Assembly (NCBI GenBank): GCA_904420215.1
Contig: CAJFUR010000021.1
Location: 1 to 42,956, forward strand
Direction: 5' to 3'
DNA length: 42,956 nt
Origin: an uncultured Eggerthellaceae bacterium
GTDB taxonomy: Bacteria; Actinomycetota; Coriobacteriia; Coriobacteriales; Eggerthellaceae
Part shown: in pieces, positions 1 to 42,956 of the stretch
Numbering within the stretch: the stretch's first letter is position 1
How the letters are laid out: every line of letters begins with the position of its first letter
Translations under genes and position numbers: made by a program
Notes under the pieces: model-generated
Told to the model about the DNA's origin: nothing
Database searches by the model: none
What the model saw: the letters and a program-made list of their open reading frames with translations, nothing else

Positions 1-984
1 CTTCTCCATGATGAGCACGTTGGAGCTGTACAGGGCCAGCCCCTTCTTGTAGTCCTTGCTGTACAGGTCGTAGGGCGCGCGGCTGGGAACAAACAGCAGC
101 GCGTCGTAGGTGAGCGCGCCTTCCGCATGCAGCGAGATGGTGCGCGCCGGGTCGGCGAAGTCGTGGAAGTCCGACTTGTAGAACTCGTGGTATTCCTCGT
201 CGGTGACGTCGGACTTCTTGCGCTTCCAAATGGGAATCATGGAGTTCACGGTTTCCAGTTCGGTGTACGTTTCGTACTGCGGCTGGTAGTCGTCGCCCGC
301 GTCTTCGGGCTTCGGCAACTCGCGCGTCTTCGTGACGTTCATCTGGATGGGGTAGCGCACGTAGTTGCTGTAGCGCTTGATGAGGTTCTTCAGGCCGTAC
401 TCGGTCAGATACGTGTCGTAGGACTCGGCCTCGGCGCCCTCGCCCGCGCCCTCGGTGTTCTCTTTCAGCGTGAGAATGACGTCGGTGCCATGCCCGTCGC
501 GCTCGGCCTCCTCGATGGTGTAGCCCTCCACGCCGTCGCTTTCCCACGCCCACGCCTCGTCGCTGCCATAGGCGCGCGAAACCACGCGCACCTTCGACGC
601 CACCATGAACGCGGAGTAGAAGCCCACGCCGAACTGGCCGATGATGTCGATGTCGTCGCCTTGCTTCTCGGCGTTGTCGGTCTTGAACGCCAGGCTGTCG
701 GAATGCGCGATGGTGCCCAAGTTCTTGTCAAGTTCGTCCTTGGTCATGCCGATGCCGTTGTCCGACACGGTGACAGTGCGGGCGTCCTTGTCGAACGCCA
801 CGCGGATGGCCAGGTCGTCCTTGCCCACTTCCACGTCCTTGTCGGTGAGGCTACGGAAGTACAGCTTGTCCACCGCGTCCGACGCGTTGGAAACCAGTTC
901 GCGCAGGAATATCTCGCGGTTGGTGTAGATGGAGTTGATCATCAGATCGAGCAGTTTCTTGCTCTCGGTCTTGAACTTTCTCAT
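1..984 (-). CDS. htpG: Chaperone HtpG (Hsp90), N-terminal part; 3' end outside window
   Basis: Cytosolic ATP-dependent Hsp90 chaperone. The 328 codons present cover the GHKL ATPase domain and the beginning of the middle domain. Visible landmarks are the N-box region around residues 27-41 (FLRELVSNASDAVDKL), the ATP-lid motif DNGIGMT at about 75-81 and GQFGVGFYSAF at about 116-126, all in Hsp90 order; the reading frame is open to the window edge, so roughly 300 residues are missing rather than truncated. The ATG at 984 is preceded by a purine-rich stretch (AAGGAAAAGG) at suitable spacing and matches the usual HtpG start (MRKFKTESKKLL). Upstream lie a near-consensus sigma-A promoter and a CIRCE element, so heat-shock control by HrcA is inferred. 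Identification is secure. Confidence 0.97.
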   Translation of the reverse strand, partial: MRKFKTESKKLLDLMINSIYTNREIFLRELVSNASDAVDKLYFRSLTDKDVEVGKDDLAIRVAFDKDARTVTVSDNGIGMTKDELDKNLGTIAHSDSLAFKTDNAEKQGDDIDIIGQFGVGFYSAFMVASKVRVVSRAYGSDEAWAWESDGVEGYTIEEAERDGHGTDVILTLKENTEGAGEGAEAESYDTYLTEYGLKNLIKRYSNYVRYPIQMNVTKTRELPKPEDAGDDYQPQYETYTELETVNSMIPIWKRKKSDVTDEEYHEFYKSDFHDFADPARTISLHAEGALTYDALLFVPSRAPYDLYSKDYKKGLALYSSNVLIMEK

Positions 985-1053
985 GGTGAGCGGCCTTTTC
1001 CTTTCCTTGGCGAAGTGCGGTGACGCGTGTTTCTACCCATGCGGCCTGCCGGT

Positions 1054-1080
1054 TTGGCAGTCGATGCCCTAGAGTGCTAA
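1054..1080 (-). promoter_or_regulatory. CIRCE-like operator (HrcA site) upstream of htpG
   Basis: TTGGCAGTC-N9-GAGTGCTAA read on the plus strand. The right arm matches the CIRCE consensus (TTAGCACTC-N9-GAGTGCTAA) perfectly and the left arm matches 7 of 9 positions, with the exact 9-nt spacer. On the minus strand it begins at the predicted transcription start of htpG, the usual place for HrcA repression. Confidence 0.8.
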
Positions 1081-1086
1081 ACAGAG

Positions 1087-1114
1087 ATTGTAGTCCGCCG
1101 CCGCAAGATGTCAA
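1087..1114 (-). promoter_or_regulatory. htpG promoter, TTGACA-N16-TACAAT
   Basis: On the minus strand TTGACA (1114-1109) and TACAAT (1092-1087) are separated by 16 nt, a near-perfect housekeeping sigma promoter. The predicted start near 1080 coincides with the first base of the CIRCE element. Confidence 0.85.
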
Positions 1115-1338
1115 GCAACCGGCAGCGCGCATGCGCACAACCTGCACACCCGGGCGGAATGGGGCGCGCCCGCATGCGCGCAAGGCCGCCGCTGCCCGCA
1201 TGCGCCGCCCACAGGCGCCGCACGGCGTTCGCATGCCTGGTACCCCCCGCCCGCCCGCAAGACCGCCACCCGCGAGCCCCCCCCGGCGCCGCACGGCACA
1301 CGCGCTCGCCACGTTTCGGCACGCTGGCGTGGGGAAAG
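1115..1338. other. Noncoding GC-rich spacer with repeated CGCATGCG palindromes
   Basis: No gene is supported between the htpG promoter and the histidine kinase control region. The 8-bp palindrome CGCATGCG occurs three times (1128-1135, 1171-1178, 1197-1204), with a fourth imperfect copy at 1230. Overlapping open frames on both strands have no start signals or recognisable content. Confidence 0.5.
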
Positions 1339-1355
1339 TGTCACTGTTCTGTCAC
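1339..1355 (+). promoter_or_regulatory. Direct repeat TGTCAC-N5-TGTCAC, possible regulator site before the histidine kinase
   Basis: Two identical hexamers with 11-bp period lie about 170 bp before the kinase start. They are followed by a TATTGT (1375-1380) that could be a -10 element. The spacing resembles direct-repeat sites of response regulators, but no binding protein can be named. Confidence 0.35.
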
Positions 1356-1524
1356 GTAAATTATCTTTCCCCTGTATTGTATTGTGCCGCCGTCTCCATT
1401 ATGCTGATCGATGTCTCAGCGTCCGGCTCCCCACGTGCGGCCGGACGACCTTGCATGCGGGGCGCGGCCTGCGCCCTTCCGACATGCGCAATCGCCGCGA
1501 AATCGGCGGAACGGAGGTCACGGC

Positions 1525-3006
1525 ATGACCGAAACCGAGCCGCAGCAGCTGCTCGCCGCCAAAGAAGGCAACCGGCTTGGCCACAAGCCCCTCGTCGTCT
1601 CCCTCGTGGCACTTGGCATGTTCCTCGTCCTACTCGCAACACTCGGCAATGCAAGACCCCTTTTCACAGCAGACCCAAGCACACAAAACGCTCCTCAAAC
1701 GAACTGGCCCGCCTCCCTCTCCCTCCTCGAATCCCCCGCCCTCCTCGCAACCGTGCTCATGGCCGCCGCCCTTGCGCTTCTAGCCGGCTTCGCAGTGCAC
1801 CTCGCCCGAATGGGAAGGCGCCAGCAGCACCGCATCGAAGACCTGCAGAAGGCGCTGCTGCAAGCCGAGAACGCCAACGTGGCGAAGTCCCAGTTCCTCT
1901 CGAGCGTTTCCCACGACATCCGCACGCCCCTGAACGCCGTCATGGGACTGACCTGCATCGCGAAGGCCCACACCAACGACCAGGACAAAGTGGAAACCTG
2001 TCTGGAGAAAATAGACTGCTCGTCCCACCACCTGCTGGGCCTGATAAACGACGTGCTCGACTTGAGCAAGATAGAAAACGGCAAGCTGCTGCTCGACGAG
2101 CGCGAGTTCGACCTACTTGCGCTCGTCAACGACCTGGTCACGCTCATCCAGCCACAGGCCAAAGACAAGCGCCAACAGCTGACGGTGACCACCGACATAG
2201 AGCATGCGCGCGTCGTCGGCGACGCCCTGCGCATGAAGCAGGTGCTGCTGAACCTTTCCAGCAACGCCGTGAAATACACCGCGCCCGAAGGCGCCGTGCG
2301 CGTGTCCGTTGAAGAAAAGCCATCCGGCCAGCCGCAATGCGCCGTGTACCGGCTGGTTGTGGAAGACACCGGCATTGGCATGGACCCGGAGTTCGTGAAA
2401 AGGATATTCACTCCCTACGAACGCGAGGAAGCCGGCGGCGGCGCATGCGAGGGAACGGGTTTGGGCATGGCCATCGTGAAGCACATCGTTGACATGATGG
2501 ACGGCGACATCGCCATCGAAAGCGAACTGGGCGTGGGTTCCCGGTTCGCGGTCACCTTGACGCTCGCGACGGCCGAGGACGCGGGACGCCGGGAGGAAGC
2601 CGGCGCAGCGGCCCGCCCCGACCTGCAGGGGCGCGTGCTGCTTGCCGAAGACAACGACTTGAACCGCGAGATAGTGAGCGAGCTTCTGGGGGAATACGGC
2701 GTGCAGGTGGAATCGGCGCGCGACGGCAAGGAGGCGCTCGATTTGGTGACGGGCGCGCCGGAAGACTATTACGACCTCGTGTTCATGGACGTGAAGATGC
2801 CGGTCATGGACGGTTTCGAGGCAACGCGCGCCATTTGCTCGGCGTGCCGCGAAAGCCGGCGGCGGCGTCCGCCCATCGTGGCCATGACCGCCAACGCCTT
2901 CGTGGAAGACCGGAACCAGGCCCTTGCGGCAGGCATGGACGGCTTCGTTTCCAAACCCGTTGACACCAAGCGCATCGAAGCCGCCCTGATGACCTACTTG
3001 GCCTAA
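1525..3006 (+). CDS. Membrane hybrid sensor histidine kinase with receiver domain
   Basis: A 493-residue two-component sensor in the cytoplasmic membrane. Two transmembrane helices (about 20-41 and 67-95) bracket a short external loop of about 25 residues, too small for a classic ligand-binding domain. A HisKA domain follows, with the phosphoacceptor H130 in FLSSVSHDIRTPLN. Next come the HATPase_c N, G1 and G2 boxes (NLSSNAVKYT near 243, DTGIGM 281-286, GTGLGM 310-315) and a C-terminal receiver with acidic pair E374/D375, phosphoacceptor D422 in FMDVKMPVMDG and K477. The ATG at 1525 has GGAGG at 1513-1517; an earlier in-frame start would add 38 arginine/proline-rich residues with no ribosome site. 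No partner response regulator gene is adjacent, so the output may pass through a remote regulator. The signal sensed is unknown. Confidence 0.93.
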   Translation: MTETEPQQLLAAKEGNRLGHKPLVVSLVALGMFLVLLATLGNARPLFTADPSTQNAPQTNWPASLSLLESPALLATVLMAAALALLAGFAVHLARMGRRQQHRIEDLQKALLQAENANVAKSQFLSSVSHDIRTPLNAVMGLTCIAKAHTNDQDKVETCLEKIDCSSHHLLGLINDVLDLSKIENGKLLLDEREFDLLALVNDLVTLIQPQAKDKRQQLTVTTDIEHARVVGDALRMKQVLLNLSSNAVKYTAPEGAVRVSVEEKPSGQPQCAVYRLVVEDTGIGMDPEFVKRIFTPYEREEAGGGACEGTGLGMAIVKHIVDMMDGDIAIESELGVGSRFAVTLTLATAEDAGRREEAGAAARPDLQGRVLLAEDNDLNREIVSELLGEYGVQVESARDGKEALDLVTGAPEDYYDLVFMDVKMPVMDGFEATRAICSACRESRRRRPPIVAMTANAFVEDRNQALAAGMDGFVSKPVDTKRIEAALMTYLA

Positions 3007-3080
3007 CGCCCCGCCACCGCACGCCAGGGCTTCGCAGCGCGCACCCGTTGTTTACACGTCACGCCGCTCAGTACCAACAG

Positions 3081-3109
3081 TTGATCGGAGAAAGCCCGTT
3101 AATTATACT
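3081..3109 (+). promoter_or_regulatory. Promoter TTGATC-N17-TATACT
   Basis: TTGATC (3081-3086) and TATACT (3104-3109) with 17-nt spacing, facing the magnesium transporter genes about 600 bp downstream. The -10 region lies inside one copy of a 14-bp direct repeat. Confidence 0.6.
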
Positions 3110-3158
3110 AATTGCTGTTTTTTATAAATAACGGATGCGAAACCGCCCGTTAATTATA
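3094..3158 (+). repeat. 14-bp exact direct repeat GCCCGTTAATTATA, two copies
   Basis: Copies at 3094-3107 and 3145-3158, 51 bp apart, in otherwise GC-rich DNA. The first carries the -10 element of the promoter at 3081. The pair could be a regulator site or a duplicated promoter. Confidence 0.6.
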
Positions 3159-3276
3159 GCGAGGAGCCATGGAGTACAAAGAACTGGCGATTTTCTGAGG
3201 GACGGAAATACGGCTCCATCCCCGCAACGCGCCGGCGGGAGCATGCTCCGCGCGTGCCGCGTTGCGCCCTTTCGCG

Positions 3277-3297
3277 TGGCAAATGGGGGCTTTGCCA
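3277..3297 (+). other. Perfect hairpin TGGCAAA / TTTGCCA
   Basis: A 7-bp stem around a 7-nt G-rich loop (TGGGGGC), between the two promoters that face the magnesium gene pair. No U-tract follows, so it is not a typical terminator. Confidence 0.4.
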
Positions 3298-3317
3298 AGA
3301 CTTTACCGGCGGCTTTC

Positions 3318-3346
3318 TTGCATTCCCCCGGAAATGCCGGTATCAT
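3318..3346 (+). promoter_or_regulatory. Promoter TTGCAT-N17-TATCAT for the magnesium gene pair
   Basis: TTGCAT (3318-3323) and TATCAT (3341-3346) with optimal 17-nt spacing. Transcription from here would give a leader of about 360 nt before the start codon at 3712. Confidence 0.6.
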
Positions 3347-3352
3347 GCGGTA

Positions 3353-3711
3353 GCCGCGCCGCTCGTCAGCGGCGCACAAACACGCGCCCGGCCATGGCGC
3401 CGGCGCGAAGACCGAGGAAAGGAAACGTACTTGAAGGTTCGAAAACCGAAGCCTCACAGTATGTAACCTTCGACTTCCCTTACGCGGAAGCGGCTGGCAC
3501 CTCGGGGGCACGCAAGGGTTCGCCCGCACACTGCGCGGCGGCCCGCGCCCCGAACGAAACGCCCCAGCCCCGCGCGCCGGCAGTCGAAGGACGACTGCGA
3601 CGCGTCAAGCGGCCCCTCCCTTGAACCCGCATGCCAGCGCGCCCGAACGCGCGGCGCACGGCACCCGGACGCAAGCGGGACGGCCCGACGCCCAACACGT
3701 AAGGGAACCGT
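3353..3711 (+). promoter_or_regulatory. Long structured 5' leader of the magnesium gene pair, no recognised riboswitch
   Basis: About 360 nt without a credible gene. Several complementary segments are visible: GCCGC/GCGGC near 3356-3372, and GAAGGTT (3433-3439) with AACCTTC (3465-3471). The conserved core of the M-box magnesium riboswitch was looked for and not recognised. Its length and position before a magnesium uptake operon make a metal-responsive RNA possible but unproven. Confidence 0.35.
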
Positions 3712-5064
3712 ATGCTTTATCTTTCTCAAATGATGGGGAAACCCGTCGTGGACATGCGCGGCGAGAAGATCGGCACGATCTCCGATTTGGCCATTTCCAC
3801 GGGCGAAGTGTTTCCCCGCATCACCAGTCTGGCGTTTCAGGGGCCCGGCAAGGTGCCGTTCATGATCTCGTGGCGCAAGTACGTCAACGAGTTCGACGAG
3901 GACGGCATCACGCTGTCGGTGGAATCGCACGACATCCGCTTCAGCTACCTGCAACCCGACGAGGTGCTGCTGGCGCGCGACCTGCTGAACCGGCAGATCG
4001 TTGACACGCAGGGCATGAAGGTCGTGCGCGTGAACGACCTCAAGCTCTCGCAGTCAGGCACGCAGCTGCGCCTGCTGGGCGCCGAGGTGGGCACGCGCGG
4101 CATCCTGCGCGGGCTGGCGCCGTGGCTCGAGCGCGCCGTGGTTGCCGTGGCGAGGGCGTTCGGCAAGCGCATAGACGAGCAGATCATCGCATGGAACTAC
4201 ATGGACCTGCTGGATCGCGACCTTTCCGAAGTGCAGCTTTCGGTGACGCACAAACGCTTGGACGAGCTGCATCCCGCCGACGTGGCCGACATCCTGGAGC
4301 AGCTGGACCCCCAGCAGCGCGCCAACGTGTTCCAACACCTGGACGACGCGCGCGCCACCGAGGCCATTTCCGAAATGGAGGACGAATACCAGGCGGAATT
4401 CATCGGCGAACTGGACGACGCGCGGGCGGCGGGCCTTTTGGGCAGCATGGACCCCGACGACGCCGCCGACATCGTGCGCGACCTGTCCTACGAGAAGGCC
4501 GAAACGCTGTTGCGCCTGATGGGCGTGGAAGACGCCGCGGAAATCCGCCAGCTTCTGGGCTACAAGGACGGCACCGCGGGCGGCATGATGACCACCCAGT
4601 TCGTCGCCGTGCACGAGGACACGACGGTGGGCGAAACCATAGAAGTGCTGCGCGAGCTGCCCGAAGACCACCCCACCGTGCACTACGTGTACGTGCTCAA
4701 CGAATACGAGCGCCTGGTGGGCGTGCTTTCCCTGCGCACGCTGGTGCTGACCGACGACGCGAAGCCGGTGGGATCGGTCATGTTCGAGGACATCATCACG
4801 GCCACGCCCGACGAGACCGAGGAAGACGTGGCCGCCGACATCTTCAAGTACGACCTGCCCGCCATGCCCGTGGTGGACGAGCGCGGCGGGCTTTTGGGCA
4901 TCGTGACCACCGACGACGCATGGGACGCCATCGAGGAGGACGTGAGCGGCGACAAGGTGCGCGTGAACGCGCCCATGGTGGCGGGCATAGCCATTGCCGC
5001 CGTGCTGTTCCTGGGCCTTTACACGCTGGTGCTGTTCCAGATAATCGGCTACTCGTGGAGCTAG
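3712..5064 (+). CDS. PRC-barrel / MgtE N-domain / CBS protein with one C-terminal membrane helix
   Basis: A 450-residue protein that carries the magnesium-sensing cytosolic half of MgtE but not its five-helix channel. Residues 1-62 and about 88-135 resemble PRC-barrel modules (GKPVVDMRGEKIGTISD; a second at RQIVDTQGMKVVRVND). About 180-285 is the acidic superhelical MgtE_N domain with repeated 'P..aAdil..L' helices, and about 300-420 contains two CBS motifs (TTQFVAVHEDTTVGE, FEDIITATPDET). A single hydrophobic helix (about 425-444) ends the protein. Its stop codon is 4 nt before the transporter start, whose ribosome site lies inside this gene, so the two are translationally coupled. By family knowledge MgtE_N and CBS domains bind magnesium and gate transport. 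I infer that this protein senses magnesium and controls the adjacent transporter. It should not be labelled a transporter itself. Confidence 0.88.
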   Translation: MLYLSQMMGKPVVDMRGEKIGTISDLAISTGEVFPRITSLAFQGPGKVPFMISWRKYVNEFDEDGITLSVESHDIRFSYLQPDEVLLARDLLNRQIVDTQGMKVVRVNDLKLSQSGTQLRLLGAEVGTRGILRGLAPWLERAVVAVARAFGKRIDEQIIAWNYMDLLDRDLSEVQLSVTHKRLDELHPADVADILEQLDPQQRANVFQHLDDARATEAISEMEDEYQAEFIGELDDARAAGLLGSMDPDDAADIVRDLSYEKAETLLRLMGVEDAAEIRQLLGYKDGTAGGMMTTQFVAVHEDTTVGETIEVLRELPEDHPTVHYVYVLNEYERLVGVLSLRTLVLTDDAKPVGSVMFEDIITATPDETEEDVAADIFKYDLPAMPVVDERGGLLGIVTTDDAWDAIEEDVSGDKVRVNAPMVAGIAIAAVLFLGLYTLVLFQIIGYSWS

Positions 5065-5068
5065 CGCC

Positions 5069-6487
5069 ATGGTGTTGAAGGAACGCCTCCCCCGCCCGCG
5101 CGCCTCGGCGGCACACGTGCCCGTGCCGGATTCCCCGCCTGCGGCGGCCGCCACGCCAGCGCCCGCCCCTGCCGAGACGCCGTCGCCCGACGCCCCCTCG
5201 ATGCCAGCGCCCGAATCCGCGCGCATCGGCGCCGGCGCCGATGCGCGCGGGACAAAGGAGAGGAAGCCGAACAAGGCCTGGCTTCTGCTGGCTGCCATGG
5301 GCCCGGGCATCGTCACGGCCATGGCCGGCAACGATGCCGGCGGCATTTCCACGTACTCCACCGTGGGCGCGAAGTTCGGGTTCGCCACGCTGTGGGTCAT
5401 CCCCGTCATGTGCGTGCTGCTCATCGTGGTGGAAACCACGGCCACCCGCATGGGCGCGGTCACCGGCAAGGGGTTCGCCGCACTCATTCGCGAGCGCTTC
5501 GGCATCCGCCTGACGGCGCTTGCCATGCTTGCCCTGCTCGTGGGCAATGTGGCCACCACGTTTTCGGAGTTCGCAGGCATTGCGAGCGGCATGGAGATGT
5601 TCGGCGTCTCGAAGTACCTCTCGGTGCCCGTAGCCGCCGTAGCCGTGTGGCTTCTGGTGGTGGGCGGCAGCTACAAGCGCGTGCAGAAGGTGTTCCTGGT
5701 GCTGTCGTGCGTGTTCGCCACGTATGTCGTCGCGGCGTTCATGGCGCAGCCGAACTGGCACGACGCCCTTGCCAGCACCGTCGTGCCGCGCATCGTGAAC
5801 GACCAGAGCTTCGTCTCGCTGGTCATCGCCATGATTGGCACCACCATTGCCCCGTGGATGATGTTCTTCGCCCAAAGCAACGTGGTGGAGAAGGGCACGA
5901 CGGTTAAAGACTTGTTCTCCACCAAAGTCGATGCGGTGTCGGGCACCATTGCCGCCTGCTTGGTGGCGTGGTTCATCATCGTCACCACGGGCGCGGTGCT
6001 GTACCCGCAGGGCATCGAGATAGAAAGCGCCGCAGACGCCGCGCACGCCCTTGCCCCGTTCGCCGGCCAATACGCCGAGGCGCTGTTCGCCATCGGGCTC
6101 ATTGCGGCGTCGTTCCTTGCGGCCTGCGTCCTGCCGCTCACCACGTCGTTCGTCATCTGCGAGGCGTTCGGATGGGAGGCGGGCGTTTCGTTCAAGTGGA
6201 AGGAAGCACCGCTGTTCAAGAGCATCTTCACGTTCGTCATCGCGTTTTCGGCCGTGGTGGTGCTGGTGCCGCACATCGACCTTCTGGGCGTCATGCTGAC
6301 GGCGCAGTTCGTGAACGGCGTCATCCTGCCGGTGCTGCTGGTGTTCATGGCCATCATATCGGCAGACAAGCGCATCATGGGGGAATACCGCTCGCGCTTC
6401 GTTTCGCGCGTGCTCATTTGGCTGACCGTGGGCATCGTCACCGTGTTGACGGCGGCGCTGCTGGTCATGCAGGTGCTGGGGCTGTGA
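5069..6487 (+). CDS. NRAMP-related magnesium transporter (NRMT type)
   Basis: A 472-residue multi-pass membrane protein of the NRAMP/SLC11 fold with a disordered proline/alanine-rich cytosolic tail of about 65 residues. Helix 1 reads GPGIVTAMAGNDAGG: the NRAMP metal motif DPGN has become DAGG (Asp 89 kept, the asparagine ligand replaced by glycine). In helix 6 the usual MPH is APW (about 261-263), so the sulfur ligand methionine is lost. Loss of the methionine and asparagine with retention of the aspartate is the pattern reported for NRMTs, magnesium transporters characterised from Eggerthella lenta, rather than manganese/iron MntH. The upstream coupled gene supplies MgtE-like magnesium-sensing domains, which supports the magnesium assignment. 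GGAG at 5057-5060 precedes the ATG. A plain MntH annotation would probably be wrong. Confidence 0.9.
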   Translation: MVLKERLPRPRASAAHVPVPDSPPAAAATPAPAPAETPSPDAPSMPAPESARIGAGADARGTKERKPNKAWLLLAAMGPGIVTAMAGNDAGGISTYSTVGAKFGFATLWVIPVMCVLLIVVETTATRMGAVTGKGFAALIRERFGIRLTALAMLALLVGNVATTFSEFAGIASGMEMFGVSKYLSVPVAAVAVWLLVVGGSYKRVQKVFLVLSCVFATYVVAAFMAQPNWHDALASTVVPRIVNDQSFVSLVIAMIGTTIAPWMMFFAQSNVVEKGTTVKDLFSTKVDAVSGTIAACLVAWFIIVTTGAVLYPQGIEIESAADAAHALAPFAGQYAEALFAIGLIAASFLAACVLPLTTSFVICEAFGWEAGVSFKWKEAPLFKSIFTFVIAFSAVVVLVPHIDLLGVMLTAQFVNGVILPVLLVFMAIISADKRIMGEYRSRFVSRVLIWLTVGIVTVLTAALLVMQVLGL

Positions 6488-6638
6488 CGCAAGGCAAAAA
6501 CCGGGCGGGAACGAGCGGGAAAGAACCGGGCGGTAGCCAAACGACGAAAGGGAGAAGGGAAAAGAGACAAAGGGGGCAGCGAGGGGCGGACGGCCATGCG
6601 CGCGGCCCATGCGGATGGAAAGGCGATGGATGAACGGG
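6488..6638. other. Purine-rich convergent spacer
   Basis: Between the convergent transporter and Rrf2 genes. The plus strand is G/A-rich and holds an imperfect direct repeat (ACCGGGCGGGA / ACCGGGCGGTA). No terminator hairpin with a T-run was recognised. Confidence 0.35.
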
Positions 6639-7115
6639 CTAGTTGGCCTGGGCCGTGAGGCGGCGGCTTTCGCTTCCGAGACGTTCGGCCAGATACGCTT
6701 GCCCCTTGCCCGTGTCCTGCGTGCAATCGAGCAGCGTTTCCACCGTGAGGCTGTCCAAATAGGCGTCGAAGCTTTCCTCTATCAGACGGTAGGTTTGCTT
6801 GACGCCGTCCACCATGGCGCTGTTCTTGCGCGTGATGCGCTTGGCGCGCGTGGACTGTTTGGCATCTTCGTCAAGCGCCGAGATGATTTGCAGCACGCTG
6901 ATGTCCGCCGGATCCTTCGCCAGACGGTAGCCGCCGTGCTTGCCCGGACGCGCCTCGATGAGTCCCGCATTGCGCAGCAGCTGCGCCAGCTGGATGAGAT
7001 AGTCGCGTGGGATGGACATGTCGTGCGCGATGTCTTTGGACGAGCACGTGGTCCCTTGGGCGGCCAGATACAGGATGGCGCGGATACCGTAGTCTGTGGA
7101 TGCCTTGAGTTGCAC
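6639..7115 (-). CDS. Rrf2-family winged-helix transcriptional regulator
   Basis: A 158-residue DNA-binding regulator. The N-terminal segment (VQLKASTDYGIRAILYLA) and HTH (SSKDIAHDMSIPRDYLIQLAQLLRNAGLIEARPGKHGGYRLAKDP) are typical of Rrf2. The three closely spaced cysteines that bind the [2Fe-2S] cluster in IscR/NsrR are absent; only isolated cysteines occur near residue 23 and in LLDCTQD, so a cluster-free CymR/YwnA-like mode is more likely. The start is placed at GTG 7115 because AGGAGG lies 4 nt upstream and the protein then begins like other family members; the longer frame to 7181 adds 22 unrelated residues. A palindrome and a nested inverted repeat lie just upstream and are candidate autoregulatory sites. 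The effector is unknown. Confidence 0.9.
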   Translation of the reverse strand: MQLKASTDYGIRAILYLAAQGTTCSSKDIAHDMSIPRDYLIQLAQLLRNAGLIEARPGKHGGYRLAKDPADISVLQIISALDEDAKQSTRAKRITRKNSAMVDGVKQTYRLIEESFDAYLDSLTVETLLDCTQDTGKGQAYLAERLGSESRRLTAQAN

Positions 7116-7177
7116 GGTTCCTCCTAACTCGCGGCCGCCGACGGGCGGCGCAGCCTGCAAAAAACGTCGATCTGCCT

Positions 7178-7189
7178 GCATATATATGC
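7178..7189 (-). promoter_or_regulatory. 12-bp palindrome GCATATATATGC upstream of the Rrf2 gene
   Basis: Perfect palindrome 63 bp before the GTG start, containing TATATA that could serve as the -10 element on the minus strand. No clear -35 was found. A self-repressor site overlapping its own promoter is plausible. Confidence 0.4.
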
Positions 7190-7205
7190 CCTTTGATCAC
7201 TTTTG

Positions 7206-7280
7206 CCCCAATAACGCGAAAAGACGCTGGAGCCAGCGTCTTTTCTTCGTCTTGCTTCGCCGTGGGGCGAATTATTGGGG
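7206..7280. repeat. Nested inverted repeat: CCCCAATAA ... TTATTGGGG around a 12-bp hairpin
   Basis: Outer arms CCCCAATAA (7206-7214) and TTATTGGGG (7272-7280) are perfectly complementary. They enclose a second perfect palindrome (7219-7230 with 7233-7244), AAAAGACGCTGG and its complement, flanked by A and T runs so that it could terminate transcription either way. The element lies between divergent genes, where a terminator is not needed for either. Confidence 0.6.
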
Positions 7281-7469
7281 TGATTGCAGTGTAGCGAATG
7301 CGAAATGATTATAGCAAGATCACGGTTACAAATACGGGGCAAATCGATTGGAAATGGTTACACGGGCGGCATAATTGTCCGCAAACGCCTCATGGTCAAG
7401 CGCCGGTTGAGGCGTGCGGCGCGGAACGCCCGCGCGCCACGCTGCGCCGGGCGGGGCGGCGCGTGAAAA

Positions 7470-7485
7470 AGTTTCCCGTGAAACA
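7470..7485. promoter_or_regulatory. Degenerate parS-like site
   Basis: AGTTTCCCGTGAAACA matches the parS consensus TGTTTCACGTGAAACA at 14 of 16 positions. It lies about 25 kb from the perfect parS sites near parAB, compatible with an outlying ParB site. Confidence 0.45.
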
Positions 7486-7520
7486 CTGCCCGTGCGGCGG
7501 CGCGTGCGCGTGGAAGCGGG

Positions 7521-7526
7521 TATACT
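7521..7526 (+). promoter_or_regulatory. -10 element TATACT placed for a leaderless transcript
   Basis: TATACT ends 6 nt before the ATG at 7533, so transcription should start at or next to the start codon. No Shine-Dalgarno sequence or -35 box is present. Leaderless mRNAs with this spacing are common in Actinobacteria. Confidence 0.55.
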
Positions 7527-7532
7527 CGTGGC

Positions 7533-8135
7533 ATGGACGACAAGCAACATGCCCGGGAAGCCGCGCTCGCCGCGCGCGACCGCATACCCCCAGCCGACCG
7601 GCTGCGGCGCAGCGCCGAGGCGTGCCGCAAGCTGGAAAGCCACTTCGCGCCCCTTTTGCAGCCGGGATCCCTGTTGGCAGTGTATGCCGCCATGAAAAGC
7701 GAGGTCGATCTGCGGGCGCTCGTGGATGCCGCGCATGCGCGCGGCTGGCGCGTGTGCTTCCCCTGCATGACAAGGGATGCCGCCGCGCCTTTCTCCCCGG
7801 CTCGCATGGAATTCCACTGCGTCGAACCCGCGCAGCTTGCGGGCGCGCGGGCGGGCTTCCTCGCGCACCCGCTGCGCACGTGGCCTTCTGGCTCCTTGGA
7901 GCGCGAAGGCTACTCCCCTGTAGAGCCTTCCCAGATAGACGGCGTGGTGGTGCCGCTCGTGGCGTTCGACGCCGCCGGCAGACGCCTTGGCTACGGTGGC
8001 GGCAACTACGACCGCCTGCTCGCCTCCCTCCGCCCGGATGCCGCCGTGGCCGGCGTCGCATTCGCGGAGCAGCGCCTTGCCCGCGTGCCCACCGAACCGC
8101 ACGACCGCCCGCTGCCCACCGTCATAGTGGCGTGA
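7533..8135 (+). CDS. 5-formyltetrahydrofolate cyclo-ligase
   Basis: A 200-residue cytosolic enzyme that converts 5-formyl-THF to 5,10-methenyl-THF with ATP, returning the storage/inhibitory folate to one-carbon metabolism. The family signature RLGYGGGNYDRLL (GxGGGxYDR nucleotide/folate loop) is near residues 150-162, and an N-terminal helix with basic residues (REAALAARDRI) matches the family start. Length is typical (about 180-200). The ATG is immediately behind a -10 box with no ribosome site, suggesting leaderless expression. Its 3' end overlaps the convergent amidohydrolase gene by 14 bp. Known names in other bacteria are fau or ygfA. Confidence 0.93.
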   Translation: MDDKQHAREAALAARDRIPPADRLRRSAEACRKLESHFAPLLQPGSLLAVYAAMKSEVDLRALVDAAHARGWRVCFPCMTRDAAAPFSPARMEFHCVEPAQLAGARAGFLAHPLRTWPSGSLEREGYSPVEPSQIDGVVVPLVAFDAAGRRLGYGGGNYDRLLASLRPDAAVAGVAFAEQRLARVPTEPHDRPLPTVIVA

Positions 8136-9465
8136 GGTAGTCGGCAGCGAACTGGGCGGCCACCATGGCGCCCTTGACCAGCACGCTTTCGTCGATGTCG
8201 TAATGGCAGCTGTGCTGGGGGTGCACGATGCCGGCCTGAGAGTTGCGGCAGCCCACGAACACGAACACCCCGGGCACCAAACGCAGGTACTCGCTGAAGT
8301 CCTCCCCGGAAAGCGTGCCGATGTAGCTGCCCACGGCCTGTTCGCCCAACACCTCCACCACGGCGCGGCGGGCGCGCTCGGCGCAGGCGGGATCGTTGGC
8401 AAGCCCGGCATTACCCGGCTCGAACGTGAACTTGACGTGCGCGCCGAAGGCCCGCGCCGTCTTGCCGACAATGCGCTCCAAGCGGTCGGGCACTTCGGCG
8501 CGCAGCCGCTCGCTCCACGTGCGCACCGTTCCCGTCAGGTAGGCCGATCCGGCCATGATGTTGCGTGCCTCGCCGCCGTGGAATTCCCCCACGGTGACCA
8601 CCACGGGTTCGAACGGCGAAACGTCGCGGCTGACCAGCACTTGCAAAGCCGTCACCATTTCCGCGCCCACCACGATGGCGTCCACGCCCTTGTGCGGCAT
8701 GGACCCGTGCGCGCTCACGCCCTCGATGTCGATGCGGAACCAGTCGGTGTGCGCCATGCGCTGCCCCGGCTCGCACGAGAACAGCCCCGCGTCCAAGTCG
8801 CTCCAGATGTGCGCGCCGTAGATGGCGTCCACGCCGTCGAGCGCGCCGGCGTCTATCATCAGCCGCGACCCAATGGAAACCTCCTCGGACGGCTGGAAGA
8901 TCAGGCGCACCTCGCCTTGCAGGGCGTCGCGCATCCCGCACAGGATGCGGGCCGCGCCCAGCAACATGGCCATGTGCCCGTCGTGGCCGCACGCATGCAT
9001 GACGCCCGGGGTTTGCGACGCATACGCGGCGCCCGTCTGCTCGGTCACGGGAAGGGCATCCATATCGGCCCGCAGGGCAACGCGGTGGCGGGGCGCGCCG
9101 GCGGCATCGTAGGCCCCGGCTGCCGTGCCCGCAATGGTGGCGATGACGCCGTTTTCCGCCACGCGGCGCCACGGCACGCCCAGCGCGTCGAGTTCGGCGC
9201 ACACCGCATCGGCGGTTTGCGCTTCCTGCCCGCTCAACTCGGGATGCTCGTGGAAGCGCCGCCGCAAGCCGACGATGTGCGGCTCTATGCACGCGCCAAT
9301 CTCGCGGACGCGCGAGGCGCCCGCCCCTCCGCCCGCACCCGAGACTTCCGCCCGCCCCTGCCGGGGCTCCCCGTGGGACTGCTCATTGGTTCGCTCGCAA
9401 AGATTTTCGCTAGACCCCTCGTGGGAGCACCCGCAAGGCTGCTCGCCCATAGGCAACGATTCCAT
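8122..9465 (-). CDS. M20-family metallo-amidohydrolase (N-acyl amino acid / amide hydrolase type)
   Basis: A 447-residue predicted cytosolic zinc/manganese hydrolase of the M20D group, which removes acyl groups from N-acyl amino acids or amino acid conjugates. Motifs are in order: LRRRFHEHPELSG near 70, RADMDALPV near 132, the metal-binding HACGHDGHMAMLLGAA near 157, and the catalytic/metal pair SEE near 193-195. The start is set at ATG 9465, preceded by GGGAAGG; a GTG at 9498 without a good site is the alternative. Even so about 60 poorly conserved residues precede the fold. The gene begins 42 bp after the oxidoreductase beta subunit on the same strand, so it is probably the last gene of that operon. 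The substrate is not deducible; an amino-acid conjugate linked to 2-oxoacid degradation is a guess. Confidence 0.9.
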   Translation of the reverse strand: MESLPMGEQPCGCSHEGSSENLCERTNEQSHGEPRQGRAEVSGAGGGAGASRVREIGACIEPHIVGLRRRFHEHPELSGQEAQTADAVCAELDALGVPWRRVAENGVIATIAGTAAGAYDAAGAPRHRVALRADMDALPVTEQTGAAYASQTPGVMHACGHDGHMAMLLGAARILCGMRDALQGEVRLIFQPSEEVSIGSRLMIDAGALDGVDAIYGAHIWSDLDAGLFSCEPGQRMAHTDWFRIDIEGVSAHGSMPHKGVDAIVVGAEMVTALQVLVSRDVSPFEPVVVTVGEFHGGEARNIMAGSAYLTGTVRTWSERLRAEVPDRLERIVGKTARAFGAHVKFTFEPGNAGLANDPACAERARRAVVEVLGEQAVGSYIGTLSGEDFSEYLRLVPGVFVFVGCRNSQAGIVHPQHSCHYDIDESVLVKGAMVAAQFAADYLTPL

Positions 9466-9507
9466 ACCGCCCGCCTTCCCTTCGCACCGCAAGCGCACAA
9501 GCGCCGC

Positions 9508-10491
9508 TCACTGCCACATGCGGCGCATGGCTTCCCATTTGGCGTCCCGCGATGCCTCTATGAGGGCTATGTCCTCGGCAGCGAGCTGCTTGAAGCGGCC
9601 CTGCCGGCGCAGGTACGCCTCCACGCTGGAAAACGTGCGCGGGTTGCGGTTGAGCTTGAACCGGCCGCCCGACACGTCGGTGGACGGAATGTCGGGCACG
9701 CCTTCCGCGGCCTGCTCCCCTTGCGCAGCTGCAGCCTGCGCGGCCAGCGTTTGCGGGCCTTCGTATTCGGCCAGATACCACAGGCCGCAGTCCACGATCT
9801 CCTTCGCCACGTCGATGGTTTCGTCCACGCCGCAGCCCCAGCCGGTGGGGCACGGCGCAATCACGTGGATGTAGCGCGTGCCGTGCAGCGACGCCGCGCG
9901 CTCCACCTTGCGCATGAAGTCCGTCACGTATCCGATGGACGCCGTGGCCGCATAGGGAATGCCGTGGGCGGCCACGATCTCGAACATGTTCTTCTTCTGC
10001 GTCAGGCAGCCGCGCGCGTTCTTGCCGGCGGGCGTGGTGGTGGTCTTCGCGCCGAAGGGCGTGAGCGAGCTTTTCTGGATGCCGGTGTTCATGTACGCTT
10101 CGTTGTCGTAGCAGATGTAGAGGATGTCGTCGTTGCGGTCGATGGCACCGGACAGCGCGGCCATGCCGATGTCGGCCGTGCCGCCGTCGCCCGCAAAGCC
10201 CACGACCGTGCAGTCTTCGGGCTTTCTGCCCTGCGCGCGCAGGCCGGCCTCGATGCCCGTGAGCACGCTGGCCGTGGCGGCGAACGGCGTGATCATGGCA
10301 TTGTTGGCGAAGCACAGCTGCGGGAAGTTGAACCCGACGGCGCTCATGCAGCCGGCGGGCAGCGCGCACACGGCGTTCGGGCCGAGCACTTTCAGGCACG
10401 TGCGCACCACCAGCGACGCGCCGCACCCGGCGCACGCCTTGTGTCCGAAGAAGAACTCGTCGTCGGCCATGGTCTTGGCATTGATCGACAT
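9508..10491 (-). CDS. 2-oxoacid:ferredoxin oxidoreductase, beta (thiamine diphosphate) subunit
   Basis: A 327-residue subunit of the oxygen-sensitive enzyme that oxidatively decarboxylates a 2-oxoacid to acyl-CoA, reducing ferredoxin. The N-terminal GHKACAGCGASLVVR supplies two cysteines of the proximal [4Fe-4S] cluster. GFAGDGGTADIGMAAL with the following ...CYDNEAYMNTG is the thiamine-diphosphate/Mg motif (GDG...N). The ATG at 10491 has GGGGGCG 8 nt upstream and lies 1 nt beyond the alpha-subunit stop, so the two are coupled. An in-frame start at 10512 would overlap alpha and has no ribosome site. The subunit composition fits pyruvate- or branched/aromatic-2-oxoacid enzymes; sequence alone does not decide which. 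Confidence 0.92.
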   Translation of the reverse strand: MSINAKTMADDEFFFGHKACAGCGASLVVRTCLKVLGPNAVCALPAGCMSAVGFNFPQLCFANNAMITPFAATASVLTGIEAGLRAQGRKPEDCTVVGFAGDGGTADIGMAALSGAIDRNDDILYICYDNEAYMNTGIQKSSLTPFGAKTTTTPAGKNARGCLTQKKNMFEIVAAHGIPYAATASIGYVTDFMRKVERAASLHGTRYIHVIAPCPTGWGCGVDETIDVAKEIVDCGLWYLAEYEGPQTLAAQAAAAQGEQAAEGVPDIPSTDVSGGRFKLNRNPRTFSSVEAYLRRQGRFKQLAAEDIALIEASRDAKWEAMRRMWQ

Positions 10492-10492
10492 G

Positions 10493-11704
10493 CTAGTTCG
10501 CCCCCTTCGCACCTGCGGCGTCCGCCGGCGAATCTATCCCCAAGAAGCTCACACGCGGAATGTCCCCGCCCGCCAGCTGGGAGGTCAGCAAAACCCGGAA
10601 AATCCCCTCCACCTGCGCCGACGTGATGTCGTCGCCGCCAAGGCCGCCGATGAAGTCATACGTGGGCACCGCCATGCCCGCCTGCTGCAGCACGGAATTC
10701 ACGTTGGTGAACACCGTGCCCTCCGCGCCAAAGGAAACGTCCTTTTCCAGCACGCCCACCACCTTGGCCGCACCCAGCGCGTGCGCAATCTCGCGCGTCG
10801 GCAGGGGCCGCAGGTAGCGTATGCGCAGAAGCCCCACGCGCAGGCCCTGTGCGCGCAGGGCGTCCACCACGTCGCGCACCAGCCCCGCCGCCGATCCCAA
10901 GGCAACCAGCACGCAGTCGGCGTCTTCGCACCGCACCGCTTCCACCAAGCCCGGATACTGCCGCCCGAACACGCAGGCGAAGCGCCGCTCCACTTCCTCC
11001 ACCACGTCTGCCGCGCCCAGCATGTCGCAATGCTCGCGGTGCTTGAAGTAGCGGTTGTATTCCGGGCCGGCCGAAAAGCCGATGTTCACGGGATGCTCGA
11101 AATCGAACCGGTTGCGCGTGCGGTACGGCGGCAAAAACGCGTCGGCCTCGTCGGGCGCGGGCACGTCCACCGTCTCGTAGGTGTGCGTGAGCGCGAACCC
11201 GTCCAGATTCACCATGACCGGCGTCTGCACGCGCTCGTCCTCCGCAAGCGCGTAGGCCATGAGCGCCAAGTCAAGCGCCTCCTGGTTGTTCTCCGCGTAC
11301 ACCTGAATCCACCCGTGGTCCAGAAGCGCCAGCGAGTCGCGCTGGTCGCCGTAGATGTTCCACGGCAACGCCGTGGACCGGTTGGCATTCATCATGACGA
11401 TGGGGAACCGCCCGCCCGACGCGTAGGTCAGGCACTCGGCCATGTACAGCAGCCCCTGGCTCGACGTGGCCGTGAACGTGCGCGCGCCCGTGGCCGACGC
11501 GCCAATGGCACACGACAGCGCCGAATGCTCGGACTCCACATGCACGTATTCGGCGGCAAGCTCGCCCGCCTCCACCATTTCGCTCAACCGCTCCACCACC
11601 ACGGTCTGCGGCGTGATGGGATAGGCGGAAATCACCTGCGGGCGCGCCAGCCGCACGCCTTCGGCGAACGCCTCGTCGCCGGAAAGGAACCGCTTCGCAC
11701 TCAT
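10493..11704 (-). CDS. 2-oxoacid:ferredoxin oxidoreductase, alpha subunit
   Basis: A 403-residue pyrimidine-binding/transketolase-like subunit. The family signature ISAYPITPQTVVVERLSE is at about 22-39, with EYVHVESEHSAL (thiamine-activating glutamate) following and ATSSQGLLYMAECL after it. The C-terminal half has the domain II fold (CVLVALGSAAGLVRDVVDALRAQGLRVGLLRIRYLRPLP). The start at ATG 11704 has AAGGAGG 8 nt upstream and overlaps the gamma-delta stop as ATGA; a longer frame to 11785 lies wholly inside the upstream gene. Works with the gene-fused gamma-delta and the beta subunit as one complex in the cytosol. Confidence 0.93.
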   Translation of the reverse strand: MSAKRFLSGDEAFAEGVRLARPQVISAYPITPQTVVVERLSEMVEAGELAAEYVHVESEHSALSCAIGASATGARTFTATSSQGLLYMAECLTYASGGRFPIVMMNANRSTALPWNIYGDQRDSLALLDHGWIQVYAENNQEALDLALMAYALAEDERVQTPVMVNLDGFALTHTYETVDVPAPDEADAFLPPYRTRNRFDFEHPVNIGFSAGPEYNRYFKHREHCDMLGAADVVEEVERRFACVFGRQYPGLVEAVRCEDADCVLVALGSAAGLVRDVVDALRAQGLRVGLLRIRYLRPLPTREIAHALGAAKVVGVLEKDVSFGAEGTVFTNVNSVLQQAGMAVPTYDFIGGLGGDDITSAQVEGIFRVLLTSQLAGGDIPRVSFLGIDSPADAAGAKGAN

Positions 11705-12966
11705 TGGAGGCCCTCCTTGCCCTCGCCGCGCTCCGGCACCATGGCAATGGCCCCGAACGCGCATACCCGCGCGCAGATGCCGCACCCCTTGCAGAAGTCG
11801 TAGTCGATGGCCACCGGAGCGGGCGCGACGGGAGTCTGCGGAACGGGCACAGACGCGGAAGCCGCTGGGTCAGGTGCGGAAGTCGCCGGCACGACGGCGG
11901 CCTTTCTAACCGCGCCATTGGGCAATTCGCCTCCAGCATCCGCTTCCTTGTTGCTGGCAGCAAGGGAATTGCACGAAAAGGCTCGCTCGGTGGATGCGGA
12001 AGCCGCCGGGGCGCACTTGAACACCGTGCCGTCGGGGCAATGCAGGTAGCACTGCAGGCACCCCGTGCACTTCCCCGCGTCGATGACGGGGCGCACGTTG
12101 CGCCAACCCGCGTTCTTCGCCACCAAATGCCCCGCCTCGAAACAGGTGGTGCGCGCATAGTCGTCGGGCTGCGGGATTGCGGCGCGCAGCGTGGGAATGC
12201 TTGCCGGACGGCGCTGTGGGGCGGGCCGCGCCGCGGAAGCAGAAGCAAGGGTTGGGACGAGCGTGCCCGACCCCTGCGCAGCTGCGGCGCGCGGCGCGTC
12301 GTTGCACGGCGCATTCCCTCGCGGCGCGTCGCCCTGCGAGGCCTGCGGGTCATTGAACGCGGGAGCCTGCGAGGCGGCGGGCGTATCGCCCTGCGGCGCC
12401 TGCAGCGCGTCGCTCTGCGAAGCCAGCGCGCCAACGGCCCCACATTGCCCCCGCATCTGCCCGTACACCGCATCGACGATGGCGATGTTGCGCTCGCGCA
12501 GCCGTTCGGGCATGTACAGCCGCACCGCCTCGCGCACGTCCTCGACGTCCACCCGCCCACTCAACGCGGCCAATGCGCCCAGAAACGCCGTATTGGGAAT
12601 GGGCCGGCCCAGCACGGACGCAGAGATCCCATTGGCATCGACGGAAAGGACGCGCGGGTCGCCATGGTGTCGCGTGCTGTTCACCAGAACCTTCCCTCCG
12701 GGCTTCAGCTCGCTCTCCCACGCGCAACCCAGCAGCGTCTCGTCCAGATACACCACGAAATCAGCCTGCGAACTCGCACTGCGGTCGCCGATGGGACGGT
12801 CGTCAAGCTTGGTGAATGCCCGCATGGGAGCGCCGCGCCGCTCGGGGCCAAAGGAGGGAAAAGCCAAAGCGAACCGCCCTTCGGCCAAGGAAGCCGCCGC
12901 GCCCAGCAGGCGAGCCGCCGTGAACGCCCCTTGCCCGCCGCGACCGTGCCACAACACTTCTATCAT
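11701..12966 (-). CDS. 2-oxoacid:ferredoxin oxidoreductase, fused gamma-delta subunit with long linkers
   Basis: A 421-residue fusion. Residues 1-175 are the gamma (CoA-binding) domain, starting MIEVLWHGRGGQGAFTAARL. About 180-265 is an Ala/Gln/Pro linker with degenerate repeats (QAPQGD, QASQGD). The delta part has two [4Fe-4S] ferredoxin motifs: cysteines at 300, 303, 306 and 310 (CTGCLQCYLHCP) and at 392, 395, 398 and 402 (CKGCGICARVCAF). In ordinary delta subunits the motifs are about 30 residues apart; here a low-complexity insert of about 65 residues separates them. The second start codon of the frame (ATG 12966) is chosen because it begins at the conserved fold. First gene of the minus-strand operon; no clear promoter was recognised in the GC-rich upstream DNA. 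Confidence 0.9.
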   Translation of the reverse strand: MIEVLWHGRGGQGAFTAARLLGAAASLAEGRFALAFPSFGPERRGAPMRAFTKLDDRPIGDRSASSQADFVVYLDETLLGCAWESELKPGGKVLVNSTRHHGDPRVLSVDANGISASVLGRPIPNTAFLGALAALSGRVDVEDVREAVRLYMPERLRERNIAIVDAVYGQMRGQCGAVGALASQSDALQAPQGDTPAASQAPAFNDPQASQGDAPRGNAPCNDAPRAAAAQGSGTLVPTLASASAARPAPQRRPASIPTLRAAIPQPDDYARTTCFEAGHLVAKNAGWRNVRPVIDAGKCTGCLQCYLHCPDGTVFKCAPAASASTERAFSCNSLAASNKEADAGGELPNGAVRKAAVVPATSAPDPAASASVPVPQTPVAPAPVAIDYDFCKGCGICARVCAFGAIAMVPERGEGKEGLQ

Positions 12967-13882
12967 GTTCCCTGCTTTCTCCCCGGCCTTCCGTCCATGC
13001 TGGCCGCCGCCTGCCTGCACGCTGCCAACCGACTGCACACTGCTCGCCGTCGGTCCCCTGCCCGCTGCCAGCCAGCCGCCGGCGACCCACCCGCCGCAAG
13101 CGGCACCATCGCCAACCAGCAGCCGTCAGCGGCCTACCCGCTGCAAGCCAGCCGCAATCGGGACCCCGAACGCTCCCAACTGCAAGCGGCATCATCGCCA
13201 ACCCCGTTCATCTGCATTCCCAACAATCCTACGCTTCATGCCGCCTCCCCGCAATGCGCCGCGCAAGATGCGCGCCCCTTTCGGCAAGCGGCACGGCAAC
13301 CGGGTACGACAAGGCAGAATCGCACCAGCCGCGCCGTGCCCGCATTCGCTCGCAGCCTTTCGTTCCGCCAAACAGAAAGCCAGTTCTGTCACAAAACGCC
13401 TTCCCTCATGCCTGCCTAGCCACAAAATGGCCGATTCCTGCATTCTTTCCACCACGATGCAAAAGCCACACCGGTTCCCCAATCCTGCGAACAGGCATTT
13501 CTCCCCCAAAGCAATCAGCATAGCCAGAAGCCGCAAGAGAAAGATGCAGGAATTGGCAAAAATGTACCGCATCGAAAGGCACTCCGCATCCGTTTTGCGG
13601 CCGACGAGCGCACTCGACGAGGCAAAACGTGCCATACTGAAGAACACCCTGCATCACGTTGCAGCATGATGCGGCGCATTTGCGCAGGCACAGGGCGCAT
13701 AAGGCGCGGTGTGGGTTCTTGAATGGCCGCCCACTTCGATGCGGCACATTTGCGCAGGCGCTGAACATAGCCGGGTACGACAAGGCAGAATCGCGCCGAC
13801 CGCGGCGCGGCCCGCGGCAGCGCGTCCGCACCCGGCGTTTGCTCCTGCTATGAATCTTGCGGGAGGGGTTGCGCGCGGACTA
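12967..13882. repeat. Repeat-rich noncoding region between the oxidoreductase operon and the flippase
   Basis: About 0.9 kb without a supportable gene but with several repeat families. A 22-bp segment recurs at 13095-13116 and 13181-13202 (20 of 22 identical). A 23-24-bp segment containing GGGTACGACAAGGCAGAATC recurs at 13300-13323 and 13771-13794. A 22-bp segment containing CATTTGCGCAGGC recurs at 13668-13689 and 13738-13759, with a related inverted copy at 13555-13573. Open frames here cross the repeats, overlap one another and lack ribosome sites. Confidence 0.65.
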
Positions 13883-13888
13883 TATAAT
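13883..13888 (+). promoter_or_regulatory. -10 element TATAAT before the flippase
   Basis: A consensus TATAAT within TATATAATAG, in GC-rich DNA, about 230 bp before the chosen start of the flippase. No matching -35 at standard spacing was found. Confidence 0.45.
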
Positions 13889-14115
13889 AGGAATACGAAG
13901 AAAAGAGCGCAGAAGCACTAAGAAAGGGGCGCCGACGCGCGGCATCTGCAACGCGTGGCGGATGCTGCACCGAGAGCTGCCACCCGCAGCGCGTGGCAGA
14001 CACCACGCCGAGAGCGGGCGGCCGACGCGCGGCGGGCGGGTCGCGGCGCCGGAAGCAAGCGTTCTTGCAGGCCGCCACGGAAGTCACAGGAAGAAACGGG
14101 GTTCGACGCCACGCC

Positions 14116-15921
14116 ATGAGCCGCACCACGCGGGACAACGCCAACCGGGGATCGCACGTCCGGCCCAACCATGCGCCCGAGACGGGCCCGCATGCCGGCG
14201 CGCGGGCATCACTACCACCCGCGCGCGGCGAGGGCGAGCGTGGCGCACACGCGGCACAACCCGGCATGCCTGCACAAGCAGTGCGCCCCGGCGCGACCGG
14301 GCGCGCCGCGCGCGGCGCGGCAGCCAACCCTCCCAACGCGCCAGCGCGCGCCGCTCATCCCAACGCGCCCACCCCTGCCGCACACTCCAGCTCGCCCACG
14401 CGCCCCGCGCGCGCCAAGCGGCCCCGCAGGCCCAACTTCTTCAAGCGCACCATCAACGGATGGTGCAACCGCCTGCTGGGCGCGGTGTCGGACCGGAACC
14501 TGAGCGGCCAAGAGGAGGAATACGCCGCGCACCGCACCACGCGCGACTACGTGTGCAACACGATAGGCATCGCGGCATGGGGCATGGTGTTCCCCTTCCT
14601 CACCGTGGTCGTGACCCAGCTGGTGGGCGTGGAGCAGGCCGGCATGTTCTCCATCGCGTTCGTCACCGGATCGCTGCTCATGATAGTGGCCAACTACGGC
14701 GTGCGCACCTTCCAAGTGTCGGACTTGGACGAGGAACACTCCTTCTCCGACTACCAGATCAACCGGTGGATCACCTGCGTCGTCATGGTGGTGGCGGGCG
14801 TGGCGTACTGCATGGTGCGCGGCTACGCCGACCAGATGCTCGTCATCAGCATAGGGGTGTACCTGTACAAGATGGTGGACGGCCTTGCCGACGTGTACGA
14901 AGGACGCCTGCAGCAGGTGGACAAGCTGTACCTTGCCGGCGTGTCCCAGGCATTCCGCTCGGTGTGCGTGTTCGTGGTGTTTTCGCTTTTCCTGCTGGTC
15001 ACGCGCAACCTTCCCGGCGCGTGCGTGGCCATGGCCGTAACGGCGGGCGCCACGTTTCTGTTCCTCACGTTCCCCTTGGCGCTGTTCGAGACGCCGAAAT
15101 CGCAACGGGGCACCGCGCGGGGCATCCTGTCGCTGTTCAAGCAGTGCTTCCCCCTGTTCGTGGCGCTGTTCATGTACTCGCTCATCGACAACATGCCGAA
15201 GTTCGTCATGGAAGGCGTCCTCAGCTACGACAACCAGCTGTACTTCAACGCGCTGTACTTCCCCGCGCAGATGATCCTGCTCACCATCGGCCTGATATAC
15301 AAGCCGCTGCTCGTGCGCATGGCCGAAACGTGGGCCGACCCGGAAAAACGGCGGCGGTTCGACCTGAGCATCGTGGTCATCGTGCTCGTCATCGTCGCCA
15401 TCACCCTTGTGGTGGCCCTGGTCATGGGGTGGATCGGCATTCCAGTCATGAGCTTCATGTACGGGCTGGACTTCGAGCCGTTCCGCGGGCTGTGCTTCAT
15501 CATGCTCGCGGCGGGCGGCGTGACGGCGGCCATCGACTTCCTCTACCAGGTCATCACCGTGCTGCGCCGGCAAAAGGAGGTCATGCGCCTGTACCTCATC
15601 ACGTTCGGCTTCTCGCTGTTCGTGCCCATCCTGCTGGTGAACTACACCGGACTGCCGGGGGCCGTGATAGGCTACCTCATTGTCATGTGCATCCTGCTGG
15701 TTCTGCTGGTTTCGGAGTACATCGGCATCCGACTGGAATTCGCGCGGCAGGACAAGCTGGCCGAGGAACAGCCCGCGCGCCTGCGCCCAAGCGAAGTGCG
15801 CGCGGAGCGGGAGCGCCGCGAGAAGGTGCACGCGAAGTGGGAATCGGGCGCGCACGCGCGGCGCGGCGCAGGCGCGCAGGACAACCAGGACGATCGCGAC
15901 GAAAGGCAGCTGCCGGCGTAA
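14116..15921 (+). CDS. Polysaccharide / oligosaccharide flippase (MATE/MOP superfamily, Wzx-like)
   Basis: A 601-residue multi-pass membrane protein that probably flips lipid-linked glycan across the cytoplasmic membrane. After a basic, Ala/Pro/Arg-rich cytosolic tail of about 130 residues come some 12-14 hydrophobic helices; the first repeat (GMVFPFLTVVVTQLVGVEQAG, then FVTGSLLMIVANYGVRTFQVS) has the Wzx/RfbX pattern. The C-terminal tail is highly charged (REREKVHAKWESG-like and DNQDDRDERQ). The start is uncertain: ATG 14116 is used, but GTG 13993 in the same frame would add 41 arginine-rich residues, and neither has a strong ribosome site. No glycosyltransferase genes are adjacent, so the glycan is unknown. 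A 26-bp inverted repeat begins 5 bp after the stop. Confidence 0.85.
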   Translation: MSRTTRDNANRGSHVRPNHAPETGPHAGARASLPPARGEGERGAHAAQPGMPAQAVRPGATGRAARGAAANPPNAPARAAHPNAPTPAAHSSSPTRPARAKRPRRPNFFKRTINGWCNRLLGAVSDRNLSGQEEEYAAHRTTRDYVCNTIGIAAWGMVFPFLTVVVTQLVGVEQAGMFSIAFVTGSLLMIVANYGVRTFQVSDLDEEHSFSDYQINRWITCVVMVVAGVAYCMVRGYADQMLVISIGVYLYKMVDGLADVYEGRLQQVDKLYLAGVSQAFRSVCVFVVFSLFLLVTRNLPGACVAMAVTAGATFLFLTFPLALFETPKSQRGTARGILSLFKQCFPLFVALFMYSLIDNMPKFVMEGVLSYDNQLYFNALYFPAQMILLTIGLIYKPLLVRMAETWADPEKRRRFDLSIVVIVLVIVAITLVVALVMGWIGIPVMSFMYGLDFEPFRGLCFIMLAAGGVTAAIDFLYQVITVLRRQKEVMRLYLITFGFSLFVPILLVNYTGLPGAVIGYLIVMCILLVLLVSEYIGIRLEFARQDKLAEEQPARLRPSEVRAERERREKVHAKWESGAHARRGAGAQDNQDDRDERQLPA

Positions 15922-15925
15922 GGCC

Positions 15926-15998
15926 GCGCAGCAAACAAGAACAGGGAGGGCACCCGGCGCATACGCGCGGACGCCCTCCCTGTTCTTGTTTGCTGCGC
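15926..15998. terminator. 26-bp perfect inverted repeat between convergent genes
   Basis: Arms 15926-15951 and 15973-15998 are fully complementary over 26 bp, with a 21-nt loop. It directly follows the flippase stop and precedes the end of a convergent gene, so it probably terminates transcription in both directions. There is no T-run immediately outside the stem, and the arm is longer than in ordinary intrinsic terminators. Confidence 0.7.
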
Positions 15999-16105
15999 CA
16001 ACGCGCGGCGACACGGCGCTGCGGCCCGCAGACTGCGGACCGCTGGCTGCAACCCGCAGGCGGCAACCTGCAGCCAGCCTGCGGCCGACCCGCCGCGCCC
16101 GCTGG
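15999..16105. other. Short convergent spacer with CTGC/GCAG repeats
   Basis: Degenerate repeats of the type CTGCRRCCCGCAG occur several times and could form alternative hairpins. No gene is supported. Confidence 0.3.
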
Positions 16106-16765
16106 CTAGAACCGCGCGTAGCGCTCGAGGTTCTTCTCCAACGTGTCCACGAAGCGGCGGCCCGCCTCGCTCAGCGCGGCGTCCTTCTTCACCACGTACC
16201 CCAAGTGCAGCTTCACGTCGGTTTCCAGCGGCACGGTGTTCAAGCCGGCGCCGTCGGAGATGCCCACCAGAATGCCGCTGGTCACCGTATAGCCATTCAG
16301 CGCCACGATCAGTTCCGACAAAGACGCGCGGTCGGTGCAGGCGATGCTCTTGGCGCGCGGCACGTCGGCCAGCGCTTCCTCGGCGAACGCCACCGGGGAG
16401 TCGGCGTCCTGCTCGAAGTACAGGTAGGGGTAGTCTTCCATGTCGCGCAGCGAAAGGCTTTCGGCGTTCACCATGGGATGGCTCTTGGGAAGCGCCACGC
16501 GCGGGGCGGACTGTATGAGCTCCACGAACTCCAAGCCGGCCTCGGCCAGCGCGGCGTTCACCGCATCGGCCGTGGCCGAGGTCTGGAACAGAACGCCCAG
16601 TTCGCTCGTGCCGCTTGCAACGTCGTCGATGACGCCCTGCGTCGTGCGGTCGCGCAGCGCGTAGGAATAGGCGTCGCCGCCCAGCGCCAGCACCACATGG
16701 GCGAAGGTCTGCACGTTGAACAGGTAGTGCTGTCCGGAAACGGCGAAAGTGGTTTCGGTGGTCAT
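16106..16765 (-). CDS. Stand-alone LysR-type effector-binding domain, no HTH
   Basis: A 219-residue protein that aligns along its full length with the C-terminal two thirds of the LysR regulator at 18709-19638: GQHYLFNVQTFAHVV against TQHYAFSVQAFVNVI, TTQGVIDDVASGTSELGVLFQ against ATGEIIDDVRTFRSEVGVLYT, and LNGYTVTSGILVG against HNGYTLSTGVLSA. The wing-HTH of about 60 residues is absent. The upstream 168 bp contain no HTH in any minus-strand frame, so this is not a simple frameshift. The ATG at 16765 has AAAGGA upstream. It lies downstream of paaK with its own likely promoter. It may bind the same ligand as the full regulator and modulate it, or be a non-DNA-binding sensor; function is not established. 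Confidence 0.8.
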   Translation of the reverse strand: MTTETTFAVSGQHYLFNVQTFAHVVLALGGDAYSYALRDRTTQGVIDDVASGTSELGVLFQTSATADAVNAALAEAGLEFVELIQSAPRVALPKSHPMVNAESLSLRDMEDYPYLYFEQDADSPVAFAEEALADVPRAKSIACTDRASLSELIVALNGYTVTSGILVGISDGAGLNTVPLETDVKLHLGYVVKKDAALSEAGRRFVDTLEKNLERYARF

Positions 16766-16802
16766 GGGCGCATCCTTTCGGTGAGTCTCCCTTTCCAATA
16801 AG

Positions 16803-16832
16803 ATCATACCTCCCCGGCGGGCCAACCGGCAA
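16803..16832 (-). promoter_or_regulatory. Promoter TTGCCG-N18-TATGAT for the HTH-less LysR-like gene
   Basis: On the minus strand TTGCCG (16832-16827) and TATGAT (16808-16803) with 18-nt spacing, about 40 bp before the ATG. The -35 overlaps one arm of the interleaved inverted repeats. Confidence 0.45.
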
Positions 16833-16885
16833 GAAAAGCCCTCGCGGTTTCTACCTTTCCGGTTGGCGTAGCAAGTCAGCGAGGG
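16821..16885 (-). terminator. Two interleaved inverted repeats (terminator and competing stem)
   Basis: On the minus-strand transcript leaving paaK, CCCTCGC (16885-16879) can pair with GCGAGGG (16845-16839), followed by CTTTTCTT, a terminator-like arrangement. A second pair, GCCAACCGG (16867-16859) with CCGGTTGGC (16829-16821), crosses it. The two cannot form as simple separate stems; they would be alternative structures or a pseudoknot. Confidence 0.6.
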
Positions 16886-16901
16886 TTTCCGCAACGTCGG
16901 C

Positions 16902-16932
16902 GGGTTCCGCCACTCGCAGAACGGCGGAACCC
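16902..16932 (-). terminator. 10-bp perfect hairpin immediately after paaK
   Basis: GGGTTCCGCC (16902-16911) and GGCGGAACCC (16923-16932) with an 11-nt loop, starting at the base next to the paaK stop codon. It lacks a U-tract; it may stabilise the 3' end or act with the next structure. Confidence 0.5.
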
Positions 16933-18267
16933 CTATTCCCTCTCGTCCACGAAGCGGGACGCCTTGTGCTCGCTGGAGGTTCCCAGTTTGCCGGCGTCGT
17001 AGACGATGACCTTGGCCGGACGCACGCCCGTGTGGGCCTTGAGCGCCGCCTCCACGCGCTTGGCCACGGCGTCGTAAGACTCGTCCGAGCCCTGAGCGCG
17101 CTCCACCGACACCTCGTACTTGGTGGTGTAGTTCTGGTTGTACACGCGGATGGAGTACTCGCCCGTCAGGCCCTTCTCGCCGCGCACCACGTATTCCACG
17201 TCGCTGGGGAACACGTTGACGGCGCCCACGATGAACATCTCGTCCTTGCGCCCCGTCACGTGGATGCGCGCCAGCGTGCGGCCGCAGGAGCACTTCTCGT
17301 TGGACACGTAGCCGATGTCGCCCGTGCGGAAGCGGATCATCGGGCGCGCCTTCTTCATCAGGGTCGTGTACACCAGCTCCCCGGTCTGCCCCGGCTCCAG
17401 CACTTCGCCCGTTGCGGGGTCCACCGTTTCCACCAGAATCTGGTCCTCCACGATGTGCAGGCCGTCCTTCGCCTCGCACATGGCCGCGCAGGCCCCGTAG
17501 ATGTCGGAAAGGCCGAAGAAGTCCACCACCTTCGCGCCCCACAAATCTTCGATGGCCTCGCGCGTGCTCTTGATGGAGCCGCCCGGCTCGCCCGCCACGA
17601 TGATGGTGTGGATGGAGAAGTCGGTCTTGGGGTCGTAGCCCTTCTCCTTCGCCTTCTCCCCCAACGTCCACGCATAGCTGGGCGACGTCCAAATGACCGT
17701 GGGCTGGTACTGCTTCAGCACGAACAGCAGCCGGTCGGACGGCACGGCGCCCACCCAAATGGCCAGCGCGCCCAAGCGCTGCGCGCCGATGACGTCGGGA
17801 CCGCCCACGTACAGCGCGAAGTTCAGGCCGTGCACGTAGCGGTCGTTCGGGCGCATGCCGGCCTGCCAGAACAGGCGCGCCTCGGTGTCTTGCCACAGGT
17901 CGAAGTCCTCCTGCGTGAAGGGACTCACCGTGGGCACGCCCGTGGAGCCGGAGGATGTGGCCATGAACACCACTTCCTCCTCGGGGACGGAGCACATCTC
18001 GCCGAAGAAGCTGCCCACGTGCTGCGTCTCCCGCTCGGTCTTCTTGTCGATGAAGGGGAACTTCTGGATGTCCGCCAGCGTCTTGATGTCGCTCGGTTTC
18101 ACGCCGGCCTCGTCGAACGCGCGCTTGTAGTACACCGTGTTCTCGTAGGCGTAGCTCACCATGGCCTGCAGCCGCTCCAGTTGCAGGGCCTCCAATTCGG
18201 GACGCGGCATGCACTCTATTTCGGGATCGTAGTATTTCTGATCGTAGGGAATGTTCTTCGTGGCCAT
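16933..18267 (-). CDS. PaaK-type aryl-acid CoA ligase (phenylacetate-CoA ligase family)
   Basis: A 444-residue adenylate-forming enzyme that would activate an aryl or similar carboxylic acid with ATP and CoA. The family nucleotide loop ATSSGSTGVPTV is near residue 103. FRTGDIGYV, and GRKDEMFIVGAVNVFPSDVE with the hinge before the C-terminal domain, also match, and the last 60 residues form the small domain. KCSCGRTLARI is the cysteine motif common in this family. The ATG at 18267 has AAGGAG 7 nt upstream. It is divergent from a LysR gene, with a LysR-box between them, so that regulator probably controls it. Phenylacetate is only the family name; a reverse, ATP-yielding use after an aromatic 2-oxoacid oxidoreductase is possible but speculative. 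Confidence 0.88.
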   Translation of the reverse strand: MATKNIPYDQKYYDPEIECMPRPELEALQLERLQAMVSYAYENTVYYKRAFDEAGVKPSDIKTLADIQKFPFIDKKTERETQHVGSFFGEMCSVPEEEVVFMATSSGSTGVPTVSPFTQEDFDLWQDTEARLFWQAGMRPNDRYVHGLNFALYVGGPDVIGAQRLGALAIWVGAVPSDRLLFVLKQYQPTVIWTSPSYAWTLGEKAKEKGYDPKTDFSIHTIIVAGEPGGSIKSTREAIEDLWGAKVVDFFGLSDIYGACAAMCEAKDGLHIVEDQILVETVDPATGEVLEPGQTGELVYTTLMKKARPMIRFRTGDIGYVSNEKCSCGRTLARIHVTGRKDEMFIVGAVNVFPSDVEYVVRGEKGLTGEYSIRVYNQNYTTKYEVSVERAQGSDESYDAVAKRVEAALKAHTGVRPAKVIVYDAGKLGTSSEHKASRFVDERE

Positions 18268-18362
18268 GCGTACTCCTTGGGTGGTCGTTGACAGCGTATT
18301 GCATGAAACCACGAATCCCGGCCAAACACAACCTTTGGGGTCATTCGATGTTTTGATGATTT

Positions 18363-18383
18363 GCTATCGGTTATGAAGATAGC
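18363..18383. promoter_or_regulatory. LysR-type binding box GCTATC-N9-GATAGC
   Basis: Perfect 6-bp arms around a 9-nt spacer, containing the classic T-N11-A / ATC-N9-GAT pattern of LysR-type sites. It lies in the divergent region between paaK and the LysR gene, about 95 bp upstream of paaK. A TAAAAT (18388-18393) just beyond could be a plus-strand -10. Confidence 0.6.
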
Positions 18384-18559
18384 CGGGTAAAATGAGAAGA
18401 AGGACACAAGGGCGGCGGGGGGTGCGGGATCCGCGGGCACGCAGTGGCGTGCGCCGCGGGCGTCACCGCGCGGACGCCTCGCCGGCCGCCGCGCGCGCCC
18501 GAAACGGCTCACCGCCAGCGCCGCGCGTGCCGCTGCACGGCCTGCCCGCGTGCCCATCT

Positions 18560-18687
18560 GCCCACGCGGCGCTCGCCCGCTGACCGCCTGCCCGCGTGCG
18601 CCGCGCCTGAGGCGCGTCCCGCCATGCGGCCCGGTGCGCGTCCCACCGCCCGCCCCGCCGGCCGCCGCCCACGCGGCGCTCGCCCGC
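18560..18687 (+). repeat. 21-bp exact direct repeat in the GC-rich leader of the LysR gene
   Basis: A 21-bp sequence beginning GCCCACGCGGCG occurs at 18560-18580 and 18667-18687. CTGCCCGCGTGC also occurs twice (18542 and 18588). The 18394-18708 stretch otherwise shows no supportable gene; the open frame running through it is arginine/proline-rich and lacks a ribosome site. Confidence 0.55.
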
Positions 18688-18708
18688 CCCAACCAGAACG
18701 GAGCCCCC

Positions 18709-19638
18709 ATGACCCTGCAGCAGTTGCGCTACCTCATCGCCATCGCGGAATACGGCTCCATCAACGCGGCGGCCCAGAACCTGTACGCCTCGCAGTCGAA
18801 CCTCTCCACCGCCATCAAGGACTTGGAGCAGGAGCTGGGCATCACGGTGTTCACCCGCTCCAACCGCGGCGTGACGCTCACCAACGACGGGGCGGAACTG
18901 CTCGGCTACGCCCGGCAGGTCATCGAGCAGACCGACATGCTGGAGGCCCGCTACGCGCACAGCGGGCGCACGCGGCAACGGCTGGCCGTGTCCACCCAGC
19001 ACTACGCGTTCAGCGTGCAGGCGTTCGTGAACGTCATCGAAGCGTGCGAGGGCGACGAGTACGAGTTCGTGCTGCGCGAGCGCGCCACGGGCGAGATCAT
19101 AGACGACGTGCGCACGTTCCGCAGCGAGGTGGGCGTGCTGTACACCGACTCCTTCAACCGCCGCGTGCTGCTCAAGGCGTTCGACGACGCGGACATTGCC
19201 TATTTCCCCCTGTTCGACGCGCAGGTTCACGTGTTCGTGGGCGAGCATCACCCGCTGGCGCAGGAAAAGCTTCTGCAGCCCGAAGACTTGGAGGAATACC
19301 CGCGCTACTCGTTCGAACAGGGCACGGAGAACTCGTTCTACTACTCCGAGGAGCCGCTGAGCTACCTGCCGCACAAGCGCAACGTGCGCATATCGGACCG
19401 GGGAACGCTCACCAACTTGCTCACCAGCCACAACGGCTACACGCTTTCCACTGGCGTGCTGTCGGCGGAAATGCATTCGGGCATTGCGTCCATCCCGTTG
19501 GACGTGGACGAGACCATGCAGGTGGGCTACGTCATGCACAACGAGCGCCGCCCCGGCCCCCTGCTTCTGCGCTACATCAAGGAGCTGCAAGCCGGCATCA
19601 GCGCGAACCCCACTGTGCAAGCCTGCCGGCAAGGGTGA
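18709..19638 (+). CDS. LysR-family transcriptional regulator
   Basis: A 309-residue regulator. Residues 1-60 form the wing-HTH (MTLQQLRYLIAIAEYGSINA...QSNLSTAIKDLEQELG...FTRSNRGVTLTNDGAEL). From about 90 onward is the two-lobe effector-binding domain, similar to the stand-alone protein encoded at 16106-16765. The start at ATG 18709 begins at the conserved HTH; CGGAG lies 6 nt upstream. A longer frame from 18550 adds 53 arginine/proline-rich residues and is rejected. It is divergent from paaK, with a LysR-box between, consistent with autoregulation and control of paaK. The co-inducer is unknown, plausibly the ligase substrate. Confidence 0.92.
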   Translation: MTLQQLRYLIAIAEYGSINAAAQNLYASQSNLSTAIKDLEQELGITVFTRSNRGVTLTNDGAELLGYARQVIEQTDMLEARYAHSGRTRQRLAVSTQHYAFSVQAFVNVIEACEGDEYEFVLRERATGEIIDDVRTFRSEVGVLYTDSFNRRVLLKAFDDADIAYFPLFDAQVHVFVGEHHPLAQEKLLQPEDLEEYPRYSFEQGTENSFYYSEEPLSYLPHKRNVRISDRGTLTNLLTSHNGYTLSTGVLSAEMHSGIASIPLDVDETMQVGYVMHNERRPGPLLLRYIKELQAGISANPTVQACRQG

Positions 19639-19698
19639 GGCGCGGCAGCAGGCATCCGCCGCCGGCACCGCCAAACCCTGTGAACGCACAGCATGAAA

Positions 19699-19729
19699 AA
19701 AGCCGGCTCCGCTGGGCGGGGCCGGCTTT
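19699..19729. terminator. Bidirectional terminator between LysR and the zinc ribbon gene
   Basis: AAAGCCGGC (19699-19707) pairs with GCCGGCTTT (19721-19729), extended by a GC-rich inner stem, with an A-run on the left and T's on the right. It serves two convergent genes. Confidence 0.8.
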
Positions 19730-19750
19730 GCGTGGCTTCGAAGCTTTTGG

Positions 19751-19900
19751 CTACTTGCTGGCGCCAATGCGGCAGATGGTGGTGCCGCAGTCGGGGCACT
19801 TGCCCTTCGTGATGGGCTTGCCGTTCTTCGTCGTGCTCTCCACCGGGTCCTGCATAACCTTCTTCGCCTTGCACTTCACGCAGTAAGCTTCGATCGCCAT
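19751..19900 (-). CDS. Small zinc ribbon protein (DUF5679-like)
   Basis: A 49-residue protein with two CxxC knuckles (YCVKCK at about 6-11 and GKCPDCGT at about 33-40) and an extra cysteine (TICRIG) near the end, so it almost certainly binds zinc. The pattern, including the basic TKNGKPITKGKCPDCGT segment, matches the DUF5679 type of short ribbons related to topoisomerase zinc fingers; the role is unknown and may be nucleic-acid or protein binding. The ATG at 19900 is preceded by GAGAGG, slightly far (about 11 nt). A consensus TATAAT lies upstream on the same strand, and a bidirectional terminator follows, so it is transcribed alone. Confidence 0.85.
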   Translation of the reverse strand: MAIEAYCVKCKAKKVMQDPVESTTKNGKPITKGKCPDCGTTICRIGASK

Positions 19901-19992
19901 AGTGTTCCAACCTCTCTTTTCTCTTCATTTATCAGCGGGAACGCCCGCAGAAATCCTTGCAAACCGCACCGGTTCGCAACACATGCCCGAGC

Positions 19993-19998
19993 ATTATA
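19993..19998 (-). promoter_or_regulatory. -10 element TATAAT of the zinc ribbon gene
   Basis: Perfect TATAAT on the minus strand, 93 bp upstream of the start codon. No standard -35 was recognised. Confidence 0.5.
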
Positions 19999-20037
19999 CT
20001 GCACGAAGGCGTTCTGCGCGCTGCAATGTGCGCCCTT

Positions 20038-23000
20038 CTATATATTTTTTAGCAACTCCATGACGAAATCGCTGTTTTGCAGGAGCTTTTCCTCGTCGAT
20101 GTTCTCCAACACGTCGTCGCCCTGCGCGAAATACGCCGGCTTGGCGCCGTCCATTCCCGCCAGATGCATGGCCTGATAGCCCTGCTTCGTGGCGAAAGAC
20201 GCCGCGCTTTCGTTCAGGCGCAGCGTTGCGGAAGGCACCTGCACGCCCATGGCCTGCGAAGCCTTCCTCACGTAGCGCTTCATGCGCGACGATGCGGCAA
20301 CCGTGCGGTACGTCCCCTCGCGCTCCACGAGCGACAAGTCACCCGCGCCCAAGCCGTCAAGCTCCACGATGATGGATCCGCGCAAATCCTGCGCGTGTTC
20401 GGCCAAGAAGGCGCGCATGCCGGCATTCTGCGCGAGCTCCGCGCCCAAGGCGACGAACCACACCTCGGTGTCGATGTCGGGATGGCGGAAGCGGTGAATT
20501 TGCCCCAGTTCTCCGGAAGCGTCCATCCCCGGCAGCGGCTGGCTGCGGCGCTCTCCTTCGAAGCCGTCTTCCACCAGGCCTTCCGCCTCTTCCGCCTGAC
20601 GCATCATGCGGCGGGAGAAGGCGCCGCCATTCCAGCGCCTGCGGCCCCGTGCGCGCCGGGCAGATTCGTTCTGGTCGGATTCTTCGGCCTGCAGCCTTTC
20701 CCGAATATCCTCGACCGGCAGGTTCGTGAGCGTGTCGTCGGCGGCGAAGACCGACTGCACGGCAGCGGGCGCCGGTGCGGCGGACCCAGTTGCGGCTGCA
20801 GGAGCGGGCGCATCAATGGCGGCGGACACCGCGGGCTCCTCGAAGCCGTCGGACGCGAACCCGTATTCGTAGCCATCGGCGGGCGGCGCGTCCTGGGCGT
20901 CTTGGAACCCGTCCCATTCCTCAGATGTAAACCCCTGGTCATCGTAGGCGTCGTAGGCGCCATAGGCATCGTGGCCGTCATAGCTGCCGTAGGCATTGCC
21001 GGCATCGCGTTCGCCGTAGGCGCCCTGACCATCGCCAAAGGCTCCTTCGCCGTGGGCGCCTTCCGCGGCGGCCGATGCCGCGGTGGGGGCATCCTCGTCG
21101 TTGCGGAAGCTTTCCCAGCCGCCGCGCGCCGCACCCACGGAACGCGCGTCGAAGGACTCGTCCACGTCGAGCCATTCTTGCGGCGTCGATTCCTCTTGGC
21201 GCTTCTTCTTGCCGAAATGCAACTTGGACAACAGACGCTGCGCACGCGACTTGGGCATTTCCACGTAGCCCGGGCCGGCGAACGCGCCCGTTTCGGTGAC
21301 GTTGCCCTCGTAGTCCGAGTCGTCGGCGTCGTCCACATACAAGTCGTCGGGATCCACGTTCTGCAGCAGCTCCTCCCCCACGGGGGCGAAAGCGCCGGTG
21401 GCTCCCGGGACGAAAGCGCCTGGGTGGACAGCGGGCGCAGATGGGGCAGGCGCGGTGGAAGCCGAGGTTGCATCCGGGTCGCCCACGCCGCCAGCGGAGG
21501 AGCGCCGCGCGGCAATGGCTCCCGAAAGGGAGGGAAGCGAGTTCCGCAACCCGGCGAGGGGCCCCTTCGCGGTGGCGTCGGCTCCGATCTCGCCGGCAGC
21601 GGCTTGAGCCGATGCGGCGTCGGGGGCGGCCAAGTCGATGGAAGGCAGCATGGTGAGCAGGCTCTTAGCCGCCGCCTTGCCCGATTCCTCAACGTCGGCC
21701 AAGGGTGCACGCTGTTTCTGCACTTCCGGCAACACCGGCGCCGGCGCGGCGCCGATGTCCGGCAGCGTGATGGGGCGCCGCTTGGACGGACGCCGTCTGG
21801 CCGCAGGTGCGCCGGCATCCGCCGCAACGGCGGCGGCGGTTTCGCTGGCAGGAGAATCCCCCGGACTGCCTGCTTCCACCGCACGCACGACCGCGTCGGG
21901 GGCAACCGCGTCGGGCGCCGGGTGAGCTTCGGATGCGCCGCCCGCTGCGGCAGCTGCGGGATAGTCCTGCAAAAACGCCGGCACGCCCACCGAAGGCTGG
22001 GCGGGGAGCGTTTCGGTGCGCAGGGCGTCGATGTCGAGGGGAGGCATGGCCTGCGTGCTGCCGTCGAGCGGTTCAGTCGGCAAGGCTGCGGGCGCAGCCG
22101 GGCGGGCGGAATCCGAAACGGGCGCATCCGCAGGGAAACCGGAGGCCGGCACGCCGAACGCTGCAGAGGCGGCGGGAACGCCTGCGCCTGCGGCGGCAGC
22201 GCCTTCCGCCCCCTGCCCAAAAGCCGCTTCCGCAACGCCTGCGGCGCGGTCTTCGCGCTGCTCCTTCGCCGCCTTCGTTTCCATGATGGCCGCACGCACC
22301 TGCTGCAGCCGCTGTTCGGTTTCCCCAGCCATGTCGCGGGCCGGCTCTTCGGGAGCCGCCGCTGCGGCAGCGGCATCCAATGCGTCGGCATAGCGCGATC
22401 GCTGCACCGGCGCTCCGTCGTCGTGTGGCTTCTTGGCCTTCTGCTGCGCCTTCCTGAACCAGTCGGGCACTCCCCCGTCCGACACGGCCGGCGCCCCCGA
22501 CGTGGCCATGCCCACTGCGCCGGCAACCGCACCGGCGGCAAAACCGCCCGCGGCGGCGGGCGCCGCCCCGCCTGCCGCCTCGGCCGCGGCAACGCCATCG
22601 GCGCCGGCTGCAGCAAGGTTCTGTGCAGCGGCGTTTTGGCCTGCCGCTTCCGGCGCGCCGCCGAACCAGCCCGGCTCCCCGGCGCCGGCGGCGCCGTTGC
22701 CCATGCCGGTCCCCGCAGCCGCAACGCCCGCGTCCCCGCCAACTTCGCCGCCCGAGGCAGCGCGCGCAAGCGCATCCTGCACCGTGCCAGCGGGAATGTC
22801 GCCGAACGCCTCCCGCGTCTCCCCGCGCATCTCACGCAGGTTCTCGGGCGTGGATTCCGGCAGGGGAGGCTCCTTCACCTGCACCAGCCGGCCGGCGATG
22901 TCGGACGTGGGCGTGCTGCTCACCGGTTTGCCCGAAAGCGCCGCCACGGCGGCCTTTGCAGCAGCGAGACGCGCTTCCGGCGTCTGCGGCGCCAAGTCGG

Positions 23001-23871
23001 GCGGCTGCATGGCCGCCGCCTCGTACACCAGCTGCGCACCCTCGGGCACCAAACCCGCCGCCCGCGCGGCGTCCTCCCCATGCACGGTCGGGTCGAATTC
23101 GGTGCGGCGGGCAGACAGCTCGCCTTCGCTCACCCTCCCGCGGCCTATGCGCGTGGCCACGTCCATGAGCACGGCCACCCCGGCGGCGTTGCAGTTGGCG
23201 CCTTCGTTGTAGGCGGCCACCTTGCACATCAGAACATCCACCACCGGCAGGGCCACAATAACCAGCGCCACCACGGTGAGCGCGTTGAACACCACCGCAA
23301 CGGGACCCGTGGCGTGCAGGAAGAACACGTAGCGCACAATCAGGAGCAGCGGAACGAACACCATGGCCCCCGCAACGACCAGCCGCAAGATGGGCAGCAC
23401 GCCAACAAGCGCCCCGTTCAGCTTCGTTTGCACCTTGCCGCTGTCGTAGCGCGCCACCACCACCACTTTGCGGCGGCGGGCGCCCGTTCCGTCGGGGGTG
23501 TAGCCCGGTTCGTACTTCGCCACCACGTTCTGGCTGACGCCCTTCGGGAACAGGCGCGAAAGCAGCGGGCGGTCGAGCGTTTCCAGCACGAACAGCGCCG
23601 CTGCGATTATCGCAAGAACCATGGAAGGAATGGCCAGCACCGGCAAGAACAGCGAAAGCGCCGTGATCACTATGGTGACGACGCAGCACAGAGCGCGCGC
23701 GGCATCGTGTCCCGAAGCGTTGTTGAAATCTTCGATGACGGCGGAAAGGCCCGCTTCCTTCTGCAGATGCTCGGTGATGTAGAGCGCCGCCTGCTGTTCT
23801 TCTTCGGTGCCGGCAGGCCGGGGTCCTATCTGCTGGGACAAATACGCGACGTGGTCTATGGTTTCAGGCAT
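20038..23871 (-). CDS. Large membrane protein with a degenerate M28-peptidase fold (predicted pseudo-peptidase)
   Basis: A 1277-residue protein. The N-terminus resembles M28 aminopeptidases (YLSQQIGPRPAGTEEEQQAALYI). Two membrane helices follow at about 60-99, then KVVVVARYDSG (140-145), a second helical hairpin (about 155-217), EGANCNAAGVAVLMDVA (223-239), an Ala/Pro/Gly-rich insert of about 870 residues, and a C-terminal M28 segment (about 1121-1277). Each metal-ligand position I can align is altered: AHYDS is ARYDS, GADDN is GANCN, GAEE is GAEL and the terminal H-T/S-x-x-D is FAQGDD. Peptidase activity is therefore unlikely. The long insert holds tyrosine/aspartate-rich stretches (YGSYDGHDAYGAYDAY) and is probably disordered. 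It lies 64 bp behind a single-pass membrane protein gene and is likely co-transcribed with it and the dinG-like gene. The ATG has AAAGG 8 nt upstream. Function unknown; a scaffold or binding role is a guess. Confidence 0.82.
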   Translation of the reverse strand: MPETIDHVAYLSQQIGPRPAGTEEEQQAALYITEHLQKEAGLSAVIEDFNNASGHDAARALCCVVTIVITALSLFLPVLAIPSMVLAIIAAALFVLETLDRPLLSRLFPKGVSQNVVAKYEPGYTPDGTGARRRKVVVVARYDSGKVQTKLNGALVGVLPILRLVVAGAMVFVPLLLIVRYVFFLHATGPVAVVFNALTVVALVIVALPVVDVLMCKVAAYNEGANCNAAGVAVLMDVATRIGRGRVSEGELSARRTEFDPTVHGEDAARAAGLVPEGAQLVYEAAAMQPPDLAPQTPEARLAAAKAAVAALSGKPVSSTPTSDIAGRLVQVKEPPLPESTPENLREMRGETREAFGDIPAGTVQDALARAASGGEVGGDAGVAAAGTGMGNGAAGAGEPGWFGGAPEAAGQNAAAQNLAAAGADGVAAAEAAGGAAPAAAGGFAAGAVAGAVGMATSGAPAVSDGGVPDWFRKAQQKAKKPHDDGAPVQRSRYADALDAAAAAAAPEEPARDMAGETEQRLQQVRAAIMETKAAKEQREDRAAGVAEAAFGQGAEGAAAAGAGVPAASAAFGVPASGFPADAPVSDSARPAAPAALPTEPLDGSTQAMPPLDIDALRTETLPAQPSVGVPAFLQDYPAAAAAGGASEAHPAPDAVAPDAVVRAVEAGSPGDSPASETAAAVAADAGAPAARRRPSKRRPITLPDIGAAPAPVLPEVQKQRAPLADVEESGKAAAKSLLTMLPSIDLAAPDAASAQAAAGEIGADATAKGPLAGLRNSLPSLSGAIAARRSSAGGVGDPDATSASTAPAPSAPAVHPGAFVPGATGAFAPVGEELLQNVDPDDLYVDDADDSDYEGNVTETGAFAGPGYVEMPKSRAQRLLSKLHFGKKKRQEESTPQEWLDVDESFDARSVGAARGGWESFRNDEDAPTAASAAAEGAHGEGAFGDGQGAYGERDAGNAYGSYDGHDAYGAYDAYDDQGFTSEEWDGFQDAQDAPPADGYEYGFASDGFEEPAVSAAIDAPAPAAATGSAAPAPAAVQSVFAADDTLTNLPVEDIRERLQAEESDQNESARRARGRRRWNGGAFSRRMMRQAEEAEGLVEDGFEGERRSQPLPGMDASGELGQIHRFRHPDIDTEVWFVALGAELAQNAGMRAFLAEHAQDLRGSIIVELDGLGAGDLSLVEREGTYRTVAASSRMKRYVRKASQAMGVQVPSATLRLNESAASFATKQGYQAMHLAGMDGAKPAYFAQGDDVLENIDEEKLLQNSDFVMELLKNI

Positions 23872-23935
23872 GCGTTTTGCCTTTCACTCGTCGTCTTTCC
23901 GGTGTCTTGCAAGGCATACTCGCTTTAAGTATACG

Positions 23936-25339
23936 CTATTTGCTGGTCGTTCCCAAGTAATCGCGCAGAAAAGCATCTGCCGCCGCAGCTTGTGAACAGG
24001 CCGTTGCATAGGCGTTTCTCGCCTCGGACGCCGCCTCCGAAGACGCGGCCGCCACCATGCCCACAGGATCGTCGGGAAGGTCGGCCGCAAGGGAGGCCGC
24101 CTCGGCGTCGGCGGCGTTGTACGCATCGTTCTGCGCTATGACGCCTTCCTTGTCCCTTGCCAGAAAGGCCTCGTTGGCGGCGGCGGCAAAGCCCATTGCC
24201 TCGATGCGCTTTGCAAGGTAGGCGCGGTAGGGCGAGAAATCCGCCGCGGGATAGACGTCGACGGCAGTGGAAAACGCGGCATCGGCCTGCTGGAACAGGG
24301 CCAGGGCCTGGTTCGTCTTCTCCATCGAGGCGCTCACGTTCTCGTCAGTCGTCTCCGTGACCATCTGGGCCGCCTCACGGGCCAAGGTGTCGGCCTGCAG
24401 CAGCAGGTCCCATCCTTCCTGCGCCTGCGCCGCGGCGGAGGCGGCCGCGCGGGCGTCTGCGACGACCTTCCCGCCGGACTCGATCATTGCACTACGCGCC
24501 TCGATGGCGGAAACGGCCTGGTTGGCAGCTTCCCGCTCCACCGAGTCGGCCATGCCGTCGCGCGCGCCTTGTGCCAGCGCGGCGGCCTGCGCCAGCGCGT
24601 CAGACGCCGCAGGCAGGCCCTCCTCGCATGCCGACAGCTCCGCCGCCAGCTCCTCTTGCGCCACCTGCCCCGCAGGCAAGTCGAAAAGCTCGGAGAGCGC
24701 GTCATTGAGCGGGGCTATGGTCGCGTCGGCTTCCTCGATGCGCGCAAGTGCCTGGTCAAGCTCGCCGATGCGGGCCTGCTGCTCCTGGTGCCCCTGGTAC
24801 AGCCACCATCCCGCCCCGCCTATCACCGCGGCGCCCACCGCGAAGGCCAGCGTGTAGGCCAGCAGGCGGCGGCGCTTGCGCGTCGTCTTGCGCCGCGCCA
24901 CCTCCTCTGCCGGCGCGGGCCATACGGCATTGCCGCCGAGCACGCCTCCCAAGGCGTCCGCGCCGTGCGGCATCGCCTTGCCGGACGCATACGTGCCCGC
25001 ACCGCCGGAAAGCCCGCGCGCTGCCGTCGCGGGCGCCGGGGCGGCGGGCTGCGGCGTGCCGGTGGGCACCTCCACCGAATCCACCGACACGAAGTCCCCG
25101 GTCGAAAGCGGCAGTCCCTGTTCCTTCGTCGGCGTGGAAACCGCCTTCTTCTTGCGTGCGAGCGTGAAAAGGGGAATGCCCCCGAAGGGAAACGCGCGCT
25201 TCTTCTCGCCGCCGCCCTTCTCGCCGTCGAGCGCGTTCTTGGCCGCGTCGAGCACGCTGAACGAAATCTCGTTCGACGTCCCCACCGTGTGGCGCTTGAT
25301 GTGGGCCGCACGGGCCGTTTTGTCATCGTGCTTTCCCAT
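23936..25339 (-). CDS. Single-pass membrane protein with external Ala-rich coiled coil, unknown function
   Basis: A 467-residue protein not assigned to a family. The cytosolic N-terminal part (about 1-155) has a basic/phenylalanine segment (KKRAFPFGGIPLFTLARKKK) and a Pro/Ala linker. A cluster of basic residues (RRKTTRKRRR) immediately precedes one transmembrane helix (about 159-181, ending WWLYQGHQEQQ), giving a cytosol-in orientation by the positive-inside rule. The remaining 285 residues are Ala/Glu/Asp-rich helices with heptad character (ELDQALARIEEADATI, AEAASLAADLPDD) and contain no cysteine pair or catalytic motif. It lies between dinG-like (33 bp upstream) and the degenerate M28 protein (64 bp downstream) on the same strand, so the two membrane proteins may act together at the envelope. 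The ribosome site is weak. Confidence 0.8.
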   Translation of the reverse strand: MGKHDDKTARAAHIKRHTVGTSNEISFSVLDAAKNALDGEKGGGEKKRAFPFGGIPLFTLARKKKAVSTPTKEQGLPLSTGDFVSVDSVEVPTGTPQPAAPAPATAARGLSGGAGTYASGKAMPHGADALGGVLGGNAVWPAPAEEVARRKTTRKRRRLLAYTLAFAVGAAVIGGAGWWLYQGHQEQQARIGELDQALARIEEADATIAPLNDALSELFDLPAGQVAQEELAAELSACEEGLPAASDALAQAAALAQGARDGMADSVEREAANQAVSAIEARSAMIESGGKVVADARAAASAAAQAQEGWDLLLQADTLAREAAQMVTETTDENVSASMEKTNQALALFQQADAAFSTAVDVYPAADFSPYRAYLAKRIEAMGFAAAANEAFLARDKEGVIAQNDAYNAADAEAASLAADLPDDPVGMVAAASSEAASEARNAYATACSQAAAADAFLRDYLGTTSK

Positions 25340-25372
25340 GGCGTGTTCCGCAGTTCTTTGTGCCTGCCGCCC

Positions 25373-28300
25373 CTATCGCGCGAGGGCGTCGGCAATCTCC
25401 TTGGACGAGCACACCTTGATGGTGCGGCTGGGCAGCGAATCCAGAAACGCCTTGCCGTACCCCTTCGTTATCAGGCGACGGTCGGTCAGGATGAGCACGC
25501 CCGTGTCGTCGGCCTTGCGAATGAGGCGCCCTGCAGCCTGTTTCGTTTCCAGCACGGCGGCGGGCAGCACGTAGCGGCGCCACGCCTGGTCGTCTCGCTG
25601 GGCGCGCTCGCACGAAAGCGGGTCGGTGGGCTTGGCGAAGGGCAGTTTCGGAATGACGACGCCTTTGAGCGTTGCGCCGGGAGCGTCGAACCCCTCCCAG
25701 AAGCTCTTGAGCGCGAACAGCGACAGGTGCTCGTCGGCCAGGAAGTCGTCGCGCAGCCCCTTGACCGACACGCCCCACTTCTGGCACACCACGCGCAAAT
25801 CGTCGCCCTTGAGCGCCGGCTGCACCACTTCGAAGCACTTCTCCATTTCGCGGCGGTTCGTGAACAGCGTGAGCAGGGAGCCTTGCTGCGCGCGGTGCAC
25901 GTCTATGAGCAGTTGCTGCAGGGCGGGCAGATAGCCCACGTCGTTCGGTTCGGGAATGTCGTTGGCCACATAGACGGTCATGTGCCCGTCGTAGTCGTAG
26001 CACGAATCCAACCGGCACGTGCGGCACCGCGAATTTTCGTCGGAATTCAGCGCCAACGAGGCTTCGAACGCGTCGAAGCTCTCTCCCACGGTCAGCGTGG
26101 CGGACGCGAACACCACCGAATGCGTGCGCGCGTACAGCGTCTCGCACAGCGCGTCGCCCACGTTGACCAGCAGCGCCTCCAGCTTGTCGGTAGGCCGGTC
26201 GTTCTTGCGGCTCAGGCTTGCGGCGTACACGTAGCGCTCGGGCGCCTTGTCCAAGATGATCTCGGCGGCGTGCAGGGTGTCTTTCAGGGTCATGGCAATG
26301 GAGGCTATTTCGCGCTGCACTTCGGCGGCACCGTCCACGTCCTCCAAGTAGCCCACCAGTTCCTGACAGGAGGTCACCAGCTTCTCGGCCGCGTCGGCCA
26401 TCGCCTTGCCGAAGGCCGCCACCTGCGAGAACGTCTCGCTTCGCCGCACGTCGTCGTTGACCCACACTTCCACGTGGTCGTAGCCCTTGCTGCGCTTGCT
26501 GGGGTCGAAGAACAGCAGGTCTTTCATGTGGCGCGAGAAATCGTCGGCTGCCTGCGCGAACAGCTTGCCGGCTGCGCGGGCCTTGCCGGTGAGCGCATAG
26601 AGCAGCGTGGTGCCGTCTTCGCCGTTTGCCGCCACGGCCTGCCTTTCGGCGCGCACGAACACGTTGCGCGACGACTCGTCCGCGGAAACGCGCTGCGCGA
26701 TGCGCGTCAGGTCTTCGGCGGCCAGCTCCAACGAGAAGGCGCGGCGTGCCTCGGCCTCGGCCCCGTGGGCCTCGTCCACCACCCAGTAGCGGATGGGGGG
26801 AAGCAGCCCGCCGTCGGCCGCCAAGTCGCAGAACAGGAGGCTGTGGTTCGTCATCACCACGTCGGCCGCCTCGGCACGCCGACGGGCGCCGTGCACGAAG
26901 CACGACGTGCCGAAGAAGGGGCATTTCCGGCGCAAGCAGTCGTGGCTCGTCGTGGTGATGGCGCGCCTCGGCAGCACGCGGTAGTCTATCTTGAGGCCGT
27001 CCATGTCGTCGTATTCCGTCTGTTCGACGAACGAGAGCAGCGCGGCCAAGGCGGGCGCCTGGGAATACTCCTTTCCCGCCACTTCGCGCATGTGCGCGCC
27101 TTCCTGAACCAGGCGCGCCACGCGGCGCAGGCAAGGGTAGTGGGAAAACCCCTTGAGCGCGGCGTAGGAAAGGCCGCCGAGCGCCTCGGCCAGTGCCGGA
27201 AGCTCGTGGTACACCAGCTGGTCGAGCAGCGCGTTCGTCTTCGTGGCCACGCCCACCGCCACGTTGTTGGCGCGCGCGGTCAGCACGGCGGGCACCAGGT
27301 ACGCCATGGACTTGCCCACGCCGGTTCCCGCCTCCACCATGAGGTTTTCGGACGCCGCGAACGCCGCGCGCACGGCCTCCGCCATCATGGCCTGCTCCCT
27401 GCGCGGCTCGAAGTCGGGATACAGCTTGCCCACCAGCCCTTCGGCGTCGAAGGCCTGAGCCACTTCCTCGGCCGAGGGAAACGAAAGCCCCTTCTGCGGA
27501 TCGGCCGCCAGCGCGTCGGCATCGGGTTTCGCCTTGTGCTCGATGGCGCCCACCCGCGCCTTGCGCAGCGCCTGCAGCGAGAAGGGGCGCTCCTTGGCAG
27601 GGGTGGCGGGCGTCGAAGCGGGGGCGGAATCGCAAGCCGAAAGCCCGGCGGAGACTGCAAGATCGTCCGCGGACGCATATTCGCCTGCACCTGCAAGCCC
27701 GACGGGGGCCGCAAGACCGTCCGCACCCGTGGTCGCAACTTCGCAATCAGCGGAAACAGCATATGCGCCGCGGGCGGCATGCGCGCGCGCGAAGTGCTCG
27801 AACACCACGGACGTGGACCACTGGTCGGCCGGCGCCATGCGCGCTATCTCGCGCACGAGCGGGGAGGGCATGGCGTCCACCGCAGCAAGCAGGATGCGGA
27901 ACAGGCTGCATGTCGCGGCCACGTCGGCGTCGGCGCGGTGGGTCGAGGGGGGCAGCCCGAACGCGCGCACCAAGTCGAGCAGGCGGTGCGACTTCATGCG
28001 CGGCAGTGCGATGCGAGCCAGGTCCAGAGAATCGATCCACGTGTTTTCCAGAAGCGGGTAGCCGCTGGGGTGCTTCGTCGTGAAGTTGCGGTCGAACTCG
28101 GCGTTGTGGGCAACCAGCTTCGCGTCCCCCACGAAAGACACCAGCTGCGCAAGCGCGTCTTCCGGCGTGGGTGCGTCGGCCACGTCCTCGTCGTGGATGT
28201 CGGTCAGGTGCGCGACGTCTTCGGGAATGGGCTTGCCGGGGTTCACGAACGTGATGAACCAACCGGTGACCTCTCCCCGTTCCATGCGCGCGGCGGCAAT

Positions 28301-28498
28301 CTGCGTCAGCTCGTCGTGGTTGAGCGAAAACCCCGTCGTCTCGGTGTCTATCACCACGATGTTGCGGTCCAAATCACCGAAGTCGGCTGCGGCGGCTGCG
28401 GCGGGAAGCGAGGCATAGCGCGCAAAGACACCGGCCGGCGTGCCGTCGCTCACATAGTCGCGCAGGGTTTCGTGTTCGGAAGAATCGTGCGTTTTCAT
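25373..28498 (-). CDS. DinG-like protein: DnaQ-type exonuclease fused to an XPD/DinG superfamily 2 helicase
   Basis: A 1041-residue fusion. Residues about 45-210 are a DEDD 3'-5' exonuclease (DTETTG 51-56, HNAEFDRNF 131-139, HRADADVA 187-194). After an Ala/Pro linker (240-305) the helicase begins, with Walker A EAGTGVGKS at 389-397 and DEAH in VVDEAHGAEAEA. Four cysteines fit the XPD-type iron-sulfur cluster: one in HYPCLRR and three in DCLRRKCPFFGTSC. C-terminal motifs (LTDRRLITKGYGKAFLDSLP) match family ends. The cluster and motifs indicate an ATP-dependent 5'-3' DNA helicase used in damage repair, with an added proofreading-like nuclease as in Bacillus DinG; the Bacillus protein has been reported to be a nuclease rather than a helicase. 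The start is uncertain between ATG 28498 and ATG 28519. It is the probable first gene of a three-gene minus-strand operon. Confidence 0.9.
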   Translation of the reverse strand: MKTHDSSEHETLRDYVSDGTPAGVFARYASLPAAAAAADFGDLDRNIVVIDTETTGFSLNHDELTQIAAARMERGEVTGWFITFVNPGKPIPEDVAHLTDIHDEDVADAPTPEDALAQLVSFVGDAKLVAHNAEFDRNFTTKHPSGYPLLENTWIDSLDLARIALPRMKSHRLLDLVRAFGLPPSTHRADADVAATCSLFRILLAAVDAMPSPLVREIARMAPADQWSTSVVFEHFARAHAARGAYAVSADCEVATTGADGLAAPVGLAGAGEYASADDLAVSAGLSACDSAPASTPATPAKERPFSLQALRKARVGAIEHKAKPDADALAADPQKGLSFPSAEEVAQAFDAEGLVGKLYPDFEPRREQAMMAEAVRAAFAASENLMVEAGTGVGKSMAYLVPAVLTARANNVAVGVATKTNALLDQLVYHELPALAEALGGLSYAALKGFSHYPCLRRVARLVQEGAHMREVAGKEYSQAPALAALLSFVEQTEYDDMDGLKIDYRVLPRRAITTTSHDCLRRKCPFFGTSCFVHGARRRAEAADVVMTNHSLLFCDLAADGGLLPPIRYWVVDEAHGAEAEARRAFSLELAAEDLTRIAQRVSADESSRNVFVRAERQAVAANGEDGTTLLYALTGKARAAGKLFAQAADDFSRHMKDLLFFDPSKRSKGYDHVEVWVNDDVRRSETFSQVAAFGKAMADAAEKLVTSCQELVGYLEDVDGAAEVQREIASIAMTLKDTLHAAEIILDKAPERYVYAASLSRKNDRPTDKLEALLVNVGDALCETLYARTHSVVFASATLTVGESFDAFEASLALNSDENSRCRTCRLDSCYDYDGHMTVYVANDIPEPNDVGYLPALQQLLIDVHRAQQGSLLTLFTNRREMEKCFEVVQPALKGDDLRVVCQKWGVSVKGLRDDFLADEHLSLFALKSFWEGFDAPGATLKGVVIPKLPFAKPTDPLSCERAQRDDQAWRRYVLPAAVLETKQAAGRLIRKADDTGVLILTDRRLITKGYGKAFLDSLPSRTIKVCSSKEIADALAR

Positions 28499-28751
28499 GT
28501 CTAGCAGCCTATCGTCCATTCCGGAATCGCGCACATCGAAAATATGACGCGTTCGCAGGCGTGTGGCAGGCCGAGCGTGTACAATGCTTCGACGCGCAGC
28601 ACAGGCCCGCCTCCCCGTGTTGTGCGGCACGTTCCGGGAAAGGCGCCGCGGTAAAATGCCAACCCGTTTATTTTACAAAAGAATGCTCCGGATATCAGCA
28701 GGAAAGCGCCCCTGCACCACAGAATGGCAACAAGGGAAGGAAGCTGTCTCG

Positions 28752-29390
28752 ATGGACCAGTACTTTGGCACGTACCGCCGTTTCGACACCCCCTCGAAAA
28801 AGGACGCCGCAACGCTTCTGGGGGCCGACAACTTGGTGGGAGACGTGTTCTCCATCGAATTCGCCACCGAGAAGGGTCAGAACATCGCCTGGTTGAAGAA
28901 CCGGTTCGGCGGGCGCATTGGGTTTTACGACGCCGATTTCTCGCGGCAGCTGAGCGTGATGGCCGCACGGGGATGGGTTCTCAACGCCTTGTTGGCATTC
29001 GTGGCCTATACCGACCAGCCCGCTCCTGGGCATTATTGGGGAGAAACCGTCGTCATTTGCTACGACCCAGCTTCCGAACAGGCGTTTTCTCCTTTCGTGG
29101 AAGGCGTTTCCCGCCTGCTTGCCAGCGGCGTGCGCCCCGACGTGAACTTGGGGGAGCAAGGCGTTGCAAAAGTCGTCGAGAGCAGCGGGGCGTGGCTTCC
29201 GTCCAAGCGCGTGGACATGCCCGCAAAGGAAGCCGGCACCGTGGTCATGAAGCGCGAGCGCAAGATGTCGGAGAAACTCATCGAGCAGGGGCGCAAGGGC
29301 AACAAGGGATGCTATGTGGCAAGCTGGGCGTTCATTGTCCTTGTGGTGGCAGGCATCGTGTTCGGCCTCAAGTCCTGCGGCGTGTTCTAG
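28752..29390 (+). CDS. Hypothetical protein with C-terminal membrane anchor
   Basis: A 212-residue protein I do not recognise. The first 150 residues form a mixed, apparently globular cytosolic domain (YFGTYRRFDTPSKKDA..., then VFSIEFATEKGQNIAWLKNRFGGRIGFYDADFSRQLSVMAARGW, which resembles a beta-rich nucleic-acid/protein-binding fold only superficially). A basic segment (MKRERKMSEKLIEQGRKGNKG) precedes one C-terminal helix (about 186-206) and a short tail ending KSCGVF, so it looks tail-anchored with the domain inside the cell. ATG 28752 is preceded by GGAAGG at about 11 nt; the longer frame from 28563 adds 63 residues without a start signal. It stands alone between divergent and convergent neighbours. 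Confidence 0.72.
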   Translation: MDQYFGTYRRFDTPSKKDAATLLGADNLVGDVFSIEFATEKGQNIAWLKNRFGGRIGFYDADFSRQLSVMAARGWVLNALLAFVAYTDQPAPGHYWGETVVICYDPASEQAFSPFVEGVSRLLASGVRPDVNLGEQGVAKVVESSGAWLPSKRVDMPAKEAGTVVMKRERKMSEKLIEQGRKGNKGCYVASWAFIVLVVAGIVFGLKSCGVF

Positions 29391-29636
29391 GGCACACAAC
29401 CGGAAAGCGGCGAAGACATAAGAAGGCAGGCGGCGGCGCAAGACGCTGGATGCGATACAAGGAATGAGAGACGCGGGGGATTCCCGCAGCGCCCGGCCCG
29501 TCAGTGCCACACGCCACGCCGCCTCCGGCCCTGTAGGCGATGCCGCGCGGCGGCGCGGATTCCCACGGCGCCCACTCCGACAACGCCACCCGCCGCGCCA
29601 CCGGCGCCGAGCCGCCTGCCCGTTTTCCGCGAACCC
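29391..29636. other. Convergent noncoding spacer with imperfect GC-rich repeats
   Basis: Two related blocks of about 50-70 bp start GATTCCC (about 29485 and 29560) and continue with similar GCGCCC and CCAC segments. No gene, T-run terminator or RNA was recognised. Confidence 0.4.
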
Positions 29637-30590
29637 TTACTTCCGCGCCCGCTCAAGTGCATACCCGACGAGCATCTTGCACAATTCAGCAAATGATATG
29701 CCAGCTGCGCGCGCGGCGTCGGGCAAAAGCGACGTGCCCGTCATGCCCGGAATGGTGTTCGTTTCCAGAATCCAGCAATTGCCTTCGTCATCCAGAATGA
29801 AATCGGAGCGCGACACGCCCTCGCATTCCAGTGCACAATGCGCGCGCACGGCCAGGGCCTGCACCTTCTCGGTCTCCGCCTCTGTCAGAGGAGCGGGACA
29901 CAAATGTTTCGATCCACCCGGAGCATATTTGGAATCGTAGTCGTAGAACTCGCCTTGCGGAACTATTTCTATGACCGGCAAGGCGCGTGGGTCGGCGTTG
30001 CCCAGAACCGCCACGGTCAGCTCCCTGCCTGCGATGCACGGTTCCACCAGCGCCTCGTTGCCCTGTTCCAACACCTGTCGCACGGCTTCGCGCACGGCGT
30101 CGGCGCCTTTCACAATCGACACGCCCAAGGCGCTGCCCTCGCCCACCGGCTTCACCACGCAACGCTCGCCGAACTCTGCGACCATTTCCTCCGCATGGCA
30201 TTCCTCCATGTTGCCCAACGTCACCGAAGGGGGTGTGGGAATGCCGTGAGAAGCATAGAACATCTTCGCCTTCGCCTTGTTCATTGCCAAGGCACTGGCC
30301 CACACGCCCGACCCGATGTAGGGCAACCCCATGACTTCCAAGAAACCCTGCAGCGTGCCGTCTTCGCCATTGCGCCCATGCAAGCAGATGAAAGCCACTT
30401 CAAACGGGCCGTCTATCAAGCGCTTCAAGTCCTCCTTGTTGGCAGGGTCGAGCACGGTCACTGGAAAACCCGCCTCTTCCAAAGCCGTGCGCGCACCCTC
30501 GCCCGAAGCAAGCGACACTTCACGTTCTCCACTCGTCCCACCGACCAGCAAGGCGACCCGACATTCTTGGGGAATCAAAGAATCGAACAT
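29637..30590 (-). CDS. ddl: D-alanine-D-alanine ligase
   Basis: A 317-residue ATP-grasp enzyme that joins two D-alanines for peptidoglycan precursors. Visible signatures are LLVGGTSGEREVSL at the N-terminus, CLHGRNGEDGTLQGFLE near 70, EFYDYDSKY near 212 (the tyrosine typical of D-Ala-D-Ala rather than D-Ala-D-lactate enzymes), and ILETNTIPGMTGTSLLP near 273-289 with the metal- and D-Ala-binding residues. The start is set at ATG 30590 behind GGAAAG; the frame continues upstream without further signals. Length is typical. It stands alone, transcribed toward the hypothetical gene at 28752. Confidence 0.95.
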   Translation of the reverse strand: MFDSLIPQECRVALLVGGTSGEREVSLASGEGARTALEEAGFPVTVLDPANKEDLKRLIDGPFEVAFICLHGRNGEDGTLQGFLEVMGLPYIGSGVWASALAMNKAKAKMFYASHGIPTPPSVTLGNMEECHAEEMVAEFGERCVVKPVGEGSALGVSIVKGADAVREAVRQVLEQGNEALVEPCIAGRELTVAVLGNADPRALPVIEIVPQGEFYDYDSKYAPGGSKHLCPAPLTEAETEKVQALAVRAHCALECEGVSRSDFILDDEGNCWILETNTIPGMTGTSLLPDAARAAGISFAELCKMLVGYALERARK

Positions 30591-30751
30591 GCCACTCACT
30601 TTCCATCGACACCAGTGCAAAGCGCTACCAGTATAGCAAAATGCAGGCGCCATGACGCGGTGGGCAAACGGTTGCCACATTGTCAGACTCGCTTTCTCCT
30701 GCTTTCCGGAAGCAAAGAGCCTTTCCAAAACGAAACGACGCGTCCTTCGCG

Positions 30752-30757
30752 TATAAT
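30752..30757 (+). promoter_or_regulatory. -10 element TATAAT placed for a leaderless rlmN transcript
   Basis: Consensus TATAAT ending 7 nt before the rlmN ATG, with no Shine-Dalgarno sequence between. Transcription should begin at or next to the start codon, as proposed for the cyclo-ligase at 7533. Confidence 0.6.
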
Positions 30758-30764
30758 GCAAGGC

Positions 30765-31832
30765 ATGACTCAACCGATAAAAACATACTCCCTCCCACAG
30801 CTGGAACAGGTAATGGAGGAAATGGGCCAGCCGAAATTCCGTGCGATCCAGCTCGCGCAATGGCTGTATGGGCATCATGCGTCCTCTTACGACGATATGA
30901 CGAATCTGCCGAAGTCCTTGCGCGAAGAACTGGCGGCCTCTCACCCGCTTTCGGCGCTTTCCCTCATTGACAAACAAGTGTCCCAAGACGGAACGCGGAA
31001 GTACGTCTTCTCATGCGAAGACGGCCATAGAGTGGAAACCGTTGCCATGCCAGCCACGTCTGCACAGAAGGACGGCGAACGGCTGACCGTGTGCTTCTCC
31101 ACGCAAGTGGGTTGCGCCATGGGCTGTGCCTTCTGCGCCACAGGGCACGAAGGGTTTGCACGCAACCTCTCCGTCGGCGAGATGGTGGATCAGATTCTGT
31201 CTGCCCAGGAGGACATGGGGCAACGGGTCAGCAATGTCGTTGCCATGGGGCAGGGAGAGCCTTTTTTGAACTACGATGCCGTGCTGGCGGCATTGCGCAT
31301 CGTCAACCATCCGAAACTCCTGAAGATAGGGGCGCGACGCATCACCGTTTCCACATGTGGCATTCTGCCGGGCATCGAGCTCCTTTCTCAAGAGCCGGAA
31401 CAATTCACTTTGGCAGTTTCGCTCCATGCGGCTCGCCAACCCATTCGCGATATCCTGATGCCCCATATGGAAAATCAGCCGCTTTCCAAACTCAAAAAGG
31501 AGTTGCAGAACTACATCCGGAAAACCGATCGGCGCGTTACCTTGGAATACTTGCTTATAGACGGCATTAACGACGGCGAGGAAGACCTTGCCGCGCTGAC
31601 CAGTTTTTGCGCGGGACTTTTGGCACATGTCAATCTGTTGCCCCTCAATGCCGTCGCGTCTTCTTATTTTCAGCCGAGTTCTCCTCAAACGATGCATTTC
31701 TGGCAAAGCGAGCTCGAACGCAGACATATAGAAACGACTGTAAGGAAATCACGAGGATCTGACATTGCCGGCGCCTGCGGCCAGCTCAAGAACATGCTTT
31801 CTTCGAATAAGTTAGACAACGAAGACCACTGA
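30765..31832 (+). CDS. rlmN: 23S rRNA / tRNA adenine-C2 methyltransferase RlmN
   Basis: A 355-residue radical-SAM enzyme that methylates C2 of A2503 in 23S rRNA (and A37 of some tRNAs) using a methylated cysteine intermediate. The radical-SAM cluster motif CxxxCxxC is at Cys 117, 121 and 124 (VGCAMGCAFCATG); the second catalytic cysteine is Cys 338 in GSDIAGACGQL. Other family blocks are QVGCAMG, VAMGQGEPFLNYD and ITVSTCGILPGI. The ATG is chosen because a consensus -10 lies 7 nt upstream. A 12-bp hairpin follows the stop. Base composition is more AT-rich than the genes to the left, as for the neighbouring parAB genes. Confidence 0.96.
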   Translation: MTQPIKTYSLPQLEQVMEEMGQPKFRAIQLAQWLYGHHASSYDDMTNLPKSLREELAASHPLSALSLIDKQVSQDGTRKYVFSCEDGHRVETVAMPATSAQKDGERLTVCFSTQVGCAMGCAFCATGHEGFARNLSVGEMVDQILSAQEDMGQRVSNVVAMGQGEPFLNYDAVLAALRIVNHPKLLKIGARRITVSTCGILPGIELLSQEPEQFTLAVSLHAARQPIRDILMPHMENQPLSKLKKELQNYIRKTDRRVTLEYLLIDGINDGEEDLAALTSFCAGLLAHVNLLPLNAVASSYFQPSSPQTMHFWQSELERRHIETTVRKSRGSDIAGACGQLKNMLSSNKLDNEDH

Positions 31833-31869
31833 AGTTTCGATCCCATACAAACAAATGCTTGCAAACAAC

Positions 31870-31899
31870 GAACGGGCGGTGTGTTTTCACCGCCCGTTC
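31870..31899. terminator. Intrinsic terminator after rlmN
   Basis: GAACGGGCGGTG (31870-31881) pairs perfectly with CACCGCCCGTTC (31888-31899) around the loop TGTTTT; pyrimidine-rich sequence follows. It lies between convergent rlmN and parB and can serve both. Confidence 0.8.
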
Positions 31900-31976
31900 T
31901 CCTATTCCTTGCTTGTCTCAAGAAATGTTTGTTTCAGAAACCGCTTGCTTCACTCGGCACACGCCTCGCAAGAGTC

Positions 31977-32002
31977 GAGGATGTTTCACGTGAAACATCC
32001 TC
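31977..32002. promoter_or_regulatory. parS site 1, perfect, within a 26-bp palindrome
   Basis: TGTTTCACGTGAAACA at 31982-31997 is an exact parS, extended to a perfect 26-bp palindrome that overlaps the parB stop codon. ParB nucleation site for chromosome segregation. Confidence 0.95.
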
Positions 32003-33053
32003 ATGAAGCTGACGATATCAGCTCTTCGAAAAGACGTTCCAAATCCGATTCGTCCTTGAATTCTATTTCAATCTTGTTCTTCCCCTTGGAAGACTTCACT
32101 CTCACGTTCGTCTTCAAAACTTCACGCAGCGTTTTCGCGACCGTCTTGTACGATTGAGGGATGGGTTGACGACTGGAAGCGCTTCCCTCGTTTTTCTTTC
32201 CCGAAAGCAAACGCGCAAGCGCTTCCGCCTCTCTGACGCTGATCTTTTCTTCCATCAGCTTTTCGGTGAGTTTGAGGCGGCCTTCTTTCGATGGAATCGA
32301 CAAAATGGCCCGCGCATGACCTGCTGTGATCTTTTCTTCGAACAACAGCTGTTGGGCTTCTTCCGGCAATTCGAGCAAACGCAAGGCATTGGCAACCGTG
32401 GAGCGCCCTTTCGACATGGCTTGCGCCACTTCGGATTGCGTCATCTTGCGCCGCTCCATCAGTCGGCGGTATCCATACGCTTCCTCGATGGGATTCAAAT
32501 CAGCGCGCTGCACGTTTTCAATCAGAGCGAGTTCGAGCGCCTTGTCATCGTCGGCTTCTTTGATGCGAATCGGCACGGTTTTCATGCCTATGAACTTGCA
32601 TGCCTGCCAGCGCCGTTCTCCTGCAATGATTTGATACGAGTTCTTTTCCACCATGCGAACAAGAATTGGCTGGAGAACGCCATCTTTCTCTATCGAGGCC
32701 GCAAGTTCCTCTATTTCCTCTTGCTTGAAGTTCGTGCGTGGCTGATCAGGGTTGGGAGAAACGTATTCAATGGGAACTTCATCGAGTTTTCGCTCTACAA
32801 TGCCCTTTATTTGCACGTTTTCCTCAACCAACAGATTGTCTTCCACATGCGGCGCCTGCGGCATTGCAACTTCTTGGCGGGATTCGACAGGTTGTACAGG
32901 GGAGACTTCCACTTTGGGCAAATCATCGGACTCCACCGTCACGCGAGGCTTCGGTGCAGGTTTGGGAGCCGGTTCTGCTGCAACTGGCTCCTCGTAGGCG
33001 CCCAAAAGAGAGTTGAGACCGCGGCCCAAGCCGCTTTTCGTGGATTTAGCCAC
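32001..33053 (-). CDS. parB: Chromosome partitioning protein ParB
   Basis: A 350-residue CTP-dependent DNA clamp that loads at parS and spreads for chromosome segregation and origin organisation. The N-terminal ParB/Srx core has the CTP-binding motif GERRWQACK near 126-134; the parS-reading HTH is MTQSEVAQAMSKGRSTVANALRLLELP. The C-terminal lysine/glutamate-rich domain mediates dimerisation. The N-terminal KSGLGRGLNSLL and a Pro/Lys/Val-rich linker precede the core. It starts at GTG 33053 behind AAGGAAGTG and overlaps the 3' end of parA by 8 nt, so the two form an operon. A parS palindrome overlaps its stop. Confidence 0.96.
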   Translation of the reverse strand: MAKSTKSGLGRGLNSLLGAYEEPVAAEPAPKPAPKPRVTVESDDLPKVEVSPVQPVESRQEVAMPQAPHVEDNLLVEENVQIKGIVERKLDEVPIEYVSPNPDQPRTNFKQEEIEELAASIEKDGVLQPILVRMVEKNSYQIIAGERRWQACKFIGMKTVPIRIKEADDDKALELALIENVQRADLNPIEEAYGYRRLMERRKMTQSEVAQAMSKGRSTVANALRLLELPEEAQQLLFEEKITAGHARAILSIPSKEGRLKLTEKLMEEKISVREAEALARLLSGKKNEGSASSRQPIPQSYKTVAKTLREVLKTNVRVKSSKGKNKIEIEFKDESDLERLFEELISSAS

Positions 33054-34023
33054 GGTTGATCACTTCCTTAGCAAGATCGATATACGATTGAGACCCTTTG
33101 CCCGTAGGATCGTATTGGGTAATAGGCTGACCGAAACTGGGAGCTTCGGAAAGTTTCACGGTACGGGGAATCAGAGTTTCAAAGACGGTTTTGCCGAAAT
33201 AACGCCGTACTTCATCCACAACCTGACGCGAAAGCGTGGTTCTTCCATCATACATGGTCAAAAGCACGCCAAAAATATCCAACGTTGGATTCAGGCGCGT
33301 TTTGACACGTTTCATTGAATCAAGAAGTTTTGTCACACCTTCCAGCGCATAGAATTCGCACTGTATAGGAATGAGCAGCTTGTCGGCAGCAACCAGGGCA
33401 TTGACTGTCAAAAGGCCCAAAGAAGGAGGGCAATCGATAAAAATGTAGTCATACTTGCCCCGCATGCTCCCCACAGCATCCTTCAGGCGGTTTTCACGAG
33501 CCATTTCGGAGACAAGTTCCACTTCCGCCCCGGCGAGGTTGATCGTTGCAGGGGCCACATCGAGTCCTTCGCAAACATCGGGGACGATCACGTCTTCAAT
33601 GGGGACTTCGTTCAAAAGAACGTCGTAAATGCAGTTATTCACTTCGCTCTTTTCGATTCCCAAACCACTTGAGGAATTCCCTTGGGGGTCCAGATCCACC
33701 AGAAGCACTTGCTTGCCCATCTCTCCCAGGGCAGCGGAAAGGTTGATCGCCGTCGTTGACTTCCCTACACCGCCTTTCTGGTTGATGATGGCCATGACTT
33801 TCGTTTGGCCGATCACATGTTTGACAGGTGCCTTTTCGGCATACGTCTTCATGACCGGTTTCACGTCACGACTGTCTTCAATGGCAGGCGTCACTTCTCG
33901 TTCAACGACTTCAACTTCTTCGATGTCAATGTGGTCGTTTTCGAACGATTCTTGCATTTCATCTGGCTTGACAGTCTTCGGCTCGGTTTTCTTGTCTCGT
34001 TTAAGACTATCGAACAATCCCAC
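33046..34023 (-). CDS. parA: Chromosome partitioning ATPase ParA (Soj type)
   Basis: A 325-residue deviant-Walker ATPase that works with ParB in origin segregation. KGGVGKST (83-90) is the Walker A, with VLLVDLDPQGNSS and YIFIDCPPSLGLLT (switch regions) following. The family normally starts just before the P-loop; here about 73 extra residues precede it, strongly acidic (DEMQESFENDHIDIEEVEVVEREVTP). They could be a protein-binding tail. The GTG start at 34023 has AAAGGGGG 5-6 nt upstream. The promoter is an extended -10 (TGCTATACT) with no clear -35. First gene of a two-gene operon with parB. Confidence 0.95.
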   Translation of the reverse strand: MGLFDSLKRDKKTEPKTVKPDEMQESFENDHIDIEEVEVVEREVTPAIEDSRDVKPVMKTYAEKAPVKHVIGQTKVMAIINQKGGVGKSTTAINLSAALGEMGKQVLLVDLDPQGNSSSGLGIEKSEVNNCIYDVLLNEVPIEDVIVPDVCEGLDVAPATINLAGAEVELVSEMARENRLKDAVGSMRGKYDYIFIDCPPSLGLLTVNALVAADKLLIPIQCEFYALEGVTKLLDSMKRVKTRLNPTLDIFGVLLTMYDGRTTLSRQVVDEVRRYFGKTVFETLIPRTVKLSEAPSFGQPITQYDPTGKGSQSYIDLAKEVINRG

Positions 34024-34051
34024 AGAGGCCCCCTTTCATGGCTTGCGCTCT

Positions 34052-34060
34052 AGTATAGCA
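34052..34060 (-). promoter_or_regulatory. Extended -10 promoter TGCTATACT for parAB
   Basis: On the minus strand TGC-TATACT lies about 30 bp before the parA GTG, about 22 bp from the nearest parS, so ParB binding could influence transcription of parAB. Confidence 0.5.
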
Positions 34061-34082
34061 AACACTTGAACAACCCTAGTCA

Positions 34083-34098
34083 TGTTTCACGTGAAACA
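34083..34098. promoter_or_regulatory. parS site 2, perfect
   Basis: Exact TGTTTCACGTGAAACA inside the 20-bp palindrome CATGTTTCACGTGAAACATG, just upstream of the parA promoter. Confidence 0.95.
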
Positions 34099-34100
34099 TG

Positions 34101-34485
34101 ACAGACCGGCGACGAATTGTTGGAAGTGGAATCTTGTTACCATCGCACCACCATTCGCAGAATATTTCTAACATTCTCCTCATGCCATCCCTCTGCCATC
34201 CTAAACGGACTTTTGCTCACCATTTAAAGAAATAGACATCTTGTTGCTGCTTCTTTTCACGCAATCTTCTTTTCGCTGTCATCCAATTAGTTTCTGTTCC
34301 CTGTTATCATCAGCGAGTGAAACGAGTTGAAGGATCATCTTCGTCATGGCATTCCATTCATAACTGCGTGAGATAATCCCTCGAATCCAGCGTTTAACGC
34401 TTGTACCAGCCATCTAAAAGGAAACTATGGGAAGAAAGCGCAAGACGAAATCATGAAGCTCAAACAATATTTTTTGAGAACAGAA
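34101..34485. other. AT-richer noncoding region between parA and rsmG
   Basis: No credible gene. The only start-like signal is a nine-codon open frame at 34427-34456 behind AAAAGGAAACT, which is too short to support. Base composition is clearly lower in GC than the left half of the window. Confidence 0.4.
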
Positions 34486-34501
34486 TGTTTCACGTGAAAC
34501 A
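34486..34501. promoter_or_regulatory. parS site 3, perfect
   Basis: Exact TGTTTCACGTGAAACA, 400 bp from site 2 and downstream of rsmG. Three perfect copies within 2.6 kb mark the ParB-loading region. Confidence 0.95.
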
Positions 34502-34580
34502 TCATCATGAACCATTTCAAAAACCGGCACGTTTCTTTCCTTCTAAAAGAAAAAAAATCACCTCACTAACAGCCGAATAT

Positions 34581-35243
34581 TCAACAAAGGGGTTTTTTCT
34601 GGGCAAACCCCGCCTTTCGAGGCAGTCTCATTTCTGGCTCGCCAATCTTCTCGAACACCACTATGCAACGTTCCGTTTGTCCATCGCTCAAGACGAAATC
34701 ACGTTTCGAAACGAACCTCATTCCCAACTTCGTTTCCAGAGACTGCACTCCTTCCAGCTCCTCGTCCGACACCTGTGCTTTATAGCAAATCAGGCGACCT
34801 TTCAAACCGAGAAGGGGAGAAGCCAGTTCCATAAGTGACGAAAAACGCGAAAGAGCCCGCGCCGTCAGAACGGAAAAACCGCCTTTCCGTTCTTTTGCCA
34901 AGTCTTCAAGTCTTCCATGATACGTATGCACATGCGAATCGATGCCCAGTTGATCGACCATGCTTTGCACAAGATCGGTCTTCTTCTTCACTGAATCTAT
35001 AAGCAGGGTTTCGCGACCTGTGGCTATGGCAAGGGGAACGCCGGGAAAACCGCCACCTGTTCCCATGTCTCCATACAAGCCAGCTGGTGCTTCTTCCATC
35101 TCCGGCAAACCTGACAGAGAGTCCTCTACGTGAAGCAGCATCCCTTCCTCGTAAGTATCGATTCGCGTCAGGTTGGTAATCTCGTTCGCCTTCAGCACCA
35201 ATCGCAAGTATTCCTCGATTAATTGGCTTTGGGTCTTTTCCAT
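34581..35243 (-). CDS. rsmG: 16S rRNA (guanine527-N7) methyltransferase RsmG
   Basis: A 220-residue SAM-dependent methyltransferase that modifies G527 of 16S rRNA (also called GidB). The SAM motif is GDMGTGGGFPGVPLAIA near 58-74. RLEDLAKERKGGFSVLTARALS (family block with Arg/Ala) and the N-terminal LTRIDTYEEGMLLHVEDSL are typical. The ATG at 35243 has AAAGGAACC about 9 nt upstream. Part of the usual rnpA-yidC-jag-rsmG-parA-parB order, though here separated from jag by 1.37 kb of noncoding DNA. The C-terminal end is basic (RLPRKAGFAQKKPLC). Confidence 0.96.
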   Translation of the reverse strand: MEKTQSQLIEEYLRLVLKANEITNLTRIDTYEEGMLLHVEDSLSGLPEMEEAPAGLYGDMGTGGGFPGVPLAIATGRETLLIDSVKKKTDLVQSMVDQLGIDSHVHTYHGRLEDLAKERKGGFSVLTARALSRFSSLMELASPLLGLKGRLICYKAQVSDEELEGVQSLETKLGMRFVSKRDFVLSDGQTERCIVVFEKIGEPEMRLPRKAGFAQKKPLC

Positions 35244-35279
35244 GAAAATCGGTTCCTTTCCATGTTTTCTATGAAGCGG

Positions 35280-35325
35280 ATACTGAATTCTAAGTGTTGG
35301 GTGTTCAATATTCTTTATTCAGTAT
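35280..35325. repeat. Inverted repeat ATACTGAAT / ATTCAGTAT upstream of rsmG
   Basis: Perfect 9-bp arms at 35280-35288 and 35317-35325, 28 nt apart, in AT-rich DNA just upstream of the rsmG start. Possible operator or promoter structure; nothing more can be said. Confidence 0.45.
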
Positions 35326-35392
35326 TCCTAATCGAAAGTTCAACACCGGACGCCGTACATTAAACATGACGTCTTTTGCCTTTTGAGATTCA

Positions 35393-35624
35393 CAGATCCG
35401 TAAATCTATGAATATGCAGATCTATGGACGCATGCCCTTTCATCTTTCTATCTTTCTATCTTTCTATCTTTCTATCTCTCCAAATCTATAAATCTACAAA
35501 TTTATTGATTTATGGGTTTACGAATCTGCGGATCTATGAATCCATAGATCCGCAGATTCCCGGCTTCCAACTTCTAAGATCTACAGAATTCCAGATTCGC
35601 AAACCTATAAGCTCGCAGATCCAA
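35393..35624. repeat. Degenerate 8-bp tandem repeat array, 29 units
   Basis: The 232-bp stretch divides exactly into 29 octamers, many close to TAAATCTA / CAGATCTA / TGAATCCA, with a block of five near-identical TATCTTTC-type units (35441-35480). From about 35577 the motif shifts by one base. Neighbouring units are often complementary, producing hairpins. An open frame through it encodes only repeat-derived residues. Confidence 0.8.
35522..35559. repeat. 17-bp perfect inverted repeat inside the 8-bp array
   Basis: Arms 35522-35538 and 35543-35559 are perfectly complementary, with a four-base AATC loop. Strong cruciform/hairpin potential. Confidence 0.75.
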
Positions 35625-36245
35625 AACATTATGCCATATTCGCTATAGCCGACATTGAGCCACGAAGGATTTCTCATCTCTTTCGATGATGCCGAATTCC
35701 ATCAATCTATCGTCAAACCACCAGCCGCAGTCACTCTCTCACTGTTATAGACACTTCCTTATGAAAAGTCTCCAATGTCCATCCCCGACAAACGTCTCCA
35801 CCATTGACCATACAGTTTCTATAGTCGAATTCCATCACTAAACGTACTTCCCTTACCGCGCTCAACCGCCAACCGCAATTTTCCTATCAAACTCCACTGC
35901 CGACCATACCGAACATTCTCCTTCGAAAATGACTCCATCCCAACAAAGAACCGAATTCACAAGACTACCCACAACGGTGCCGCTATCGCCACCTGCTATC
36001 CCAACCAGCACTTACATCAAACCAGCCGCTTGTCATAACAAAGCATTTTTTCAAGGCAAACGACAATATGCTTCGCCCTGTGCTTTGAGCAATCCGCTTC
36101 CAGCACTCCTGGAATCACAAGCACCGCAGAGCGGATGGTTTGCAACTTCTGCATCTGCGGTACAGTGCTGTGACGCAGTGAGCAACCCAAATATATGAAA
36201 GAAGGAAAAAAAGAAGGGGAGAGGCGAGAATAGAGAGGAAGGAAT
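35625..36245. other. AT-richer noncoding DNA, no gene recognised
   Basis: About 620 bp without credible open frames or RNA. A segment at about 36120 (CCGCAGAGCGGATGGTTT) resembles two further copies downstream. Confidence 0.4.
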
Positions 36246-36357
36246 CATAACCATCCAAATAGCGGACGGTTTTAAAGGGGAAGGTGGCTTCGTGTAACAC
36301 TTATTGTTTCGCGTAACGTCTATTGTCCTCCACCCGCATAGCGGGTGGTTTTCCACC
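36246..36357. repeat. Short repeats: AGCGG-x-x-GGTTTT motif copies and a 19-bp tandem repeat
   Basis: Related motifs with ATAGCGG and GGTTTT occur at about 36250-36272 and 36335-36357, the second forming the hairpin ACCCGCATAGCGGGT. Between them TTCGTGTAACACTTATTGT (36289-36307) is followed directly by a related 19-mer (36308-36326, 15 of 19 identical), a tandem site such as a repressor would use. Confidence 0.5.
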
Positions 36358-36400
36358 TCTCGCGCTTCGCGCGGAAAGCAGGGTTGTTGACCCATGAAAG

Positions 36401-36427
36401 AAAAGGATGGCTCCATGCCATCCTTTT
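36401..36427 (-). terminator. Terminator of the rpmH-jag operon
   Basis: AAAAGGATGG pairs with CCATCCTTTT around a 7-nt loop; on the minus strand the stem is followed by TTTTCTTTC. It lies about 190 bp beyond the jag stop, where the minus-strand operon should end. Confidence 0.75.
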
Positions 36428-36618
36428 CAACTGTTCGCATCTCGGCTGTCAAATGCAGTGTTGGATACATTTTTCGAAACATAGCCCGAGCAATAGGGTC
36501 AGACACATTTTCAAGTATTAGTCTGCAGTGTCAACCTGTTTTCACTCATCGCTCTGCTCAAGCCAGTATCGCCCATTCTTTCAAACCCATAGGCGCGTTC
36601 TTTCGATGTGTTAGTATC

Positions 36619-37197
36619 CTACACCGGAATGATCACGACATGCCGTGCGCTTCCCTCTCCTTCGGAAGCGGTTTCCACACGCTCGTCGTCACGCAGGGCG
36701 ATATGAACCAGCCGGCGCTCGTAGGGCGTCATCGGGCGCAACTTCACGCTGCGGTGCTGGCTGGCCGCGCGGTTTGCCGAAGACCGGGCGATGGATTCCA
36801 ACTTTTGGCGCTGGCGGCTCTTGTACCCTTCGACGTCGATGACCACCGGATAGCGGAACCCGATCGTCCGCACGGTAATGGCCGACACCAGAAACTGCAG
36901 GGCGTCGAGTGTCTTGCCATGGCGCCCAATCAGAACAGCCAGATCGTCTCCCGTGATGTCGAGGATAAGTTCCCCTTCGTCGCCTTCGTATTCGTCGATA
37001 GTCACTTCACCCACGTTGAAGTATTTAAGAATGCCCTGCAGTGCCGCAATGGCCGTATCGGCAATGTAGTCGAGCTGTTCGTCGAGGATTTCAAGAATCT
37101 CCTCTTCATTCCCTTCCTCAACGGGCTCAGTATCGTCGTCAACAGCTTCTTCCCCTACAGCCACTTCCTCAACCTCTTCGATTGTTTCTTCCGACAT
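36619..37197 (-). CDS. jag: RNA-binding protein Jag / KhpB (KH-R3H)
   Basis: A 192-residue RNA-binding protein linked in other Gram-positives to cell elongation and envelope synthesis. A KH domain (about 65-135, LIGRHGKTLDALQFLVS with the GxxG-like loop) and a C-terminal R3H domain (about 150-190, MTPYERRLVHIALRDDERVETASEGEGSARHVVI) are clear. The N-terminal Jag_N domain found in Bacillus proteins is absent and replaced by a strongly acidic tail (EETIEEVEEVAVGEEAVDDDTEPVEEGNEEE). ATG 37197 has AAGGAGAT 7 nt upstream. Last gene of the rpmH-rnpA-yidD-yidC-jag run. Confidence 0.93.
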   Translation of the reverse strand: MSEETIEEVEEVAVGEEAVDDDTEPVEEGNEEEILEILDEQLDYIADTAIAALQGILKYFNVGEVTIDEYEGDEGELILDITGDDLAVLIGRHGKTLDALQFLVSAITVRTIGFRYPVVIDVEGYKSRQRQKLESIARSSANRAASQHRSVKLRPMTPYERRLVHIALRDDERVETASEGEGSARHVVIIPV

Positions 37198-37280
37198 ATC
37201 GTATCTCCTTTTATCGGTTACAGATAGCGAATGAATGGCAACGCCTGCAAACGCGGCTCGGCTGTTCTTGAGCTGATTCC

Positions 37281-38051
37281 TTAGCGCTTCTTCTTGGGGC
37301 GGGGCTTCTTCACCTTGCGGGTGACGTCCACTTCAATGGGCTTGACTTCAATCATTTCGGCAGCTTCGGCGTCCTTCCTCTTCATGATGCGCAGGGAAAT
37401 CTGCTGCTGCGCCACGCCAATGAGCGAAGACGTTCCCCAAAACAGGAGCACGCCGGCAGGCGAACCCCAACTGATCCACAGCATGAACAGGCTCATCACG
37501 CCCGAAATGATCATGGTCTGCTTGCGCTGTGCGCTGTCCTTGTTGTTCATCTGCTGCAGGATCATAGGCAGGAACGTGGCGCCTGCGAAAACAATCATGA
37601 GGATAACATAGGGAACAAATGTTCCAAAACCCTCGGCAAATGCCTGAGAGGGAGTGGTAACCAAGCTGGGAACCAGATTGTAGAACTCATACGACGTGCC
37701 TTCGGTGCGCGTCGCCATCTCGTTCAATACTTGGAACAGCGCCACGAAAATGGGCATTTGGAGCAGCATGGGCAGGCAACCGGCCAACGGGTTGAACTTG
37801 GCCTCGGCGTACAGCTTCTGCATTTCCTGCTGCTGCCGCATGGGATCGTCGGCGTACTTGCGCTGGATCTCCTGCATGAGGGGCTGCACCTTCTGCATTT
37901 GATACGACGATTTCGCCTGCTTGTGCATGAGTGGCGCCACGATGATGCGGAAGATGACCGTGACGATGATGATGGCCATGCCCCAGTCGCCACAGAAGTT
38001 GTAGAAGAACTGGATGACGTCGAATATCCAGTTCTTAATGATGTCCCACAT
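37281..38051 (-). CDS. yidC: Membrane protein insertase YidC
   Basis: A 256-residue YidC/Oxa1/Alb3 insertase that places proteins in the cytoplasmic membrane. The conserved hydrophilic-groove arginine is R35 in VIFRIIVAPLMHKQ. The membrane helices lie at about 24-40, 97-113, 143-165, 180-196 and 199-219, with the coiled hairpin (MQEIQRKYADDPMRQQQEMQKLY) between the first two. The basic tail (RKVKKPRPKKKR) fits ribosome binding. It lacks an evident lipoprotein signal peptide, unlike Bacillus SpoIIIJ. Neighbours yidD and jag are as usual. Confidence 0.95.
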   Translation of the reverse strand: MWDIIKNWIFDVIQFFYNFCGDWGMAIIIVTVIFRIIVAPLMHKQAKSSYQMQKVQPLMQEIQRKYADDPMRQQQEMQKLYAEAKFNPLAGCLPMLLQMPIFVALFQVLNEMATRTEGTSYEFYNLVPSLVTTPSQAFAEGFGTFVPYVILMIVFAGATFLPMILQQMNNKDSAQRKQTMIISGVMSLFMLWISWGSPAGVLLFWGTSSLIGVAQQQISLRIMKRKDAEAAEMIEVKPIEVDVTRKVKKPRPKKKR

Positions 38052-38092
38052 GTTTTTCCTTCCCTCTATACCAAAGAGGCCATTTTCCGCCT

Positions 38093-38335
38093 TTAGGGCA
38101 CGGGGTCATACCCGTGCGGGCCTCCCGGACGACACCGTAGAATGCGCTTGGCCGTGAGAACAAAGCCTTTGCAAAACCCATATTTCCTGAAAGCGATCAG
38201 CCCGTATTCCGAACACGTGGGGACGAAGCGGCAACACGAGGGAAACAGCGGCGAAATGGCGGCCCGATAAAACGTGATGACCCCAATGGCCAACAAGCTG
38301 GGCAGCCGCCTCAAAACCTTCCACACGGTTTCCAT
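38093..38335 (-). CDS. yidD: Membrane insertion efficiency factor YidD
   Basis: An 80-residue peripheral membrane protein that assists YidC. The family signature is present: [32 protein letters not shown], with conserved cysteines and the CRFxPTCSxY core, then [24 protein letters not shown] to the C-terminus. The ATG at 38335 lies after an AGAGG and just beyond the rnpA stop (11 bp). Confidence 0.95.
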
Positions 38336-38346
38336 GGCCCCGACCT

Positions 38347-38700
38347 CTACTGCAGTCCGGAATGGCAGAGCGCGTTTCTGCATGCCGATAGCACTTTACT
38401 ATAAGTAGCGCCTGCAAGGCCCGACTTCGCGAGAAATATTACATCGCGACCCTCCCATGGGCCGCCAAGATCGCGGCACAGCGCACGCATGCGGCGCTTG
38501 GCGCGGTTTCTCCATACGGCGTTGCCGAGCTTTTTGCCCGCAATAAAAGCAACACGACCTCCAGGGCCGTGTTGCTTTCCACCTTCATATGCCGTTTCGT
38601 TCGCGTTCGCGCTCATGATAACCGTCAGGTAAGGAGTGTGAACACGTTGACCGTGCGAGAACAGTCCGGATATATCTGCGCTGGATTTTATGGTATCCAA
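38347..38700 (-). CDS. rnpA: Ribonuclease P protein component
   Basis: A 117-residue protein partner of RNase P RNA, which trims the 5' leader of tRNAs. The family core [27 protein letters not shown] (RNR motif region) is at about 60-87, and an N-terminal [21 protein letters not shown] is typical of the start. The start codon is TTG 38700, preceded by GGAG 6 nt upstream; the frame to 38793 would add 31 residues that overlap rpmH in the wrong frame. It begins 13 bp after the rpmH stop, as usual. Confidence 0.94.
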
Positions 38701-38713
38701 CGGTATCTCCGAC

Positions 38714-38848
38714 TTACACGCACAGGCGCTTGCGTCCCTTGGCGCGACGGGCAGACAAGACCGCGCGGCCGCCCTTCGTGGACATACGAGCACGGAAGCC
38801 GTGGCACTTGGCCCGCTTGCGGGTGTTCGGTTGATAAGTGCGTTTCAT
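38714..38848 (-). CDS. rpmH: 50S ribosomal protein L34
   Basis: A 44-residue, very basic ribosomal protein with the invariant sequence ([20 protein letters not shown] and ...[16 protein letters not shown]). A strong sigma promoter lies 39-66 bp upstream. AAAGGGATAG precedes the ATG. First gene of the operon running into jag. Confidence 0.97.
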
Positions 38849-38886
38849 ATCTCTATCCCTTTCGTGTTTGCAGAGTAACTTCCAGA

Positions 38887-38914
38887 TTATATATCACCTC
38901 CGCAACAAGTCAAC
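38887..38914 (-). promoter_or_regulatory. rpmH promoter TTGACT-N16-TATAAT
   Basis: On the minus strand TTGACT (38914-38909) and TATAAT (38892-38887) with 16-nt spacing, a strong housekeeping promoter for the rpmH-rnpA-yidD-yidC-jag genes. Confidence 0.85.
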
Positions 38915-39023
38915 GACCCCGGTGGAAAGTTTTTCCAAGAAGGGCGCATGGCAGGACGCGGCACAGAAGACGCACAGCGGGGGCAGGGAGCGCGACGGGA
39001 GTGCGGCAGGGGACGCCTCGAGC

Positions 39024-39146
39024 GGCGGGAGGGTGGGAGCGACGGGCAGCGGGGCGAAACGGAAGGCGGGAGGGTGGGAACGACGAGCGACGGCGAGAAG
39101 CGGAAAGCGGGAGGGCGGAAGGACACCGGCGAGAAGCAGGAAAGGG
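39024..39146 (+). repeat. Three 41-bp G-rich tandem repeats
   Basis: Units begin near 39024, 39065 and 39106; each starts GCGGGAGGGYGGRA and the first 15 bases of units 1 and 2 are identical. The plus strand is almost purely purine with runs of three G's, so quadruplex or triplex formation is possible. Surrounding 38915-39240 is similarly G-rich and no supportable gene is present; an open frame across it is repeat-derived. Confidence 0.65.
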
Positions 39147-39318
39147 AAAACAGGATGGATGCAAAAACGCACATGACAAAAGACAATGGGAGGGGAGGGC
39201 GGTGCGCTACGGCGGGTAGGGAAAACGCCGAAGGAAAATCTCCTCAAAATAAAACATCTGTCCTCAAATGCCTTGAAAACCGTGCCGCGAACAGATCCTC
39301 TCCTCTCGGAGTAGCAGA

Positions 39319-39730
39319 TTTTCCACAGAACCGGCCTTTCGCATTGTGGAAAAAGTGGAAAACCGGTATTTCATTCATAAAGTGGTGTGGAAAACGCGTA
39401 TATTGCCGTTTTCGTCAGAATTTCCAACGTAAAGGAGAGGCCTTGCGCCCCTCGGTCGGCTTCGATGCCTTTTTCTCGATATATATCGATTGATCAGGTA
39501 TTATTTACAAAACGACGAAGATTACCGCTACGTTTCGCCCTGTAAAGGAAACGCAAACGCCCACTTGACACGACAACTCACCATTACCTTGAATGTTCAT
39601 CTGGGAAAACGATTTCAACGCAAAAGTCAATGAAAATTTCAACAACAGAGAGACTTTTTTCAAGGTTTTCAAGAATCCCTTTCCGTTCCTTTTCCCTGTT
39701 TTCCACATTTTCTGAATAAATTGGGGATAA
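39319..39730. other. Cluster of DnaA-box-like sites upstream of dnaA (possible second origin part)
   Basis: TTTTCCACA (one mismatch from TTATCCACA) at 39319-39327, inverted at 39345-39353 and 39386-39394, again at 39699-39707, and inverted TTATCCCCA at 39722-39730. The segment is AT-rich and lies between rpmH and dnaA, the position of incA/incB of the bipartite Bacillus origin. Confidence 0.6.
39476..39489. repeat. 14-bp AT-rich palindrome TCGATATATATCGA
   Basis: Perfect palindrome in the AT-rich part of the region between rpmH and dnaA; part of the possible origin. Confidence 0.45.
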
Positions 39731-39899
39731 CTAGGAAAATGCCTGATAAATAGCTTTTTTGTATTCATGGAAAACTGAAAGTTCAATTCTTTGAAAACGA
39801 TTTGCGCAGGTGGGTAGATTTTCTTTCATGAAAAACGGTACAATGACCCTGAAAACGATTGAAAAACGCTGAATAAACGGACGAAAAATCGGAAAAACA

Positions 39900-40706
39900 T
39901 TGAACGACATGCTGGAAAACCCATCGACACCCACCGAAACAGGCGCTGCGGGAGCCTCGGGCGCATTCGACTTCGCCTACGTTCCCACCGTTGCGCGCAT
40001 TGCCCTGTACGACGACTTGCGCAGCGCGCCGCGCATCATCGAAATACAACCGGCAGGCACGGCGGAGTACATCGAAAACCTCGCTTCGAAAATATACGAG
40101 CAGGCCAAGATGTCAGGGGGAACCATCCCCTACACCGTCATCCGCGAGGTGTCGGAAAACTTCATCCACGCCCGCTTCGCCGAGATCATCGTTTCCATTC
40201 TCGACGGAGGGAACACCATCCGCTTCGCCGACCAAGGGCCGGGGATCTCCCACAAGGACAAGGCGCAGCTGCCCGGATTCACGTCGGCCATAGAACCCAT
40301 GAAGCGCTACATCCGCGGCGTGGGATCGGGACTGCCCATTGTGAAGGAATACCTCGACTACTCCCATGGCACCATTTCCATAGAAGACAACCTGACCACC
40401 GGGGCGGTGGTCACCATCAGCCTCACGGGCGGCGGGTCTGAGGCCGCGGGTGCGGATGCGCGGCCCCAGCAGGCGCGCCCGGCGGTGCCCGCGCCGCCGC
40501 TTTCCACGCGCGAGCGGGAATTCCTTCCTTTCTTCCTCGGGGAGGGGGCGCTCGGCGTCACCGATCTGGTCAACCTGACGGGCGCGCCGGCTTCGAGCAC
40601 GTACGCCACGCTCAAGAAACTCGAGGAAGCGGGATTGATAGAGAAGACGGCCGGACAGAAGCGAATCCTGACCGACCTTGGCTTTCAGGTGGCCAATTCT
40701 TTATAA
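39900..40706 (+). CDS. GHKL ATPase domain fused to a winged-helix DNA-binding domain
   Basis: A 268-residue protein. Residues about 45-180 carry the GHKL nucleotide-binding boxes: EVSENFIHA (N box, 83-91), FADQGPGI (G1, 109-116) and RGVGSGLPIVKEYL (G2, 139-152). There is no HisKA phosphoacceptor or sensor domain, so it is not a normal histidine kinase; it resembles SpoIIAB/RsbW-type ATPases. A Pro/Ala linker is followed by a winged helix (about 203-268, LGVTDLVNLTGAPASSTYATLKKLEEAGLIEKTAGQKRILTDLG). The combination suggests an ATP-responsive DNA-binding regulator; its place just before dnaA suggests a link to replication or cell-cycle control. The start is TTG 39900 (weak GGA 6 nt upstream) or ATG 39909. 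Known as an uncharacterised ATP-binding protein in general terms only; target unknown. Confidence 0.85.
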   Translation: MNDMLENPSTPTETGAAGASGAFDFAYVPTVARIALYDDLRSAPRIIEIQPAGTAEYIENLASKIYEQAKMSGGTIPYTVIREVSENFIHARFAEIIVSILDGGNTIRFADQGPGISHKDKAQLPGFTSAIEPMKRYIRGVGSGLPIVKEYLDYSHGTISIEDNLTTGAVVTISLTGGGSEAAGADARPQQARPAVPAPPLSTREREFLPFFLGEGALGVTDLVNLTGAPASSTYATLKKLEEAGLIEKTAGQKRILTDLGFQVANSL

Positions 40707-40977
40707 TCAAGGATCCACGCGCAGGCGGCATGTCCCTGTTGGCAAGCGCCGTTGCCGGCACAGGCATGCAAGAGGCAACAACCGTCGGTGCGCGGCGCAG
40801 GGCGGGAGGCGACGACCAGCCGACAGGTGACAAGCGGACAGCACGCAGGTGAACAGTAGGCGGCGCGTGGCGAACGACAGGCAGCGACAGGCGGGACACG
40901 CAGAACGCGGGCGTGTTCAAAGGGCGAAACGCCTGGGCACAGATAGGAAGCAACCCTTCTCGACAGGGGAGTGAAAG
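40707..40977. other. dnaA upstream noncoding region
   Basis: Rich in GACAGG / GCGACAGGC repeats. No clear sigma promoter or DnaA box was recognised; no gene supported. Confidence 0.4.
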
Positions 40978-42549
40978 ATGGACGGCGAAAAGCTCAACCA
41001 GATGTGGGCGGACGTATGCGCCCAAGTGAAGAACTACAACAACATAGACCCTTCGCAGATCAACGCTTTCTTCTCCCGCCTGCAACCGCAGGCCATGAGC
41101 GAGGGCTTCCTCATGCTCACCGCCGACAACGACTTCATCAAAACGTGGATAGAACGCCACTACGTGGACTTCATCAAGCAGGCGCTGCTCGATTTGCACC
41201 ATGTTCCCTTCACCGTGGTAATAGAGGTTGACATAACGGCTCCGGGCGCACAAGGCGCGCAACCGGCTGCGGCGGCGCCGAACCAAGCGGGAGAGGACGG
41301 GCGCGCCGCGCTAGGGGACGAGCCTGCCGCATGGGGAGCACAGCCCGCACAGGATCATGCGCCAGCGGGACGGACGGGTGGCGGAGCCGCTGCGGCGGAA
41401 GGGGCACTCCCGCCCGCCGCCTACTCCGCCGCGAGCATCGCCTTGCAGGAGGACAGGGGAGTGCAAGCCGGCGGGCCTTTCGCCGACGCCGAGGGACTTT
41501 CCTCCGCCTTCACGTTCGAAAACTTCGTCATAGGCGACTCCAACCGCATGGCGTACTCCATGGCCGTGGCTGTGGCCGAAATGCCTGGGAAAGCGCATTT
41601 GAATCCCCTGTTCATCTATGGAAAAAGCGGATTGGGGAAAACCCATCTGATGCGTGCCATCCAAAACTATGTGCATGAAACCATGCCCCAGCTGAGCACG
41701 ATCTACGTCGATTCCGCCGAGCTGCTTTCCGACTACATGGAGGCCTCGGCCGCACACGACAAGGAGAAATCCAGCTACCGGAACTTCAAGACCCGCTACG
41801 AGGAAGCCGACGTGCTGCTCATAGACGACGTGCAGTACCTGCAGGGCAAGAAGCAGACGCTCGACATCGTGTTCCAGATATTCAACAAGTTGACCAGCCA
41901 AGGCAAGCAGGTGGTGCTTTCCGCCGACCGCGCGCCGAAGAACATCGACATAGACGAGCGCTACAAGAGCCGCTTCAACTCCGGCGGCACGTTCGACATC
42001 CAGCCGCCGGAAATAGAAACGAAGCTGGGCATCGTGAAAAGTTTCATAGAAGAGTACCGCGAAAACGAGGGGAAGTCCGATTTCTCCATTTCCGAAGACA
42101 TCCAGATGTACATAGCGGAAAGTTCCAGTTCCAACATACGCGAGTTGAAAAGCGCCGTGACGAAGGTGATCTACCAGATGACGTTCTTCAACCGGCCCGA
42201 CCTGAGCCTGGAAGACGTGCGCACACTGCTGGAGAACCACTTTTCGGGCGGGCCTTCGAAGAGGCTCACCATAGCCGACATCCAAAAGGAAGTGGAGGCG
42301 TTCTTCAAGGTGAGCCACGCCGACCTGGTGGGGAAGAAGCGCACGCGCAACATCATCTACGCACGCCAGATCGCCATCTACCTGAGCCGTCAGATGCTCG
42401 ATTTGCCGTTCAACGACATAGGGAAGAAGTTCAACCGCGACCACAGCACGGTCATGTACTCGGTCACGAACGTGGAAGAGAAGATGAAGGAAAGCCGGGA
42501 ACTACAGGAAGAAATAGAAGCCTTGAAGCAGATCATCCGAGAGATCTAG
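40978..42549 (+). CDS. dnaA: Chromosomal replication initiator DnaA
   Basis: A 523-residue AAA+ initiator. Domain I is about 1-88, domain II is an unusually long, low-complexity Ala/Gly/Pro linker (about 89-175), and domain III has Walker A GKSGLGKT (215-222) and Walker B LLIDDVQYLQ near 272-281. Domain IV ends with the DnaA-box reading HTH and the family signature GKKFNRDHSTVMYSVTNVEEKM. The ATG at 40978 has GGGGAG at suitable distance. It is transcribed toward a DnaA box and AT-rich stretch that probably form oriC, the usual arrangement before dnaN. Confidence 0.97.
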   Translation: MDGEKLNQMWADVCAQVKNYNNIDPSQINAFFSRLQPQAMSEGFLMLTADNDFIKTWIERHYVDFIKQALLDLHHVPFTVVIEVDITAPGAQGAQPAAAAPNQAGEDGRAALGDEPAAWGAQPAQDHAPAGRTGGGAAAAEGALPPAAYSAASIALQEDRGVQAGGPFADAEGLSSAFTFENFVIGDSNRMAYSMAVAVAEMPGKAHLNPLFIYGKSGLGKTHLMRAIQNYVHETMPQLSTIYVDSAELLSDYMEASAAHDKEKSSYRNFKTRYEEADVLLIDDVQYLQGKKQTLDIVFQIFNKLTSQGKQVVLSADRAPKNIDIDERYKSRFNSGGTFDIQPPEIETKLGIVKSFIEEYRENEGKSDFSISEDIQMYIAESSSSNIRELKSAVTKVIYQMTFFNRPDLSLEDVRTLLENHFSGGPSKRLTIADIQKEVEAFFKVSHADLVGKKRTRNIIYARQIAIYLSRQMLDLPFNDIGKKFNRDHSTVMYSVTNVEEKMKESRELQEEIEALKQIIREI

Positions 42550-42550
42550 A

Positions 42551-42568
42551 ACGTTCCGCGTGGAACGT
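42551..42568. repeat. 18-bp palindrome ACGTTCCGCGTGGAACGT
   Basis: Perfect palindrome two bases after the dnaA stop; matches parS at 11 of 16 central positions, so it may be a weak ParB site or terminate dnaA. Neither is established. Confidence 0.5.
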
Positions 42569-42840
42569 GACTGCGGCATGGAGACGACAAGGAGACGAAA
42601 GGGAAACGAACAAGAGCGGACGGCGGGCCGACAGCGCGGCGCCCCTGCGGTGCGCACGCAAAGACGTTCGGTGGAAACATGACTGAACAACGGCCGAAAG
42701 GAAGCCGAAAACCACCGAAAGACTTGGGAAAGATAATTTCACCCGACTTTCCTGTGGATGGGAAGCGCACGCGATCCACGCGAGCATATGCATAAGATTT
42801 TCCGCGCCGTCAGGGAAAAGGCGAGTTATCCACATTTCCA
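42569..42840. other. Presumed oriC: DnaA box region downstream of dnaA
   Basis: TTATCCACA, a perfect DnaA box, is at 42826-42834; a weaker inverted one (CCATCCACA, 7 of 9) is at 42753-42761. The position after dnaA and before an AT-rich tract is typical of bacterial origins. No gene is present. Confidence 0.75.
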
Positions 42841-42885
42841 CCGTGCTTATTATTGCTATTATTAAAACCTTAGATATATTAAAGG
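42841..42885. other. AT-rich stretch, candidate DNA unwinding element
   Basis: About 45 bp of A/T-dominated sequence (GCTTATTATTGCTATTATTA, then TAGATATATTAAAGG) directly beyond the DnaA box, in otherwise GC-rich DNA. Suited to strand opening by DnaA. Confidence 0.6.
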
Positions 42886-42956
42886 AAACCCAAACCCAAA
42901 CCCAAACCCAAACCCAAACCCAAACCCAAACCCAAACCCAAACCCAAACCCAAACC
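42886..42956. repeat. (AAACCC)n hexamer array, at least 11.8 units, open at the window end
   Basis: 71 bp of perfect AAACCC repeat starting right after the AT-rich stretch and continuing to the last base. The opposite strand reads GGGTTT, a quadruplex-prone sequence. The array is truncated by the window, so true length and right border are unknown. Confidence 0.95.

Follow-up and report, generated by a model that had tools for sequence, protein, structure and literature searches.

What is a long, perfect (AAACCC)n array doing beside the unwinding element of a bacterial chromosome origin? The window (the whole stretch of DNA analyzed, 42,956 nucleotides) is the entire contig C21 of an uncultured Eggerthellaceae bacterium of the gut, and the window end, inside the array, is also the contig end. 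The source genome is a draft of 2.69 Mb in 185 contigs, 84.7% complete with 3.7% contamination. The features at the right end of the window are:

40978 to 42549, plus strand: dnaA, chromosomal replication initiator, 523 aa, with Pfam domains Bac_DnaA, Bac_DnaA_C and DnaA_N; 80% identical to the sister species
42826 to 42834, plus strand: perfect DnaA box TTATCCACA; the same box occurs in Gordonibacter (L043 and L054)
42847 to 42864, minus strand: six DnaA-trio motifs read from the sequence, 12 bp past the DnaA box
42865 to 42885, between the trios and the array: AT-rich tract AAAACCTTAGATATATTAAAGG, which belongs to the unwinding element
42886 to 42956: (AAACCC)n array, C-rich on the plus strand and G-rich, (GGGTTT)n, on the minus strand; cut by the contig end

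The array is a genuine sequence feature. Tandem Repeats Finder reports a perfect (AAACCC)11.8 of 71 bases at 42886–42956 (period 6, 100% matches), upholding the original prediction of at least 11.8 perfect units. The same prediction counted twelve G-triplet runs; in the window 11 are complete (as CCC on the plus strand), and a truncated CC follows. With perfect head-to-tail copies of a unit in the 1–6 bp range, the array is a microsatellite. Not even (AAACCC)2 arose once in 100 shuffles of the sequence. In a sample of 20 contig stretches from the same genome (∼290 kb; three read N), it is the longest perfect microsatellite, about twice the length of any other (runners-up 36 and 33 bp). Elsewhere in the window, an 8-bp microsatellite, (CTTTCTAT)5, lies at 35437–35477, and GC content drops to 0.465 at 33001–36000, over parA and rsmG, most of the window being at 0.63–0.69.

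To the left of the array lies an intact, standard origin core of the basal unwinding system (BUS) type, for which DnaA-dependent unwinding is predicted. By sequence, BUS origins have a DnaA box with at most two mismatches, a spacer of 0–16 bp and then at least three NAN trios (PMC8287927). Here the box is perfect, the spacer is 12 bp and there are six trios, which read TTA TTA TTG CTA TTA TTA on the top strand and thus 3′-NAN-5′ on the bottom strand. Box-to-trio spacers in BUS origins peak at 10–13 bp, a range that includes the spacer of this origin (PMC8287927). AT content peaks at 83% at 42851–42880, and the array begins 21 bp beyond the last trio; the coordinates thus confirm its reported place beside the unwinding element, past an AT-rich stretch and a perfect DnaA box. 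The core is also recognizable in the sister species, two Gordonibacter, Candidatus Aphodovivens and others. GC skew, mostly negative left of the contig break and weakly positive from a few kilobases to its right, is weakly compatible with an origin here.

Four TTTTCCACA boxes, more than chance would give in the window, lie upstream of dnaA at 39319–39707 (39319 and 39699 on the plus strand, 39345 and 39386 on the minus strand). The origin may therefore be bipartite, with these boxes as its second half. Close to them is a 41-bp tandem repeat (2.2 copies, 39024–39115) that contains a G-rich quadruplex motif on the plus strand (39027–39054). Directly upstream of dnaA, between it and the rnpA-rpmH side, a gene at 39900–40706 encodes an HATPase_c domain and a C-terminal winged-helix match, an unusual neighbor.

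Where does the array lead? A genome search found it at two places: the end of C21 and the start of contig C149, which opens with the identical 71 bp on the same strand and in the same phase (L019:1–71). There the last unit is AAACC, followed by GGCG, and the sequence directly 3′ of the array begins GGCGTTCC. A TATAAT hexamer stands 64 bp past the array (L019:136–141), ahead of dnaN (L019:234–1334), and recF, gyrB and gyrA follow (DnaN confirmed by Pfam, the other three named from their sequences). Because C149 starts with the identical, in-phase 71 bp leading into dnaN, the array sits in the dnaA–dnaN interval, and it is within the array that the assembly broke. Joined head to tail, the contigs restore the usual gene order, with the origin core and then the array lying between dnaA and dnaN. 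No other pair of the sampled contig ends (20 stretches, three reading N) has readable sequence that overlaps exactly.

We inferred the true array length, and with it the assembler and k value, from the fit of de Bruijn graph simulations using the real flanks, array lengths from 65 to 299 bp and k of 55, 61, 71, 77 and 81. Both contig ends were reproduced only at k = 71 with array lengths that follow 71 + 6m from 77 bp upwards, which suggests a true length of 71 + 6m and at least 77 bp. The suspicion of a contig break or collapsed repeat was thus well placed, as the overlap with C149 and the simulation both fit one collapsed array.

Repeat reads from another organism or a eukaryotic telomere could instead have been joined onto both contig ends. 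The assembly is a metagenome-like draft with many contigs (185) and some contamination (3.7%), and the array stands at contig ends only. However, gene order places the two ends side by side, and the array agrees between them in strand and phase. The simulation accounts for the break as one collapsed array, and a single sister genome is the closest to both flanks and holds close relatives of both flank proteins (DnaA 80% and DnaN 86% identity). Since the array recurs at the start of C149 and runs into dnaN, it is not a stray contig-end artefact; present on both contigs flanking the break, it largely settles the doubts over an artefact and over its right border, and we regard a misjoin as highly improbable. 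That the array marks a telomere or chromosome end is barely conceivable. Its unit does resemble telomeric repeats and it was found at contig ends, but a telomere at a right end has its G-rich strand running 5′ to 3′ outward, whereas C21 ends in the C-rich strand, and C21 and C149 join head to tail in the usual dnaA–dnaN order. Internal and in the wrong orientation at the C21 end, the array is neither terminal nor directed with its G-rich strand 5′ to 3′ towards the end, so a telomere reading finds no support.

Is the array shared by other origins, as a conserved regulatory element would be? It is absent from the origins of the sister species (L023, genome G039) and the two Gordonibacter (L043 and L054), although the core is present in all three. 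Counting the source genome, (AAACCC)3 occurs in 3 of 138 family genomes and four AAACCC copies in 3 of 398 class genomes; (AAACCC)5 occurs in 1 of 198 phylum genomes, the source genome alone. No AAACCC match lies at oriC in any other genome of these three sets. Three matches elsewhere were set aside: a probable Lys-Pro coding run in G012 (L020), a three-copy stretch at an unrelated place in G113 (L021) and degenerate repeats distant from any origin gene seen in G424 (L106). Upstream of dnaN, 48 relatives have only weak tandem repeats of two to four copies. Twelve viral contigs carry (AAACCC)5, the longest array being 50 bp, and nothing in them points to phage as the source; searching plasmids with dnaA returned no match. 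The check that the original prediction proposed, (AAACCC)n in related Eggerthellaceae, thus came out negative at the origins of the sister species, Gordonibacter and the others checked, and the notion of a conserved origin element falls with the absence of the array from this site in every other genome checked. The array itself is real, but this lack of conservation, which the original prediction had named as a ground for refutation, weakens a functional reading of it.

The spacer that holds the array varies in length. From trio start to dnaN start, the distance is 55–381 bp in the eight relatives in which the trio anchor was found, and 201 bp plus the array in the source genome; given this variation among relatives, this spacer tolerates length change. 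In Adlercreutzia and other Eggerthellaceae (L024–L042, L044, L047–L050), dnaA is inverted relative to dnaN and ∼2 kb away, an arrangement that the genus of the window does not share. Because of this inversion, and because no trio anchor was found within 2 kb in Adlercreutzia and several other genera, such genera say little about the array site.

Could the array nonetheless act at this origin? Its (GGGTTT)n strand has the four runs of at least three Gs with 1–7 nt loops that define a quadruplex motif (regular expression), has a |G4Hunter| of ∼1.5 and, with energy parameters that are those of RNA, gives a predicted fold of consecutive quadruplexes. Motif and predicted fold thus agree with the earlier claim that the strand opposite AAACCC is quadruplex-prone. 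It is also the strand bearing the DnaA-trios and, by analogy with Bacillus subtilis (PMC10201434), would be exposed when the duplex opens. It is the template for leading-strand synthesis at the fork that heads for dnaN; bacterial quadruplex motifs generally prefer the opposite orientation (PMC12581993).

A functional origin element, in which the opened (GGGTTT)n would fold into quadruplexes, block re-closing of the bubble and help or time helicase loading, would draw on the start of the array 21 bp past the last trio, on the trio strand, and on the predicted G-strand fold with its |G4Hunter| value. However, neither the sister species nor any other origin compared has the array, and a G strand placed as leading-strand template, against the bacterial preference (PMC12581993), could hinder that fork. 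We therefore hold this reading to be very unlikely. Much the same goes for a lineage-specific quadruplex element newly acquired by a bacterial origin, where the trio strand would continue into (GGGTTT)n and folding would hold the origin open or time helicase loading; this too seems quite improbable. An effect of the array on initiation is possible, though without support from conservation. An R-loop reading was rejected, as rightward transcription would probably place C-rich RNA at the array, an unfavorable situation.

The array is probably a species-specific hexanucleotide microsatellite that grew through replication slippage within the spacer separating the unwinding element from the dnaN promoter. 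Its seed may have been an AAACC-type sequence bordering the AT tract on its right, where Gordonibacter has AAAGGAAGACC. Slippage would have turned this seed into an array, possibly helped by repeated strand opening, by structures that the G-rich strand may adopt and by the absence of mismatch repair. The array would be tolerated with the DnaA box, trios, AT tract and dnaN promoter all left intact, and is probably length-polymorphic. Any effect would most likely be mild, acting on spacing or via structures that the G-rich strand forms transiently. Slippage is supported by the perfect units, as a recent expansion would give, and by relatives that have no array, a variable spacer length and an intact origin core. 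Two observations count against it: under pure neutrality, an array placed precisely where the unwinding element stops is a coincidence, and the length is about twice that of the next perfect microsatellite in the ∼290 kb sampled.

MutS_I, MutL_C and NucS_C had no match in the source genome (G000) or eight relatives, with positive controls. The link to the array is weak, because relatives share this lack and have no arrays, and canonical mismatch repair acts mostly on loops shorter than 6 nt. Since the relatives share both the repair lack and the strand opening, the expansion seems to have happened by chance in a single lineage. The non-detection agrees with the reported absence of both mismatch-repair systems from Coriobacteriia (PMC5290159).

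A contingency-type length switch, in which unit number would alter dnaN promoter activity or origin–dnaN spacing and generate variable subpopulations, is unlikely. It could build on a long perfect repeat 64 bp upstream of the dnaN TATAAT hexamer in a genome where mismatch repair was not found. Yet dnaN, being a housekeeping gene, makes an improbable contingency gene, the array does not include the promoter hexamer, a promoter scan gave no full sigma-70 site, and the trio–dnaN distance differs widely among relatives with no known effect.

The array offers a natural experiment. A long quadruplex-prone repeat adjoins the unwinding element of an origin that is standard in other respects, and shows what amount of foreign sequence can be accommodated in the spacer that separates this element from dnaN. 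The array is also a warning that short-read assemblies can break at repeat-bearing origins. We know of no quadruplex array described in a bacterial oriC, and our search of the open-licence literature found no paper on such an array there. If functional, it would be the first described, to our knowledge.

How does the locus compare with known systems? Like eukaryotic telomere repeats, its unit combines a G-run with a T-rich spacer; unlike them, the array is internal, has the wrong strand orientation at one contig end and occupies a single bacterial locus. With the quadruplex-prone repeats at eukaryotic origins, as cited in PMC12581993, it shares a G-run array near the initiation site; it differs from the cases cited there in being unconserved, in a folding that is only predicted and in belonging to a DnaA-type bacterial origin. 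The DnaA box, 12-bp spacer, bottom-strand trios, AT-rich DNA and dnaA–dnaN interval are those of BUS origins of the B. subtilis oriC type (PMC8287927, PMC6669920), whereas the long hexanucleotide array directly past the unwinding element sets this origin apart. Bacterial microsatellites (PMC7015867) share its short unit, perfect head-to-tail copies, non-coding position and restriction to a lineage. Compared with these, the array is unusually long for a bacterial hexanucleotide and is placed at the chromosome origin.
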